From Brevibacillus laterosporus (GTDB taxonomy: Bacteria; Bacillota; Bacilli; Brevibacillales; Brevibacillaceae), in NCBI GenBank assembly GCA_007833815.1, contig CP033464.1:972501-1036500 (forward strand): a stretch of 64,000 nucleotides of DNA, read 5' to 3'. A model generated the notes under the pieces. That model was not told the origin of the DNA. It searched no databases and saw nothing but the letters and a program-made list of their open reading frames with translations. The position numbers and the translations under genes are program-made. Position 1 is the stretch's first letter. Each line of letters starts with the position of its first letter. This document shows positions 1 through 64,000 of the stretch, piece after piece.

Positions 1-821
<821 letters not shown>

Positions 822-875
822 ACATTGCCTTTATGCTGACTTTCATTATCCAGTTTTCAGGGAATAAAGATAGAA

Positions 876-908
876 GCTAGGTACCTTTTACGGTAACTAG
901 CTTTTTTG
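876..908 (+). terminator. Intrinsic terminator of the rRNA operon
   Basis: GCTAGGTACC at 876-885 pairs with GGTAACTAGC at 892-901 with one mismatch, and a T-run follows. It closes the rRNA operon and also separates it from yaaC, which converges on it from the other strand. Confidence 0.85.
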
Positions 909-922
909 GTATGTTAATTACT

Positions 923-1948
923 TTACGTAAGAAGGTGTAATTCCTGACCTACCATATAAGGAAAAAACTCCAAATGATGCTTGCAAAATTTGTCTACTAA
1001 CAGTTTTTCAGCATATTGATGTGATAAAACTAAATCTCCCCATGTTTCACTTTCATAACGACAAAGCATGCTTAGACCATAAAGCAGTAGATAATGACTT
1101 GCCAAAAAGGGAATAGGCTGATTTTGTGTGTCATTCCATAAATAAAAGTTCTTACTCTGATCCATCGAGAACAGGGGATGGTTTAAAAGAGATACTCGTC
1201 CACCTTCACAATCAAAAAACCGTACGTGCTTAGAAGAAGCTGAGGGAAGAGCCGACTCAACTTTATCCTTATCGATGTTTAGTCTATGAGTACAAAATGG
1301 TGGGAAATTTGTAGATACTTCCTTTTTTGAAGAACTACGATTTAGAAAATGGTGCAAGGTTTCATCTGAATAAGAGAGTGCTCCTTGATCTTCTTGGGAC
1401 AAGGCAAAAACAAATGGTTTCTCCGTTATGATCGGCGTAGGAATCCAAGGGCTCGATAAATGAAAATACTTCATTTCCTCACGAAGTTCAGGAAGTGATA
1501 GAAATAGGTCACCTATTCGATAACGATTGGATATGGGATGTAGCGAAAGGAGTCGACACAAATGAGGAAAGAATCCTTCCTTTTGAGGCTTCATCTCGTC
1601 ATCCAACAAATGATAGGGGCTTTTCTTAACCTTTCTCGCAGTAACACCATGCTGTAGCATACGACTATTCTGAGGGTAGCTAGGATCTTTGGATAAGACT
1701 AGCCCCTTGAGCAAATGCACACAGCCATAAAACAATAAGAGAGGTTGGATTAATAAAGGGCTTTTTGCAGCCATCTCATAGAAATGTCTAGCTTGCATCC
1801 AAGTGTATAGGAAACGTGTGCTATTTTGAAAAGCATGTTTTTCAGGATTTTCTAAGCCAATTCTGTGGTAAGAGGTAGTAAGAAAAGAACGTGAAGTAGG
1901 CTCCGTTTCCACTACGGAAAGCTGGTGCCAGACATTTTGAAAGGACAT
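923..1948 (-). CDS. yaaC: YaaC family protein
   Basis: A 341-residue protein that corresponds to B. subtilis YaaC by position (divergent from guaB, next to an rRNA operon) and by general character. Its function is not known. The first visible ATG would add 24 residues, but the start at 1948 is preferred because AAGGGG lies about 10 bases upstream. The protein is rich in His, Leu and aromatic residues, with a hydrophobic stretch around residues 80-100 but no clear signal peptide. It is transcribed towards the rRNA operon, so its 3' end meets the rRNA terminator. It could in principle be a diverged relative only, since I identify it mostly from context and recall. Confidence 0.8.
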   Translation of the reverse strand: MSFQNVWHQLSVVETEPTSRSFLTTSYHRIGLENPEKHAFQNSTRFLYTWMQARHFYEMAAKSPLLIQPLLLFYGCVHLLKGLVLSKDPSYPQNSRMLQHGVTARKVKKSPYHLLDDEMKPQKEGFFPHLCRLLSLHPISNRYRIGDLFLSLPELREEMKYFHLSSPWIPTPIITEKPFVFALSQEDQGALSYSDETLHHFLNRSSSKKEVSTNFPPFCTHRLNIDKDKVESALPSASSKHVRFFDCEGGRVSLLNHPLFSMDQSKNFYLWNDTQNQPIPFLASHYLLLYGLSMLCRYESETWGDLVLSHQYAEKLLVDKFCKHHLEFFPYMVGQELHLLT

Positions 1949-2060
1949 GGAAAAGATTACCCCTTTATATTTCGAATATTCATTTTTGTAAATAATTTTC
2001 TTATGGAATCTAAGAAACATTTATATTTTCTCCTATAAAAGCGAACAATATAAGCATTCC

Positions 2061-2090
2061 TTGACATTAAATTGAGCCGTTTGCTACACT
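2061..2090 (+). promoter_or_regulatory. Sigma-A promoter of guaB
   Basis: TTGACA at 2061-2066 and TACACT at 2085-2090 are separated by 18 bases, about 40 bases before the guaB start. Confidence 0.65.
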
Positions 2091-2125
2091 GATGAAAAGA
2101 TTTTTCGGCTGAAAGGGGTCCTTGA

Positions 2126-3589
<1,464 letters not shown>

Positions 3590-3680
3590 AAGTAGGGCAA
3601 CTATAGCTTTGCCAAGCTAATATAGCAAGGTAAGACAAAAGGGCTTGAACTGCCCCCAGTCAAGTAGACAACGGAAAAAC

Positions 3681-3724
3681 AAAAAAATCTGACACCAACT
3701 ATTTTCACATGGGTTGGTGTCTTT
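3681..3724. terminator. Hairpin at the 3' end of the IS3-type element
   Basis: GACACCAACT at 3691-3700 and its complement GGTTGGTGTC at 3711-3721 form a strong hairpin just after the orfB stop (minus strand). Read on the minus strand it is followed by TTTTTTTG, a terminator for the transposase genes. Confidence 0.6.
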
Positions 3725-3725
3725 C

Positions 3726-3853
3726 TTATGCTGCTGAATTTTGAAGGTAGTGCCTGTATTCCAAAGGCGTCATACAGTTTAGTCTTTTCTGGTATCGATG
3801 GTTATTGTAGTAAGTTATGTATTCCATAATTGCTACTTCCAATTCTTTGTATG
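3726..3853 (-). pseudogene. IS3 transposase orfB, C-terminal fragment
   Basis: Minus-strand translation gives KELEVAIMEYITYYNNHRYQ and then KRLNCMTPLEYR, the typical IS3/IS150 OrfB C terminus, ending at TAA (3726-3728). It was cut from the rest of orfB (5411-6206) by the nested IS. Removing 3854-5413 and one copy of a 2-bp repeat (TG on the plus strand) restores the frame as ..NKFNT-Y-KELEV.., so the interruption alone broke the gene. Confidence 0.85.
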
Positions 3854-5413
3854 TGAATCAATTTCATAAATCAGAGCCCTACGGGCCCAAGAGTTTTTGA
3901 GCATAGAAAAAGGAGTACCTCCCCAAATCTCTAATAAGTTAAGTGCGACCCAAACTTAAGAGGTGGTGGTGACTCCCAATGTCTATTATAAAACAAGGAA
4001 GCCTATTTGATATACAGGAATTATTCGACTTAGAACCTCCCAAACGTTTTGAGGCTATTTTCTCCACTCTTGACATTGAACCGCTTCTTTTCTCTATTTC
4101 CAAAAAGTCGATCTATGGTGCTCCTACCGAGTTGAATTATGCTGCCATGCTATATTCTCTGGTCGCTCGAATCGTAGAACGAATTCCCACTGTGAAAGAT
4201 TTACGAAAACGACTAAAACATGACTTTATCTTTCGAATGGAATGCGGTTTTCTGTTTTCTGACAATCTTCCTTCCGAGGCATCGTACTCTCGTCTCGTTC
4301 AGAAGCTTTCTGAAACAGCACACCTCAATAAAGTCCAAGACAAGTTACTGTTGCAAGCGATACAGGAAGGGTTCATAGGCGATGAAGCAATTGCCATCGA
4401 TGCAACCCATTTTGAATCCCGTGATCGAGGTGTGGCAAAAGAAAAAAAGACGAAACCAGAATTGAAAAAACGTGGACGTAAATCAAAAGCAGAAAAAGAT
4501 ATCTACGACAAGCAAAAGCAAGAAAAGGAAGCCCAGAAGTCCTTATATGAAAAAACCATTGCAGCTCAACTGGATGTGACGTTGGAGGACCTACGGTACC
4601 AAGTTCCTATCAAACCTGCTTGGGGAATAAAGAAAAATAGTGATGGAAAGAACATGTTTTGGTTTGGATACAAAGCTCATCTTGCAGTCAGTACGAAAAG
4701 TCAATATATTCTTTGCTCCCTCATGTCCTCTGGAAGTATGAACGATGGGAAAGCAGCGATTCCTTTGTTGAAAGGAATTCAAACTGTCCTTCCCAATCAC
4801 ATGCGATATGCAATCATGGATGCGGGATATGACTATGTCCCGATCTATCAACAAATCGGACGAATGAACGCACAAGCGATTATTGCTTACAACAAGCGGA
4901 ATGAAGGAGAAATGGTTGGATTCGATTCACATTTTGCGCCAACTTGTGTCCGAGAATGCTCTTATCGTTACGACAGTTATGATAAGAAGTACAAAACGTT
5001 GAAATTTGTACGGCCAAAAGAATGTAAAGACTGTCCATTGAATCAGGATTCTCTCTGTCAAAAAGTCTATAAAATTAAGGCTGAAACCGATCTTCGAAAG
5101 TACACCGCGCCAGCCAGAGGAACAAAAACGTGGGAAGAACTATATGACCAGAGAACAGCCGTAGAGCGAGTACATGCTTATTTGAAGGAGTTCTTTCAGC
5201 TAAACAATGTCCGATATCGCACAGGAAAGAGGGCAAAAGTCCATTTTGACTTGGTTACTCTTGTTTATAATGCATCCAAGTTAGCAGTGGATCGAATTCG
5301 TAGGAACTGGCAAGTAGGATGAAAGTAGCAGCTTAATTTTTTCAAAAAAACAGCATTAATCCCGTAGGGATAGTCTAATTATTTTTGGAAAAAGCCTTTA
5401 TGAAATTGATTCA
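3854..5413 (+). mobile_element. Nested DDE insertion sequence (IS1182/IS4-like)
   Basis: A 1560-bp element bounded by perfect 17-bp inverted repeats: TGAATCAATTTCATAAA at 3854-3870 and its complement at 5397-5413. It holds one intact transposase gene. The flanks share only TG (3852-3853 and 5414-5415), so the target duplication is at most about 2 bp. It sits inside orfB of the IS3-type element and so arrived later. Both open frame and perfect ends suggest a recent and possibly still mobile copy. Confidence 0.85.
3979..5322 (+). CDS. DDE transposase of the nested IS
   Basis: A 447-residue transposase. DDE candidates: Asp in IAIDATHFE (about residue 142), Asp in AIMDAGYD (about 278), and Glu in RTAVERVHAYLKEF (about 398). 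A lysine-rich linker (about 151-195) separates the N-terminal domain from the catalytic core, and a cysteine cluster CKDCPLNQDSLC at about 352-363 resembles a zinc knuckle of IS1182-type enzymes. Start ATG has AGGTGGTGGTGA upstream. The exact IS family needs an ISfinder search; IS1182 or a close IS4-superfamily group is my best estimate. Confidence 0.85.
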   Translation: MSIIKQGSLFDIQELFDLEPPKRFEAIFSTLDIEPLLFSISKKSIYGAPTELNYAAMLYSLVARIVERIPTVKDLRKRLKHDFIFRMECGFLFSDNLPSEASYSRLVQKLSETAHLNKVQDKLLLQAIQEGFIGDEAIAIDATHFESRDRGVAKEKKTKPELKKRGRKSKAEKDIYDKQKQEKEAQKSLYEKTIAAQLDVTLEDLRYQVPIKPAWGIKKNSDGKNMFWFGYKAHLAVSTKSQYILCSLMSSGSMNDGKAAIPLLKGIQTVLPNHMRYAIMDAGYDYVPIYQQIGRMNAQAIIAYNKRNEGEMVGFDSHFAPTCVRECSYRYDSYDKKYKTLKFVRPKECKDCPLNQDSLCQKVYKIKAETDLRKYTAPARGTKTWEELYDQRTAVERVHAYLKEFFQLNNVRYRTGKRAKVHFDLVTLVYNASKLAVDRIRRNWQVG

Positions 5414-6206
5414 TGTATTAAATTTATTGAGATAATACATCTCGGATTTTATCATTCCCCAAAACGATTCCATCGGTCCATTGTCTATGCATCTAGATAC
5501 CCTCGACATGCTTTGTATCATTCCTGCGTCGTCCAGTTTCTTTTTGAACATTTTGTTCGTATATTGGAATCCTCGGTCACTATGAAAGATGGGTTTAGCA
5601 TTAGGATATGATTGATGTGCGATATCAAAAGTTCTAAACACAAGTTCATTGTTGTTGGAATGCCCTACCACAAAAGAAACAATACTTTTATCTGACAAAT
5701 CCATGATTGCACTCAAATAAGCCTTGCTTTGAAGGCCATACTTCATTTCCGTCACGTCAGTGAGCCATTTTGTACCGAATCCGTCGGATTCGAAATCTCT
5801 GTTCAAAATATTTTCCGTCGTAATTTGAGGAGTTGACGGAATGTAACTTTTCTTCTTCCTGCGGCATACTGATTTTATTTGTAAGATTCTCATGAGTCTG
5901 TATATCCGTTTATGGTTAACAGTAAGATTGTGTTGTCGGTTTAGTTTGATTGTCATCTGACGATATCCAAGGATCCCATTTCTTTCTTCATAGGCATCCT
6001 TAATCATGGGAAGCAACTCTTTGTTGAATTTCTCGTTATGGCTTTCTTTCCTATTTAGCCATTTATAATACGAAGAACGTTGAATTCCCATGTTTTCACA
6101 GAGTAGACTTATGGGATATGATTTACTTTCATGAAGATCACGTATTGCAAGATATACAGGTTCATATCGGACTTGGCTTAGAATCGCCTCCTTTGGATTT
6201 CGTCCA
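5411..6206 (-). pseudogene. IS3 transposase orfB, N-terminal and catalytic part
   Basis: The -1 frame relative to orfA is open from the slippery site near 6208 and ends at a TGA created by the nested IS at 5411-5413. The rve integrase-core motifs are all present: WLTDVTEMK (first Asp), HSDRGFQYT (second Asp) and GPMESFWG (Glu). HTH-like residues at the start (MGIQRSSYYKW) are typical of IS150 OrfB. Only about 40 C-terminal residues are lost, now at 3726-3853. Activity of the truncated product is doubtful but its catalytic triad is intact. Confidence 0.85.
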
Positions 6207-6861
6207 GCTTTTTTAATAAATCAATCTCCATTTGCTTTCTTCTGTTCTCAGCTTGAAGCAGCTTATTTTGTGCCCTCAGCTTCTCCACTTCGGACATCTC
6301 ATCTTCAGATTTTCGCTTTCCACGTTTATCCTGAAGTGCATCTACACCAGATTTAATGTATTTATTTGTCCAAGAATAAACTTGCTGATAGGATACCTGA
6401 AATTTCTGTGCGGTTTGGGCGTAATTGTGTTGATGTTCTATACAGAATCTGACGATTTCAATTCTTTCATCGTAAGTAGTTGCTCGTCCTTTTGTCATGA
6501 TTGGTGTTCCTCCTGTGCCGCAAGCTTTCGGCTTCTCATGACCATTATACTTCAGGATCCAGTTACGCAGTTGGCGGGTTGATTTGATGCCATATCTTTT
6601 ACATATATCCATGTGAGAACCACGACTAGCCAGATAATCCTCGACAGCTGTTTTCTTTAATTCTGTGGAATAGGAGGAGTTCTTGGATGTATTGAGCAAT
6701 CCGTTTGGACCTAATGATTGATAAGTTTGAAGCCATTGTTTAATAGATGGAAAGGAAACATCTAGAAGATTTGCTAAATGATTAAGCGAATCTTCCCCAC
6801 GAAGATATTTTTCAATAGCTGCAATCTTTTCTGACCCAGATATTTTTGCTTTATGGGACAT
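6178..6861 (-). CDS. IS3-family transposase OrfA
   Basis: A 227-residue DNA-binding subunit. It has two helix-turn-helix units (about residues 1-60 and 115-175, the second with YAQTAQKFQVSYQQVYSWTN) and a C-terminal leucine-zipper region (VEKLRAQNKLLQAENRRKQ, about 195-215), as in IS150-group OrfA. The start has AAGGAGGAGC upstream. Near its end a run of six A followed by G (minus strand, 6214-6208; AAAAAAG) is the classic slippery heptamer that gives OrfAB fusion by -1 frameshifting. Confidence 0.9.
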   Translation of the reverse strand: MSHKAKISGSEKIAAIEKYLRGEDSLNHLANLLDVSFPSIKQWLQTYQSLGPNGLLNTSKNSSYSTELKKTAVEDYLASRGSHMDICKRYGIKSTRQLRNWILKYNGHEKPKACGTGGTPIMTKGRATTYDERIEIVRFCIEHQHNYAQTAQKFQVSYQQVYSWTNKYIKSGVDALQDKRGKRKSEDEMSEVEKLRAQNKLLQAENRRKQMEIDLLKKLDEIQRRRF

Positions 6862-6924
6862 AAAAATGCTCCTCCTTGTAAGGAAACAGTTATATTATTT
6901 CAACTGTCTACCACAAGGGGAGCA

Positions 6925-7260
6925 TATCAGCTTTCCATTTGGAGGTCCTTTTGTTTTTTATGAATCACAGGTGAATGTAATAGTAGGTATAGAGTATTGC
7001 GCTTCACTAAAGATTACGGACCCTAGAGACTGAATTTATTTCCTAATAAAAAAAGTAAAATCTGTATCAAAACATGCTACTAGAACGTCAGGTAAAAAGA
7101 AGGGTTTTTATGCTGGTTAGCTTTACCAACAAATTTTCTGGATGAGATGCATATAGTGCTCTTCAAACAACGGCTTTTAGTATGATAGACTAAAGATTGT
7201 GTTCAACAGGAAAAAAGAAGAAAAAGAACATTTTCAAAAAGTAGGGGAGTGATTGTAGAC
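6925..7260 (+). other. Intergenic region ahead of dacA
   Basis: The first 30 bases are the right half of the guaB terminator. The rest is AT-rich with no convincing gene. TATGAT at about 7182-7187 could be a -10 for dacA, but its -35 is weak. AGGGGAG at 7243-7249 is the dacA ribosome binding site. Confidence 0.5.
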
Positions 7261-8556
7261 ATGATGCACAAATGGACAGCAAGAGTAAACAAACTTTTAT
7301 TAGCTGGTGCGATTGGCATGCTATCCATTGTGGGGGGAGCTATGCAGGCTTCTGCTGCTGGGACAGTTGCCAATCTTGATCTAAAGGTGAAATCAGCAAT
7401 CTTGGTAGAGGCTTCTACAGGAAAGATATTGTACAGTACAAATCCAGACGTACCATTGCCACCAGCTAGTATGACTAAAATGATGACCGAATATCTGGTA
7501 CTTGAAGCTGTTAAGACCAACAAAATTAAAATGGACGAACTAGTACCTGTTAGTGACTATGCTTTCTTTATTGCAAAAATTAAGGATTCAGCAGGCGTTT
7601 ACTTAAATGCTGGAGAAAGTCACAAGGTAAGTGAATTATATAAAGCTATGGCTATTGCTTCAGCTAATGATGCTACAGCTCTTTTAGCAGAAAAAGTCGG
7701 CGGTTCTGAAGCCAACTTTGTAGCCATGATGAATAAAAAAGCTCAAGAATTTGGGATGAAAAATACGTTTTTTGTTACATCGACTGGTTTGCCTGCTAAT
7801 GAATTAGGTCCTTTTTCACCGGCTGACACAAGCAAAGATAACGTGATGTCTGCACGTGATGCAGCTATTTTGGCAGATCATTTAGTGACTGACTATCCAG
7901 AGGCACTAGATATTTCTAAAATGCCGCGGTTAGTGTTCCGGGAAGGTCAAAAAGATGAGAGCAAGCTAGCAAACAATAACTGGATGCTTCCAGGATTGCC
8001 AAGTGAGACGCTTGGAGTAGATGGACTTAAAACTGGTTATACACAAGAAGCTGAATATTGTTTTACTGGAACGGCTAATCGTGATGGAATGCGTTTAATT
8101 ACGGTTGTTATGGGAGCCAAAACAAAAACAAGTCGTTTTGAAGAAACCAAAAAGTTGTTAAATTATGGATATTCTACCTACAAAGCCACAGAGAAGCTGG
8201 GTAAAGGTGTACCTGTAGCAGGATTTGAGAATGCACCTATTAAAAAGGGTGTACAGCTAGAAGTGCCAGCTATTACCGCTAAATCGGTCAATGTTATCGG
8301 TAAAATCGGAGAAGAAGCCAAAGTAACGCCTCGTGTAGAGTATAAAGATTTGACAGCGCCTATTAAAAAAGGCGATGTGATTGGAAAGGTATACCTTGAT
8401 ACAGAAGGAAAAAGCGATTATTTGTTGCCAAGTAATCAAAAAGGCGGAGTAGATCTTATAGCTACTGAAGATGTGGAAGAAGGTAGTTGGATTCGCTTGT
8501 TCTTTAGAAGTATCTTCGAGTTTATTGCTAGTCTGTTTAAAAGTATTGTTGGGTAG
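7261..8556 (+). CDS. dacA: D-alanyl-D-alanine carboxypeptidase (PBP5)
   Basis: Removes the terminal D-Ala from peptidoglycan pentapeptides at the outer membrane face. With ATG at 7261 the protein has 431 residues: a signal peptide (KLLLAGAIGMLSIVGGAMQASAA), then the peptidase S11 domain with SMTK (nucleophile Ser70), SAND (SxN motif) and LKTGYT (KTG motif). A PBP5 C-terminal beta domain is followed by an amphipathic tail, IFEFIASLFKSIVG, that would anchor it to the membrane. A GTG at 7249 would add four residues, but AGGGGAG at 7243-7249 points to the ATG. Confidence 0.96.
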   Translation: MMHKWTARVNKLLLAGAIGMLSIVGGAMQASAAGTVANLDLKVKSAILVEASTGKILYSTNPDVPLPPASMTKMMTEYLVLEAVKTNKIKMDELVPVSDYAFFIAKIKDSAGVYLNAGESHKVSELYKAMAIASANDATALLAEKVGGSEANFVAMMNKKAQEFGMKNTFFVTSTGLPANELGPFSPADTSKDNVMSARDAAILADHLVTDYPEALDISKMPRLVFREGQKDESKLANNNWMLPGLPSETLGVDGLKTGYTQEAEYCFTGTANRDGMRLITVVMGAKTKTSRFEETKKLLNYGYSTYKATEKLGKGVPVAGFENAPIKKGVQLEVPAITAKSVNVIGKIGEEAKVTPRVEYKDLTAPIKKGDVIGKVYLDTEGKSDYLLPSNQKGGVDLIATEDVEEGSWIRLFFRSIFEFIASLFKSIVG

Positions 8557-8620
8557 TATAGGAGAATAGCATAGAACAAAACAGAACTTTAAAAGAAGGC
8601 AAATATTCTGTCAAGATATG

Positions 8621-8649
8621 TTGTCTACTTTTTCTGATTGGTTTACAAT
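8621..8649 (+). promoter_or_regulatory. Promoter of pdxST
   Basis: TTGTCT at 8621-8626 and TACAAT at 8644-8649 with a 17-base spacer, about 60 bases before pdxS. Confidence 0.5.
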
Positions 8650-8711
8650 GAAAACAATGTTTCAAATCTAATTCTTTTGTAGGGATGTTCACTTATAGGG
8701 GAGGCTCACTG

Positions 8712-9596
8712 ATGGTACAGGTAGGTACAGATCGTGTTAAACGTGGAATGGCAGAAATGCAAAAAGGCGGCGTTATTATGGACGTTGTCAATGCTGAGCA
8801 AGCTAAGATTGCGGAAGCTGCGGGTGCAGTAGCCGTTATGGCACTGGAACGCGTTCCATCTGATATTCGTGCGGCTGGTGGAGTAGCGCGCATGGCCGAT
8901 CTAGGAATTGTAGAGGAAGTACTAAAATCCGTTTCTATTCCTGTAATGGCAAAAGCACGTATCGGTCATTTTGTAGAAGCACGTGTCCTTGAATCTATGG
9001 GAGTAGATTATCTTGATGAAAGTGAAGTACTTACTCCTGCTGATGACTTGTACCATATTAATAAAAAAGATTTCACAGTACCATTCGTTTGTGGTGCACG
9101 TGATCTAGGTGAAGCTCTTCGTCGTCTTGGAGAAGGTGCATCTATGATTCGTACAAAAGGGGAACCAGGAACAGGAAACATTGTTGAAGCTGTTCGCCAT
9201 ATGCGTACGATGCAAGCACAAATGCGTAAAGTACAAAGCATGTCTTATGATGAATTAATGGCGGAAGCAAAAAATCTTGGAGCTCCGTATGAATTGTTAG
9301 AGCAAGTTCACAAAACAGGTAAGCTTCCGGTTGTAAACTTCGCGGCAGGTGGAGTAGCAACACCAGCTGATGCTGCTTTGATGATGCAATTAGGCGCAGA
9401 TGGCGTATTTGTAGGTTCTGGTATCTTTAAATCAGAGAATCCTGAAAAATTCGCTCGTGCTATTGTAGAAGCAACAACACACTACACTGATTATGAACTG
9501 ATTGCACGCGTTTCTAAAGATCTTGGTTCTGCGATGACAGGGATCGAAATCTCCAAGTTGCCGCAAGCTGAGCGCATGCAAGAGCGCGGTTGGTAA
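8712..9596 (+). CDS. pdxS: Pyridoxal 5'-phosphate synthase, PdxS subunit
   Basis: Synthase subunit that makes PLP from ribose 5-phosphate, glyceraldehyde 3-phosphate and ammonia supplied by PdxT. The 294 residues equal the usual length. A (beta/alpha)8 barrel with Asp24, Lys81 (in VMAKARIGH) and Lys148 (in [11 protein letters not shown]) carries the active site. The start is ATG at 8712 after TAGGGGAGG; an upstream ATG at 8685 would add nine residues absent from the family. pdxT follows one base after the stop, so the pair is co-translated. Confidence 0.98.
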
Positions 9597-9597
9597 T

Positions 9598-10200
9598 ATG
9601 AGCAAGCCAAGAATTGGTGTTCTCGCCTTACAAGGTGCGGTTGCAGAACATATGCGCATGCTTGAGTTGGCAGGTGCTGAAGCTGTAGCAATTAAAAAGG
9701 TGGACGAGCTATCTGAAGTAGATGGTTTGGTCATTCCGGGTGGCGAGAGTACAACCATCAGCAAGCTCATGCATAAATATGGCTTTATAGATGCTATTCG
9801 TCAATTTGCGTCTGAGAAAAAACCCGTTTTTGGAACATGCGCAGGGGCCATTTTAATTGCAAATGAGATTGAACATGCACCAGAGGCTCATCTAGGTTTA
9901 ATGGAAATGAAAGTGGCACGTAATGCTTTTGGGCGTCAAAAGGAAAGCTTTGAAATCAAGATGCCGATTGCTGGCGTAGCTCCTGACTTTCCAGCGGTCT
10001 TTATCCGCGCACCTCTTATCCTGCAAGTCAGCGATAAAGGTGAAGTGTTAGCGAAACATGAAGATAATATTGTAGCGGCTCGCCAAGGGCAATTTTTGGC
10101 AGCATCTTTTCATCCAGAACTAACGGATGATTATCGAATGCATAAATACTTTTTAGATATGGTGAAAGAATATCAAACAACAGGGAAAGCATCCGTATAG
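9598..10200 (+). CDS. pdxT: Pyridoxal 5'-phosphate synthase, glutaminase subunit PdxT
   Basis: Class I glutamine amidotransferase of the PLP synthase complex; releases ammonia from glutamine and channels it to PdxS. 200 residues. The catalytic triad is visible: Cys81 in FGTCAGAI, His172 and Glu174 in FHPELT. The PGGESTT oxyanion motif is at about 48-54. The start follows the pdxS stop by one base. A terminator lies at its end (10186-10216). Confidence 0.97.
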   Translation: MSKPRIGVLALQGAVAEHMRMLELAGAEAVAIKKVDELSEVDGLVIPGGESTTISKLMHKYGFIDAIRQFASEKKPVFGTCAGAILIANEIEHAPEAHLGLMEMKVARNAFGRQKESFEIKMPIAGVAPDFPAVFIRAPLILQVSDKGEVLAKHEDNIVAARQGQFLAASFHPELTDDYRMHKYFLDMVKEYQTTGKASV

Positions 10201-10216
10201 GGTGCTTTCTTCTTTT
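10186..10216 (+). terminator. Terminator of pdxST
   Basis: GAAAGCATCC and GGGTGCTTTC pair around a short loop and are followed by TTCTTTTC. The stem overlaps the pdxT stop codon. Confidence 0.65.
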
Positions 10217-10257
10217 CAAAATAAAACAGAGCGTGTAAAATGAACATAGAGCACTGT

Positions 10258-10286
10258 TTGCAATTGATTACATCATGTAGTACATT
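10258..10286 (+). promoter_or_regulatory. Promoter of the serS leader
   Basis: TTGCAA at 10258-10263 and TACATT at 10281-10286 with a 17-base spacer, placing transcription start near 10293, at the beginning of the T-box leader. Confidence 0.5.
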
Positions 10287-10293
10287 TAAATGA

Positions 10294-10583
10294 CAAGAAA
10301 CACCCATAAAGAACATGTTGATAAGAAATAGTACTCTGTTTCAATTGGTCAAGAGAGTCGATGGTTGGTGTGAATCGACCCAATGGGCAGAAGAATCCAT
10401 CTTTGAGTGGTAAAGGACATAACTTTGCCCGGTCGCGCGTACCGTTATTTACGTGGAATGAAGAGGATAAGACCAGCGTACTTGCTTGGTTTAGGCAAGG
10501 CAATAAGGCTTATCAATGAGGGTGGCAACGCGGAGTTAACATTCGTCCCTGTTAGATGGGATGGGTGTTTTTTATTTTGTCTA
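10294..10583 (+). promoter_or_regulatory. T-box leader of serS
   Basis: A tRNA-sensing riboswitch that lets transcription continue when uncharged tRNA-Ser is abundant. The T-box core TGAGGGTGGCAACGCGG lies at 10517-10533, and a terminator hairpin with TTTTTTATTTT follows at about 10537-10578. The likely specifier codon is TCC at 10396-10398 in the stem I loop. The boundaries are approximate because stem I was judged by eye. Confidence 0.88.
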
Positions 10584-10602
10584 AAATTTGGAGGGGTTTT
10601 AC

Positions 10603-11886
10603 ATGTTAGACGTAAAAGTACTGCGTCAAGATCTTGAAGAAGTAAGACGTCGACTGACGCATCGAAACGAAGAGATCTCCGCATTGGATCAGTTTGCAGA
10701 AGTGGATGAAAAACGTAGACAGCTTATTCAAGAAGGAGATACGCTAAAAAATAAACGTAATACAGTATCAGAGCAAGTAGCTGTATTAAAGCGCAATAAA
10801 GAGAATGCAGATCATCTGATCTCTGAAATGAAGGAAGTAAATGAGCGCATTAAAGCATTGGATGAAGAGCTTCGTGAGTTAGATGAGCAGCTAAACATCA
10901 TTTTGTTAAGTCTTCCGAATTTGCCGCATGAAAGCACACCAATCGGTACAACAGAGGATGACAATGTAGTGCATCGCACGTGGGGAGAAGTTCCTACATT
11001 CAACTTTGAGCCAAAACCACATTGGGAAGTAGCTGATGCTCTTGGTATTCTTGATTTTGAAACAGCGTCCAAAGTTACAGGAAGCCGTTTTGTTTTCTAT
11101 AAAGGCATGGGTGCTCGTTTAGAGCGTGCATTAATGAACTTCATGATGGATCTTCATGCAGACAAGCATGGATATGAAGAAGTGTTGCCACCATATATGG
11201 TTAATCGTGCTAGCATGACGGGGACAGGTCAATTGCCTAAATTTGAAGAGGATGCTTTTAAGATAGATGGGGTTGATTACTTCTTGATTCCAACTTCTGA
11301 AGTACCTGTTACAAATATGTACCGTGACGAAATTATTGACGTAACTAAACTTCCGCTTAAATATAATGCATTTAGTGCTTGTTTCCGTTCTGAGGCAGGT
11401 TCAGCGGGACGTGATACACGTGGTTTAATTCGTCAGCATCAGTTTAATAAGGTTGAACTTGTGAAGTTCGTTAAACCTGAAGAATCATATGAAGAGCTAG
11501 AAAAGCTGGTGAACAACGCAGAAACGGTGTTGCAAATGCTAGGTCTGCCATATCGTGTCATGAGTATGTGTACAGGTGACCTTGGGTTTACAGCTGCGAA
11601 GAAATACGATTTGGAAGTATGGCTTGCAAGCTATAGCACCTACCGTGAGATTTCTTCTTGTTCTAATTTTGAGGATTTCCAAGCTCGCCGTGCAAATATT
11701 CGTTTTCGCCGCGATGCAAAAAGCAAACCTGAATTCGTGCATACGATGAACGGTTCTGGCTTGGCATTAGGTCGTACAGTTGCTGCCATTCTGGAAAACT
11801 TCCAACAAGAAGATGGTTCTGTTGTGATTCCAGAAGCATTGCGTCCTTACATGGGTGGGATAGAACGAATTACAGCTAAGAAATAA
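10603..11886 (+). CDS. serS: Seryl-tRNA synthetase
   Basis: Charges tRNA-Ser (and tRNA-Sec where present) with serine. 427 residues with the N-terminal coiled-coil arm for tRNA binding (about 30-100) and a class II core: motif 2 around [21 protein letters not shown] and motif 3 around [15 protein letters not shown]. The start is ATG at 10603 after TTGGAGGGG; an upstream in-frame ATG inside the ribosome binding site region is rejected. It is controlled by the upstream T-box. Confidence 0.98.
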
Positions 11887-11933
11887 ACAGGGTAAGTAGC
11901 TATATCGTGGTTTCCTAAAACCTCATAGATAAA

Positions 11934-11982
11934 AGTAAAACTGGTAAGTAGTCTATTCAAGAGACAGCTACCAGTTTTTTTA
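11934..11982 (+). terminator. Terminator after serS
   Basis: AAACTGGTA with AGTAGTC pairs with GAGACAGC plus TACCAGTTT, followed by a run of seven T. Confidence 0.75.
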
Positions 11983-12061
11983 TGTTTCAACAGCTTGAAA
12001 GGTATTCGTTATAAGAATTTTTCGATAAAAAAGAATTTATTGGAAAATATTTTAAAAAAGA

Positions 12062-12118
12062 TTGTCAATTTCGAATCATCTGTTATATATTAATTAATAT
12101 AAATAATGATTGTTATAA
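12062..12118 (+). promoter_or_regulatory. AT-rich promoter region with a Fur/PerR-like palindrome
   Basis: TTGTCA at 12062-12067 and TATATA at 12084-12089 (16-base spacer) could be the promoter for the mini-protein and aceBA. TAAATAATGATTGTTATA just downstream resembles a Fur or PerR box (about 11 of 14 consensus positions by eye). Neither assignment is firm. Confidence 0.3.
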
Positions 12119-12151
12119 TACAGATTTGAAACAGGATAAGGAGGATGAAAG

Positions 12152-12304
12152 ATGGATTGCTACAAATGTAATGGAAATGGAGAAAATGATTGCCCACATT
12201 GTAAGGGGAAAGGTCATACGCACGAGGGAGGCTATTGTTCTTCATGCCAAGGACATGGGTGCATTAGTTGCTGTACATGCAGTGGGTCAGGGTTAGTTGA
12301 ATAA
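12152..12304 (+). CDS. Cysteine-rich CXXCXGXG mini-protein
   Basis: A 50-residue protein too short for ordinary gene calling. AAGGAGG lies 8-9 bases before its ATG. It has four CXXC-type pairs: [24 protein letters not shown] and CCTCSGSG, which match the repeated CXXCXGXG zinc-finger motif of DnaJ, but with no J domain. It probably binds two zinc ions as a free-standing DnaJ-type zinc finger. It ends 37 bases before aceB, with no terminator between, so it is probably co-transcribed with aceBA. I know of no assigned function for it. Confidence 0.75.
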
Positions 12305-12341
12305 GTTTGGAGGTAGTTACTACACGGAGGAGAGTGCGAAA

Positions 12342-13955
12342 ATGGAAAAGATATTGACTGAAACAGAGCCGTATCCAGTTGGCGTTCTGATTACAGGTGA
12401 GATGAACGAACGTTATCAGGAAATATTGACACCAGGAGCCTTGGGTTTTCTAGCTGATCTATCAAGAACATTTGAAGTAAGACGTCAGGAACTTTTAGTA
12501 AAGAGAGAACAACGACAACAGAAAATTGATCGGGGAATCATGCCCCAGTTTTTAGAGGAAACCAAAAGCATTAGAGAAGGAGACTGGACGATTGCCCCCA
12601 TTCCTGATGATCTACAGGATCGTCGGGTAGAAATTACTGGTCCTACTTCTGATCGGAAAATGGTAATAAACGCTTGTAATTCAGGTGCCAAAGCTTTTAT
12701 GGCTGATTTTGAAGATGCGAATTCGCCTTCATGGAGAAATACGATAGAAGGTCAAATCAACATGAGAGATGCCATTAACCGTACGATTTCTTTTACCAGC
12801 AAAGAAGGAAAATCCTATCAATTACATGAGAAAATCACTACATTGTTAGCTAGACCGCGTGGCTGGCATTTGCAGGAGAAGCATATTTATGTAGATAATC
12901 ATCCAATATCAGCTAGTTTTGTGGATTTTGGGCTCTATTTTTTTCATAATGCTAAGAAGCTACTGGAAATAGGTTCAGGTCCTTATTTTTATTTACCGAA
13001 GCTAGAAGGGCACGAAGAAGCAAGGTTGTGGAATGATGTTTTTGTATTTGCTCAACAAAGGCTAGGAATTGAACAAGGAACGATCAAAGCGACAGTCCTC
13101 ATAGAAACTATTCTAGCTAGCTTTGAGATGGATGAAATTTTGTATGAGCTACGTGATCACAGTGCTGGACTTAACTGTGGACGGTGGGATTATATCTTTA
13201 GCTTTATCAAAAAATTCTGTAAAAATAAAAGTGTTATATTGCCTGATCGTGCTCAAGTGAATATGACTGTTCCTTTTATGAAAGCTTATACCGATCTAAC
13301 CATTCAGACGTGTCATAAACGTAATGCTCATGCAATGGGAGGAATGGCGGCACAAATCCCTGTTCGAAATGATGTGATAGCGAATGAAGCTGCTTTTGAG
13401 AAAGTAAGGCTGGATAAAGAAAGAGAAGCTCTGGCCGGTCATGATGGTACATGGGTTGCTCATCCTGGTCTTGTGCCAGTAGCATTGAGCGTATTTGATA
13501 AAACCATGCCTTCTGCTAATCAAATTCATCTAAAAAGACCTGATGTACACGTATCTCCGGCAGACTTACTAGCTGTTCCAGCAGGTACTATTACAGAGCA
13601 GGGTGTACGCACGAATATAAGTGTAGCTATTCAATATGTGGAGGCTTGGCTGAGAGGAATGGGTGCAGTACCGATTAATAATCTCATGGAGGATGCAGCT
13701 ACCGCGGAGATATCGCGTGCCCAGGTCTGGCAATGGATTCGACATCCAGATGGGGTCTTTACCGATGGACGTAGGATTACATGGGAATTGGTAGAGGGGA
13801 TGATCCATGAAGAAATGGCTACTTTACAGCAGGAGATAGGTTTAGAACGTTTTGAGGCAGGGGAATTTCCATTGGCTATTGCTTTGTTTAAAGAAGTAGT
13901 TCAAGCGGAAGAGTTTATACCTTTTATTACATTACCAGCATATGAGCATATTTAA
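12342..13955 (+). CDS. aceB: Malate synthase A
   Basis: Condenses glyoxylate with acetyl-CoA to malate, the second step of the glyoxylate shunt. 537 residues, close to the family's 530. Catalytic-region motifs are seen: PRGWHL with the substrate-binding Arg, [37 protein letters not shown] and the near-C-terminal [21 protein letters not shown] with the catalytic Asp. The start ATG at 12342 follows GGAGGAGAG; a TTG frame opening at 12297 overlaps the mini-protein and is rejected. It is 24 bases ahead of aceA. Confidence 0.96.
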
Positions 13956-13979
13956 AAAGAGAATAGGAGTGGGAATCAG

Positions 13980-15263
13980 ATGACTAAATTGAAGCAAATA
14001 AAAGAGTTGGAACAGTCTTGGGAGTCTAAACGTTGGGAAGGAATTACAAGACCATATTCTGCTGAAGAAGTTGTTCGATTACGTGGTTCAATTCAGGTTG
14101 AGCATACATTGGCAAAATTGGGAGCAGAGCGACTTTGGAATCTGCTTCATACCGAGGATTACGTTCATGCCTTGGGAGCTTTAACGGGAAATCAAGCGAT
14201 CCAGCAAGTGAAAGCCGGATTAAAAGCCATCTATTTGAGCGGATGGCAAGTTGCTGCTGATGCCAATCTATCTGGTCACATGTATCCCGATCAAAGCTTG
14301 TATCCAGCTAACAGTGTGCCACAAGTGGTGAAAAGAATTAATCAGGCCCTCCAGCGGGCTGATCAAATTGCTCATTCAGAAGGAAAAGAAGAAACGAATT
14401 GGTTTGCACCAATCATAGCTGATGCTGAAGCAGGATTCGGTGGACCACTTAATGTATTTGAATTAATGAAAGCCATGATTGAAGCTGGAGCGGCAGGTGT
14501 TCATTTTGAGGATCAATTAGCTTCTGAGAAAAAGTGTGGTCATATGGGCGGGAAAGTCTTAATTCCTACTCAGGCAGCCGTCCGAAACTTGGTCGCCGCT
14601 CGATTTGCTGCCGATGTGATGGGAGTATCAACTTTAGTGGTAGCTCGTACAGATGCCAATGGGGCTTACCTGCTTACCAGTGATATTGATCCAAGAGATC
14701 AGGAATTTTTGACAGGGGATCGAACAGCAGAAGGCTTCTATCAACTACGTGGGGGACTAGATGCAGCGATTGCCAGAGGACTAGCGTATGCTCCTTATGC
14801 TGATCTTATTTGGTGCGAGACATCGGAACCTAATCTAGAAGAAGCTAGACGTTTTGCAGAAGCAATCCATGAGCAATATCCAAATAAATTGTTAGCCTAT
14901 AATTGCTCTCCATCATTTAATTGGAAAAAGAAACTAGATGAGGAAACTATCGCTTTATTCCAGCAAGAAATCGGCAAGATGGGGTATAAGTTCCAGTTCG
15001 TTACCCTAGCCGGATTCCATGCACTTAACCACAGTATGTTTGAATTAGCTCAAGGCTATCGTGAACGAGGAATGGCGGCTTACTCGGAGTTACAGCAAGC
15101 AGAATTTGCTAGTGAGCAAAAAGGTTATACAGCAACAAGGCATCAACGTGAAGTAGGAACGGGGTATTTTGACGAAATAGCACAAGTGATTTCAGGCGGA
15201 AATTCTTCTACGACTGCATTGCATGGTTCAACGGAAGAAGAGCAATTCTCGGCTAGTAGATAG
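13980..15263 (+). CDS. aceA: Isocitrate lyase
   Basis: Splits isocitrate into glyoxylate and succinate, the first step of the glyoxylate shunt, allowing growth on acetate or fatty acids. 427 residues. The signature [15 protein letters not shown] holds the catalytic Cys186. Metal and substrate residues are present in [10 protein letters not shown] and WCETSEPN. It forms an operon with aceB and is closed by the hairpin at 15294-15330. B. subtilis lacks the shunt, so this pair is an accessory block between serS and tadA relative to that species. Confidence 0.97.
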
Positions 15264-15293
15264 GAGATAACAAGAAAAATGACTGGTTATAGA

Positions 15294-15330
15294 AAAAGAG
15301 CAGGTTCCTTTTCGGGAATCCTGCTCTTTA
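15294..15330 (+). terminator. Terminator of aceBA
   Basis: AAAGAGCAGGTTCC and GGGAATCCTGCTCTTT form a long stem around TTTTC. The downstream tract is only TACC, so it may be weak or bidirectional. Confidence 0.65.
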
Positions 15331-15491
15331 CCTATTTGGATGGGGAGGGTACGCTTATCCAGATTTATTTCTTCTATAAATATAGTTTTTAGGGTTGATT
15401 CTCCCTATTCTTTGTTTGATTCTGATTCAATAACACAAGAATGTGGTTACATAATAAAAGATCATTTAATAACGCAGAGGTGATATTGAGA

Positions 15492-15848
15492 ATGAATCCA
15501 ACGAATGTTTTTGAAGTGACACAGCAGGAAACAGAGTCAGGTACAATTGTATTTCTGCATGGTCAACTTGATTTATCCATGGCTCCCTATTTTCGATCGG
15601 TTTTAGAGCCCCTCGCTACACAACAAGATAAAACATTAACCTTAAACCTACGAGATTTACGATATATCGATAGCACAGGGATAGGCATTATTATTTCCTT
15701 TCTAAAAATGCGGAATGAAATGGGGACAACTTTGAACGTAGAGGAAGTTTCCCCCAAAATCCAGCGTCTGTTCGATATGATTGGTATTACCAAGTTTTTA
15801 ATGCCACAAAAGGAATCACGTATGGATAAGACAGGAGGAACGGCATGA
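15492..15848 (+). CDS. rsbV: Anti-sigma factor antagonist RsbV
   Basis: STAS-domain protein of 118 residues that, when unphosphorylated, binds RsbW and frees sigma-B. The phosphorylated serine lies in LRYIDSTGIGIIISF (the Ser-Thr of DSTG). The start ATG at 15492 gives a length near the 109 residues of B. subtilis RsbV; a further-upstream ATG at 15441 has no ribosome binding site. It overlaps rsbW by an ATGA junction. SpoIIAA is the main alternative, but the sigma factor two genes on looks like SigB. Confidence 0.88.
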   Translation: MNPTNVFEVTQQETESGTIVFLHGQLDLSMAPYFRSVLEPLATQQDKTLTLNLRDLRYIDSTGIGIIISFLKMRNEMGTTLNVEEVSPKIQRLFDMIGITKFLMPQKESRMDKTGGTA

Positions 15849-16345
15849 TTGCTCAAAATAAGTTAGTCCGTATGACCATACCGGCTCATGCTGACTTTAT
15901 CGATGTAGTCCGGCTTTCTTTATATGGATTGGCAACCAGAATGGGTTTTTCTTTTGAAGATATTGAAGATATGAAGGTTGCCGTTTCGGAGGCTTGTAAT
16001 AATGTTATTGTTCATGCTTATGCAGGAGTGGATGATGGCTTTATTGATGTGGCATTCGAGACAGCACCTGAAGGTTTGCGTATTGTTATTAAAGACTATG
16101 GGGAGAGCTTTGACTACAAAGGGGCATCTGAAAAAGCTAGTTCCTTACATGATAAAGAAATGACAGATTTAAAAGCTGGTGGTTTAGGAATTTATATGAT
16201 GCAAGCATTGATGGATGAAGTAGAGGTTTCGAATGAGAATGGTACAGAGGTGGTACTTACTAAATGGCTTGGCGGAAGTTTAGGAGGGAATACGCATGCA
16301 GCAGAATCCAATGTTAGCGTCATCTCCCGGGATAGCAGAGAGTGA
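15845..16345 (+). CDS. rsbW: Serine-protein kinase / anti-sigma-B factor RsbW
   Basis: GHKL-type ATPase of 166 residues that holds sigma-B inactive and phosphorylates RsbV. N box EACNNVIVHAY (about 54-64) and G1-type motif DYGESF with GGLGIYMM (G2) are visible. It starts in the ATGA overlap with rsbV. The last 50 bases overlap the start of sigB, so the three genes are tightly coupled in translation. RsbR, S, T, U and X are not present in the window. Confidence 0.9.
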   Translation: MIAQNKLVRMTIPAHADFIDVVRLSLYGLATRMGFSFEDIEDMKVAVSEACNNVIVHAYAGVDDGFIDVAFETAPEGLRIVIKDYGESFDYKGASEKASSLHDKEMTDLKAGGLGIYMMQALMDEVEVSNENGTEVVLTKWLGGSLGGNTHAAESNVSVISRDSRE

Positions 16346-17087
16346 TCTGAAAAAGATACGAAGGTATCAGGAAACTAGTTGCCAAGAACTAGCTACAGAT
16401 TTGTTAATCAAATATGAATCTATGATTAAAATGGCAGCTAAAAAGATCTCTCGTAACTGTCGGGATTTTTATGAGGATTTATATCAGATTGGGCAGATAT
16501 CATTACTGCGCTCATTACAGCAATTTGATGCTAGTTTAGGATTTGCTTTTGAACCTTATGCGATGAAAAGTTTAATTGGGCATATGAAGAATTATTTGAG
16601 AGATAAATCTTGGTATGTCCAAGTGCCACGCCGCATTAAAGAAAAGGGCGCACGTATTCAACAGGTTATTGATGAGCTAACCATTACTTTAGAGCGTTCT
16701 CCAGACGTTCAAGAAATTGCTGATAAAATGGAGATGTCTGTAGAAGAAGCAATTGAAGTATTAGCTGGCCGCGAGTATTATCAACTAACGTCTCTTGATG
16801 CGCCTCTCAGTACAGATGAGGGTGGATCAACGATTGGAGATTTAGTCAGTTCCTCAGTAGATGATTTTGGAGCACTTGAAAATAAACTGGATTTGCAGGA
16901 AGCGATGGAACAATTAAAAGAAGAAGAGCAAAAAGTCATATATTCTGCATACATAGATGGCCTATCTCAACGAGCCATTGCTAATGTATTGGGGATATCA
17001 CAGATGAGTGTATGCCGTATTCAGAAAAGAGCGGTAACTAAGTTGCGAGATATTTTATCAGCGGGGCATATTGCTTCGAAAAAATAG
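16296..17087 (+). CDS. sigB: RNA polymerase sigma-B factor
   Basis: General-stress sigma factor of 263 residues, the family's usual length. Region 2 covers about 30-105 with the core-binding helix (YEDLYQIGQISLLRSLQQFD), region 3 is at about 110-170, and region 4 at about 200-260 has the HTH LSQRAIANVLGISQMSVCRI. The start ATG follows AGGAGGGA that lies inside rsbW. Sigma-F or sigma-G are alternatives, but the partners and length favour SigB. A terminator follows at 17093-17119. Confidence 0.88.
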   Translation: MQQNPMLASSPGIAESDLKKIRRYQETSCQELATDLLIKYESMIKMAAKKISRNCRDFYEDLYQIGQISLLRSLQQFDASLGFAFEPYAMKSLIGHMKNYLRDKSWYVQVPRRIKEKGARIQQVIDELTITLERSPDVQEIADKMEMSVEEAIEVLAGREYYQLTSLDAPLSTDEGGSTIGDLVSSSVDDFGALENKLDLQEAMEQLKEEEQKVIYSAYIDGLSQRAIANVLGISQMSVCRIQKRAVTKLRDILSAGHIASKK

Positions 17088-17092
17088 AGAAG

Positions 17093-17120
17093 ACACGTTA
17101 TTTGATAGCGTGTTTTTTTG
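17093..17120 (+). terminator. Terminator of rsbVW-sigB
   Basis: ACACGTTAT and ATAGCGTGT pair (one wobble) around TTG and are followed by seven T. Confidence 0.8.
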
Positions 17121-17441
17121 TTCGAACAGATAGGGAGAGGATCTAGTTTTTCTTTTTTCAAAAAAGAATGGTGTTTCAAATAAAAGAGTACCCGGTTATA
17201 TTCATGCTACCAACCAAAATTAATAATAGAAAGATTGGAATGGAGAAGTTGCAATATGAAAAGAAGTTAGTTGGATCGTAACATACATAAAAGCTCATCA
17301 ATGAATAACAGTCTAGAAGAAAATTCTGAAACGAGTAGAGAATGAAGTAGCATGCATCTATCGGAAGGATGTTTGAAGTTCGGTAAACACCGAGCTATAC
17401 TGAAGAATAATAGAAATGGGTACGGAAAGTAGTGATGGTAG
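17121..17441 (+). other. Intergenic region before tadA
   Basis: About 320 bases with no supported gene. A 37-codon frame at 17169 has no ribosome binding site. No clear promoter for tadA was found, and the tadA start itself lacks a strong ribosome binding site. Confidence 0.5.
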
Positions 17442-17942
17442 ATGGAACCAAACCACGAGATGTTTATGAGAGAAGCAATGAAAGAAGCGGCAAAAGCGGC
17501 AGCATTAGGAGAGGTTCCGATTGGAGCGGTTATCGTACGAAAAGGAGAGATTGTCGGGAGGGGATATAATCTACGAGAAACGCAAAAGGATCCGACCTTG
17601 CATGCCGAAATGATTGCTATACGCGAAGCAAGCAAGAACTTAGGTGGCTGGCGGTTAATTGGATGTGATCTATATGTGACCCTTGAGCCTTGTCCTATGT
17701 GCGCAGGCGCAATTGTACAAAGTCGGATCGAACAGGTTTATTATGGGGCAACTGATCCGAAAGCGGGTTGTGCAGGGACATTAATGAATTTATGCAATGA
17801 ACCGCGATTTAATCATCAATTACCTGTTTGGGCAGGTGTATTACAAGATGAATGCCAGATGATGCTTAAAGATTTTTTTCGACAACTGCGAAAAAAGAAG
17901 AAGGAAGATGCAAAGAGCATCTCCCTCATCCAGACTGATTAA
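17442..17942 (+). CDS. tadA: tRNA(Arg) adenosine-34 deaminase
   Basis: Converts A34 to inosine in the tRNA-Arg(ACG) wobble position. 166 residues of the cytidine/deoxycytidylate deaminase fold. Zinc ligands and proton shuttle: HAE at 54-56 (His54, Glu56) and PCPMC with Cys84 and Cys87. The C-terminal region LRKKKKEDAKS is basic. The start has only a weak upstream purine stretch (CGGAAAG). It converges on the pseudouridine synthase gene at 17952, leaving ten bases between. Confidence 0.95.
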   Translation: MEPNHEMFMREAMKEAAKAAALGEVPIGAVIVRKGEIVGRGYNLRETQKDPTLHAEMIAIREASKNLGGWRLIGCDLYVTLEPCPMCAGAIVQSRIEQVYYGATDPKAGCAGTLMNLCNEPRFNHQLPVWAGVLQDECQMMLKDFFRQLRKKKKEDAKSISLIQTD

Positions 17943-17951
17943 GTGCTTAGC

Positions 17952-18680
17952 TTATTCGCTTTCATGACCTCTACGTAAGGAATTTAACTCTTCTTCTGTT
18001 AGTTCACGGAACTCACCTAGTTCAAGTGATTCATCCAGTAATAGAGGGCCCATGCGTACTCGCTTCAGATAAACAACCATCAGGTCAAAGGCAGCAAACA
18101 TACGCTTTACCTGATGATATTTCCCTTCCATGATGGTCACATGAATTTCAGAGATGTCCCCCGATTGGAGGATTTCAAGTGTAGCTGGCATGGTTTCATA
18201 ACCGTCATCCAATGTCACACCTTGTTTGAAGGCAGCGATGTGTTCATCTGTAACCCGTCCTTCAATACGTGCAAAATATTCCTTGTCCACTTTCTTTTTA
18301 GGAGTAAGTAGGCTATGAGAGAGTTGACCATCATTGGTTAAAAGGAGTAGTCCTTCTGTGTCGATATCGAGACGACCTACAGGATGTACTTTGTGTCTCC
18401 ATTCATCCGGCAACAAGTCGACAACGGTTTCATGTAGGGCATCTTCTGTCGCTGAAATAACACCTGCTGGTTTATTAAGCATAACGAATACCCAACGCTT
18501 AAATAGAAGCGGTTCACCATTAATTTCTATAAGCTGTTGTTCTGGAATAACGTGCATGCCAGGATCGGTAGCAACAACACCATCAACGGTAACGATGCGC
18601 TGTTTGACCAACTGTTTTACTTCCTTACGTGTTCCCTTGCCTGTGTTAGCTAATACTTTATCTAGACGTTCGCGTTTCAT
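17952..18680 (-). CDS. rsuA: 16S rRNA pseudouridine synthase, RsuA family
   Basis: Isomerises a uridine in rRNA to pseudouridine; by analogy with RsuA probably U516 of 16S rRNA. 242 residues: an N-terminal S4 RNA-binding domain (RLDKVLANTGKGTRKEVKQL) and a catalytic domain with GRLDIDTEGLLLLTND holding the catalytic Asp. KYHQVKRMFAAF is the RsuA-like C-terminal motif. The start has GAGG about eight bases upstream. RluB or RluE activity cannot be ruled out from sequence alone. Confidence 0.88.
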   Translation of the reverse strand: MKRERLDKVLANTGKGTRKEVKQLVKQRIVTVDGVVATDPGMHVIPEQQLIEINGEPLLFKRWVFVMLNKPAGVISATEDALHETVVDLLPDEWRHKVHPVGRLDIDTEGLLLLTNDGQLSHSLLTPKKKVDKEYFARIEGRVTDEHIAAFKQGVTLDDGYETMPATLEILQSGDISEIHVTIMEGKYHQVKRMFAAFDLMVVYLKRVRMGPLLLDESLELGEFRELTEEELNSLRRGHESE

Positions 18681-18800
18681 TTATTCAGCCTCACTTTGTT
18701 CTGCCTTTCTCCCTATATTGGCTGATCTGGTAACGAAAATCAAGGCGACACTCTGGAAATACACTTGCTTGCTTTTTCCTGTGATGGATTTGTTTATCGC

Positions 18801-18830
18801 TTGCTTATCCCAATTCTATTATGGTATGCT
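18801..18830 (+). promoter_or_regulatory. Promoter of the SRP RNA
   Basis: TTGCTT at 18801-18806 and TATGCT at 18825-18830, spacer 18. Predicted start near 18837 leaves about 35 bases of 5' leader to be trimmed, as known for B. subtilis scRNA. Confidence 0.55.
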
Positions 18831-18870
18831 AAGTGAGCAAAAGGTTTTCAGTACTTTGTTTATAAAGTTT

Positions 18871-19138
18871 GCCGTGCTAGATGGGGAGGTTGCGGTGCCC
18901 TGTAACCTGCAATCCGCAATAGCAGGATTGAATTCCTATCAGCGGTCATTTTATGTGAGGCCTGCCTTATACCGTCGGTGTTGAGGATTGGGTCCTATGC
19001 AACGCGAACCTATGAACCTGGTCAGATCCGGAAGGAAGCAGCCATAAGTGGGACCTTGCGTGTGCCGTAGGGTAGCCTGGTCTGAGTCGATTGTATAAGT
19101 AACGCTCGGATGGAATGTATCAATGGTAGGTGCACGGC
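18871..19138 (+). ncRNA. ffs: Signal recognition particle RNA, large (Bacillus) type
   Basis: RNA scaffold of the signal recognition particle that binds Ffh and targets membrane proteins. It matches the Bacillus scRNA at both ends: GTGCTAGATGGGGAGG with the Alu-domain GGTGCCCTGTAACC, and the conserved domain IV loop with GTCAGATCCGGAAGGAAGCA near 19020-19039. GCCGTGC at 18871-18877 pairs with GCACGGC at 19132-19138 and closes the molecule at about 268 nt. It lies between tadA and dnaX, as in B. subtilis. Confidence 0.93.
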
Positions 19139-19151
19139 ATCTATACATATA

Positions 19152-19188
19152 ACTAGAACGTCACTTTTGATAAGTGGCGTTTTTTGTT
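19152..19188 (+). terminator. Terminator of the SRP RNA
   Basis: AACGTCACTT and AAGTGGCGTT pair around TTGAT and run into TTTTTT. Confidence 0.8.
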
Positions 19189-19337
19189 GTTCCCTGGCGA
19201 AGAGTAGCGATTTATTTTGGAGGAAAACTATTACACATAAGCAGGGGCTTACCATTTTGTTGCCGAATCTCTATTTGAAGTCTACTCAACTTTAAAAGCG
19301 CTTACTGAAAGTAATGGAGAAGGGGGAGAGGCAACAG

Positions 19338-20771
19338 GTGGAGAAAATAATAACGACACAGAAGTGCCATGCTTTCTCAAGACTGAAGCAATACTCGCAG
19401 CATATCAAACATGCTTTAATAATTGTTGATGAACAAGATTTAATTTTAGAAGTGAGTGAAGCATTGTTACAGGCAACAGGGTTTAGCTATGAACAAGTCA
19501 TTTCTGCGCCATTTCAAAAAGTCATACCTTATATGAATTCTGTTAGTCATCTGTACGATAGTTTATTAGAAAAGGAAAAACAGATGTTAAAACCAACAGA
19601 AATGATTTATCAAGATGTTCAGGGTCAAAAATCGAAGACTCCTGTCATGATTACCACATCTTATAAGAATGGGGAACAGATTTATTTTTTCCATTTGTTC
19701 CAGCTAACTAAGGATTTGTCCATATCTCTGTCTCAACGTATGGCTGATCAGCTTACTTCCGAAATAAATTTGGGTGTCGTCGTCCTAGATGTTCAAGCTC
19801 GTTTGGTAGATATAAGTCATGTAGCTTGTAAAGTATTGGGTGTGGAGCGTATGCTTATCTTAAATAAGCATATTGATCAGGTTTTTGCGGGAATTCCAGA
19901 GGAACAACGATTAGTGCAACGAGAGCTTTTAGAAGGGGTAAAATTTCAAAATAAGGCAATGTCTTGGACAAATCAAAAGCAGCGTTACGAGCTTTTGGTA
20001 GACTCTAATACGTTGCATAATGAAGTAGGTCAAATTGTTGGAGCCTACGTTATTTTTAAAGATGTGACCAATATGCGTTCGCTGGAGCAAAAGATTGAAC
20101 GAAGCGATCGACTTGCGATGATTGGACAGATCGCAGCAGGCACAGCTCACGAAATAAGAAATCCGCTTACTTCTATCAAAGGCTTTTTGCAAATGTTTCA
20201 GCAATCATTTAAGGAAAATGGGATGGATAAGGAGAAGGCATTTACGGATATCATGCTAACTGAATTACATCGGATTAATTCACTAGTCAGTGAATTTCTG
20301 CTCCTAAGTAAGCCTCGTGATGTTCAATATCAGATGATCAGTCTACATACGGTCTTTGAAGAAATCATGCCTATTGTAGAAAGTGAAGCTTTGTTACATG
20401 GAATTGAGGTTCGTTACACAGGGACAGAAGCTTTGCCAATGGTTGTCGGTGATGCTGAGTTATTAAAGCAAGTTTTCCTAAATATCTGTAAAAATGGAAT
20501 GGAAGCCATGGGGAATGAAGGGACCTTGACGATATCGTATCACTATGAAGTGGACTCTGATAAAATTAGTTTAAATATTCAAGATACGGGACCTGGTATT
20601 CCTGGTTATTTAATTGACAAGATTTTTGACCCCTTCTTTACGACAAAGGATGAAGGAACTGGGCTAGGATTATCTGTTTGTCAAAAAATCATTCATGATA
20701 TCGGAGGACAAATTCGTGTCTCCTCTAAAGGATTTGGAACGACCTTTCACATTTTATTATCATATATGTAA
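19338..20771 (+). CDS. PAS-domain sensor histidine kinase
   Basis: A 477-residue soluble kinase, with no transmembrane segment. Two PAS-type sensory regions (about 20-120 and 135-245) are followed by the HisKA dimerisation box GTAHEIRNPLTSIKGF (phospho-His at about 271) and a HATPase_c domain with NGMEAM (N box), DTGPGIP (G1) and GTGLGLSV (G2). This layout resembles sporulation kinases of the KinA/KinE type that feed Spo0F. No response regulator is adjacent, so it is an orphan. GTG at 19338 follows AGGGGGAG nine bases away; the ATG at 19314 has none. Confidence 0.85.
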   Translation: MEKIITTQKCHAFSRLKQYSQHIKHALIIVDEQDLILEVSEALLQATGFSYEQVISAPFQKVIPYMNSVSHLYDSLLEKEKQMLKPTEMIYQDVQGQKSKTPVMITTSYKNGEQIYFFHLFQLTKDLSISLSQRMADQLTSEINLGVVVLDVQARLVDISHVACKVLGVERMLILNKHIDQVFAGIPEEQRLVQRELLEGVKFQNKAMSWTNQKQRYELLVDSNTLHNEVGQIVGAYVIFKDVTNMRSLEQKIERSDRLAMIGQIAAGTAHEIRNPLTSIKGFLQMFQQSFKENGMDKEKAFTDIMLTELHRINSLVSEFLLLSKPRDVQYQMISLHTVFEEIMPIVESEALLHGIEVRYTGTEALPMVVGDAELLKQVFLNICKNGMEAMGNEGTLTISYHYEVDSDKISLNIQDTGPGIPGYLIDKIFDPFFTTKDEGTGLGLSVCQKIIHDIGGQIRVSSKGFGTTFHILLSYM

Positions 20772-20774
20772 AAA

Positions 20775-20830
20775 AACATAGCGTTCGGAGCGTTCTCATG
20801 AATAAGAGAACGACCGAGCGCTATGTTATT
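20775..20830. terminator. Terminator after the histidine kinase
   Basis: ACATAGCGTTCGG-AGCGTTCTC and GAGAACG-ACCGAGCGCTATGT form a long imperfect stem of about 20 pairs. The T-run is weak on either side but A-runs flank it on the left, so it may act in both directions. Confidence 0.65.
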
Positions 20831-20861
20831 TGAGTTCAAATATGGTTTACCGTAACCAACT

Positions 20862-20891
20862 TTGGAAAAAGGCTATTGCTTATAGTATAAT
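20862..20891 (+). promoter_or_regulatory. Promoter of dnaX
   Basis: TTGGAA at 20862-20867 and TATAAT at 20886-20891 with an 18-base spacer, about 45 bases before dnaX. Confidence 0.6.
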
Positions 20892-20939
20892 AAATAAGAT
20901 CAAAAGGTTTGACAGACAGGTGAGGAGGAGTGAGCAAGG

Positions 20940-22721
20940 ATGGCATATACAGCTCTATATCGAGTATATAGACCTCAAACCTTTGGTGATGTGATTGGGC
21001 AAGCTCATGTCACAACAACCTTGCAAAATGCTCTTCGCGAGGGGCGACTTTCGCATGCTTACCTGTTTAATGGGCCAAGGGGAACGGGAAAGACTAGTGC
21101 TGCCAAGATTATGTCGAAAGCGGTAAACTGCCAGGATCCGCAGGATGGAGAACCGTGTAACCAATGCCCAGCATGTATAGCAATTACAGAAGGCTCAGTG
21201 ACCGATGTCTTAGAGATTGACGCTGCATCAAACCGCGGTGTTGAAGAAATTCGAGATATACGTGATAAGGTCAAATTTGCACCAAGCGAAGTAAAATATA
21301 AAGTGTACATTATTGATGAGGTACACATGTTGACAACAGAAGCGTTTAACGCCCTGTTAAAAACATTAGAAGAACCGCCCGGGCACGTACTATTTATTTT
21401 AGCCACGACCGAGCCACATAAGTTACCAGCAACAATTATTTCGCGTTGTCAGCGCTTTGATTTTCACCGCATTTCTCTGGCTGAAATGGCCCTGCGTTTG
21501 CAACATATTTGTGATGCGCAACAGATTGAGGCTGAGGAACAAGCTCTTCAGTTGGTTGCTAAAATGGCTGAGGGTGGAATGCGGGATGCTCTTAGTCTTT
21601 TAGATCAAGCTATTAGCTATAGTGGTAATCAAGTACGTGCGTCGGATGTATTAAAGATTACAGGGGCCGTATCACAAGCCTATTTTTCTACACTTGGTCG
21701 TATGATTTCTGAACAAAATGTAACTGGCGTAATGGAAGAGCTGGAGAAGATCATGTCTCAGGGAAAAGACCCTGAACAGTTTTTACAAGATCTGCTGTTC
21801 TATTTTAGGGATATGCTGTTGTTTAAAACAGCCCCTAATCTGGAAGAAATCATGGAACGAACATTAATTGATGAACAATTTCCAGATGTAGCTAACCGCT
21901 TTGCTCTGCCAGTTTTGTATGAGGTAATTGAACAGCTTAATCAGGCATTGACCCAGTTAAAGTGGTCAACGTTTGCACGAGTTTTGGTGGAGATGACATT
22001 AGTCCGCTTATGTCACTTATCCACTTCTGCTTCCAAAGGGGTTCCGTTATCTACAGGGCAAGATTTGTCGATGGCTGGTCATGGAGCAAGTGTGGGATCT
22101 GAAACCAACATAGCTTCTGGAGTGACCGGCATGATTTCTAGTTCAGATGTAGCTCCCCTCTTAGATCGTGTAAAGGTGCTAGAAGAGAAGCTGAACCAAA
22201 TCCTACAGGGAAATCTTGTAGAGGGAGGAAGGTCTGCTTCAGAAGATGGGAAACAACGAGAGGTACGACGTGCTCTGCCGGTTACAGGCGGTTCTAAGAC
22301 TTCTATGACAAAGGTGCGCGAAACGGTTCGCCAAACAGATGAGGGACTTTCTCAAAAAATTCGTGGTTCTTGGAGCCAAGTTTTATCCGAAGTGAAAAAG
22401 GTTCACTATAAATATCATGCATGGGTCGTAAGCGGTCAGCCAGCTGTAGCTAGCTCTGATGCTGTAATTGTTACGTTTAAAGGGTCGATTCATTGTGAAA
22501 AAACCATGGAACCAGAGCTAAGAGGCATTGTAGAGCGTGCGTTTCTTACTGTATCAGGTAAACCGCTACAGCTTCTATCCATAACAGAAGAAGAGTGGGA
22601 AAATGTACGGGGAGAGCAAACGCACTCAAATTCCACTGGATCAGATCAGCCCCCAGAAGATCCGTTTATTGCCGAGGCGATTCGGGTTGCTGGTGAAAGA
22701 TTGACTCACATTAAGGAATAA
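20940..22721 (+). CDS. dnaX: DNA polymerase III subunit gamma/tau
   Basis: Clamp-loader ATPase that also bridges the polymerases at the fork. 593 residues: AAA+ module with Walker A GPRGTGKTS (about 45-53), a zinc site of four cysteines at about 64-79, Walker B IIDEVHML, and sensor SRCQRF. A Ser/Gly-rich linker follows at about 365-460, then the tau-specific C-terminal domain. The ATG has GAGGAGG upstream. ebfC and recR follow, an order conserved widely. Confidence 0.97.
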   Translation: MAYTALYRVYRPQTFGDVIGQAHVTTTLQNALREGRLSHAYLFNGPRGTGKTSAAKIMSKAVNCQDPQDGEPCNQCPACIAITEGSVTDVLEIDAASNRGVEEIRDIRDKVKFAPSEVKYKVYIIDEVHMLTTEAFNALLKTLEEPPGHVLFILATTEPHKLPATIISRCQRFDFHRISLAEMALRLQHICDAQQIEAEEQALQLVAKMAEGGMRDALSLLDQAISYSGNQVRASDVLKITGAVSQAYFSTLGRMISEQNVTGVMEELEKIMSQGKDPEQFLQDLLFYFRDMLLFKTAPNLEEIMERTLIDEQFPDVANRFALPVLYEVIEQLNQALTQLKWSTFARVLVEMTLVRLCHLSTSASKGVPLSTGQDLSMAGHGASVGSETNIASGVTGMISSSDVAPLLDRVKVLEEKLNQILQGNLVEGGRSASEDGKQREVRRALPVTGGSKTSMTKVRETVRQTDEGLSQKIRGSWSQVLSEVKKVHYKYHAWVVSGQPAVASSDAVIVTFKGSIHCEKTMEPELRGIVERAFLTVSGKPLQLLSITEEEWENVRGEQTHSNSTGSDQPPEDPFIAEAIRVAGERLTHIKE

Positions 22722-22757
22722 AGTAGGAAAAACATACTTTCAAGGGAGGAATTAGGT

Positions 22758-23069
22758 ATGAAAAACATGCAACAAATGATGAAACAAGTGAAAAAAATGC
22801 AAGATGATATGCAGAAGGCACAAGAGCAATTAAAAGAAAGAGTAGTAGAAGGAACAGCTGGCGGTGGCGCTGTAGTTGTAAAGGCAAACGGACATAAGCA
22901 AGTCATTGATGTAACAATCAATCCAGAAGTAGTTGATCCAGAAGATGTAGAAATGTTACAAGATCTAGTTCTTGCTGCCATTAATGATGCCATGAAAAAT
23001 GTTGATGAAGTAGTTGGAAAAGAAATGGGACGCTTTACTGGTGGCATGAACATTCCTGGATTGTTCTAA
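22758..23069 (+). CDS. ebfC: YbaB/EbfC family nucleoid-associated protein
   Basis: DNA-binding protein of 103 residues (YaaK in B. subtilis). The N-terminal half is a Met/Lys/Gln-rich helix ([19 protein letters not shown]), and the middle carries the conserved [20 protein letters not shown] strand region. It is thought to bend DNA and may assist RecR-type repair. The ATG follows AGGGAGGA. It lies between dnaX and recR in one operon. Confidence 0.95.
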
Positions 23070-23107
23070 TATTACCAACATAAGCTCCCGTAAAGGAGTA
23101 GGTCATT

Positions 23108-23704
23108 GTGTTTTATCCAGAGCCCGTCTCGAAGTTAATAGAAGGTTTTATGAAATTGCCGGGCATTGGACCAAAAACAGCAAGTCGGTTAGCTTTTCAT
23201 GTGCTAAGCATGAAGGAAGATGACGTACTTGATTTAGCAAAAGCGTTGGTTAACGCCAAACGGCAACTGCACTACTGCTCGGTTTGTAATAATATCACCG
23301 ATTCGGACCCATGTCAGATTTGCCGCGATAAAAGCCGTGATGGTTCTACTATCTGTGTGGTTCAAGAACCAAAAGATTTGGTTGCCATGGAACGAACTAG
23401 AGAATTCACGGGGTACTATCATGTGTTACATGGCGCTATCTCACCTATGGATGGGATTGGTCCCGAGGATATTCATATTCCAGATTTGCTCAAACGCCTA
23501 GGTGATGAACAAGTACAAGAGCTGATTTTAGCTACGAACCCTAACATTGAGGGGGAAGCTACAGCGATGTATATTTCACGTTTGGTAAAACCTTTTGGCA
23601 TACGCGTCACCCGTATTGCTCATGGTCTGCCTGTAGGTGGAGATTTAGAGTATGCCGATGAAGTAACATTGACCAAAGCATTAGAAGGTCGCCGGGAGTT
23701 ATAA
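23108..23704 (+). CDS. recR: Recombination mediator RecR
   Basis: Helps load RecA at gaps together with RecF and RecO. 198 residues: an N-terminal HhH motif ([15 protein letters not shown]), a four-cysteine zinc finger [16 protein letters not shown] (57-72), a Toprim domain ([16 protein letters not shown]) and the C-terminal Walker-B-like region. Start is GTG with AAAGGAG about 12 bases upstream. Confidence 0.97.
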
Positions 23705-23716
23705 TGAAATAATGAT

Positions 23717-23746
23717 AGGAGGTGCATGAGAAATCATGCGCCTTTT
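23717..23746 (+). terminator. Terminator of the dnaX-ebfC-recR operon
   Basis: AGGTGCATGA and TCATGCGCCT pair around GAAA and are followed by TTTTTG. About 220 bases without a visible gene follow before the next start. Confidence 0.75.
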
Positions 23747-23966
23747 TGTTATACGATCGAAATAGAAGGTGTTTTATGGATATAAGTATAAATCACTAAG
23801 GGTTAGAGGTTGTAAAAGACTTGAAGATATCCAAATTTTGTCATACAGGGAGAGTGTTGACAGTAACAAAAAAAATAAGTATGGTTCAGGAAATATCTGT
23901 TTCAAATGATAAAAAAGTGCTTTTTCACGTGGACGAGGCATAACCTGAGAGTAGGAGAGTGAACGA

Positions 23967-24932
23967 ATGCAACCATACATGCAATGGATGCCCACTGTAC
24001 GGAGGCACTCTGTAAAGTGGGCTTGGCTACTAACCTTTCAATATGTTTTGTATATTGTCATTCAACTATCGGCAACGAGAATATCGCAAGGGGCAGACGG
24101 TTCTTGGGAAATCCATATGTTGGCCAACATGGGTACGATACAAGCTTTATTATTGTGGGGGAATATTTGTCTCACATTACTGACGAGTATCCTGTTTTTA
24201 GTTGCTTTGTTTCGAGATCGGGGAGTCTCTGCTTCGTCTATTTGTATTGACGTAAACGGAAATGATTTTATTCATGCAGTAGCGTTTATGCAAGTGTTCT
24301 ATAATACCTCTATTTTTTTATATGGGACGGGAATCTTGACGTATCCGGTTTTTACAGTAGGAAGCATAGGGGGACTTTTTGAATCGGCTTTTTTGCAAGT
24401 GTTCTTGTTTATCTTTTGTTTCATTTGGTTTCGAGGCCGTTTAGAGTCCATAGGATTTGAAAAACCAACTGACATAGGAAGAATGTTTTTATCTATTATC
24501 GTTTTTTATCTGGGTATTACATTCGTATTAAGTTATGTGGTGGCACCATTGGCTGACCTGTTTCAAATTTCGTTAAGCTCCGCACGTGAAGATGACATAA
24601 CCCGTGAAATTAAAGATGCAAAACAAAACAGTATGTTAACTATGTTCTTTTCTTTTTTTATAACAGGTCTGCTTGTGCCAATCGCAGAAGAAATGATGTT
24701 TCGTGGAGTTCTTCAGACTTATCTAGTAAAGAAGTGGGGTGCCCTGTGCGGAATCCTTGTCGCCAGCTTTTGGTTTGCCATTATTCATATTGATTTAGCT
24801 TTGTTTCTACCTTTATTTATGATTGGTCTCTCACTAGGGATTGTCCGACACCGTTTTCATTCACTGTGGGCTTCGATTATTTTGCATTCAATCAACAATG
24901 TAGTTAGCGTAAGTCTTTCTTACCATTCCTAA
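23967..24932 (+). CDS. CPBP-family intramembrane metalloprotease
   Basis: A 321-residue polytopic membrane protein with about seven or eight hydrophobic segments. Abi/CAAX-type protease motifs are in the C-terminal half: EEMMFR (Glu241, Glu242, Arg246), FWFAIIH (His274) and HSINN (His307, Asn311). Such proteins cleave in the membrane in prenyl-CAAX processing, bacteriocin self-immunity or regulated proteolysis; the substrate here is not known. It is absent at this spot in B. subtilis, lying between recR and yaaL. The start follows GTAGGAGAG. Confidence 0.85.
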   Translation: MQPYMQWMPTVRRHSVKWAWLLTFQYVLYIVIQLSATRISQGADGSWEIHMLANMGTIQALLLWGNICLTLLTSILFLVALFRDRGVSASSICIDVNGNDFIHAVAFMQVFYNTSIFLYGTGILTYPVFTVGSIGGLFESAFLQVFLFIFCFIWFRGRLESIGFEKPTDIGRMFLSIIVFYLGITFVLSYVVAPLADLFQISLSSAREDDITREIKDAKQNSMLTMFFSFFITGLLVPIAEEMMFRGVLQTYLVKKWGALCGILVASFWFAIIHIDLALFLPLFMIGLSLGIVRHRFHSLWASIILHSINNVVSVSLSYHS

Positions 24933-24957
24933 ACTTCATGAAGTAAGGGGGATTTTC

Positions 24958-25194
24958 ATGAAATGGTTGAAAAAAAATGAGGGTGTGAAAGAGCAGCAGG
25001 TACAGCCTTATCATTTGCAAGAAGCGATTGCTAGTGCTTTACAACACTGGCAAAATGCTCAGCGTCATGTGGATTGCTCGGAGGGGTTTCAACAGGTTGA
25101 CCATTCTATTTATCAATTCCGACTAGCTGAAAAGCGTTATATGTACCTGCTTAAGCAAATACGGCGCCAAACTGAACAACAAAAAGAAGCATAG
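24958..25194 (+). CDS. yaaL: YaaL family protein (DUF2508)
   Basis: A 78-residue, probably alpha-helical, charged protein matching YaaL by size, position (before bofA) and the AEKRYMYLLKQIRRQ region. Function not known. It is 25 bases after the CPBP gene and 12 before bofA, so they are probably one operon. Confidence 0.85.
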   Translation: MKWLKKNEGVKEQQVQPYHLQEAIASALQHWQNAQRHVDCSEGFQQVDHSIYQFRLAEKRYMYLLKQIRRQTEQQKEA

Positions 25195-25206
25195 AGGAGG
25201 ACCCAA

Positions 25207-25476
25207 ATGAACACGGAAATCATGATAGCTGGAATTATCATTGGATTCCTAGTTTTGGTGGCACTCAGTAGATCAGTTTCCCGTCCACTACGCTGGACGG
25301 GAACTATTGCGCTTAATGTCATTATTGGAGCGATCCTCCTGTATTTCTCCAATTTTTTTGGTGAGATGGCTGGCTTTTATGTACCTATTAATCCAGTAAC
25401 AGCGATTATAGCAGGATTTCTACGTATTCCTGGCTTACTTGCGCTGGTTGTCATTCGCATTTTTCTGTTGAGCTAA
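25207..25476 (+). CDS. bofA: Pro-sigma-K processing inhibitor BofA
   Basis: Integral membrane protein of 89 residues that keeps SpoIVFB inactive in the outer forespore membrane until a forespore signal arrives. Two or three hydrophobic segments are visible, and the C-terminal INPVTAIIAGFLRIPG is the family signature. AGAGGAGG lies just before the ATG. It follows yaaL as in B. subtilis. Confidence 0.93.
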   Translation: MNTEIMIAGIIIGFLVLVALSRSVSRPLRWTGTIALNVIIGAILLYFSNFFGEMAGFYVPINPVTAIIAGFLRIPGLLALVVIRIFLLS

Positions 25477-25479
25477 GCA

Positions 25480-26004
25480 TTAACTTTTTCCATCAGTCAT
25501 AAGAAAAGCCAGGCTTGTTTTTTCATATTTCACATAGGCTTCCTGTGGATGACGCAATGAAAAGAGCAACGGAATCAGACGTGGAAGTAAACTAAATATG
25601 GTTACACATACTAGAAAATGTCCATAGGGGGGCGACAACCATGGAAAAAGAGCTAGGCAAGCGAATAATACACCTAGACAAGTCACTGTCTCCAACCGTC
25701 TGTAGCTTGCCAGTGAAACCATGAGTGAATGAGTAGCGCCCCACCAAGAGGAGAGCCAGAGCAAGTTCGATACTCGAAATGGCCGGGATAGAACAGAGGC
25801 ATTCGCCCAAAAGGCGGTTATATGTAAAAGTGGAATGAGAATAAGAAAACAAAGGGAAAGAATCAAAGAATGCCAAGGCAGAGTTCGCCAGAGGTCAAGT
25901 ATAAAAGTGGCCGTAATGATCCCGATTAGTTGCAACAGATAACCACCTATTCCCCAACGAAAACGATATAGCAAGCGGTAACTGTAAATGGTCTGTTCCT
26001 TCAT
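25480..26004 (-). CDS. Polytopic membrane protein, unknown function
   Basis: A 174-residue protein with four or five hydrophobic segments (about 20-36, 45-62, 80-100, 108-125 and 130-150) and a positively charged N terminus, without a family signature I recognise. ATG at 26004 is chosen because AGGAGG lies seven bases upstream; a TTG three bases earlier is less likely. It converges on bofA, whose stop is three bases away, and diverges from the phosphodiesterase gene at 26144. In B. subtilis an rRNA operon, not this gene, follows bofA. Confidence 0.75.
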   Translation of the reverse strand: MKEQTIYSYRLLYRFRWGIGGYLLQLIGIITATFILDLWRTLPWHSLILSLCFLILIPLLHITAFWANASVLSRPFRVSNLLWLSSWWGATHSLMVSLASYRRLETVTCLGVLFACLALFPWLSPPYGHFLVCVTIFSLLPRLIPLLFSLRHPQEAYVKYEKTSLAFLMTDGKS

Positions 26005-26143
26005 CAACAGGCCTCCTTTTTGTTCGTTCTATAGTATTATCGGTAGGTTGTATAGATAATTGTATCCTTCAATTGACAGGTAAATATAGGGTTATTATGA
26101 TAGGAACTAATTGGTAATGTCAGGAAGATGGTGAGGAGATGCC

Positions 26144-27640
26144 ATGAATACGGCTTTCAATAAGGAAAGGATCGCCATGGACTGCTGGAGTATTTTCCGT
26201 CAGGGAAACATATTTACTCCCCTGCTCGTGGTAGGGGCTTTTTTGTGGTTTCATTTCTCTGAATGGTTAGACGGTTTGTTTTGGCAAAGTTTTTTTGTAT
26301 CTCTGTTGTTATGCTTTCCTATTTTCTTATTACTGTTTTTCTACGACTATCCCTTGCATATTCGCTGGTTTTTACTAGGCCCTCTGTTTTTTGCAGGAAT
26401 ACTCTGGTACAAATCTTTTATGTTTAGCATGGTTTTATATGCGCTATGTCTTTATCTAGTTTGGGCTACCGCGTTATGGGGAATCTCCCGTTTTTATATA
26501 AGTAAGCATAACAGATATCCTTTTCAGGTGATGCGTTTTATTAAATTGCTTACTATGGCTAATGACTCAAGTAGTGGCAATTTACTTGAACAATTGCCCA
26601 AAACGTGGATTTTGCTAATAGCAATGCAGGAAGCCTTTGGGGCATGGCAAGAATGGACTGTGAGTGAGAGCATCTTATCTCACTTTGTATTTGTTTTTGT
26701 TTTATTCTTTTACAGTTATGCTATTCATCAATTATTTTTTACATGGAAGCCTGTTGAGATGAAAAATTTCGCTAATAAAATTACTAAACAGTTTGTTTTT
26801 CCAGTTGAACGCGTCTATTTGGTGGTATTGGATGGATGCAATAAAGAACAACTGTACGAAGCACACACCCCTTTTCTTGACTGGTTACAACGTACAGGAA
26901 CGAATTGGAGGAAGGTAGAGAGTGTATATCCAGCTGACACAAAAGCTTGTTATACCTCCCTGTTGACTGGTACCTATCCGTCTGAACATCAGATCGATAT
27001 CCATCTTGGTAATCGAAAGGCATTGAAGGTAGAGACTATCTTTGATGCTTTACAACAAGCAGGAAAAAAAGGAACTATATTGGCTGAGGGTAGGTTAAGT
27101 GGTCTATTTGGTAAGAAGGTTCCTAGTGATTATGTATGGGGGGCTGAACAGCCTGATGTCTATCGCATGGAGCAAGCTATTCAAGTTGTAAACGAAGAAA
27201 ATCCAGACTTTCTTCTTGTGCAAATGAGGGATATTTACCAGACGGGGAGTACATGCGGAGTTTATTGTGACGAGTATGTTAAAAAAATAAATGAAGCAGA
27301 TCAAATGATCGCTTGGTTCTATCATCAACTAGACAAGCTTGGGAAACTAAATCAAGCAGTGTTTATTGTTTGTTCCGATCATGGACAAGCTATGGGAATG
27401 GGTGGGCAAGGACATTTGAGTCATAAGGAACGTTTTATTTCTCTTATCATGCAAGGAACGTCTATTCATAGAGGACGGATCATTACTACACAGCGTTCGA
27501 TAGTGTCTGTTGCAGCTACAATTGCTTATCTTTTAGCAGTTCCCTATCCAAAACAAGCGAAGGGACCTGTTCTGTTAGAAGGAATGATAAGTGTGAACAA
27601 ATTATATGATAGGCAAGCGGAAGGAGCAGATCTTACGTGA
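26144..27640 (+). CDS. Membrane-anchored alkaline-phosphatase-superfamily protein
   Basis: 498 residues. The first 210 contain about five or six hydrophobic segments; the remainder is a type I phosphodiesterase/nucleotide pyrophosphatase-like domain. The motif order fits: VYLVVLDGCN (metal Asp), YPADTKACYTSLLTGTYP (nucleophile Thr in TSLLTG region), and SDHGQ (metal Asp and His). The usual DxxGHxxG motif reads DIYQTGSTCG and lacks the His, so catalysis is uncertain. The topology would put the domain outside or in the cytoplasm depending on segment count. Its stop overlaps the next gene's GTG start. Confidence 0.75.
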   Translation: MNTAFNKERIAMDCWSIFRQGNIFTPLLVVGAFLWFHFSEWLDGLFWQSFFVSLLLCFPIFLLLFFYDYPLHIRWFLLGPLFFAGILWYKSFMFSMVLYALCLYLVWATALWGISRFYISKHNRYPFQVMRFIKLLTMANDSSSGNLLEQLPKTWILLIAMQEAFGAWQEWTVSESILSHFVFVFVLFFYSYAIHQLFFTWKPVEMKNFANKITKQFVFPVERVYLVVLDGCNKEQLYEAHTPFLDWLQRTGTNWRKVESVYPADTKACYTSLLTGTYPSEHQIDIHLGNRKALKVETIFDALQQAGKKGTILAEGRLSGLFGKKVPSDYVWGAEQPDVYRMEQAIQVVNEENPDFLLVQMRDIYQTGSTCGVYCDEYVKKINEADQMIAWFYHQLDKLGKLNQAVFIVCSDHGQAMGMGGQGHLSHKERFISLIMQGTSIHRGRIITTQRSIVSVAATIAYLLAVPYPKQAKGPVLLEGMISVNKLYDRQAEGADLT

Positions 27641-28740
27641 GCCAGACAACGCTTGTGTACCTGCACTCGGTAGCTCGCATATCGTTACCTCAGGAATGTC
27701 TAGAGGTAATAAGCGCATGCGAGATAAATATCATTTCTGTAAAGGAATGGGAGCAGACAAAAGCTGAAATTTCCGGTTGGCTATTTACTGACAATCTGTC
27801 ACTCATACAGTGGCAGCAGTTTACATGTGAGATAAATAGGTGCATTAATACTAAGGAATCAAGCCAAACGCGCTATCTTGTACTTCTAGCAGGAGATAAG
27901 CTTACTGATAGTGTGGCGTATGAGATTGTAAAGTGGTTGCAACCGTTTAAGGAGTCGGTAGAAGTCGTTCGGTTACTGTGCTGGACGGAACAAAAAAAGG
28001 CTATTATCGGCAGCAATGCTTTTGAATGCCTAGCTGCAAGTGACTTTACAGCGAGGAATTGGCACGATCGTTTACGGCGAGGGTTTGCTGTACATTGTTA
28101 TATTTCATTCGTATGCAGATATGAAGAAGCAGTTGAAATCGCTTGGGCACAACAGATATTGTTGAATCAAAAAGCAAGGTTTTATCATATGCTAGCATTC
28201 CGATGTGATGAGGTAGGGGCTAGAGCAAATATCGTAGGACAAGGTCTAGGTATGGATAAACGCATTGGACAAAAGTGGTTATTTCCAAATGTGTATGACG
28301 AGAAGACTCTACAGCTGGAACAAGAATGGCTTGAGCAGGAATGGAACCGTTTGTTGCAACAAGTGAGCGTGAAGCGTATAGCTATCTGGGGATTTTCTTC
28401 TATCTTTGCACCTGATATGCTTGCGCAAATTACCCGCTTCGAGGTTTCCTGCTACTTGCAAGCGTGTCAGCAAAAAACGAACAATCTACCTAGAGATTGG
28501 CATTATTGCAAAACCCCTCTTGAAGCAGCAGAGATGGCAGATGCTCTACTTATTGTAAGACACGATGAGGATATTCTAAGTGTACGTTTAGACAACTTAT
28601 ACGAAAGAATGGCAAAGCCCTATGTTTTGGATATAGTGGATTGTTATCCGCCAGATGAGGCAAAACTTGAGAAAATATGCTACAGAACACTTGGTCAAAA
28701 GCCGAACGTTTGGAATGGATTAGATTATAATGGGATATAA
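27637..28740 (+). CDS. Degenerate UDP-sugar dehydrogenase-like protein
   Basis: 367 residues. About 160-235 resemble the central helical domain of UDP-glucose/GDP-mannose dehydrogenases (LLNQKARFYHMLAFRCDEVG, then GMDKRIGQKWL), and about 245-360 resemble the C-terminal UDP-binding domain (RIAIWGFSSIFAPD, ADALLIVRHDED, KPYVLDIVDCYPPD). The N-terminal NAD-binding GxGxxG fold is not recognisable and the loop carrying the catalytic Cys (GYGGSCFPKD in the family) is missing. It therefore looks like a pseudoenzyme. Starting at GTG inside a GTGA overlap, it is translationally coupled to the phosphodiesterase-like gene. The family call is by eye and should be tested. Confidence 0.6.
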   Translation: MSQTTLVYLHSVARISLPQECLEVISACEINIISVKEWEQTKAEISGWLFTDNLSLIQWQQFTCEINRCINTKESSQTRYLVLLAGDKLTDSVAYEIVKWLQPFKESVEVVRLLCWTEQKKAIIGSNAFECLAASDFTARNWHDRLRRGFAVHCYISFVCRYEEAVEIAWAQQILLNQKARFYHMLAFRCDEVGARANIVGQGLGMDKRIGQKWLFPNVYDEKTLQLEQEWLEQEWNRLLQQVSVKRIAIWGFSSIFAPDMLAQITRFEVSCYLQACQQKTNNLPRDWHYCKTPLEAAEMADALLIVRHDEDILSVRLDNLYERMAKPYVLDIVDCYPPDEAKLEKICYRTLGQKPNVWNGLDYNGI

Positions 28741-28776
28741 TGGTTGATAAGCTTAGCGAAAAGGTAGGTGTCCCAT

Positions 28777-28959
28777 ATGGAAGACCACTCTCATCGCTGC
28801 ATTATCTGCAACAGGGAACAATCCGTTGGTATAGCCATTTGTAACCAATTTATTTGTCATACTTGTGAGCAAGAAATGGTCAAAACCGACGTACACGATG
28901 AACGTTATCCCTTTTATATTAAACAGATGCGGCAGATCTGGTTTAAAAAGAATGCATAA
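28777..28959 (+). CDS. csfB: Anti-sigma factor Gin (CsfB)
   Basis: Forespore protein of 60 residues that inhibits sigma-G (and sigma-E in forespore) until engulfment is complete. Two CXXC pairs, CIICN and CHTCE (about 8-11 and 27-30), bind zinc. The start at ATG 28777 follows AAGGTAGGTG; a GTG nine bases upstream lies inside that site. In B. subtilis csfB is followed by xpaC-yaaN-yaaO; here xpaC and yaaN are absent and yaaO comes next. Confidence 0.92.
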   Translation: MEDHSHRCIICNREQSVGIAICNQFICHTCEQEMVKTDVHDERYPFYIKQMRQIWFKKNA

Positions 28960-28966
28960 TAACATG

Positions 28967-29003
28967 AAAAAGAGGCATGTCAATGGACAATGCCTCTTTT
29001 CTT
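28967..29003 (+). terminator. Terminator of csfB
   Basis: AAAAGAGGCAT and ATGCCTCTTTT pair around GTCAATGGACA and are followed by CTT. Confidence 0.75.
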
Positions 29004-29067
29004 ATGGGCTTTTAGACTTTTGAACATGGTACAATAGGGGATACCGAAACAAAAGGACGTGGAAAAG

Positions 29068-30543
29068 ATGATACAAAATCAGGAAGATTTTTGGGAGAGA
29101 CAACGCAAAGCTCCGTTGTTTGATGCGTTACAAAGGCATGCAAGACAAAATCCCCATCCTTTTCATGTACCTGGGCATAAGATGGGGAGAAGCTTCGATA
29201 AGGAAGCAAAGCCGTTTTTTGAAAAATATTTGTCTGTTGATTTGACAGAGATCACAGGATTAGATGATTTGCACCAACCAGAAGATATTATTGCTCAGGC
29301 GCAACAGTTGGCTGCGGAAGCATATGGAGCTGAGGAAACCAGATTTTTGGTAGGTGGAACAACAGTAGGGAATCTGGCTACGATCATGTCGATTTGTCAA
29401 CCTGGAGATAAGATCATTGTTCAACGTAATTGTCATAAATCCGTCTATCATGGATTGATGCTTGCGAAAGCGGAACCGATTTTTGTTGTACCTGCCGTAG
29501 ATGCTGAGACCGGCATTGCCGCAGGGGTGCGACGTGAAGATGTAGAGCGACTTTTAATTGAGCATCCTGACTGCAAAGCTGTTTTCCTCACGAATCCTAC
29601 TTATTATGGGATGGGTATTGATTTAGAAAAAATGGCTACGGTTGTTCATCGCTACCAGATTCCTTTAGTCATTGATGAGGCACATGGTGCTCACTATGGT
29701 TTCCATCCAAACTTACCTGCTTCAGCTATGCAGAGTGGAGCCGATATTTCTATCCAATCAACTCATAAGATGGGAACCGCTTTTACGATGGGGTCTATGC
29801 TCCATATTCAAGGAGAGTTCATTGATCGTAGCAGGTTGTATCGTTATCTGACAATGTTGCAATCATCAAGCCCATCTTATCCGCTGATGGCATCCCTTGA
29901 TTTAGCACGGCGACATATGGTGCTGGAGGGGCAACATGAGCTGGAAAAGGCTATTCAACTTATTGAGAAGACGAAAGAACGCCTTAGCCAGTTCGATTGG
30001 TTAACAGTAGCCGGCTGGAAAAAACAAACTGGTTATCAGACACTTGATCCGCTAAGAATCGTAGTCAATTTGCAATTATCCCAATTATCGGGGTTTGAAT
30101 TGCAAACAAAACTAGAAGAAGAATATATTTATACAGAGTTAGCAGGGTTACATCATCTCTTGTTACTAGGTTCTACAGGAACGACAGAAGCCGATTGTAA
30201 AAGGCTACTTACTGTTATGGAGGAGCTTTCGAAACAAGCGAAGGGAGAGGGTCTACGCGCTTTTGAAACGGGGTTAGTCTCTTCCTGCTTTTTACGTAAA
30301 GTAGCCATGAGTATGCATGTAGCAGTAGAAGAGGAAGCGGAGTCTCTGCTACTAGAAGAGGCACAGGGGCGCATCTGTGCTGAAATGGTCACCCCATATC
30401 CCCCAGGTATACCAATGATTGTTCCGGGTGAAATACTAGATGAGCAGGTGATTTCTCTTTTACAAAACTTGCAGATAAAAGAGGCCCGCTTTCATGGGGT
30501 GAAGGACGCTACCATAACAACCATTCAAGTCATAAAAAGATAA
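29068..30543 (+). CDS. yaaO: PLP-dependent Orn/Lys/Arg decarboxylase-like protein (YaaO)
   Basis: A 491-residue fold-type I PLP enzyme of the ornithine/lysine/arginine decarboxylase family, as YaaO of B. subtilis. The PLP lysine is in [10 protein letters not shown] (Lys234), and [10 protein letters not shown] supplies the Asp that binds the pyridine nitrogen. The C-terminal domain is short. Substrate is not proven; B. subtilis YaaO is unassigned while SpeA is the related arginine decarboxylase. The ATG at 29068 is ten bases after AAAAGGA; a GTG at 29059 is too close. Confidence 0.85.
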
Positions 30544-30563
30544 ACATCGTTAAACGAAGGGGT

Positions 30564-31202
30564 ATGGTGAACGAAGGCATGTTTATTTCATTAGAAGGTG
30601 GAGAAGGTGCAGGAAAATCCACTGCAATCGCACTTTTAGAAAAAAGAGTAACAGAACAAGGTCTGGACGTGTTAGTCACACGGGAACCGGGTGGGGTTGA
30701 GATCGCTGAACAAATTCGTGGAGTTATTTTAAATCGAGAAAATACACGAATGGATGGACGAACAGAAGCGTTATTATATGCCGCGGCTCGTCGACAGCAT
30801 CTTGTTGAAAAAGTGATTCCAGCTTTAGAACAAGGTAAAATCGTGCTTTGCGATCGCTTTATTGATAGTAGCTTGGCCTACCAGGGTGTGGCACGCGGAC
30901 TACCTACAGACGAGATATTTACTATTAATCAGTTTGCTATTCAGGATTGTATGCCTGATCTTACTTTTTATCTCGATGTATCCCCAGAAGTGGGGCTAGC
31001 TCGTATTGAAGCTAATTCACATCGGGAAATAAATCGCCTCGATTTGGAAGGATTGGCATTTCACAATCGCGTCCGAGAAGGATACGAGTTATTAATTAAT
31101 AAATTCCCAGAACGCATTGTACGCATTAATGCTGATCAACCGATAGAGCAGGTAGTGGACGAGATGATTGCTACTATACAAGAAAAAATGAAAAAGGTAT
31201 AG
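30564..31202 (+). CDS. tmk: Thymidylate kinase
   Basis: Phosphorylates dTMP to dTDP for DNA synthesis. 212 residues, as in B. subtilis. P-loop GGEGAGKST (about 12-20), the DRx motif [18 protein letters not shown] at about 95-112 and a lid region. Start is ATG at 30564 or GTG at 30567; GAAGGGG lies just upstream and is closer than usual to either. An ATG at 30579 would shorten the N terminus beyond the family pattern. Confidence 0.96.
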
Positions 31203-31218
31203 GTGACCAACCTGTAAC

Positions 31219-31296
31219 AAAGAGCAAACTCACGATCAGTGTTTTTCCTCCCAAATAAGGGGAAAAAGCAATTATCATGAGATGCTCTTTTTTTTT
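31219..31296 (+). terminator. Terminator after tmk
   Basis: AAAGAGCA at 31219-31226 pairs with TGCTCTTT at 31283-31290 at the base of a branched stem (inner ATCA-type arms), followed by eight more T. Confidence 0.55.
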
Positions 31297-31613
31297 CTGC
31301 AATCTCTTTGGTAAGAAAAATTTGTTTGAATGAAAAAAAGGTCGTACATGCTGTATAATAGGAAGAAATGCTAAAGAAGATTCCTTCTTGTATGAACTAG
31401 AAAAATTACACCAAGTGGCTATTTTGACATAACAATAAGGTAAGCCTGTTAAAATTCACAAATTTCCAGATTTTATTTGATTTTTCCGATTAAGAATGCG
31501 CTTTTCTAAAGGAAAGTGGCGCACTTCAATCGAATTATAGCCAATGTAATTACATGCTGTTACTGGAAAGAGAGCTAAGCACTACATTGCGAAGCAGAAA
31601 GGATGAGATCGCT
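31297..31613 (+). promoter_or_regulatory. Upstream region of darA with a candidate promoter
   Basis: TTGACA at 31424-31429 with TGTTAA at 31447-31452 (spacer 17) is a candidate promoter, leaving a leader of about 150 bases. A hairpin TGCGC..TTTC / GAAA..GCGCA at about 31497-31524 lies in the leader and is not followed by T. No gene is visible. Confidence 0.4.
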
Positions 31614-31943
31614 ATGAAAATGGTCATCGCTGTTGTGCAGGATAAAGACAGTGGGCGTTTATCACAAGCCCTCGTGAAAAAAGGATTCCGTGCTACAAAA
31701 TTAGCCAGTACAGGAAGCTTTCTCCGCGCTGGGAATACAACGTTTCTTGTAGGGACCGATGATGGGCGTGTAACAGAATTGATTACCATCATTGAACAGA
31801 ACTGCCAATCCCGCAAGCAGATGGTGACTCCTGTGTCGCCACTTGGCAGTGGAGTTGATTCATTCTTATCCTATCCGCTTGAGGTACAAGTGGGAGGCGC
31901 GGCTGTATTTGTGATGGATGTAGAGCATTTCCATTCTTTTTAG
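31614..31943 (+). CDS. darA: Cyclic-di-AMP receptor DarA (PII-like, YaaQ)
   Basis: A 109-residue PII-like trimeric protein that binds c-di-AMP; downstream role is not settled. The family's nucleotide-contact region GFRATKLASTGSFLRAGNTTF (about 24-44) is intact. The start ATG at 31614 follows AAAGGATGAG and matches YaaQ in length; an upstream frame opening is not used. It belongs to the tmk-darA-yaaR-holB-ricT-yabA run. Confidence 0.96.
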   Translation: MKMVIAVVQDKDSGRLSQALVKKGFRATKLASTGSFLRAGNTTFLVGTDDGRVTELITIIEQNCQSRKQMVTPVSPLGSGVDSFLSYPLEVQVGGAAVFVMDVEHFHSF

Positions 31944-31976
31944 TTTCGGGTAAAGGCGAGCGGGAGTGAGGACCAA

Positions 31977-32420
31977 GTGAAAATTGATAATGGCATCAGA
32001 CCTACATTCGAAGTAAAAGGACCTGGTCAACGCAGAGATGTATCTGTGGAAAAGATGAACTTTCGAGATATGGTTAAAGGTGAAGGGCAGAAGATGAACC
32101 AAGAAAGGCTGCAACTTCTGCTTACCGAAATAGATAAACACGGAGATGTTTTGGCTCGCTCCCGCAATGTACGAGATTACTATGCGTATCGTAATCTTAT
32201 CAAGCGATTTATGGAGGAAGCCGTTCGGTTTGGGATTGCTCTAGATGAGCGCAAGGGAACAAATCGTCGAGGAAGAGGTCGCATTCATAAAATTATCAAA
32301 GAGATTGATGCTGAATTGTTGGCATTGGCAGATGATCTGTTGAGTGATCAGGCTCCTTTGATAGATATGCTCTCTCGGATTGGTGAAATCAGAGGTATGC
32401 TAATTAATCTATATTTTTAG
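31977..32420 (+). CDS. yaaR: YaaR family protein (DUF327)
   Basis: A 147-residue, helix-rich protein matching YaaR by length and position between darA and holB. A basic patch (KGTNRRGRGRIHKI) could bind nucleic acid; function not known. Start is GTG with GGGAGTGAGG upstream. Confidence 0.9.
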   Translation: MKIDNGIRPTFEVKGPGQRRDVSVEKMNFRDMVKGEGQKMNQERLQLLLTEIDKHGDVLARSRNVRDYYAYRNLIKRFMEEAVRFGIALDERKGTNRRGRGRIHKIIKEIDAELLALADDLLSDQAPLIDMLSRIGEIRGMLINLYF

Positions 32421-32430
32421 GTGACTATAC

Positions 32431-33414
32431 ATGAGCTGGAGTAACGTAGCGAAGAAACAAGAGCGTGTGGCAGAAATCTTAGCTAATAGCATGAAGCATG
32501 ATCGCTTAGCGCACGCTTATTTATTTACAGGGCCAAAAGGAGTAGGCAAAAAAGAGATTGCCGAGCATTTAACCAAATCCATTTTTTGTTTAGATCATCC
32601 TGGTGATGCTTGTGGGACATGCTTGAACTGTCAACGTATTCAATCAGGTAATCATCCTGATGTGTATCGAATTTCTCCAGATGGGTCATCTGTAAAAATA
32701 GAACAAATAAGAGCCTTACAAAAAGAAATGAAGATGCGTGCCGTTGAATCGAAGCATAAGGTTTATATTCTAGAGCATGTAGATAAAATGACAACGCAAG
32801 CCGCAAATAGTTTGCTAAAATTTTTGGAAGAACCACCAGTAGGTGTGCTTGCTGTGTTGTTATCAGAAAACAGCCATGCCATCCTACCCACAATTTTATC
32901 CAGATGCCAGACAATTGTATTCAACCCTCTACCGGTTGGAATGATAGTACAATCGCTTGTAAACGAGGGAATTACGAAAGGTCTAGCCCAAGTTGCTTCC
33001 CAAATTACAACAAATTTGGATGATGCCCGGCTGTTAAGCCAATCAGAATGGTTTGCACAGCTTAAAGCTATGGTGATACAATTGGGAAGGGATTTGAAAC
33101 AACGTGATTCCCAAGCGATGTTTACGATTCAAGATCAATTTCAACGTAATGATAGATTAAAAGAAGAACTTCCTCTCTTTCTGGATTTGCTCATCCTTTG
33201 GCTACGAGATATCCTCTATATTCAAGTAGGGCGTAGGGCCAACATCATCAACATAGACCAACAGGATGCATTAGAAGAGCAGGCCTTGCAATGGGCTCAG
33301 ACTGAGATATTGCGGGGAATTGATGTAGCCATGGAGACAAGAAATCGGATAGAGCGTAATGCTAACCCACAATTAGCGTTAGAGCGACTTGTTCTTCATA
33401 TCCAGGAGGGATAA
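32431..33414 (+). CDS. holB: DNA polymerase III subunit delta'
   Basis: Clamp-loader subunit of 327 residues related to DnaX. The P-loop is GPKGVGKKE, and four cysteines (about 50-64) resemble the zinc module. SRCQT is the SRC motif. Downstream residues form the collar domain. The ATG follows AGGTGAC. It is between yaaR and ricT as in B. subtilis. Confidence 0.95.
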   Translation: MSWSNVAKKQERVAEILANSMKHDRLAHAYLFTGPKGVGKKEIAEHLTKSIFCLDHPGDACGTCLNCQRIQSGNHPDVYRISPDGSSVKIEQIRALQKEMKMRAVESKHKVYILEHVDKMTTQAANSLLKFLEEPPVGVLAVLLSENSHAILPTILSRCQTIVFNPLPVGMIVQSLVNEGITKGLAQVASQITTNLDDARLLSQSEWFAQLKAMVIQLGRDLKQRDSQAMFTIQDQFQRNDRLKEELPLFLDLLILWLRDILYIQVGRRANIINIDQQDALEEQALQWAQTEILRGIDVAMETRNRIERNANPQLALERLVLHIQEG

Positions 33415-33417
33415 ATT

Positions 33418-34233
33418 TTGTACGAGGTGGTCGGAATCCGCTTCAAAAAGGCGGGTAAGATATATTACTTTGATCCTGACGAATTACAGATAGACAAAGA
33501 CAGTCATGTGATTGTTGAAACAGCACGGGGCGTGGAGTACGGTAAGGTCGTGATTGGCCAAAAGACAGTGGAAGATTCAGATGTTGTTCTTCCTTTAAAA
33601 AAAGTCATCCGCATTGCCGACGACTCAGATGCTAAACAAGTTGATGAGAACCGCTCTGCTGCAAAAAATGCATTTCAAGTGTGCCAAACTAAAATTAGGG
33701 AACATCAACTGGAAATGAAGCTGGTAGATGTTGAATATACATTCGACCGAAATAAAATTATTTTTTATTTTACGGCGGACGGCCGCGTTGATTTTCGTGA
33801 ATTAGTCAAGGATTTGGCAGCAGTGTTTCGTACTCGCATTGAATTACGACAGATTGGTGTGCGTGATGAAGCCAAGATGCTTGGCGGTATAGGACCTTGT
33901 GGTCGAATGTTATGCTGTTCCACCTTTTTGGGTGATTTTGAACCGGTATCCATTAAAATGGCGAAAGATCAGAACCTCTCGCTCAATCCCGCTAAAATCT
34001 CCGGTTTGTGTGGACGTCTCATGTGCTGTCTGAAGTATGAAAATGATAACTATGAAACAACTAAGGAAGAGATACCTGAACTAAGCTCATGGGTGAAAAC
34101 ACCAATGGGAGATGGCAGGGTTGTAAGCTTGAATATTTTAGGCAGAGTGGCTCAGGTTGATCTCTTAGAAGTGGGAAGAGTCATGGAGTTCACTTTTGAT
34201 GAAATCGTAACAAGTCGACCAGAGATCGGATAG
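33418..34233 (+). CDS. ricT: Y-complex subunit RicT (YaaT)
   Basis: PSP1-domain protein of 271 residues. With RicA and RicF it forms an iron-sulphur complex that speeds the Spo0F-Spo0B phosphorelay and guides RNase Y maturation of mRNAs. Cysteine clusters CGRMLCC (about 160-167) and CGRLMCC (about 199-206) ligate the clusters. Start is TTG at 33418, seven bases after CAGGAGGG, giving the N terminus MYEVVGIRFKKAGKIYYFDP as in B. subtilis. Confidence 0.96.
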   Translation: MYEVVGIRFKKAGKIYYFDPDELQIDKDSHVIVETARGVEYGKVVIGQKTVEDSDVVLPLKKVIRIADDSDAKQVDENRSAAKNAFQVCQTKIREHQLEMKLVDVEYTFDRNKIIFYFTADGRVDFRELVKDLAAVFRTRIELRQIGVRDEAKMLGGIGPCGRMLCCSTFLGDFEPVSIKMAKDQNLSLNPAKISGLCGRLMCCLKYENDNYETTKEEIPELSSWVKTPMGDGRVVSLNILGRVAQVDLLEVGRVMEFTFDEIVTSRPEIG

Positions 34234-34259
34234 AGGACGGGTAGCGAGAGGTGATGAAG

Positions 34260-34646
34260 TTGGAGAAACAAGAAATCTTCGCTAAAATCGCGAGCATGGA
34301 AGAGAGAGTGGGCGAACTCTATCAAGAGATTGGCAGCCTAAAAGACGTGATCGTCAAACTTTTGGAAGAGAATGCTCAGCTTCTCATTGAAAATGAACAC
34401 TTGCGTAACCGATTCCAGAAAAGAGCCGATCAGTCTGCTTCGAAAAAGCAAAGTGCTGGCCAACAAAAAAGAGTAGCGACCAGTCAAAAGATAGTAGGCA
34501 ATCAAAAAATAGTGGGCGAAGGATACGATAACCTTGCGCGATTATATGCGGAAGGGTTTCATATTTGCAACGTACATTATGGTAGCATAAGAAAAGAAGG
34601 CGATTGCCTGTTCTGCTTATCTTTTTTAAGCGGTGGACACAAGTGA
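34260..34646 (+). CDS. yabA: Replication initiation control protein YabA
   Basis: Binds DnaA and DnaN to limit re-initiation. 128 residues with an N-terminal coiled coil (about 1-55) and a C-terminal zinc region: [17 protein letters not shown] with two cysteines and a His. The TTG at 34260 is chosen because AGAGGTGAT lies eight bases upstream and the resulting N terminus [20 protein letters not shown] aligns residue for residue with B. subtilis YabA. GTG 34251 and ATG 34254 overlap the ribosome binding site. Confidence 0.95.
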
Positions 34647-34655
34647 TACTAAAAA

Positions 34656-34693
34656 CAAAGCGACCTGATGTCTACACAGACGGGTCGCTTTTT
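34656..34693 (+). terminator. Terminator of yabA
   Basis: AAAGCGACC and GGTCGCTTT pair around a TGATGTCTACACAGACG loop and are followed by TTT. Confidence 0.7.
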
Positions 34694-34748
34694 ACTGATA
34701 AAATGGTATAGTACATGTTACATGTTGACTGGTAAGAGAGGATACAAT

Positions 34749-35516
34749 ATGACAGAAAAACAGCAAGTTCCCTTGTATGATACAGAACGGATTGACGATT
34801 TGTTAACCTACGAATTAAAAATCATTCAAAGCCATGAAGTGTTTTGTTTCTCTATGGATGCGGTGTTGCTTGCCCGTTTTGCACAGGTACCCAAGAGGGG
34901 AAAAGTGCTAGATTTTTGCACAGGCAATGGAGTTATTCCAATGCTAATGACTACAAGGACGCCGTTTGCTGAGTTTGAAGGCATTGAACTACAAGAGCGG
35001 TTGTTTCACATGGCAGAGCGTAATGTGATCATGAATGGGTTAGAAACACGTATTACCATGCATCATGGAGATGTACGTGAGGCAGTGGAGAGGTTTGGAG
35101 ATAGTCAATATGATCTCATCACCTGCAACCCACCATATATGCCTCCGATCACAGGAGAAGTAAGCAAAAATGATCATCGTGCCATAGCTCGCCATGAAAT
35201 TCATCTTACGTTAGATGATGTCCTCAGGGTTGGAAGTAAGCTACTTAAGAACGGCGGTAAGCTGGCATTGGTGCATCGTGCTACTCGTCTGATAGATATC
35301 GTTACGGGAATGAGAAAGTATGGAATTGAGCCTAAGCGTATGAGATTCGTACATTCCCGACAAGACAGCGAACCTAATATGGTACTCGTGGAAGGCATGC
35401 GAGGAGGAAAACCGGAGCTGCGCATACAACCTCCACTGATCGTCTATAAGCAAGGGGAAGAGTACTGCGATGAATTATATGAAATATATTATGGAAAGCG
35501 AGATTCCCTCACATAA
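34749..35516 (+). CDS. trmN6: tRNA1(Val) adenine-N6 methyltransferase family (YabB)
   Basis: Class I SAM-dependent methyltransferase of 255 residues. [12 protein letters not shown] is motif I (SAM site) and CNPPYMP (N-P-P-Y) is the adenine-N6 catalytic motif. By analogy it methylates A37 of tRNA-Val. The ATG at 34749 follows GAGAGGA; the opening at 34668 would run back into the yabA terminator. It overlaps yazA by 47 bases. Confidence 0.9.
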
Positions 35517-35802
35517 AAGTCATTATGTATATATGCTGCAATGTGCAGATGGCTCCTTGTATACGGGATATACAACGGAGATGAAGCGTAGACTCAAGCA
35601 GCATAGAGAAGGAAAGGGCGCCAAATATACAAGAGGTCGTTGTCCAATTGAATTGGTGTATTGGGAGGAAGGCGCAGATCGTTCATGGGGACTTAAACGG
35701 GAGGAACAAATTAAACGCCTCCAACGTTCCACTAAGGAAAGATTGATTATGTTTGGCGATCCGTCCGTTCAATCTACTTTGATTGATGAAATAACCGTTT
35801 AG
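35470..35802 (+). CDS. yazA: GIY-YIG nuclease superfamily protein YazA
   Basis: A 110-residue protein with the GIY-YIG core: [17 protein letters not shown] (GIY-YIG variant YVY..YTG), Arg in MKRRLKQH and Glu in VYWEEG region. These UPF0213 proteins lack a proven cellular substrate. ATG at 35470 has AGGGGAAG nine bases upstream inside trmN6; a later ATG at 35491 has none. Confidence 0.92.
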
Positions 35803-35814
35803 GAGTTACGATAG

Positions 35815-36693
35815 ATGAACATACAAAAGAGTTTTGCTCAGGATAAAAGCGCAGGAACCCTATACCTGGTGGCAACACCTATCGGGAATTTGGATGATAT
35901 TACGATTCGCTCCTTGCAGACGCTGCGAGAAGTGGATGTTATTGCTTGTGAAGATACACGCCAAACCAGAAAGCTCCTTACTCATTTTCAAATAGAAAAA
36001 CGTACACTTAGCTACCATGAACACAATAAAGTAGCTAGTGGACCAGAATTGATTAACTGGTTGTTAGATGGAAAAAGCATTGCTCTAGTTAGTGATGCGG
36101 GATTACCTGCTATTTCAGATCCTGGTGCTGATCTTGTGCGAGAAGCAATTGACGCTGGTTGCACGGTAGTACCTATACCTGGCGCTAACGCAGCATTAAC
36201 AGGATTGATTGCTTCTGGCTTACCCACTGAAAAATTCGTATTTTGCGGTTTTTTACCACGTGATAAAAAACAACGTAAGGTAGAACTGGATCGTTTAGCA
36301 CTTTACCCAGAAACTTTGTTGTTCTATGAAGCTCCCCATCGTATTACCAAAACGTTAGGTGCTATGCAGGAAGTATTGGGGGATCGTGAGACGGTGCTGG
36401 CAAGAGAGTTGACAAAAAGATATGAGGAGTTTGCCAGAGGGACGATGTCAGAGCTAATTGAGTGGTTAGAGCAAGAAGAGATCCGAGGAGAGTTTTGTGT
36501 TATCGTTTCTGGCTATGATGGTACATTTTTAGCTGAAGAAGATTTAGAGATTTGGTGGAATACTTTTAGTCTCAAGGAACATGTAGATCATTATGCAGAA
36601 CAGGGAATGTCGATTAAAGAGGCATGCAAAAAAACAGCAGAAGACCGAAAGCTGACCCGCAGAGAAGTCTATAATGAATATCACCAAGAATAA
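35815..36693 (+). CDS. rsmI: 16S rRNA 2'-O-ribose C1402 methyltransferase
   Basis: SAM-dependent tetrapyrrole-methylase-fold enzyme of 292 residues that methylates the ribose of C1402. LVATPIGNLDDITIRSL is its N-terminal signature, and SDAGLPAISDPGADLV with PIPGANA form the SAM site. ATG follows AGGAGTTACG. In one run with yazA. Confidence 0.96.
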   Translation: MNIQKSFAQDKSAGTLYLVATPIGNLDDITIRSLQTLREVDVIACEDTRQTRKLLTHFQIEKRTLSYHEHNKVASGPELINWLLDGKSIALVSDAGLPAISDPGADLVREAIDAGCTVVPIPGANAALTGLIASGLPTEKFVFCGFLPRDKKQRKVELDRLALYPETLLFYEAPHRITKTLGAMQEVLGDRETVLARELTKRYEEFARGTMSELIEWLEQEEIRGEFCVIVSGYDGTFLAEEDLEIWWNTFSLKEHVDHYAEQGMSIKEACKKTAEDRKLTRREVYNEYHQE

Positions 36694-36729
36694 TTAATAG
36701 AGATTGCTACAGACAATTCTATATAAAGA

Positions 36730-36773
36730 AAAAGGCTATTACTCACCATGTTGGGAGCAATAGCCTTTTTATA
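36730..36773. terminator. Terminator shared by rsmI and abrB
   Basis: AAAGGCTATTGCTC-type arms pair (AAAAAGGCTATTACTC with GAGCAATAGCCTTTTT), T-run on the right for rsmI and A-run on the left for abrB. It is a bidirectional terminator. Confidence 0.85.
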
Positions 36774-37043
36774 TTAGGATTGCGCTTGGGATTTATCGTC
36801 AAGCAAAGATGCCATCTCTTCAATACATGACTTGCTGATCATTTTCCCTTTATAGTAAACCAAGTCTTCAGCGTTTCCTGTGAAGATACAAGCAGGTTCA
36901 TATTTTTTAAGGATGATGCGTTCGCCGTCAACAAAGATTTCTAATGCGTCCTTTTCTGCAATCCCAAGTGTACGACGAAGTTCAATTGGAATAACTACAC
37001 GTCCCAATTCATCTACTTTTCTTACAATACCAGTTGATTTCAT
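36774..37043 (-). CDS. abrB: Transition-state regulator AbrB
   Basis: Repressor of post-exponential genes, 89 residues. The SpoVT-AbrB swapped-hairpin DNA-binding domain occupies about 1-50 (GIVRKVDELGRVVIPIELRR with conserved Arg and Glu residues). The C-terminal half forms the dimerisation part. ATG at 37043 lies 11 bases after AGAGGAG; a TTG nine bases upstream is too close. Spo0A-box-like sites sit just downstream of its promoter, consistent with repression by Spo0A~P. Abh is the alternative, but the position next to metS favours AbrB. Confidence 0.92.
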   Translation of the reverse strand: MKSTGIVRKVDELGRVVIPIELRRTLGIAEKDALEIFVDGERIILKKYEPACIFTGNAEDLVYYKGKMISKSCIEEMASLLDDKSQAQS

Positions 37044-37129
37044 ACCCTTCAAGCTCCTCTCAAACTCTTAAAAAAGTGGGTGGATCCTGTATCGATGAAT
37101 ACCGAATATTTACCTATTAATCGTCAATA

Positions 37130-37137
37130 TTCGACAA
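37130..37137 (-). promoter_or_regulatory. Spo0A box downstream of the abrB promoter
   Basis: TTGTCGAA on the minus strand, an exact match to the 0A-box core TGTCGAA, about 7-14 bases past the expected transcription start. This is where Spo0A~P blocks abrB in B. subtilis. Confidence 0.75.
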
Positions 37138-37150
37138 TTTATTATAGCTT

Positions 37151-37179
37151 ATAATACCAGTGATTCCCAAAGGTGTCAA
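37151..37179 (-). promoter_or_regulatory. Sigma-A promoter of abrB
   Basis: Minus strand: TTGACA (37179-37174) and TATTAT (37156-37151) with exactly 17 bases between; start near 37144, about 100 bases before abrB. Confidence 0.8.
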
Positions 37180-37326
37180 TGGCATTTTTACATTTATTGC
37201 AATTAGCATGAATAAAACGTGATAATAACGAAGTTCCAGTAACATTTTTATTAAATTAGAGGCTAAAAAGCCCTTTGTATATGAATCTGTCAGAAATCTT
37301 CCCATCATAAAATATGGAAAATGTCA

Positions 37327-37394
37327 TCCGACAAATTAACCTAATAATGGATATTAACAAAGAAAGATGTCGAATTATGTGTAAATATTCGACA
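37327..37394. promoter_or_regulatory. Cluster of 0A-box-like sites between abrB and metS
   Basis: TTTGTCGGA (minus, 37335-37327, one mismatch from core), TGTCGAAT (plus, 37368-37375) and TGTCGAAT (minus, 37394-37387). The last two are inverted repeats 11 bases apart and lie about 35-60 bases upstream of the metS -35. Binding is inferred from the motif only. Confidence 0.5.
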
Positions 37395-37429
37395 TATCTT
37401 TGGCGAAAAAGAAAGCAATCGGAAAGCCC

Positions 37430-37458
37430 TTGACATTACGTTTATGAACCGATAATTT
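37430..37458 (+). promoter_or_regulatory. Sigma-A promoter of metS
   Basis: TTGACA at 37430-37435 and TAATTT at 37453-37458, spacer 17; start near 37465, at the beginning of the T-box leader. A TATACAAT at 37461 lies too far for the same -35. Confidence 0.65.
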
Positions 37459-37465
37459 AGTATAC

Positions 37466-37757
37466 AATAGAAGTATGACTTTTATAGTAAACGTTGATGG
37501 GAAGAGTACACTTACATAGCTTACATAGAGAGCTGGGGAAGGTGAAAGCCAGTTAAGCAAAAGAAGTGGAAGATGGTCCTTGAGTTTCGTTCATGAACAG
37601 CAAATGCAGTAAACGGCTGATAAGGGACGACGTATTCCTGCGTTATAGGAGAGTAGCTGTTGACTACTTGCCGAGTCCGTTTCTGTGAGGAAACGGAGCA
37701 TTTGGGTGGTACCGCGAGTAATAGACTCGTCCCAATTAGGGGAGGAGTCTTTTTTGT
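37466..37757 (+). promoter_or_regulatory. T-box leader of metS
   Basis: tRNA-Met-sensing leader. The T-box core GGGTGGTACCGCGAG lies at 37704-37718, and the terminator GACTCGTCCC/GGGGAGGAGTC with TTTTTTG follows at 37724-37756. The likely specifier is ATG at 37573-37575. The boundaries and specifier are judged by eye. Confidence 0.85.
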
Positions 37758-37790
37758 ATGCTAAAAAACATAATTAGGAGGGTGCATGAC

Positions 37791-39824
37791 ATGACGAAAA
37801 AGCCAACATTTTATATTACAACGCCCATTTACTATCCAAGCAATAAGCTACATATTGGAAATGCATACACAACAATTGCTGCAGATGCGATGGCGCGTTA
37901 CAAAAGATTGCGCGGATACGATGTATACTATTTGACGGGTACAGACGAGCATGGTCAAAAATTGCAAGAACGCGCTGCTGTAGAAGGGCTAGCTCCTTTG
38001 CAGTTTATTGACCCGGTAGTTGATTGGATTAAAGATTTGTGGTCAAAACTAGACATTTCTTATGATGATTTTATCCGCACAACGGAGGATCGCCACAAAG
38101 ATATCGTTCAAAAGATTTTTAAACGCTTGGTCGACCAAGGTGATATTTATCTAGGGGAATATGAAGGGTACTACTGTGTGCCAGATGAGGCATTTTGGAC
38201 AGAGACCCAAGCGAAAACAGATAAAGGCTACTTCTGCCCAGATTGTGGACGCCCTGTTGAAATGGTAAAGGAAAAGAATTATTTCTTCCGTATGTCCAAG
38301 TACCAAGACAGACTGCTTGCTCATATTGAGGCAAATCCTGACTTTATCCAGCCTGAATCTCGTCGTAATGAGATGGTAAATAACTTTTTAAAACCAGGCT
38401 TGCAGGATTTGAGTGTGTCTCGCAGTACATTTGATTGGGGCGTGAAGGTACCAACCGATCCAGAACATGTGATTTATGTATGGATTGATGCGCTTGCTAA
38501 CTACATTACAGGACTTGGCTACTTATCTGATAACGATGAGAAATATCAACGCTATTGGCCGGCCGATGTTCATTTGGTAGGAAAAGATATTCTACGTTTC
38601 CACACGATTTATTGGCCTATTATCTTGATGGCATTAGATCAACCATTGCCTAAACAAATTTTTGGTCATGGTTGGCTGTTAATGCCGGATGGTAAGATGT
38701 CCAAATCTAAAGGTAATGTTATCGATCCTAAATTCTTAATAGATCGTTATAGCTCTGATGGTGTTCGTTACTTCCTGCTTCGTGAGATCGCCTTTGGCCA
38801 AGATGGAGTATTTACACCAGAAAGCTTTATTCAACGCTTAAATTACGATTTGGCAAATGATCTAGGTAACTTGGTTAGTCGTACGATTGCCATGATTGAA
38901 AAATATTTCGACGGCGTCATTCCAGCTCCGAGTCAACCAGGTGAATTTGATGACCAATTAATAAAACAAGCACTTGAAACGAAAAAGAATGTGGAAGAAC
39001 ATTTAGACGAAATGCGCTTTAGTAATGCACTTAGCCATCTTTGGGATTTGGTTAGCCGTACGAATAAATATATTGATGAAACTCAACCGTGGGCTTTGGC
39101 TAAATCAGAAGAAAATAAAGAGCGTTTAGCAACTGTTATGTATAATTTAGCGGAAAGTATCCGCATTACTTCTATTATGTTGCAACCATTCATGACCAAG
39201 ACTCCGGCTAAAATTTGGGCGCAGCTAGGTATTGCAGAACAAGAGGATGTACTGACTTGGGAACAAGCTGGTGAATGGGGTAAGCTACCGGTTGGGGTAA
39301 AAGTAAATCGTGGTGGAGAATTGTTGTTCCCACGCCTTGATGTTGAACAGGAACTCTCCTTTATAGATGCAAGCACGGCGGAGGCTCGCAAGCAAGCAGA
39401 AGAAAATAAAAAGAAGCAGGATGCTTGGAAAGAGGAAGGCAAAGTGAACGAAGAGAAAAAAGAGACGGTTGAAACAAAAGAAAAGGCTTCTGAAGCAAAA
39501 GAATTGATCGGCATTGATGATTTTGCTAAAGTGGAATTGCGTGTAGCAGAAGTAAAGGAATGTGCTGCGCATCCAAATGCAGATAAATTATTAATTTTGC
39601 AAGTTGATTTAGGTGATGAACAACGCCAGATCGTATCCGGAATTGCAAAATACTACAAACCAGAAGACTTGGTTGGTAAAAAGGTCATCGTAGTAACGAA
39701 CCTGAAGCCGGTAAAATTACGTGGTGAAATGTCCCAAGGTATGATTTTAGCAGCTTCTCAAGGGGATCAATTAACAGTTTCTACTGTTGATGCCAGCATG
39801 CCTAATGGTGCTGTTGTAAAATAG
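37791..39824 (+). CDS. metS: Methionyl-tRNA synthetase
   Basis: Charges initiator and elongator tRNA-Met. 677 residues: class I HIGH variant in [13 protein letters not shown] intact in GKMSKSKGN, a zinc-binding knuckle CPDCGRPVE at about 144-152, and a C-terminal EMAP-II-like tRNA-binding domain at about 570-677 ([20 protein letters not shown]) after a Glu/Lys-rich linker. ATG at 37791 has AGGAGGGTG nine bases upstream; an earlier opening at 37758 lies in the leader terminator. Confidence 0.97.
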
Positions 39825-39861
39825 GTCTTTACGCTGATAGATAAAAAGAGTATCTGTCTAA

Positions 39862-39908
39862 AAGCAGTGCGGGAGCCTTTTTGGGCGTTCGCACTGCTTG
39901 CCTTTTTG
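39862..39908 (+). terminator. Terminator of metS
   Basis: AAGCAGTGCG and CGCACTGCTT pair around an 18-base loop and are followed by GCCTTTTTG. Confidence 0.75.
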
Positions 39909-39963
39909 AGTCATGATCCCTAAATGGTATCATCACAGGTTGTGGAATAAAGGAGGGAAACAT

Positions 39964-40743
39964 ATGCTGTTTGATACACATGCACATTTAAATGCAGAAC
40001 AATTTGATGAAGATCGAGATGAAGTGATTGCTCGCGCGCGGGAAAATGGAGTAAGTACGATTGTGAACGTCGGTTTTAACCGCGAAACAATCCCTACTAC
40101 ACTAGAGCTTGCTGAGAAGTACGACTTTATTTATGCGGTTGTCGGCTGGCATCCACAAGATGCTATTAATATGAAGGAACAGGACCTGGAGTGGTTAGAA
40201 GAGTTGACTAAACATCCTAAGGTCGTAGGATTAGGTGAGATGGGCCTGGATTATTACTGGGACACGTCACCACGTGATGTACAAGCAGAGGTGTTCCGTA
40301 AACAGATCCGTCTGGCTCGTAAATTACAAATGCCTATAGTTATTCACGACCGAGATGCACATCAGGATATTATCGACATATTACGAGAAGAAAAAGCTGG
40401 AGAAGTAGGTGGCATTATGCATTGCTTCTCTGGTAGCTATGAATTGGCAAAAATGGCATTGGATATGAATTTTTACATTTCCTTTGGCGGACCCCTCACT
40501 TTTAAAAATGCTAAAAAACCAAAAGAAGTTGCAGCACAGATTCCAATGGATCGTATATTGATTGAGACTGACTGTCCATATTTGACTCCTCATCCATTTA
40601 GAGGTAAACGAAATGAGTCTGCCTATGTCAAATATGTTGCAGAAGAGATGGCTCAGATTCATGGACTTTCATTTGAGGAATTGGCAAAGATTACGGCTGA
40701 TAATGCGCGCCGTTTGTTCAACATAAGGGAAATTATATTATAA
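39964..40743 (+). CDS. tatD: TatD-family metal-dependent DNase
   Basis: Amidohydrolase-like nuclease of 259 residues (YabD, also called DayD). Metal ligands: FDTHAHLN (two His), GEMGLDYYWD (Glu), PIVIHDRDAH (His), GIMHCFSGS (His) and ETDCPYLTPHP (Asp). ATG at 39964 follows GGAGGGAAAC. It may act in D-aminoacyl-DNA or 3'-exonuclease repair. A terminator follows at 40759-40798. Confidence 0.93.
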   Translation: MLFDTHAHLNAEQFDEDRDEVIARARENGVSTIVNVGFNRETIPTTLELAEKYDFIYAVVGWHPQDAINMKEQDLEWLEELTKHPKVVGLGEMGLDYYWDTSPRDVQAEVFRKQIRLARKLQMPIVIHDRDAHQDIIDILREEKAGEVGGIMHCFSGSYELAKMALDMNFYISFGGPLTFKNAKKPKEVAAQIPMDRILIETDCPYLTPHPFRGKRNESAYVKYVAEEMAQIHGLSFEELAKITADNARRLFNIREIIL

Positions 40744-40758
40744 TGAAGGAACAGGTAT

Positions 40759-40799
40759 GCCTGATTGATTTCAATTAGAAATCAGTCGGGCTTTTTTTA
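40759..40799 (+). terminator. Terminator of tatD
   Basis: GCCTGATTGATTTC and GAAATCAGTCGGGC pair (with one wobble) around AATTA and are followed by seven T. Confidence 0.9.
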
Positions 40800-41399
40800 A
40801 TGAAGAGTGATGTTTGATGGCAGAAAATAGCTTTCTAGTAAGTGCTTTATATAGAATGTTTGGAAAAAAATATCATACAAATTCTCTTATTTTTGTAAAA
40901 AAAAGTGTTATGAAATCGATTGATTAGTATAGGTGAATTTTTAATATATTTAAAATTAACGAAGAGATTTCTTCATCTGTATTTTCCAGTATTGGTAAAC
41001 AAAACATAGGATGACCAAATTTAAACAGGCATATAAAAGAAGATATTTTATTAATATTTAAAAAATTATAACTATATATAAACTTTTAATGTGCTTTTAT
41101 TTTTTTGTTACAGGATTGTCACATGATAGCAAGGCGATGAGAAAAAGATAAATACGTTCTATCGATCTATATTTAGACATAATATGTTTTCATAGGTTTT
41201 CTTTCTTACACCTTTTTTTAGGTGTGTTTAGTGTCCTGTCGAACGAAAGAGAGGAATCGACAGAATTGATCGACAGAAAACTGCTTTCATTCTCCGTGGC
41301 GAATTTGGTAAGGTATTAGACATGTTGAGAGGCATAGAAATAGCTGGATTTTACGTAAAAAAATCAGCTGCACAATCAGGAGAGGAAAAGGGGGAGAAT
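40800..41399. other. Long AT-rich gap upstream of yabE
   Basis: 600 bases with no supported gene. A small hairpin ACACC/GGTGT lies at about 41209-41226. CTGTCGA at 41236-41242 is followed by TCGACAG at 41257-41263 and 41270-41276, a repeated motif close to 0A-box sequence. A short frame at 40817-40927 (36 residues) has only a weak ribosome binding site. Confidence 0.5.
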
Positions 41400-41428
41400 T
41401 TGACAAAAGAAAAAAAGTGATATAATAT
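41400..41428 (+). promoter_or_regulatory. Sigma-A promoter of yabE
   Basis: TTGACA at 41400-41405 and TAATAT at 41423-41428, spacer 17, about 30 bases before the gene. Confidence 0.75.
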
Positions 41429-41459
41429 CCTTCTCAGGCTTAAAAAAGGAGTGTGGGGA

Positions 41460-42503
41460 ATGGAATTAGGTAAAATCTGGGTACCGCACAATCGATTGTT
41501 CCTCTCAATATTAGGAGCTGCAACCTTTGTGTTGTTATCAGTGGGTATCTACTTCTTTAACCTATCTACCCAGCCAAAGCAAGTGACGTTTGTCATTGAT
41601 GGGGTACCACAGGAAATCATGACTACGGCAAAAACGGTTGAACAATTATTACAGGAAAAACAAATTCAACTTAAAGATAAAGATATTATCCAACCTGGCT
41701 TGGAGACATCTGTTGAAAAAGCCATGACCGTTGATTTGCAAACGAGCTGGGCAATACCTGTCCAAATTGCCGGACAGAAGACTGTGGTTCATACAGCAAA
41801 ACGTACAGTAGCCGGTGTTTTGGAAGACGCCGGTGTTAATGTAAGCCAGAAGGATAAAATAAATCCATCTGTAGACTCAAAGCTGACAAAAGATACGGAA
41901 ATTTCTGTCATTAGGGTAGAAGAAAAGGCGGTTAAAGTCAGTAAAGATATCGCTTTTCGAGAAATACGCCAAAACGACACTTCCCTCAGTAAAGGAGAAG
42001 TGCGTGAATTAAAAAAAGGTCAAGCTGGGAAAGCAGTTTTGCACTATAGTGTAGTGCTTGAGAATGGTAAAGAAGTATCCCGCAAATTGGTCAAAACCGA
42101 CGTGGTAACAGAAAAACAAGACCGCGTTTTGGCAGTGGGTACGAAGAAACAAGAAGTTATGGCGGCTTCCCTGCCTTCGCGTGGTGGAAAAGATATCCGC
42201 TCAAAACGCGTCTTGAATAATGTAACTCTTACAGCCTATGCTCCGAACGCTGGCGGCGGTTACGGAAGAACAGCAATGGGTGTAAAAGCTACAGTTGGAA
42301 AAACAGTGGCAGTCGATCCAAAATTGGTTCCATTAGGCTGGTGGGTCTATATTGAGGGCATCGGTTATCGTCGTGCGGAAGATACCGGGGGGGCCATCAA
42401 AGGACACAAGATGGATGTATATCTCGGTAGCGAATCAGAAGCAATGAAATTCGGTAGAAAAAAAGGATACAAAGTACATGTAATCGGACCAAAGTTGCCG
42501 TAA
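41460..42503 (+). CDS. yabE: YabE-type cell-wall protein (DUF348-G5-3D)
   Basis: A 347-residue exported or membrane-anchored protein with one N-terminal hydrophobic helix (LFLSILGAATFVLLSVGIYF). Two DUF348 repeats (about 40-145), a G5 domain (about 150-225) and a 3D domain with the three Asp (VDP, EDTGGAI, MDVY) at about 250-345. It is a Rpf/Sps-like wall hydrolase, probably a lytic transglycosylase. ATG 41460 follows AAAGGAG at eight bases. Confidence 0.9.
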   Translation: MELGKIWVPHNRLFLSILGAATFVLLSVGIYFFNLSTQPKQVTFVIDGVPQEIMTTAKTVEQLLQEKQIQLKDKDIIQPGLETSVEKAMTVDLQTSWAIPVQIAGQKTVVHTAKRTVAGVLEDAGVNVSQKDKINPSVDSKLTKDTEISVIRVEEKAVKVSKDIAFREIRQNDTSLSKGEVRELKKGQAGKAVLHYSVVLENGKEVSRKLVKTDVVTEKQDRVLAVGTKKQEVMAASLPSRGGKDIRSKRVLNNVTLTAYAPNAGGGYGRTAMGVKATVGKTVAVDPKLVPLGWWVYIEGIGYRRAEDTGGAIKGHKMDVYLGSESEAMKFGRKKGYKVHVIGPKLP

Positions 42504-42518
42504 CGATTACTTTAGGAA

Positions 42519-42547
42519 AAAGGCAGGAGTCTCTCCTGTCTTTTGTT
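42519..42547 (+). terminator. Terminator of yabE
   Basis: AAAGGCAGGAG and CTCCTGTCTTT pair with a very short loop and are followed by TGTTTTG. Confidence 0.75.
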
Positions 42548-42685
42548 TTGTTCACAAATGTGGTAAGCTGTTTGAATCTCTATACTTCTTATACGCAAGT
42601 AGGCTTGCTTTCGTTTCCTATTTTGGGACAAATAAAAAAACTTTTTTTACAAGCAAGTACACAAGAACGAAGGATGGATTAACGC

Positions 42686-43243
42686 ATGAAAATCAAAGAG
42701 GTTATCGTGGTGGAAGGACGAGACGATACGGCCGCAATCAAGCGGGCAGTCGATGCTGATACCATCGAAACGGGTGGTTCTGCAATCAACGAGGTAACCC
42801 TTCGAAAAATAAAGATGGCACAACAAAAACGCGGCGTGATCGTGTTTACTGATCCAGATTATCCAGGTGAACGCATCAGAAAAATTGTTAGTCAATATGT
42901 GCCTGGATGTAAGCATGCTTTTATAAAAAAAGAGGATGCTAGGAAAAAGGGAAGAAATCTGGGTGTGGAGCATGCAACACCAGAAGTAATCCAAAAAGCT
43001 CTTGCTGATGTGAAAACAGAATTCCTAGAGGGGCAGGGAGAAATTAGCTTAGAGCACCTCGTACAAGCGGGAATGGTAGCCGGTCTGGATACTAAGCATC
43101 GTCGTACTCGATTAGGCGAGATACTGGGTATCGGTTACTCTAATGCAAAACAACTGGGTAAACGACTAAACATGTTTCAAATCAGTAAGGCGGAATTTGA
43201 TGCTGCTGTGGATCAGATTGATTCAGAACAAGGGGGAAGCTAG
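42686..43243 (+). CDS. rnmV: Ribonuclease M5
   Basis: Toprim-fold endonuclease of 185 residues that matures 5S rRNA. EVIVVEGRDDTAAI and VIVFTDPDYPGERIR are Toprim motifs with the acidic residues. RNase M5 acts on double-stranded 5S precursors with L18; its presence is notable because no 5S gene follows the 23S in this window. ATG has AAGGATGG upstream. rsmA follows after three bases. Confidence 0.95.
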   Translation: MKIKEVIVVEGRDDTAAIKRAVDADTIETGGSAINEVTLRKIKMAQQKRGVIVFTDPDYPGERIRKIVSQYVPGCKHAFIKKEDARKKGRNLGVEHATPEVIQKALADVKTEFLEGQGEISLEHLVQAGMVAGLDTKHRRTRLGEILGIGYSNAKQLGKRLNMFQISKAEFDAAVDQIDSEQGGS

Positions 43244-43246
43244 TAG

Positions 43247-44125
<879 letters not shown>

Positions 44126-44135
44126 GTAAAATAAG

Positions 44136-44177
44136 TGTATGCCCTATCCTCCGCGAAAAGGATAGGGTATTTTTTAT
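44136..44177 (+). terminator. Terminator of rnmV-rsmA
   Basis: ATGCCCTATCCT and AGGATAGGGTAT pair around CCGCGAAA and are followed by six T. yabG, found at this place in B. subtilis, is not here. Confidence 0.85.
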
Positions 44178-44230
44178 TTGAAGCGAGATATTTTTCGATG
44201 AGAAATGACACAAATGTCCTAAAAAATTCA

Positions 44231-44260
44231 TTGACAAAAAGCTCATTTGGTTGATATAAT
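44231..44260 (+). promoter_or_regulatory. veg promoter, upstream copy
   Basis: TTGACA at 44231-44236 and TATAAT at 44255-44260, both perfect consensus, spacer 18. Confidence 0.8.
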
Positions 44261-44271
44261 TTTTCGTTTGT

Positions 44272-44300
44272 TTGACAAACTAAGCATAGACTGTTATACT
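44272..44300 (+). promoter_or_regulatory. veg promoter, downstream copy
   Basis: TTGACA at 44272-44277 and TATACT at 44295-44300, spacer 17, about 28 bases before veg. Two near-consensus promoters in tandem fit the very strong expression known for veg. Confidence 0.8.
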
Positions 44301-44327
44301 TGTACTTAAGCGAGGTGGATAATTGGA

Positions 44328-44600
44328 ATGGCTAGGAACGCGTTAGTTGATATTAAGCGCAGTTTGGACGGACACATTGGAGAACGTATCATGCTGAAGG
44401 CCAATGGCGGTCGACGTAAGACCGTCGAACGGACTGGCATCCTAGAAGAGACATACCCCTCAGTATTTGTAGTTAAGCTTGATGACGACCAGTTATTTGA
44501 ACGTGTTTCTTACAGCTATGCTGACATTTTGACAGAAACCGTAGAACTAATGGTATGTCGAGACGATACACACATAAAGATTACCTTTATTCAACAGTAG
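44328..44600 (+). CDS. veg: Veg protein
   Basis: A 90-residue protein (DUF1021) whose B. subtilis counterpart stimulates biofilm matrix genes and is among the most strongly transcribed. [20 protein letters not shown] is conserved, and the C-terminal part has the [14 protein letters not shown] stretch. ATG has GAGGTGG upstream. A terminator overlaps its stop. Confidence 0.95.
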
Positions 44601-44622
44601 AGCCTATGTTCTACTGTTTTGT
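44591..44622 (+). terminator. Terminator overlapping the veg stop
   Basis: AACAGTAGA and TCTACTGTT pair around GCCTATGT and are followed by TTGTTTT. The arm contains the TAG stop of veg. Confidence 0.75.
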
Positions 44623-44638
44623 TTTACCCTTTATTGAT

Positions 44639-44645
44639 CATACTA
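44639..44645 (+). promoter_or_regulatory. Candidate sigma-G -10 of sspF
   Basis: CATACTA is the preferred sigma-G -10 and lies 34 bases before sspF. The -35 position is weak, so this is suggestive only. Confidence 0.35.
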
Positions 44646-44678
44646 ACATGGTCAGTAAGTAAGGGAGGCTGAAGCGCA

Positions 44679-44861
44679 ATGAGTCGAAGAAGAGGCATCA
44701 TGTCCGAGGAGTTCAAATATGAATTAGCCAAGGAACTGGGCTTTTACGACACCGTCAAAAGCGAAGGATGGGGCGCCATCACGACCCGCGATGCTGGTAA
44801 CATGGTGAAACGAGCAATTCAAATTGCCGAAGAAGCATTAGCTAGACAATCGTCAAAATAA
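44679..44861 (+). CDS. sspF: Small acid-soluble spore protein, alpha/beta type SspF
   Basis: Forespore DNA-binding protein of 60 residues. The alpha/beta SASP signatures are present: [15 protein letters not shown] (with the GPR cleavage site normally in this type absent or altered) and [20 protein letters not shown] has AAGGGAGG upstream. The gene follows veg as in B. subtilis. Confidence 0.94.
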
Positions 44862-44872
44862 CTTACTGACAA

Positions 44873-44910
44873 AGAAAAGCCGGAGGGGAATCCCCTTCGG
44901 CTTTTTGGTT
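44873..44910 (+). terminator. Terminator of sspF
   Basis: AAAGCCGGAGGGGA and TCCCCTTCGGCTTTT pair and end in T-rich sequence. Confidence 0.85.
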
Positions 44911-45001
44911 TCTTATTGACTTTCACTCGCGCAAGTGGCAAGCTTATTTCTGCCTGTGATAAAATCAGAAGAAGAGATTAGGATAAGCTGAGGTGAACAC
45001 G

Positions 45002-45880
45002 GTGCGAATTTCAATCAAAGCTCCCGCAAAAATAAATCTTACATTGGACGTACTCTCCAAGCGACCAGATGGTTACCATGAAGTTGAGATGGTTATGACT
45101 ACGGTTGACTTGGCTGATCGCGTTGACCTGACATTGTTGGAGTCAAGAGATATCCTAATCGATTGTTCCGCAAGCTTTGTTCCAAATGATATGCGAAATC
45201 ATGCATACAAGGCAGCCAAGCTATTACAAGAGCGTTATTCGGTCAATAAAGGTGTCCATATCTATATAGACAAACAAATTCCTGTTGCAGCAGGATTGGC
45301 AGGAGGAAGCAGTGATGCAGCTGCTACGCTAAGAGGCTTGAACCGTTTGTGGAATTTGAGGCTAAGTCTGGATGAATTAGCCTTGATTGGGGAAGAGATC
45401 GGTTCTGACGTACCTTTCTGTGTATACGGGGGTACAGCCTTGGCTAAAGGCCGAGGAGAAAAACTAAGACATATGATAAGTCCAACCCCTTGCTGGGTGA
45501 TATTGGCCAAGCCACCGATTGGTGTTTCCACAGCAGATGTGTATGGAAACTTGCGGGTTGATCAGATTAAGAAACATCCGAAGACGGAAAAGATGCTACA
45601 GGCTATAGGTGAGCAGGATTTTTCTTTGATGGCAAGATCGTTGTGTAATGTGTTGGAGGAGGTAACTCTCAATCGTTATCCTCAAGTCCGTCAAATTAAA
45701 GAGCTCATGCTCGAATCAGGGGCAGATGGTGTATTAATGTCAGGTAGTGGACCCACAGTATTTGCATTGGTACAAAAAGAAGCTAAGGTGCATCGGATCT
45801 ATAATGCATTGCGAGGTTTTGTCAAAGATGTGTATGCAGTCCGAATGTTAGGCGAATCAGAGTTGGAAATGCTTGATTAA
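45002..45880 (+). CDS. ispE: 4-diphosphocytidyl-2-C-methyl-D-erythritol kinase
   Basis: GHMP kinase of the MEP isoprenoid pathway, 292 residues. [20 protein letters not shown] is the GHMP phosphate-binding loop; [12 protein letters not shown] is the N-terminal motif; [11 protein letters not shown] is motif 3. Start is GTG at 45002 after GAGGTGA, giving [13 protein letters not shown] as in B. subtilis; the GTG at 44993 lies in the ribosome binding site. Confidence 0.96.
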
Positions 45881-45942
45881 ACACGTACATTAATGTTACA
45901 TTATGGTAATAATATACGGATTTTTGTTTGGAGGAAGAATTG

Positions 45943-46773
45943 ATGAGAAAATTGCGCAGAAGCGCGAGGTTAGTGGATATGACACAACATCTGTTAGCTC
46001 ATCCACACACATTGATTCCCCTGACATATTTCTCAGAAGAATATGGTTCGGCCAAGTCCTCTATCAGTGAAGACTTGTCCATTATCAAAGAAGCATTTGA
46101 GTCTCAGGGAATCGGCGACTTACGTACGGTAGCAGGTGCGGCTGGGGGAGTTAAATACATCCCACGAACCACTCAAGAACATGCCGTAGCTTTCATGGAA
46201 ACATTGATTATGGAATTGGCTAAACCTGAGCGTTTATTGCCAGGGGGATATTTGTATATGTCCGATATTCTTGGCGACCCTAAAACCCTAAATCATATTG
46301 GGAAATTACTTGCTTCAGCGTTCCGTCAAAGTGATGTAGACGTGGTAATGACGGTAGAAGCAAAAGGTATTCCACTTGCTTATGCGACCGCAAGCTTTTT
46401 GAATGTCCCTGTGGTTGTAGTAAGAAGAAACAATATGGTAACAGAAGGCTCAGTTGTAAGTATTAATTATGTTTCAGGTTCCAGTAAACGCATTCAGACG
46501 ATGTCTCTTGCCAGACGAGCACTTCCAGAACAGTCTCGTGTCCTGATTGTGGATGATTTCATGAAGGCAGGCGGAACCATTCAAGGTATGATGGATTTGT
46601 TGCAGGAGTTTAAGGCCACGGTAGTGGGATGTGGCGTATTTGTAGAAACAGCAGATGATGAAGATCGCTTGATTGAAGATTACATTTCACTCGCTAAACT
46701 ACAAGATGTAGATGTAAAAGAAAAACAGATTATGATAGAGCTAGGTAGTTATTTTTCAAGTAGAGAAGAATAA
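45943..46773 (+). CDS. purR: Purine operon repressor PurR
   Basis: PRPP-sensing repressor of purine genes, 276 residues. An N-terminal winged helix (KLRRSARLVDMTQHLL and SAKSSISEDLSIIKEAF) precedes a phosphoribosyltransferase-like domain with the PRPP loop VLIVDDFMKAGGTIQGM. ATG at 45943 follows TTGGAGGA. The B. subtilis neighbour ridA (yabJ) is absent between it and spoVG. Confidence 0.96.
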   Translation: MRKLRRSARLVDMTQHLLAHPHTLIPLTYFSEEYGSAKSSISEDLSIIKEAFESQGIGDLRTVAGAAGGVKYIPRTTQEHAVAFMETLIMELAKPERLLPGGYLYMSDILGDPKTLNHIGKLLASAFRQSDVDVVMTVEAKGIPLAYATASFLNVPVVVVRRNNMVTEGSVVSINYVSGSSKRIQTMSLARRALPEQSRVLIVDDFMKAGGTIQGMMDLLQEFKATVVGCGVFVETADDEDRLIEDYISLAKLQDVDVKEKQIMIELGSYFSSREE

Positions 46774-46782
46774 TACACTAGA

Positions 46783-46827
46783 AAAGAGGGGGTCCTTATA
46801 GCCTAGCTATAAATGGGATCCTTTTCT
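46783..46827 (+). terminator. Terminator of purR
   Basis: AAAAGAGGGGGTCC and GGGATCCTTTT pair around a loop containing TAGCCTAGCTA. T-run short. Confidence 0.65.
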
Positions 46828-46885
46828 ATACCAAAATAAAGAAAAGACAGATAAAAATATTTTTTACAATTTTTCGGAAAACAAA

Positions 46886-46915
46886 GCAGGAATATTTAAC
46901 CATCACGTTGAAAAT
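46886..46915 (+). promoter_or_regulatory. Sigma-H promoter of spoVG
   Basis: GCAGGAATA at 46886-46894 matches the sigma-H -35 (RNAGGAWWW) and GTTGAAAAT at 46907-46915 resembles its -10 (RNNGAATWW), 12 bases apart. spoVG is the classic sigma-H gene in B. subtilis. Confidence 0.7.
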
Positions 46916-46933
46916 ATAGGCTATCCGACATAG

Positions 46934-47239
<306 letters not shown>

Positions 47240-47326
47240 TTAAGAAGAGCTGGCATTCGCCCTGTAAATGGTGAATGCCAAGGCATTTTACACTCGCCAT
47301 AATTCTGAAATTAATGAAAAATGAAA

Positions 47327-47360
47327 TAAAAAGGCACCCGTTCAGTAGGTGCTTTTTTAT
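47327..47360. terminator. Terminator between spoVG and the GTPase gene
   Basis: AAAAGGCACC and GGTGCTTTT pair around CGTTCAGTA with T-rich sequence on the right and A-rich on the left; convergent. A second hairpin (TGGCATTCGCC/GGTGAATGCCA, 47250-47280) has no T-run. Confidence 0.75.
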
Positions 47361-47385
47361 TTTTTCGGCGTATACTGTTCATTGA

Positions 47386-48402
47386 TTACTTACGATAGCA
47401 TTTTTCTAGGTTTTCTATAATATTGTCTTTATCGAATCCCTCACCAATAAAAACAGCCACCATTTTTGGTCCAAAATTGGTAAATGGGAATAAGTGTACC
47501 TGAGTTTGGGTTTGCTGGAAAGAAATCAACTCGTCTTGTCCATTAAATTGCACGTAGCCTTTTGCCCGATAGATCGTTTTGGGAAGATCATATAAAAAGT
47601 CTTCAAAGGCCTGAGCATCAACTGGACCCTTAAAATGATAAGAAAATGTATCAATAGTATGGAAAAGGGAAGGTTGGTTTGATTTCAGCCCAAGTGATTG
47701 TTTTAATTTATCTAATGGGGAAAAGCGTCCAATGGTTTTTTGTACAGGAATGGTGGAGGTTGCATTTGATATTTCACTGTTTTGGGCAAGCCGTTTTACT
47801 TGTAGCAACTTCTCTAAATCCATTTCTGTACGTATCGTCGCGTGCATGGGTGCATGGGTATTTACTTCCTGAAGCCTTGCTTTTACTTTTGTTAATATAT
47901 CTTCTTCCACTAAATCGACTTTGTTCACGATTAATAGGTCAGCATATTTTACTTGATTACGAATCGTTTTGACCAAAGCTCCGCCAGCTTGAAAAAAAGA
48001 AGTGAGCTCTAGGTATCTCGAAGCATCTACAACGCTAATAATCCCTTTTAAATTCATTTTGTCATAAAGCTCGGGATGCGTCATGGCATCAACTACTTCA
48101 ATAGGATCGGCTACTCCTGTTGTCTCAATGATCAGGTGCTCCGGTTTTATATTTTGCATCATTTCTTTTAAATTGTCTGTAAGCTCACCTCGAATGGAGC
48201 AGCAGATGCAGCCATTTAGCATTTTTTTAACCGGAAAGCCAAATCCCTCTAATTGCTCCCCATCTACATCTTCTTCGCCCATTTCGTTCATCATGACAAC
48301 GACATTGCTGCTTTGATCACGCAGATAGGCTAGTAGTTGTTGCAGAAGAGTTGTCTTCCCGCTCCCTAGATAACCTGTCAATATATATACATCTGTACTC
48401 AT
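47386..48402 (-). CDS. CobW/G3E-family GTPase, metal chaperone type
   Basis: A 338-residue G3E P-loop GTPase. Walker A TGYLGSGKTTLLQQ (about 8-21), the CXCC metal site NGCICCSI (about 64-71), Walker B near ETTGVADP and NKVDL for guanine specificity. C-terminal CobW_C domain at about 240-335. Family members insert zinc (ZagA/YciC), cobalt or nickel; which metal cannot be told. I saw no Zur box upstream. Not present here in B. subtilis. Confidence 0.85.
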   Translation of the reverse strand: MSTDVYILTGYLGSGKTTLLQQLLAYLRDQSSNVVVMMNEMGEEDVDGEQLEGFGFPVKKMLNGCICCSIRGELTDNLKEMMQNIKPEHLIIETTGVADPIEVVDAMTHPELYDKMNLKGIISVVDASRYLELTSFFQAGGALVKTIRNQVKYADLLIVNKVDLVEEDILTKVKARLQEVNTHAPMHATIRTEMDLEKLLQVKRLAQNSEISNATSTIPVQKTIGRFSPLDKLKQSLGLKSNQPSLFHTIDTFSYHFKGPVDAQAFEDFLYDLPKTIYRAKGYVQFNGQDELISFQQTQTQVHLFPFTNFGPKMVAVFIGEGFDKDNIIENLEKCYRK

Positions 48403-48560
48403 TTCATCCTCCTTGTGTTTTGAATAAAATAGAGTATGTTACCTAAATAGTAATTGTTTTGTTGAGAGTTATCAAATAGGAAAAGTTTCGTCATGTCTTG
48501 AAATGAACACCTATTTTAAGATATAGTCATGATGGAACTTCAGTATGTTGGAGGGTTAAC

Positions 48561-49940
48561 ATGTCTATTATACATGCGGTAATTCTTGCTGCTGGTCAGG
48601 GAACACGGATGAAATCCAAATTATATAAGGTACTGCATCCTGTATGCGGCAAGCCAATGGTTCAGCATGTGGTGGATACTTTGGCTTCCATGCAAGTGAA
48701 CGATGTGGTTGTAGTAGTAGGACACGGGGCTGATAAAGTTCGTGATACGCTACAAGACCGTGTTCAATATGCGATGCAAGCAGAACAATTAGGAACAGCT
48801 CATGCAGCTTTACAAGCCAAGGATTTCTTACAAGGCCAGGAAGGAACGACCCTTCTTTTATATGGGGACGTGCCATTGCTGTCGAAAGAAACACTTGCTA
48901 AATTATTGGCTTACCATGAGGAGCAGAACGCTGCTGCTACAGTTTTAACCGCTTTGATGGCCGATCCAACTGGATATGGTCGTATTGTTCGGAATGAATC
49001 AAATGAAGTGTTACGCATTGTAGAGCATAAGGATGCGACGGATGTAGAACGTAACATTGCTGAAATCAACACAGGTATCTATTGCTTTGACAATAAGAAG
49101 CTTTGGGAAACATTATCCAAAGTGAAGAATGATAATGTTCAAAGTGAATACTATATCACTGATTGTGTGGGTATTCTACGAGAAGCAGGCGAGAAAGTGT
49201 CGGCTTACGCTGCCGTAGATCCAGATGAGACTATGGGGGTTAACGATCGCGTTCAGCTGTCCGAGGCAGAAGCTTATATGCGTAAACGTATTGCTATTGA
49301 ACACATGAGAAACGGTGTTACTATCATTGATCCAGCTTCTACCTATATTGAAGCAGATGTGGTGATTGGAGCCGATACAATAATTGAGCCGAATTCCTAT
49401 TTGCGTGGAAAAACGGTTATTGGCACAGATTGCAAAATTGGCCCACAGACCGAACTAACTAATATGCAAGTTGCGGATTGTGTAAGTATCACTTATTCCG
49501 TACTAGTGGACAGCCAAGTGGATGAACAGGCTACAGTTGGTCCGTTTGCGTATGTCCGTCCGCAGACCCATATTGGTCCTAAGGTAAAAATTGGAGATTT
49601 TGTGGAGCTCAAAAATGCTAAAATTGGTGCAGGAAGTAAAGTTCCTCATCTCAGTTATCTAGGAGATGCTGAGATCGGCCAAGGTGTTAACGTTGGATGT
49701 GGGACAATCTCCGTGAACTATGATGGAGCGAAAAAGCATAAGACGATAGTAGGCGATCGATCCTTTATTGGATGCAACTCTAACCTAGTTGCGCCTGTTA
49801 CGGTAGGTCATGATGCTTATGTAGCTGCTGGTTCGACCATTAATCAAGATGTACCAGATGGAGCGTTTGCCATTGCGCGTGAACGCCAAACCAATAAACT
49901 GGACTACGCGGTGAAACTACCACGTAAACAAAGCGAATAA
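48561..49940 (+). CDS. glmU: Bifunctional GlcNAc-1-P uridyltransferase / GlcN-1-P acetyltransferase
   Basis: Makes UDP-GlcNAc for peptidoglycan and teichoic acid. 459 residues: nucleotidyltransferase N-terminal half with AAGQGTRMKSKLYKVLHP, and a left-handed beta-helix acetyltransferase C-terminal half (hexapeptide repeats) with NVGCGTISVNYDG. ATG follows GGAGGG. prs follows in the usual order. Confidence 0.97.
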   Translation: MSIIHAVILAAGQGTRMKSKLYKVLHPVCGKPMVQHVVDTLASMQVNDVVVVVGHGADKVRDTLQDRVQYAMQAEQLGTAHAALQAKDFLQGQEGTTLLLYGDVPLLSKETLAKLLAYHEEQNAAATVLTALMADPTGYGRIVRNESNEVLRIVEHKDATDVERNIAEINTGIYCFDNKKLWETLSKVKNDNVQSEYYITDCVGILREAGEKVSAYAAVDPDETMGVNDRVQLSEAEAYMRKRIAIEHMRNGVTIIDPASTYIEADVVIGADTIIEPNSYLRGKTVIGTDCKIGPQTELTNMQVADCVSITYSVLVDSQVDEQATVGPFAYVRPQTHIGPKVKIGDFVELKNAKIGAGSKVPHLSYLGDAEIGQGVNVGCGTISVNYDGAKKHKTIVGDRSFIGCNSNLVAPVTVGHDAYVAAGSTINQDVPDGAFAIARERQTNKLDYAVKLPRKQSE

Positions 49941-49964
49941 GAATAACGGGAGGCTTTTAACAAG

Positions 49965-50915
49965 ATGGCTAATTATCGTGACCCGAAGCTGAAGGTATTC
50001 ACTTGCAGTGCCAACCCTAAATTGGCTCAAGAGATTGCTGAACATATCGGCTTAAACGTGGGCAACATGGAGACAGCACGATTCAGTGACGGTGAGTGCC
50101 AAATCAAGCTAAATGAGAGTGTGCGTGGATCAGACGTATTCATTATCCAACCTACTTGCGCACCAGTAAACGAACACCTGATGGAGTTACTGGTTATGGT
50201 CGACGCTCTAAAACGTGCTTCTGCCAAAAGCATTAACGTTGTAATTCCTTACTATGGATATGCAAGACAAGATCGCAAAGCGCGTTCTCGTGATCCAATC
50301 ACAGCGAAATTAGTTGCAAATCTGATCGAAACAGCAGGAGCACAGCGTGTGATTACAATGGACTTGCACGCAACGCAAATTCAAGGCTTCTTTGATATCC
50401 CTGTAGATCATCTGTTGGGAGTTCCAATTTTGGCTAAATATTTCCAAGAGAAAAAGCTCTCAGACGTTGTTGTTGTATCACCAGATCACGGGGGAGTTAC
50501 ACGTGCCCGTAAACTGGCTGAACGATTAGAAGCACCGATTGCCATCATTGATAAACGCCGTCCTGAACCGAACGTAGCTGAGGTTATGAATATTGTTGGT
50601 AACATTGAAGGTAAAACTGCTATCATTATTGACGATATCATTGACACAGCCGGAACGATTACTCTAGCTGCTAATGCCTTGGTAGATGCAGGTGCTCGTG
50701 AAGTGTATGCATGTTGCACACACCCTGTTCTCTCTGGCCCTGCCATGGAGCGTATTCAGAATTCCATGATTAAGGAGTTAATCGTAACCAACACGATTCC
50801 TTTAGAAACAGAAAAATTGATTGATAAGGTGAAGGTATTATCTGTGGCTCCATTAATTGGAGAAGCGATTATCCGCGTTCACGAGGAATTGTCGATCAGT
50901 AAATTGTTTGATTAA
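49965..50915 (+). CDS. prs: Ribose-phosphate pyrophosphokinase
   Basis: Makes PRPP from ribose 5-phosphate and ATP for nucleotide, His and Trp synthesis. 316 residues: PRPP-binding [13 protein letters not shown] (about 217-229), KAHARDPI-type flexible loop here [10 protein letters not shown], and DKRRP. ATG follows GGGAGGC. Part of glmU-prs. Confidence 0.97.
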
Positions 50916-50940
50916 AATTACAGTATAATTGATAATCATT

Positions 50941-50998
50941 ACCTCCTCTGGACAAGCTAGAACTGTCTTAGATCTACTTGGTCAGAGGAGGTTTTTCT
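50941..50998 (+). promoter_or_regulatory. prs terminator stem that contains the ctc ribosome binding site
   Basis: ACCTCCTCTG at 50941-50950 pairs with CAGAGGAGGT at 50982-50992 and is followed by TTTTTCT, a terminator shape. The right arm, AGAGGAGG, is also the ribosome binding site of ctc (start at 50999). The stem would hide that site in any read-through transcript. TGATAATCATTACC just upstream (50928-50942) is Fur-box-like. Confidence 0.7.
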
Positions 50999-51622
50999 AT
51001 GGTAGCGATTAAAGCAGAAGTACGTAACACTCAAGATAACATGACAGCCAAAGCAATTCGTCGTGCTGGATGGGTTCCTGCTGTGTTATACGGTACAGAT
51101 GTGGGAAATAAGGAAGTGAAGGTGCTGGCGCTTGAGTTAGATCAAGCCTTGCGTGAGCAAAACACCAACATCCCCTTTACATTACAAGTAGAAGGAAAAA
51201 AGTATGATGTGATGGTGTATGAGCTTCAGAGACACCCGGTCCAGGGTAGGATTCTGCATGCTGACTTTAAACAGATCAATATGAAAGAAAAAATTCATAC
51301 ATCGGTGCCTGTTACTATGACCGGAGATCCTGAATTAGGAGTAGCTACATTGGTACGACACAGTGTAGAAATTTCTTGCTTACCTACCGATATCCCAGCA
51401 ACATTATCTGTAGATACAGATGGGCTACATATAGGAGACGTTATACTTGTTGAAGATTTACAAATTCCTCCGAATGTAGAAGTACATCTTGATGGGCTGG
51501 AAGTAGTGATCAGCGTACTTGCACCAAAAGCAAAATCGGATGAATCAATTGAAGCTCAGCAAAGCGCAATGGAAGTAGCAGAACAAGCAAATGCACCCAT
51601 AGCCGAAGCGAAAAAAGTGTGA
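50999..51622 (+). CDS. ctc: 50S ribosomal protein L25/general stress protein Ctc
   Basis: 5S-rRNA-binding protein of the L25/TL5/Ctc family, 207 residues: an N-terminal L25 domain (about 1-95) and a C-terminal TL5-like beta domain (about 100-185) ending in a Ala/Gln-rich tail. In B. subtilis it is sigma-B controlled; I see no clear sigma-B box upstream here. Start ATG 50999 follows AGAGGAGG, which is in the prs terminator stem. Confidence 0.94.
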   Translation: MVAIKAEVRNTQDNMTAKAIRRAGWVPAVLYGTDVGNKEVKVLALELDQALREQNTNIPFTLQVEGKKYDVMVYELQRHPVQGRILHADFKQINMKEKIHTSVPVTMTGDPELGVATLVRHSVEISCLPTDIPATLSVDTDGLHIGDVILVEDLQIPPNVEVHLDGLEVVISVLAPKAKSDESIEAQQSAMEVAEQANAPIAEAKKV

Positions 51623-51630
51623 CCAACGAC

Positions 51631-51660
51631 CTCCCAAACCTTTTGGGAGGCTCTTTCTAT
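51631..51660 (+). terminator. Terminator of ctc
   Basis: CCTCCCAAA and TTTTGGGAGG pair and are followed by CTCTTTCT. Confidence 0.7.
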
Positions 51661-51771
51661 GTATGGACATGCCGTTTTTTGACGGAAGAAGTCGACTTCC
51701 CTTCCTTTTTAAAAGGCTTACATTCATGTACAATGGAGTAAGTAGGTTATTTTGCTTTGGAGGTAATTGCA

Positions 51772-52344
51772 TTGAAAGTCATCATTGGGTTAGGAAACCC
51801 TGGCAAACAATATGAGGATACCAGACATAATGTAGGGTTTCTTGCAATAGATACATTAAGTAAAGAATTACAAATCCCGTTAAACACCATGAAATTCCGT
51901 GGCATCATAGGGGAGGGAAATGTACAAGGAGAAAAGGTTTTATTAGTAAAACCGCAAACGTACATGAACCTATCTGGAGAAACGGTTGGACAGATTGTTT
52001 CCTTTTATAAATTGACAGCAAAAGATATAGTTGTCATTTATGATGATCTTGACTTACCGGTAGGCAAGCTAAGACTGCGGGAAAAAGGCAGTGCAGGTGG
52101 ACATAATGGAATTAAATCATTAATTGCACATTTAGGTACACAAGATTTTAGTCGCATCAAAATTGGTGTTGATCGTCCTGAAGCAGGCAGAAGTGTAAGT
52201 GACTACGTGTTACACTCGTTTCCAAAAAGTGATTGGCCACATATTCAGGATGCAATTCAATCGGCAACAAAGGCCTGTGAGGATTGGATTAAAGGTGATA
52301 GCTTCCTGACTGTTATGAATCACTATAATCCAACACGTGGGTAG
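51772..52344 (+). CDS. pth: Peptidyl-tRNA hydrolase
   Basis: SpoVC; frees tRNA from peptidyl-tRNA dropped by ribosomes. 190 residues: GLGNPGKQYEDTRHNVGF with the catalytic His (in RHN), LVKPQTYMNLSG and GSAGGHNGIKSL. Start is TTG at 51772 after GGAGGT at eight bases. The ORF can be extended upstream but that would run through the ribosome binding site. Confidence 0.96.
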   Translation: MKVIIGLGNPGKQYEDTRHNVGFLAIDTLSKELQIPLNTMKFRGIIGEGNVQGEKVLLVKPQTYMNLSGETVGQIVSFYKLTAKDIVVIYDDLDLPVGKLRLREKGSAGGHNGIKSLIAHLGTQDFSRIKIGVDRPEAGRSVSDYVLHSFPKSDWPHIQDAIQSATKACEDWIKGDSFLTVMNHYNPTRG

Positions 52345-52420
52345 CCACAGTATCGAATATCTATAAGATGCCCATACTAAGTGGAAGAAAGTACTATATT
52401 TTCACTTAGGGGGTAATGAT

Positions 52421-52651
52421 ATGAGTTACCGCTATGTATGTCGTTGTTGTGGAATGAAGGTGGGGGAAATCCATCAATCGGATGTATCTGAATGGCAGCT
52501 AGGCTTTCAATTCTTGACCCAACAAGAGCGCCAACATATAATATCCAAGGATGAGATAGGCAATACAGTTGTTCGTGTGGTTTGTGATTATTGTAAAGAA
52601 GCCCTCGATCAAAATCCTGATTTGTCCGTTGTAGGAAATCCTCTGCAATAG
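52421..52651 (+). CDS. fin: Anti-sigma-F factor Fin
   Basis: YabK; zinc protein of 76 residues that antagonises sigma-F to help the switch to sigma-G. Two CXXC pairs, CRCC (8-11) and CDYC (about 55-58), bind zinc. GFQFLTQQERQHII matches the family core. Sits between pth and mfd as in B. subtilis. A CATACTAAG resembling a sigma-G -10 lies about 50 bases upstream, without a well-placed -35. Confidence 0.93.
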   Translation: MSYRYVCRCCGMKVGEIHQSDVSEWQLGFQFLTQQERQHIISKDEIGNTVVRVVCDYCKEALDQNPDLSVVGNPLQ

Positions 52652-52710
52652 CAAATGTATTTCTCACGCATTCTTACTTTTTCACAAATGACAAGGCATG
52701 CGAACTAGGT

Positions 52711-52742
52711 AGCCTTAGCTTTTAGAGTAGCTAAGGCTACTT
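52711..52742. terminator. Hairpin after fin
   Basis: GTAGCCTTAGCT and AGCTAAGGCTAC form a perfect 12-bp stem around TTTAGAGT. No T-run follows immediately. A second stem (AACTGCG/CGCAGTT, 52787-52826) follows and may be the real terminator. Confidence 0.55.
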
Positions 52743-52878
52743 GAGTGGATTTTTGTCGATTGAATAAATAAATAACTTTTTTGTACAAACTGCGATGTGG
52801 GAAGGTTGAACCGCGCCGCAGTTTTAGTGCTGTAACCTATGTAGTAATAGGAGAGTAAGGTTGGAGAGGAGATTAGGG

Positions 52879-55800
52879 ATGCAAGTCATCATTAATCGTA
52901 TAAAAGAAGATTCCAATTTCGGAACCATTCTTGCTGGTTTATCACAAGGTTTACATGAACAGTTGATGGCGGGACTATCTGGTTCCGCGCGTCACATTTT
53001 TATGGCGGCTGTCTATCAAGAGAGCAAACGCCCCTTGTGTATCGTGACACATAATATGTTTCAAGCGCAAAAAGTTTATGAGGACGTAGCAGAGCTACTC
53101 TCCCCAGAGGAAGTCATGCTTTATCCGGGGAATGAGCTAATTGGCTCAGAAATGGCGATTGCGAGTCCAGAGACGTTAGCACAACGCATTCAAGTATTTA
53201 ACCGTTTAGCGAATGGCTTCACGGGTATTTTGGTTGTTCCTTTTGCAGGTATTCGCCGCCTAACTGTACCTCACGGAGTGTGGAAAGAGGCCCAAATTAC
53301 CGTAAATCGTGGAGGAACCTTAGATTTACATGACTTTTTACAGAGAATGGTTGAATTAGGCTACGAACGGGTAGAGATGGTTGAGCGCAAAGGTGATTTA
53401 AGCATTCGTGGTGGTATTGTTGACCTATTCCCCGTTGATTCGGACTGGCCGATTCGAATTGAGCTATTTGATGAAGAGATCGATTCCATTCGAACATTTG
53501 ATATGGGTACCCAGCGCTCTCAAGAACATTTGGAACAATATGTGATCGGTCCTGTAAAAGAAACGATCGTCTTTTCGTCCCAATTAGTCGAGAGTGCTAG
53601 TTATTTAGAGAAGAAGCTGGGTGAAACCTTAGGTAACACCAAGGATGATGTAGTAAAGGAAAGATTGATGGATCAAATTGGGCGTGATATTGAAATCATG
53701 CGCCAAGGTAGCCGACCAGCTAATTTATACAGCTATTTATCGGTTCTATATCCTGAGATGGAAACCATAATAGATTATCTGCCTGCCGATACGTTGATGA
53801 TTGTCGACGAGCCGTCCCGTGTAATTGACACTGCGGTTCAACTACAAAAGGACGAATCCGAATGGATCACTAGTCGTATTGAGCAGGGCGATTTTATGTC
53901 TAATTTAATTCTGTCACGGTCGTATGATGAGTTAGTTCATGGGCAGAAGAGACAGATTGTCTATTTGTCGTTATTTTTGCGTCAAACACCGAAGACTCAT
54001 CCACAAAATATCGTCAATAGTAACTGTCGCACGATGCAAAATTTTCATGGTCAAATGAACGTATTAAAAAGCGAGTTACAGCGATGGATAAAAGGCCAGT
54101 ATCAAATTATCTTTGCTGCTGCCGATGCGGAGCGGGCCAAGCGTCTGGAACGAGTTTTAGATGACTATGAGATGGAAGCTGATTTGCTGTTAGAAGAAGT
54201 AAGCGTGATTCCTCCAGGTCGACCTACTATTATTATTGGAAATATTCAAAGCGGTTTTGAAATGCCATTAAGCAAAATGGTTGTCGTTACGGAAGGGGAA
54301 GTTTTTACAGCAAAGCAACGCAAGGCTCGCAAAGTAAATCAAAACATGAGCAATGCGGAGCGCATCAAGAATTACATGGAATTAAAGCCTGGCGATTATG
54401 TTGTACACATTAATCATGGGATTGGTAAATATCTAGGGATTGAAACAAAGGAAATTCTAGGCATCCACAAGGATTATTTACATGTACAATATGCAGGCGG
54501 CGATAGCTTGTTTGTACCGATTGATCAAATCGATCATGTACAAAAGTATGTAGGAAGTGAAGAAGCTCAGCCTAAGATCTATAATTTGGGCGGTAATGAA
54601 TGGAAGCGCGTTAAGAGCAAGGTAGAAACGTCGGTAAAAGATATTGCCGAGGATTTAATCAAGCTTTATGCGCAACGGGAAGAAGCAGTAGGATATGGTT
54701 TTAACAAAGATAGCTTGGAGCAAAGAGAATTTGAGGCCATGTTCCAGTATCAGGAGACTGTGGATCAATTGCGGGCTATCGCAGAAGTGAAAGCTGACAT
54801 GGAAAGCAAGCGCCCTATGGATCGTTTGGTTTGCGGGGATGTAGGATATGGAAAGACGGAAGTAGCGATACGTGCCGCCTTTAAATCGGTTATGGATGGT
54901 AAACAAGTAGCTTTACTTGTACCGACCACGATTTTGGCCCAACAACATTTTGAAACTTTTAAAGAGCGTTTTTCTGATTTCCCAATTAAAGTGGAAGTTT
55001 TGAGCCGCTTTCGTTCTCGAAAGGAACAAACTGCAACAATGAAGGGCTTAAAAGAAGGAACGGTAGATGTGGTAATCGGTACGCATCGATTGCTGTCTAA
55101 AGATATTATATTCCGTGACCTAGGGTTATTGATTGTTGATGAGGAGCAGCGTTTTGGTGTAAGCCATAAAGAAAAATTGAAGCAACTAAAAACCAATGTA
55201 GATGTACTAACGCTGACAGCTACTCCAATTCCTCGTACGCTTCATATGTCAATGCTTGGAGTACGTGATTTATCTGTTATTGAGACACCGCCAGAGAATC
55301 GCTTCCCTGTACAAACTTATGTTTTAGATTATAGTCCAGCTTTGGTTCGAGAAGCGATTGAACGCGAATTGGCTCGTGAAGGACAGGTGTTCTTCCTTTA
55401 CAATCAGGTACAGGGCATTGAACAAATGGCTGAGCATATTTCAGCTTTGGTTCCTGATGCAAGGGTAGCTGTTGCGCATGGACAAATGAATGAGAGCGAA
55501 CTAGAAAGAATTATCCTCGACTTCTTAGATGGGAATTATGATGTGTTGGTGAGTACAACAATTATTGAGACTGGTGTTGATATTCCTAACGTAAATACGT
55601 TAATCATATACAATGCAGACCGAATGGGTCTGTCCCAGTTGTATCAGCTACGAGGGCGTGTAGGTCGTTCCAATCGGATTGCTTATGCTTACTTCACCTA
55701 CCAACGTGACAAGGTGCTAACAGAGGTAGCTGAGAAACGTTTACAGGCTATTAAGGAATTTACGGAACTCGGATCTGGTTTTAAAATTGCCATGCGAGAT

Positions 55801-56445
55801 TTATCCATTCGTGGAGCGGGTAATTTATTGGGAGCTGAGCAGCATGGTTTCATCAATACTGTTGGGTTTGATTTGTACACACAAATGCTGAAGGAAGCAA
55901 TTGATGATTTACGTGGTGAAGTGAGGACAGAAGAGATCGCTCCTGCTCCTCCAGTCGAAATCAATCTTCAAATTGATGCGTATCTACCTTCTGATTACAT
56001 TACAGATAGCCGTCAAAAAATCGAAATGTACAAAAAATTTGTAGCAACCTCAACGTTAGAAGAGCTCGATGATCTTGCTGATGAGTTGATCGACCGTTTC
56101 GGTAATATCCCATATCCAGTAGAAAATTTACTAATGATCTCTCGTCTACGTATTCAAGCGATGAAGCATCATATTGTTGAGATTAATCAGAAAGATCCTG
56201 ATGTTATTAAAATCATTTTGGCAGAACATCAAACCTCCAATATTGATGGAGGGGCTCTATTTGGGCTATCTAGCAAATATGATCGCCGTATCGGTCTTTC
56301 TACTACCCCAGGTGGACAACAGATCATCGTAACTGTTAAAGTTAAGGGGTTAAAAATTGAGGCTGGGGTCAAGATGGTAATAGACCTAATTGATGAGTTC
56401 CATTTGGTTGAAAAGAGTAAGAACCCTGATCCCTCATTACATTAA
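52879..56445 (+). CDS. mfd: Transcription-repair coupling factor Mfd
   Basis: Displaces stalled RNA polymerase and recruits UvrA. 1188 residues: UvrB-like N-terminal part, CarD-like RNAP-interacting domain (LKPGDYVVHINHGIGKYLG), SF2 translocase with CGDVGYGKTEVAIRAAF (Walker A), DEEQRF (box II) and QLRGRVGRS, and a C-terminal TRCF domain. ATG 52879 follows GAGAGGAG; the TTG opening at 52861 is within the ribosome binding region. Confidence 0.97.
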   Translation: MQVIINRIKEDSNFGTILAGLSQGLHEQLMAGLSGSARHIFMAAVYQESKRPLCIVTHNMFQAQKVYEDVAELLSPEEVMLYPGNELIGSEMAIASPETLAQRIQVFNRLANGFTGILVVPFAGIRRLTVPHGVWKEAQITVNRGGTLDLHDFLQRMVELGYERVEMVERKGDLSIRGGIVDLFPVDSDWPIRIELFDEEIDSIRTFDMGTQRSQEHLEQYVIGPVKETIVFSSQLVESASYLEKKLGETLGNTKDDVVKERLMDQIGRDIEIMRQGSRPANLYSYLSVLYPEMETIIDYLPADTLMIVDEPSRVIDTAVQLQKDESEWITSRIEQGDFMSNLILSRSYDELVHGQKRQIVYLSLFLRQTPKTHPQNIVNSNCRTMQNFHGQMNVLKSELQRWIKGQYQIIFAAADAERAKRLERVLDDYEMEADLLLEEVSVIPPGRPTIIIGNIQSGFEMPLSKMVVVTEGEVFTAKQRKARKVNQNMSNAERIKNYMELKPGDYVVHINHGIGKYLGIETKEILGIHKDYLHVQYAGGDSLFVPIDQIDHVQKYVGSEEAQPKIYNLGGNEWKRVKSKVETSVKDIAEDLIKLYAQREEAVGYGFNKDSLEQREFEAMFQYQETVDQLRAIAEVKADMESKRPMDRLVCGDVGYGKTEVAIRAAFKSVMDGKQVALLVPTTILAQQHFETFKERFSDFPIKVEVLSRFRSRKEQTATMKGLKEGTVDVVIGTHRLLSKDIIFRDLGLLIVDEEQRFGVSHKEKLKQLKTNVDVLTLTATPIPRTLHMSMLGVRDLSVIETPPENRFPVQTYVLDYSPALVREAIERELAREGQVFFLYNQVQGIEQMAEHISALVPDARVAVAHGQMNESELERIILDFLDGNYDVLVSTTIIETGVDIPNVNTLIIYNADRMGLSQLYQLRGRVGRSNRIAYAYFTYQRDKVLTEVAEKRLQAIKEFTELGSGFKIAMRDLSIRGAGNLLGAEQHGFINTVGFDLYTQMLKEAIDDLRGEVRTEEIAPAPPVEINLQIDAYLPSDYITDSRQKIEMYKKFVATSTLEELDDLADELIDRFGNIPYPVENLLMISRLRIQAMKHHIVEINQKDPDVIKIILAEHQTSNIDGGALFGLSSKYDRRIGLSTTPGGQQIIVTVKVKGLKIEAGVKMVIDLIDEFHLVEKSKNPDPSLH

Positions 56446-56487
56446 ATCCACTAGGTGCTAAAGGTGCCGAGAAGGGAGTTTTGTTTC

Positions 56488-57573
56488 ATGAAAAAAACTA
56501 CATTTAAGAAGGGTAAACGTGTGTTGGCCCTACTTTCCACCACGGCATTAACGCTAGCGATTCTGAGTGGTTGCGGAACGACTAATAAGGCTGAAACAGC
56601 ACAACCAGATAAACCGGGGGCAGAACAACCTGCTGATAATGAAGATGCTCTAGCGCAATTCCCGCCGGTTAAATTGCCATTTACCATTGATCCGAATGCT
56701 TCTATTTTTGAATATCAAGGTGGCAAGCTAACAGGTCAGGAGTTTGAAGATTTCTTGCGTGCACTTGGCTTTATGAATCCTCCGCAAGCCTATGCGATTG
56801 GGGTTTCCACACAAGAGATGGTGGACAACTATGCTCGTCAATATCTAGCTACTAAGCTAAAAGCGGAAAAGGCTGATGAAGCAATCAAGAAAGCATCAGT
56901 TACAGAAGCGGATAAAGCTTTTGAATCGCTAAAAGGCCAGTACGTTCAGGTACTTGGTAGCGAAGATAAATTTAACCAATTGTTGAAGAATCATAATCTC
57001 ACAAAAGAAGCGATTGTGAAACAATTAACGAGTATCAATGCTTCTGTGAAGGTCATGGAAAGTGAAGTAAACGATGCAGAAGTGAAGAAAGTATACGATG
57101 CAGAAGATAAATCTGCGTATACAACAGCTTCTGTGCGACATATTCTGGTTAAATTCGAAAACCGTAAGCCAGAAGAAGCGGATAAGTTGGCAAAAGATTA
57201 TCTTGCCCGTCTGAAAAAAGGAGAAGACTTTGCTACCCTTGCAAAACAAGTGTCTGAGGACGAGGGAAGTAAAGCAAACGGTGGATTGTACGAAAATGCT
57301 GACGTAAACAACTGGGTACCAGAATTTAAGAAGGCCGCTCTAACTCAAAAGATTGGAGTACTCAGTGAACCAGCAGTGAAGACTGAGTATGGTTATCACA
57401 TCGTTAAAGTAGAAGATCGTAAAGTGAAAACTTTTGATGAAGCAAAAGCTCAGTTGAAGCAACAGGCATTGGAGCAAAAATTTGAGCAATATGTTACCAA
57501 AGATCTGGACAAGATTATTACAAAAAAATCTATACCAGAGGTAAAAGCACCAGCTCCTGAAACGAATAAATAA
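56488..57573 (+). CDS. PrsA-like peptidyl-prolyl isomerase lipoprotein
   Basis: A 361-residue lipoprotein anchored on the outer membrane face: signal peptide with lipobox LAILSGC (Cys at about 27). A SurA/PrsA N-terminal helical domain precedes a parvulin domain at about 220-315 (ASVRHILVKF, ANGGLYENADV, TEYGYHIVKVED). It folds secreted proteins. It lies between mfd and spoVT, where B. subtilis has none, and is likely a PrsA paralogue. ATG 56488 follows AGAAGGGAG. Confidence 0.88.
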   Translation: MKKTTFKKGKRVLALLSTTALTLAILSGCGTTNKAETAQPDKPGAEQPADNEDALAQFPPVKLPFTIDPNASIFEYQGGKLTGQEFEDFLRALGFMNPPQAYAIGVSTQEMVDNYARQYLATKLKAEKADEAIKKASVTEADKAFESLKGQYVQVLGSEDKFNQLLKNHNLTKEAIVKQLTSINASVKVMESEVNDAEVKKVYDAEDKSAYTTASVRHILVKFENRKPEEADKLAKDYLARLKKGEDFATLAKQVSEDEGSKANGGLYENADVNNWVPEFKKAALTQKIGVLSEPAVKTEYGYHIVKVEDRKVKTFDEAKAQLKQQALEQKFEQYVTKDLDKIITKKSIPEVKAPAPETNK

Positions 57574-57903
57574 AGACAGTGTAGCCCCTCATGTAATCCA
57601 AGAACTGTGTTTACAGTTACTAGTGGATGTACAGAGGGGCTTTTTCTGTTTTGTGGGAACACCATGAAATGGGTAGCTTGGAATAAAAAGGGTTGGTTTA
57701 ATTTTGTTTTGATCGCATATTCTTCTTCCCAAGGCAAATACTATTATCACTCGCTACCGCCCGGGGGAGAGTACACAGCAAGCTTTACTGGTAACAATTA
57801 CAAAGAAAAGAATTAGTAAAAAGCGAGAAGATAGGAAAACATAGGAGTAAATCCTCAAAAACCCACTATATCAATCTTCTCAAGAAAGCGAGGCAACAAG
57901 ATT
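57574..57903. other. Gap between the PrsA-like gene and spoVT
   Basis: Begins with a hairpin terminator (AGCCCCTC at 57585-57592 and GAGGGGCT at 57634-57642, then TTTTTC). The rest includes a 50-codon frame at 57664-57816 with a poor ribosome binding site and no known relative, likely not a gene, and a Gly-Pro-rich coding-like end. No spoVT promoter was identified with confidence. Confidence 0.5.
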
Positions 57904-58443
57904 ATGAAGGCAACTGGAATTGTTCGTCGTATAGACGACCTCGGACGGGTCGTAATCCCGAAGGAAATCCGTCGCACACTTCGTATTCGTGAGGGGGATC
58001 CACTTGAGATTTTTGTCGATCGTGATGGGGAAGTAATCCTTAAAAAATATTCTCCAATTGGGGAATTGGCTGATTTTGCTAAGGAATATGCTGACTCTTT
58101 ATACGAAAGCTTAAATCATATTGTCATTATTTCCGATCGAGATACGGTCATTGCAGTAGCCGGTGCTTCCAAGAAAGAATACTTGGAAAAACCGATTGGT
58201 AGTCTAGTAGAAAAATCATTGGAAGAGCGTAAGAGCAAGGTAGAAAAAAATTCGGGTCAATATGAAGTATGTCGAGATATGCCAGAGCAGTACTCTTCTT
58301 ACGTAGTGGCTCCAATCGTTGCGGGTGGAGACCCTATTGGTGCGGTAATTCTCCTCAACAAAGCAGAAGCAAAAATGGGCGAATTAGAGATGAAAATGGC
58401 AGAAACAGCTGCTGGATTCTTAGCGAAACAAATGGAACAATAA
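57904..58443 (+). CDS. spoVT: Stage V sporulation regulator SpoVT
   Basis: Forespore transcription factor, 179 residues, with an AbrB-type swapped-hairpin domain (GIVRRIDDLGRVVIPKEIRR) and a C-terminal GAF-like domain (about 55-178). It tunes sigma-G-dependent genes. The N-terminal domain closely resembles AbrB in the same window. The ribosome binding site (GCGAGGC) is weak. Confidence 0.95.
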   Translation: MKATGIVRRIDDLGRVVIPKEIRRTLRIREGDPLEIFVDRDGEVILKKYSPIGELADFAKEYADSLYESLNHIVIISDRDTVIAVAGASKKEYLEKPIGSLVEKSLEERKSKVEKNSGQYEVCRDMPEQYSSYVVAPIVAGGDPIGAVILLNKAEAKMGELEMKMAETAAGFLAKQMEQ

Positions 58444-58471
58444 TAGCGAATAAATAACGAATCTCCAAAAA

Positions 58472-58505
58472 ACAAGCCTTACACAAGAGGCTTGTTTTTT
58501 TTGAC
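58472..58505 (+). terminator. Terminator of spoVT
   Basis: AACAAGCCT and AGGCTTGTT pair around TACACAAG and run into eight T. Confidence 0.85.
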
Positions 58506-58638
58506 TTTCTCTACTAAGTGTTAGTAAAACAGGAACGACGAACGCCTCACCCCCCTTGATTACTCACTTCCTCTGTGTGGTATAATGGACAAAGTTTCTG
58601 AACGAAGACTTTTTTGTAAGAGGAGAAATAGATACTGT

Positions 58639-60288
58639 ATGGCAGGAGAGAGAAGTGCAAATCATTTCGTCAAAGGTGCTGCTATTCTGGGTATTGCCGG
58701 CTTGCTTTCCAAGGTTCTGGGAGCGATCTATCGCATACCTTATCAAAATATTACAGGTGATGTTGGGTTATATGTGTATATGCAGGTATATCCGCTGTAC
58801 ACAGCCTTATTGATTTTGGCAACAGCAGGTTTTCCTATCGCTATTTCCAAAATCGTCTCAGAACGATTAGCAGTCGAGGACCATCTAGGTGCACGTAAAG
58901 CTTTCCGTGTAGCCAGTGTTTCACTAGGAATACTAGGAGTATTCTTTTTTTTCCTTTTGTATCTAGGGGCTCCTGCACTAGCCCGAATTATGGGCGATGA
59001 ACAGCTGACATTACCGCTACGAGCAGTAGCGTGGTCGTTACCATTAGTTCCGTTAGTGTCCATTTTGCGTGGATATTTTCAGGGGCAACAAGACATGGTA
59101 CCTACAGGAGTTTCACAGGTAGTCGAACAGATTATTCGCGTTATCGTTATTTTGGTCTCTGCCTACTGGATGATGAGTGCCTATCAGGATGCTTATCTAG
59201 CCGGTACAGGAGCAGTATTTGCTGCTTTTCCTGGTGCTTTGGCAGCCTTTTTAGTTCTATTCTATTATTATCGCAAATCTAGACGTTATCATCGTCGTAG
59301 AGGGTATCGCAAAACATTGCGTGCTCAACAGCTTACAGATACAGTAACAAACAAGCAAGTATTGATCAGCATCTTACATTATGCGATTCCCATTTGTATA
59401 GGTGCATTGGTTTTGCCGATGATTCCATTAATTGATTCGGTGACCGTTTCTAATTTGCTTCAATGGAACGGATATGAACTTGATTTAGCGAAGGAATTAA
59501 AAGGAATCTATGATCGTGGACAGCCACTGATTCAATTTGGTACGTTTTTTGCCACATCACTATCGTTGGCTTTAGTACCAGCTATCAGCGAGGCTGTAGC
59601 ACAAAAACAGGACAAAATGATCCTCAATCGTACTGACATGGCCTTACGCTTAACCTTGATGCTTGGTTTGCCAGCCTCTATCGGACTAGCTTTGTTAGCC
59701 GAACCAGTAAATATTATGGTGTACGGAAATGATAAAGGAACGTGGTCACTTGCTATTCAAGCTTTTGTCATTGTGTTTGCGACATTAAGTATCGCTACCT
59801 CTGGCATCTTGCAAGGATTAGGACATGTTAAATTACCAGCCAGACACTTGATGATTGGTGTAGGGGTAAAATTATTGGCTAATCTTGCTCTGACGCCTTT
59901 ATGGGGCATACAGGGTGCGGCAGTAGCTACTGTATTCGCCTATGTGACGTCAATGGCATTAAACATGAGGTCTATTCGCCACTATCTGGGGCTTTCCTTT
60001 AACGTAAAAGAAATGTTGGCTAAACCGTTAATAAGTGTGGCTCTCATGTCTATTATGGTCTTAATCGTCCAAGGCTTGATGAATTTGATTGTGGGGTCGC
60101 TGATTGACAGCGAGCGTTTAGGTCAAACGATCGTGGGTACTTCAGCGGTTACAGTGGGGTTAGTCGTGTATATGCTTTCACTGTTATATACAGGAGGCAT
60201 CAAGCGTGAAGAATTATTGTATTTGCCAAAAGGAAAGAGATTAATCTCGCTTTTGGAGCGGTATAAGCTCTTGCAGATTCGAAAATAG
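58639..60288 (+). CDS. yabM: MOP-superfamily lipid/polysaccharide flippase YabM
   Basis: A 549-residue polytopic membrane protein with about 12-14 hydrophobic segments, in the MVF/SpoVB-like branch of the MOP superfamily. It probably flips a lipid-linked sugar or glycan precursor; MurJ- or SpoVB-like activity cannot be decided. The N-terminal KGAAILGIAGLLSKVLGAIYRIPY is conserved in the group. ATG 58639 has AGAGGAGA about 13 bases upstream. It lies in yabM-yabN-rqcP-yabP-yabQ-divIC. Confidence 0.9.
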   Translation: MAGERSANHFVKGAAILGIAGLLSKVLGAIYRIPYQNITGDVGLYVYMQVYPLYTALLILATAGFPIAISKIVSERLAVEDHLGARKAFRVASVSLGILGVFFFFLLYLGAPALARIMGDEQLTLPLRAVAWSLPLVPLVSILRGYFQGQQDMVPTGVSQVVEQIIRVIVILVSAYWMMSAYQDAYLAGTGAVFAAFPGALAAFLVLFYYYRKSRRYHRRRGYRKTLRAQQLTDTVTNKQVLISILHYAIPICIGALVLPMIPLIDSVTVSNLLQWNGYELDLAKELKGIYDRGQPLIQFGTFFATSLSLALVPAISEAVAQKQDKMILNRTDMALRLTLMLGLPASIGLALLAEPVNIMVYGNDKGTWSLAIQAFVIVFATLSIATSGILQGLGHVKLPARHLMIGVGVKLLANLALTPLWGIQGAAVATVFAYVTSMALNMRSIRHYLGLSFNVKEMLAKPLISVALMSIMVLIVQGLMNLIVGSLIDSERLGQTIVGTSAVTVGLVVYMLSLLYTGGIKREELLYLPKGKRLISLLERYKLLQIRK

Positions 60289-60318
60289 TCAGGGACAAAG
60301 GAACGGAGGATTCCCTAC

Positions 60319-61785
60319 ATGGTGAATACCATTTATGTCGTGGGACTTGGGGCAGGTAATCTAGATCAAATGCCTCTAGGTATGTATAAACGTTTAAAAC
60401 AGACGAACCACTTGTATGTGCGTACGGCTGATCATCCTGTATTGGATCAATTGGTTGATGAAGGGCTTACTTATACGTCCTTTGATACTATCTATGAAAA
60501 AAACGATTCATTTGAACAAGTATATCAAGAGATTGTTCAGCATCTGTTGTCCAAGGTTAAAAAAGAAGGTGAAGTAACCTATGCAGTTCCCGGACATCCT
60601 TTAGTAGCAGAGCGGACGGTACAATTGCTACTAAGTCATGCAGTAGAGGAGCAAGTAGAGGTAGAAGTGCTAGGTGGACAAAGCTTTTTGGACCCACTGT
60701 TCGCTCGCTTGGCGATTGATCCAATTGAAGGTTTTGCACTGTTGGATGCTACAAGTATGAAAGCAGATCAAGTAAATCCAGGTCTACATACGGTTATTGC
60801 ACAAGTATATGATCAAATGTCTGCCTCTGACGCGAAGCTTACCTTAATGGAAGTGCTCCCTGACGAATACGAAGTAGTGGTTGCGACTGCGGTTGGGATA
60901 GAAGGTAGAGAGATTGTAGAGCGTCTACCATTGTATGATTTAGACCGGGTTGAGCATTTAGGTAACTTGAGCTTAATCTATGTACCACCTGCTACAGAAG
61001 AGTCTGTTAAGCAACGTCAATTCTCTTATTTAAAAGACGTGATTGCTACTTTACGTGGACCAGAAGGATGCCCGTGGGATCGTAAGCAGACTCATCAAAG
61101 TCTGCGCCGTTATTTGCTGGAAGAAGCTTATGAAACGGTAGAAGCGATCGACGAGGATGATGTGGATGCGCTTTGCGAAGAATTAGGAGATGTGCTCCTA
61201 CAGATCATGCTTCATGCGCAAATTGCTTCAGAGGAAGGTTATTTCACGATTGAAGATATCATATCGACTCTGACGGCTAAGATGATTCGACGTCATCCGC
61301 ATGTGTTTGGTGAATCGGAAGTAGCTGACGCGGATGCAGTGGTTGTGAATTGGGAACAAATTAAAGCCCAAGAAAAAGCAGAGAAAGGGCAGGTATCCGA
61401 GGATTCTTCCTTGCTGGCATCTCTACCAAAGGATTTGCCTGCGATTTTAGCAGCTGTCAAAATTCAAAAGAAGGCAGCGGAGGTAGGTTTCGATTGGGAC
61501 GAAGTGAAAGATGTGTATGCCAAGATTGAGGAAGAGTATGAGGAGCTACAGCAGGCAACTCCAGAAGAACAAACAGGAGAGCTGGGAGATTTACTCTTTG
61601 CTGTAATCAATCTAGCTCGATTTATGAAGATTGACCCTGAACAGGCTTTAGCGCTGACTAACCTTAAATTTAAGCGTAGATTTACCTATATTGAACAAAA
61701 ACTGCATGAGAGTAACAAGCATTTTGCTGACACAACTTTAGAAGAGATGGATCGTTATTGGAATGAAGCCAAAACTAAAGAATAG
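60319..61785 (+). CDS. yabN: YabN: tetrapyrrole methylase-MazG fusion
   Basis: 488 residues. About 1-220 is a tetrapyrrole-methylase-like domain (IYVVGLGAGNLDQMPLG, VPGHPLVAERT), about 240-370 is MazG (GPEGCPWDRKQTHQSLRRYL, EELGDVLLQIMLHAQIA), and a second MazG unit follows (ELGDLLFAVINLARF). The MazG domain hydrolyses NTPs; the N-terminal domain has no known substrate. ATG follows GGAGGATT. Confidence 0.93.
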   Translation: MVNTIYVVGLGAGNLDQMPLGMYKRLKQTNHLYVRTADHPVLDQLVDEGLTYTSFDTIYEKNDSFEQVYQEIVQHLLSKVKKEGEVTYAVPGHPLVAERTVQLLLSHAVEEQVEVEVLGGQSFLDPLFARLAIDPIEGFALLDATSMKADQVNPGLHTVIAQVYDQMSASDAKLTLMEVLPDEYEVVVATAVGIEGREIVERLPLYDLDRVEHLGNLSLIYVPPATEESVKQRQFSYLKDVIATLRGPEGCPWDRKQTHQSLRRYLLEEAYETVEAIDEDDVDALCEELGDVLLQIMLHAQIASEEGYFTIEDIISTLTAKMIRRHPHVFGESEVADADAVVVNWEQIKAQEKAEKGQVSEDSSLLASLPKDLPAILAAVKIQKKAAEVGFDWDEVKDVYAKIEEEYEELQQATPEEQTGELGDLLFAVINLARFMKIDPEQALALTNLKFKRRFTYIEQKLHESNKHFADTTLEEMDRYWNEAKTKE

Positions 61786-61812
61786 ATAAAGCTACATAGA
61801 GGAGGAATTATT

Positions 61813-62106
61813 ATGCGTCTTGATAAATTTCTAAAGGTATCTCGCTTGATTAAACGACGCACCTTAGCTAAAGATGTTTGTGATCAGGGACGTGTCGAAA
61901 TTAATGAACGTACTGCAAAAGCATCCAGTAATGTAAAAGTGGGCGATTCTATCTCAATTCGCTTTGGCCAAAAGATCGTTACGGTAAAAGTGGAAGAGAT
62001 TAAAGAAAATGCGCGTAAAGATGAAGCGGCTTCGCTTTACACCGTTATTGGTGAAGTGCCTGTGCCACGTGATGAAAAAGAAGAAGATGAATATCTAAGA
62101 GCGTAA
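61813..62106 (+). CDS. rqcP: Ribosome quality-control protein RqcP (YabO)
   Basis: S4 RNA-binding protein, 97 residues, that helps RqcH add Ala tails on stalled 50S subunits. MRLDKFLKVSRLIKRRTLAK is the S4 motif. ATG follows GAGGAGG. It is between yabN and yabP as in B. subtilis. Confidence 0.93.
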   Translation: MRLDKFLKVSRLIKRRTLAKDVCDQGRVEINERTAKASSNVKVGDSISIRFGQKIVTVKVEEIKENARKDEAASLYTVIGEVPVPRDEKEEDEYLRA

Positions 62107-62216
62107 GCAATAGTTCTAAAAGGACATCCCCCTCCATATCTTGGTACAAAGAGGAACATTTTGTTCCCAGCGTTTTGGATCGTACTCCAGACCACCAAGA
62201 TAAGGAGGGTTTTTAT

Positions 62217-62501
62217 ATGATTGAACAAAATAAACGGCCTCGCCACGAAGTTGTCATGATCAATCGGCGTAGTTTGGCTATATCCGGGGTAAAAAAGGTA
62301 GACAGCTTTGATAGTGAGGAGTTTCTGTTAGAGACAGAAGGTGGCTTTCTTACTATACGCGGCCAGAATCTTCATATGAAAAACCTGAGTCTTGAAACCG
62401 GAGAAGTGGCCATCGAAGGTTTCGTTCATGACATGGGGTATATAGAACAGGGGCAGGCCGGAGATCGCTCGAAAGGATTTTTCGGCAAATTATTTAAGTG
62501 A
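62217..62501 (+). CDS. yabP: Spore coat/cortex protein YabP
   Basis: A 94-residue YabP/YqfC-family sporulation protein needed for a normal cortex. RRSLAISGVKKVDSFDSEEF and TIRGQNLHMKNLSLETGEV are the family core. ATG 62217 follows AAGGAGGG; an upstream opening at 62175 is rejected. Its stop overlaps the yabQ GTG. Confidence 0.93.
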   Translation: MIEQNKRPRHEVVMINRRSLAISGVKKVDSFDSEEFLLETEGGFLTIRGQNLHMKNLSLETGEVAIEGFVHDMGYIEQGQAGDRSKGFFGKLFK

Positions 62502-63067
62502 GTATCAGTATTCAGTTCCAGACTATGGCGTTCATGTCCCTGTGTGGAATTTTTATGGGGATGGGGTTTGATACGTACCATGTCATAAAAGGCAAAGGCC
62601 GCTTCCCACTTTGGCTCGTTTTTATATTAGATATGTTATTTTGGTTAAGTAGTGTGGGAATTGTTTTTTATGTGTTGGTATTGGTTAATGATGGGGTAGT
62701 GAGATTCCCGATCTATCTAGGCATTGTTATAGGAGCATGGCTCTATTTCCTACTAGGTAGTAAGGTTTATATCAGATTTTTGTTAACTGTGCTAAAATGG
62801 AGTATATGGATATTTCAGATCAGTGTTAAAATTATTGATGTGCTATTGATTAAACCGGTAGAGATAATTTTTCATTTTATCTGGATTATTCTTGTATTCC
62901 TTTTTACTCTTATTGCAAAGATAGGATTGTTCATTTGGCGAATCATTTCGTGGCCATTGTCACCATTTGTTCCATGGGGTCGTAACTTGTGGAAAAGTAT
63001 TCGGGGCAAAGTGGCAGGAGCAAAGGAAGCGCTGAAGAAATGGTTAACCAAGGAAAACAAACAGTAG
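62498..63067 (+). CDS. yabQ: Spore cortex biosynthesis protein YabQ
   Basis: A 189-residue membrane protein with about four hydrophobic segments, required for spore cortex formation. N-terminal FQTMAFMSLCGIFMGMGFDT is typical. Start is GTG in a GTGA overlap with yabP, so it is translationally coupled. The C terminus is basic. Confidence 0.9.
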   Translation: MSISIQFQTMAFMSLCGIFMGMGFDTYHVIKGKGRFPLWLVFILDMLFWLSSVGIVFYVLVLVNDGVVRFPIYLGIVIGAWLYFLLGSKVYIRFLLTVLKWSIWIFQISVKIIDVLLIKPVEIIFHFIWIILVFLFTLIAKIGLFIWRIISWPLSPFVPWGRNLWKSIRGKVAGAKEALKKWLTKENKQ

Positions 63068-63093
63068 AAAGGTAGCAAAGGTGGAGAGCAGAC

Positions 63094-63405
63094 ATGGCCA
63101 AGGAACGTCCCTCTCAATCGAATAATCTAGGTCGTAAGCGAAGACTTCGCTTTATTATGTTCTTCGTATTTTGCTTCTTGATCTGGACGGGCTATACTGC
63201 TTATCTTCAAAGCTCCGTTATTGCTGAGACAGAAGAGCAGGTAAAAGCGCTACAGAAGGATTTGGCACAAAAGAAAGATCAACAAGAAGAGCTAACCAAG
63301 AAGATGAAACGATTGGATGATCCAGAATACATCGCAGAGCTTGCACGCAAAAATAATTTTATGTCCAAGCCGGGCGAGATCATCTTTTTGATCCCTGATA
63401 ATTAA
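63094..63405 (+). CDS. divIC: Cell-division protein DivIC (FtsB-like)
   Basis: Bitopic divisome protein, 103 residues. One transmembrane segment (LRFIMFFVFCFLIWTGYTAY, about 18-37) precedes a coiled coil (about 45-75) and the conserved ELARKNNFMSKPGEIIF end. ATG follows GGTGGAG. yabR, next in B. subtilis, is absent. Confidence 0.94.
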   Translation: MAKERPSQSNNLGRKRRLRFIMFFVFCFLIWTGYTAYLQSSVIAETEEQVKALQKDLAQKKDQQEELTKKMKRLDDPEYIAELARKNNFMSKPGEIIFLIPDN

Positions 63406-63544
63406 AACATTTGGACCTCGCAAAAATAAATGAAAATAATTTTTCAAAAACGTGCAATTGATTTTAAAAACAGGAAGGTCATTTTAAATGAATGGCGAAT
63501 ATAATATAATAAGCCCGTTTCGCCGAGCGCGAATCACCTGATGG

Positions 63545-63577
63545 CCGACGTTGAACGCAAGACGTCGGTTTTTTTTG
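63545..63577 (+). terminator. Terminator after divIC
   Basis: CCGACGT (63545-63551) and ACGTCGG (63562-63568) pair around TGAACGCAAG and run into eight T. Confidence 0.85.
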
Positions 63578-63773
63578 TCTCAACACTTCTGTGATTTAAA
63601 GTGATAAAGTTAAAAGCGAACTTAGAAAAACTGATTTGAACAAAAGCTCAACCCTCTATTATCTACAAGTCTAGATTTCTTATATCCATTCCTCGACAGG
63701 TACTTTAATCAAATGTAGCCATCTTGGGCATAAATCCATGAACCATCACATAAACAAACGAGATACGTTTAAA

Positions 63774-63841
63774 TTTGTCGGACGATTTTAGGAATATGCC
63801 TCTATCGTTTGACAAAATTTACAACAATCCATTCGTATAAT
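63774..63841 (+). promoter_or_regulatory. Spo0A-dependent spoIIE promoter
   Basis: TTGACA at 63809-63814 and TATAAT at 63836-63841 are consensus elements with a 21-base spacer, too long for unaided sigma-A. TTTGTCAAA on the minus strand (63816-63808) overlaps the -35, and TTTGTCGGA lies at about 63774-63782; both resemble 0A boxes. Spo0A~P activated promoters of spoIIG and spoIIE in B. subtilis have the same spacing. Confidence 0.75.
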
Positions 63842-63877
63842 TGGGTACACAAAACTCAAAACGGGTGGTGCTGGTAT

Positions 63878-64000
63878 ATGTTCAATAAAAGCCAAGTGGT
63901 TTCTCCAAATGCTAATCTTTTTACCCAACAACTTTCTAATCAAGTATCTCAGACGATGGGGAGCTTCGGCGATCGAATTGCTACCTTCCTGAAAAAATGG
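63878..64000 (+). CDS. spoIIE: Stage II sporulation protein E, N-terminal fragment (cut by window end)
   Basis: The first 41 residues only (MFNKSQVVSPNANLFTQQLS.., ending FLKKW). They are not diagnostic, so identification rests on gene order after divIC and on the Spo0A-type promoter. SpoIIE is a membrane PP2C phosphatase that activates sigma-F. ATG follows GGTGGTG. Confidence 0.8.
   Translation, partial: MFNKSQVVSPNANLFTQQLSNQVSQTMGSFGDRIATFLKKW

Follow-up and report, generated by a model that had tools for sequence, protein, structure and literature searches.

Several described systems bear on the locus considered here. Multi-component transmembrane glycosylation systems consist of a GT-A glycosyltransferase, a flippase and a GT-C glycosyltransferase (PMC8035078). 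For human UDP-glucose dehydrogenase (UGDH), Arg260 is described as reaching the active site of its partner protomer (PMC3184952), and in Bacillus subtilis the csfB gene is described as sigma-F-driven from the boxes GTATA and GGGGAGGCTA (PMC4383634). The UshA and UpsH proteins of B. subtilis (PMC11898649) provide an analogue for carrier-lipid release. We analyzed a 64,000-nucleotide stretch of Brevibacillus laterosporus DNA, hereafter the window, in which the locus from bofA to csfB has the following parts.

25207..25476, plus strand: bofA, the upstream anchor of the locus (PF07441, E 1.9e-21)
25480..26007, minus strand: divergent membrane protein of 174-175 amino acids with about four hydrophobic segments
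26144..27640, plus strand: membrane phosphodiesterase-like protein (PF01663) with a degenerate metal site
27619..27626, plus strand: ribosome-binding site GGAAGGAG of the UGDH-like gene, 10 nt 5' of its GTG
27637..28740, plus strand: UGDH-derived, predicted non-catalytic protein of 367 amino acids, start codon GTG
28259..28273, plus strand: D-x-R-[IV]-G motif, codons 207-211 and the context just before, kept in 36/36 family members
28713..28742, plus strand: sigma-F-type csfB promoter, GAATG (28713-28717), 15 nt, GGATATAATG (28733-28742)
28768..28959, plus strand: csfB (gin), anti-sigma factor, start ATG at 28777 or GTG at 28768 (PF10764, E 2.2e-18)

The gene positions agree with those of the preliminary description, which had grouped the first three genes after bofA into one accessory cassette. 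That grouping was not borne out: the membrane protein is encoded on the opposite strand and is probably a divergent neighbour outside the unit. It has no family match in Pfam or NCBIfam, adjoins the UGDH-like gene in 35/36 family loci, and has counterparts, recognized by weak similarity or by position, in the loci of two other families (f8 and f12) as well. A gene for a CPBP (Rce1-like) intramembrane protease lies at 23967-24932 of the window, between recR and a DUF2508 gene, and does so likewise in the fetched family loci. Rfam gave no match in five loci nor in window positions 24000-30000.

We found that the product of 27637-28740 is homologous to UGDH across all three domains. Its NAD domain, described earlier as lacking, is shrunken, and the catalytic Cys, Lys, Asn and Asp are missing. 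The structural similarity to UGDH that had been expected was recovered, in that the predicted model reproduces the three-domain fold and its order. The proposed Pfam searches gave a divided answer: PF01663 was matched above cut-off by the phosphodiesterase-like protein (67.5 bits, cut-off 23), whereas the UGDH-like product fell below the cut-off, and with the NCBIfam TuaD model it scored 41.6 bits against a cut-off of 700, which the catalytic-looking L163 and L132 also fail to reach. In the family alignment, the first Gly of the GxGxxG NAD motif is present in 0/36 members, and the catalytic Cys of the GGxC loop is replaced by a gap in 31/36, the window included, with the single Cys found at this position (L036) lying outside any GGxC loop. 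The equivalents of Lys204, Asn208, Asp264 and Lys320 were each found in 0/36, and the UDP-contacting residues of the pocket are lost according to a residue table that covers 11 of the 13 dehydrogenases used for comparison (all but the G034 gene and the second gene of the window's own genome). The residue numbers of the active site, from Thr118 to Lys320, are those of the Streptococcus pyogenes enzyme. From these replacements we infer that enzyme activity is absent.

An intact counterpart points to where the protein came from. In G198 (locus L132), the order is bofA, GT39, a flippase-like PF03706 protein, phosphodiesterase, GT2, UGDH and csfB, and the UGDH, of 440 amino acids and with every motif present, closes a surface-glycan cluster. 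In G168, from the same family, GT39, phosphodiesterase and GT2 are retained together with a UGDH without the Cys; only a shorter, degenerate UGDH is left in G178 and G072; and the gene is more decayed still in f8, f12 and Brevibacillus. Pfam domains above cut-off number three in L132 and L131, two in L133 and one, just above it, in L134; L130, L138, L058 and L042 stay under the cut-off, and L054 matches no family. Remnants of the cluster persist in Brevibacillus itself: L037 and L039 retain an SDR epimerase, the flippase-like protein, phosphodiesterase and GT2, and L031 and L058 retain at least the last three. In G014, a similar cluster with an intact UGDH, and the phosphodiesterase, lie elsewhere in the genome. 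Since an intact UGDH ends a glycan cluster at the same chromosomal place, the UGDH-like gene and the phosphodiesterase gene are therefore best regarded as relics of that cluster. In a maximum-likelihood tree, the 17 csfB-locus genes were separated with 100/100 support from 13 further nucleotide-sugar dehydrogenases, including genes from the same genomes. The branches are long, which may account for part of the grouping of fast-evolving relics; the grouping is backed by synteny and by the intact G198 gene, which joins the relics.

Other Bacilli carry the phosphodiesterase and GT2 with GT39, an FTR1 iron permease and a secreted YSYGNP protein that has no Pfam family (L088 8105-15639, L089 6338-11912 and L090 3117-8831), an arrangement that links a glycan cluster with an iron transporter.

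The relic is widespread. It was present in 36/36 genomes of the family among 60 searched, and a separate search found it in 40/40 genomes of the order; it is the next gene upstream of csfB in all 36 loci (35 fetched loci and the window). The family alignment, used as query, retrieved the loci of 25 named relatives (24 recorded as Brevibacillus and one as Anoxybacillus sediminis), of which B. laterosporus, at 72%, was nearest; a scan of the genome contigs with the window protein as single sequence found no relative. Class-wide, at least 159 of 399 genomes matched, mostly along a stretch common to ordinary UGDHs. Thirteen of the matching regions were fetched, and 11 proved to be csfB loci, 10 with a single UGDH-like open reading frame (ORF) and one (G086) with a split one. 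Twenty further csfB loci, mostly from other families, contained the relic in two cases (G046 and G116), with L154 too short to judge. Degenerate orthologues occupy the same place in three other families, one of which also has an intact UGDH; counts for f8, f12 and f27 are not rates, because non-Brevibacillus loci were picked for matching or for carrying csfB, and the loss counts for f27 are based on 4 genomes. Two observations count against the reading preferred below: G088 (f12) lacks the relic although csfB and the membrane protein are both present, and in the family genome G003 the copy is short and truncated at its N terminus. In three other families, ORFs of 369-398 amino acids that were unmatched by our queries precede csfB (L151 348-1457, L153 3756-4952 and L157 3862-5013).

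The preliminary description had spoken of two degenerate enzymes, and this was confirmed, with both genes under purifying selection. For the UGDH-like gene, 6 pairs from the B. laterosporus group gave dN/dS of 0.205-0.27, and 15 pairs from another genus gave 0.17-0.34; for the phosphodiesterase gene, 6 pairs gave 0.157-0.21; the housekeeping neighbours recR, OKRDC and tmk gave 0-0.105. Among 8 close genomes (L060, with a 2-codon insertion, was left out), pN/pS of the UGDH-like gene was 0.41 in the N-terminal, 0.11 in the central and 0.28 in the C-terminal domain, and 0.28 overall when the last 30 codons were excluded. These values say that both proteins, at dN/dS of 0.16-0.34, are alive by the measure of codon substitution, and that the UGDH-like protein is retained under looser constraint than the housekeeping proteins.

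The catalytic parts were lost, yet the protein was kept, and so it has probably taken on a new, non-enzymatic job. The descent, dead site, selection and location of the relic are established by sequence comparison, and its fold is predicted by modelling. Within one family, at one locus, the NAD motif, the catalytic Cys and the UDP-contacting residues are lost by degrees, while the central dimer domain is retained; what follows is the reading that we prefer, with a probability of about 0.55. An ancestral cluster of GT39, flippase, membrane phosphodiesterase, GT2 and UGDH, joined in some lineages by an SDR epimerase, would have stood between bofA and csfB, closed by a UGDH. The descendant of that UGDH at 27637-28740 would now be a living, folded dimeric protein without enzyme activity, made in sporulation around the time of csfB and binding a partner or ligand. 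The phosphodiesterase at 26144-27640 would likewise be left over from the cluster; in the B. laterosporus group it would have become a non-catalytic membrane protein, and the first protein does not require it. The relic's own task probably lies in sporulation. It is conceivable, although unlikely, that a UGDH that lost catalysis in several lineages was recruited as a new forespore-stage factor fixed beside the anti-sigma gene csfB, the dimer acting in the switch from sigma-F to sigma-G and perhaps reporting the state of sugar nucleotides or envelope glycan.

The residues that were kept suggest another possibility, namely, that the relic associates with a catalytic UGDH and either supplies or holds back the Arg of D-x-R-[IV]-G, which acts in trans, thereby regulating UDP-glucuronate supply. 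Such pairing is attractive because of that Arg: D207, R209 and G211 are invariant in 36/36 although the cis-acting residues are gone, and the central domain is the most constrained. The motif may instead be structural, and the Arg is mostly missing in f8 and f12 (kept in 1/4 of each). A TuaD-type UGDH was looked for in 18 genomes, and G012, G013 and G015 (3/10 family genomes tested), as well as G042 from another family, keep the relic without one, their nearest TuaD relatives being at most 32% identical and, where tested, scoring as UDP-ManNAc-type dehydrogenases. This search lowered the standing of a hetero-oligomer, which we consider unlikely.

The predicted sigma-F promoter of csfB overlaps the 3' end of the UGDH-like gene, final codons and stop included, and its -35 box lies inside the ORF in 36/36 family loci. 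These loci share GAATG (35/36; GTATG once), 15 nt and GG[AG]TATAATG or alike, and a similar pair of boxes is found in 10 non-family loci. Against a sigma-F consensus, 45/46 loci scored 12 or 13 of 13 and one scored 11; such scores were reached, locus by locus, in 0-0.27 of 60 plain shuffles and are thus only modestly rarer than in shuffled DNA. The last 12 codons show no synonymous difference in 8 genomes, a conservation equalled by 3 of 2000 random 12-codon sets, with pS at 0.22 elsewhere outside the last 30 codons. Both the embedded box and these silent codons are what would be expected if the ORF persisted merely for the overlapping promoter and the protein were dispensable, but the constraint on the protein extends well beyond the promoter (pN/pS of 0.28 outside the last 30 codons, 0.11 in the central domain) and the ORF is open in each of the 36 loci, making a cis-element alone quite improbable. 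The preferred reading, of a protein made around the time of csfB, meets a counterargument here as well, as no convincing promoter was detected 5' of the UGDH-like gene in a stricter sigma-F two-box scan. The pattern GGNNANRMTA, chosen after sight of the sequences, occurs there in 13/25 unlike loci (shuffled mean 1.13, maximum 5 in 300; control stretches 0/36), and it also matches GGGGAGGCTA. Immediately 5' of, and including, the csfB -35 box, ACGAACGTTTGG (window 28693-28717) is conserved past the promoter boxes in family loci and might be a regulator site. In one set of closely related genomes (L054, about 6540-6600, and similar), the UGDH-like gene is preceded by a hairpin-like stretch with a T run, which has no Rfam match.

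Selection is real and the modelled fold complete, and invariant residues are left, including K179, D207, R209, W214, W231, D332 and E341, as might be the case if the protein were still an enzyme, its activity or substrate having changed. Such a change of activity is about as hard to credit as the promoter-only explanation, given that the NAD motif, the nucleophile and the residues of the UDP pocket are all missing, and K179 and W231 are not known to be catalytic in the UGDH family.

The missing His of the phosphodiesterase's DxxGHxxG motif, reported in the preliminary description, is indeed replaced by Ser, Ile or Met, and only in the B. laterosporus group; the two-metal ligand set is lost in 4/4 members of this group and kept in 11/11 other homologues. 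All four have Tyr for the Asp of DxxGH and either Gln or Arg for the first His of GGHGHL, and 3/4 have Asn in place of the first Asp; these are the expected metal residues. Its structure model is poor (pLDDT 61.4, pTM 0.54); by analogy with UshA and UpsH, a cytoplasmic or outer role such as carrier-lipid release is possible. The preliminary description had proposed that translational coupling joins the two degenerate enzymes into a sensor or scaffold, perhaps for a nucleotide sugar or lipid-linked glycan, and the genes are adjacent, on the same strand and both under purifying selection in 4 B. laterosporus-group genomes. The GTGA overlap between the phosphodiesterase gene end and the UGDH-like gene start is present in the window and results from 46 bp fewer at the junction; the three nearest relatives have a 27-nt gap instead. 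The phosphodiesterase occurs at 8/36 family loci, and the relic stands without it in the other 28. Conversely, in G057 and G058 the cluster with its phosphodiesterase adjoins csfB and UGDH is absent, so that the two genes do occur independently, an outcome that the preliminary description had named as refuting its proposal; in L031, L037, L039 and L058, an intact phosphodiesterase accompanies a dead UGDH with the GT2 gene between them. As the UDP-contacting residues are gone too, we regard a coupled pair as very improbable.

That the relic is a pseudogene being lost, as its graded decay across families and the truncated G003 and split G086 copies might suggest, is scarcely believable when none of 21 pairs reaches a dN/dS of 0.35 and 40/40 genomes of the order have the gene.

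Taken at one fixed chromosomal place across four spore-former families, these loci form a readable series that starts with an intact UDP-sugar dehydrogenase, encoded in a glycan cluster, and ends with a non-catalytic protein that is conserved. If the protein does act in sporulation, an uncharacterised factor would be encoded just upstream of a well-studied anti-sigma gene and could easily be tested by deletion; to be interpretable, a deletion has to tell the overlapping promoter apart from the protein. Non-catalytic relatives of enzymes are a known kind; this protein, its locus and its graded origin appear to be undescribed in the open-access literature searched, in which, judged by title and the start of the abstract, we found no description of a non-catalytic UGDH at csfB.

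With UGDHs (TuaD/BceC/UgdG and human UGDH), the relic shares the three-domain fold and order, the central dimer domain and D-x-R-[IV]-G; it differs in the shortened NAD domain and in lacking GxGxxG and the equivalents of Thr118, Glu145, Lys204, Asn208, Cys260, Asp264 and Lys320. The phosphodiesterase-like protein has the domain order, the nucleophile Thr of PxxT and the DHG motif of the ectonucleotide pyrophosphatase/phosphodiesterase and alkaline-phosphatase superfamily (PF01663), whereas membrane helices precede its domain and the metal residues are lost in the B. laterosporus group. As in B. subtilis (PMC4383634), two boxes 15-16 nt apart precede csfB, but here the -35, which is GAATG in 35/36 family loci, is located inside the ORF upstream. 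The ancestral cluster resembles multi-component transmembrane glycosylation systems (PMC8035078) in having GT2, a possible flippase and a GT39/PMT_2-type protein, and differs from them in that its membrane protein is of the PF03706 type rather than GtrA and that the phosphodiesterase and UGDH are additional; of such an assembly, the window retains two relics only.
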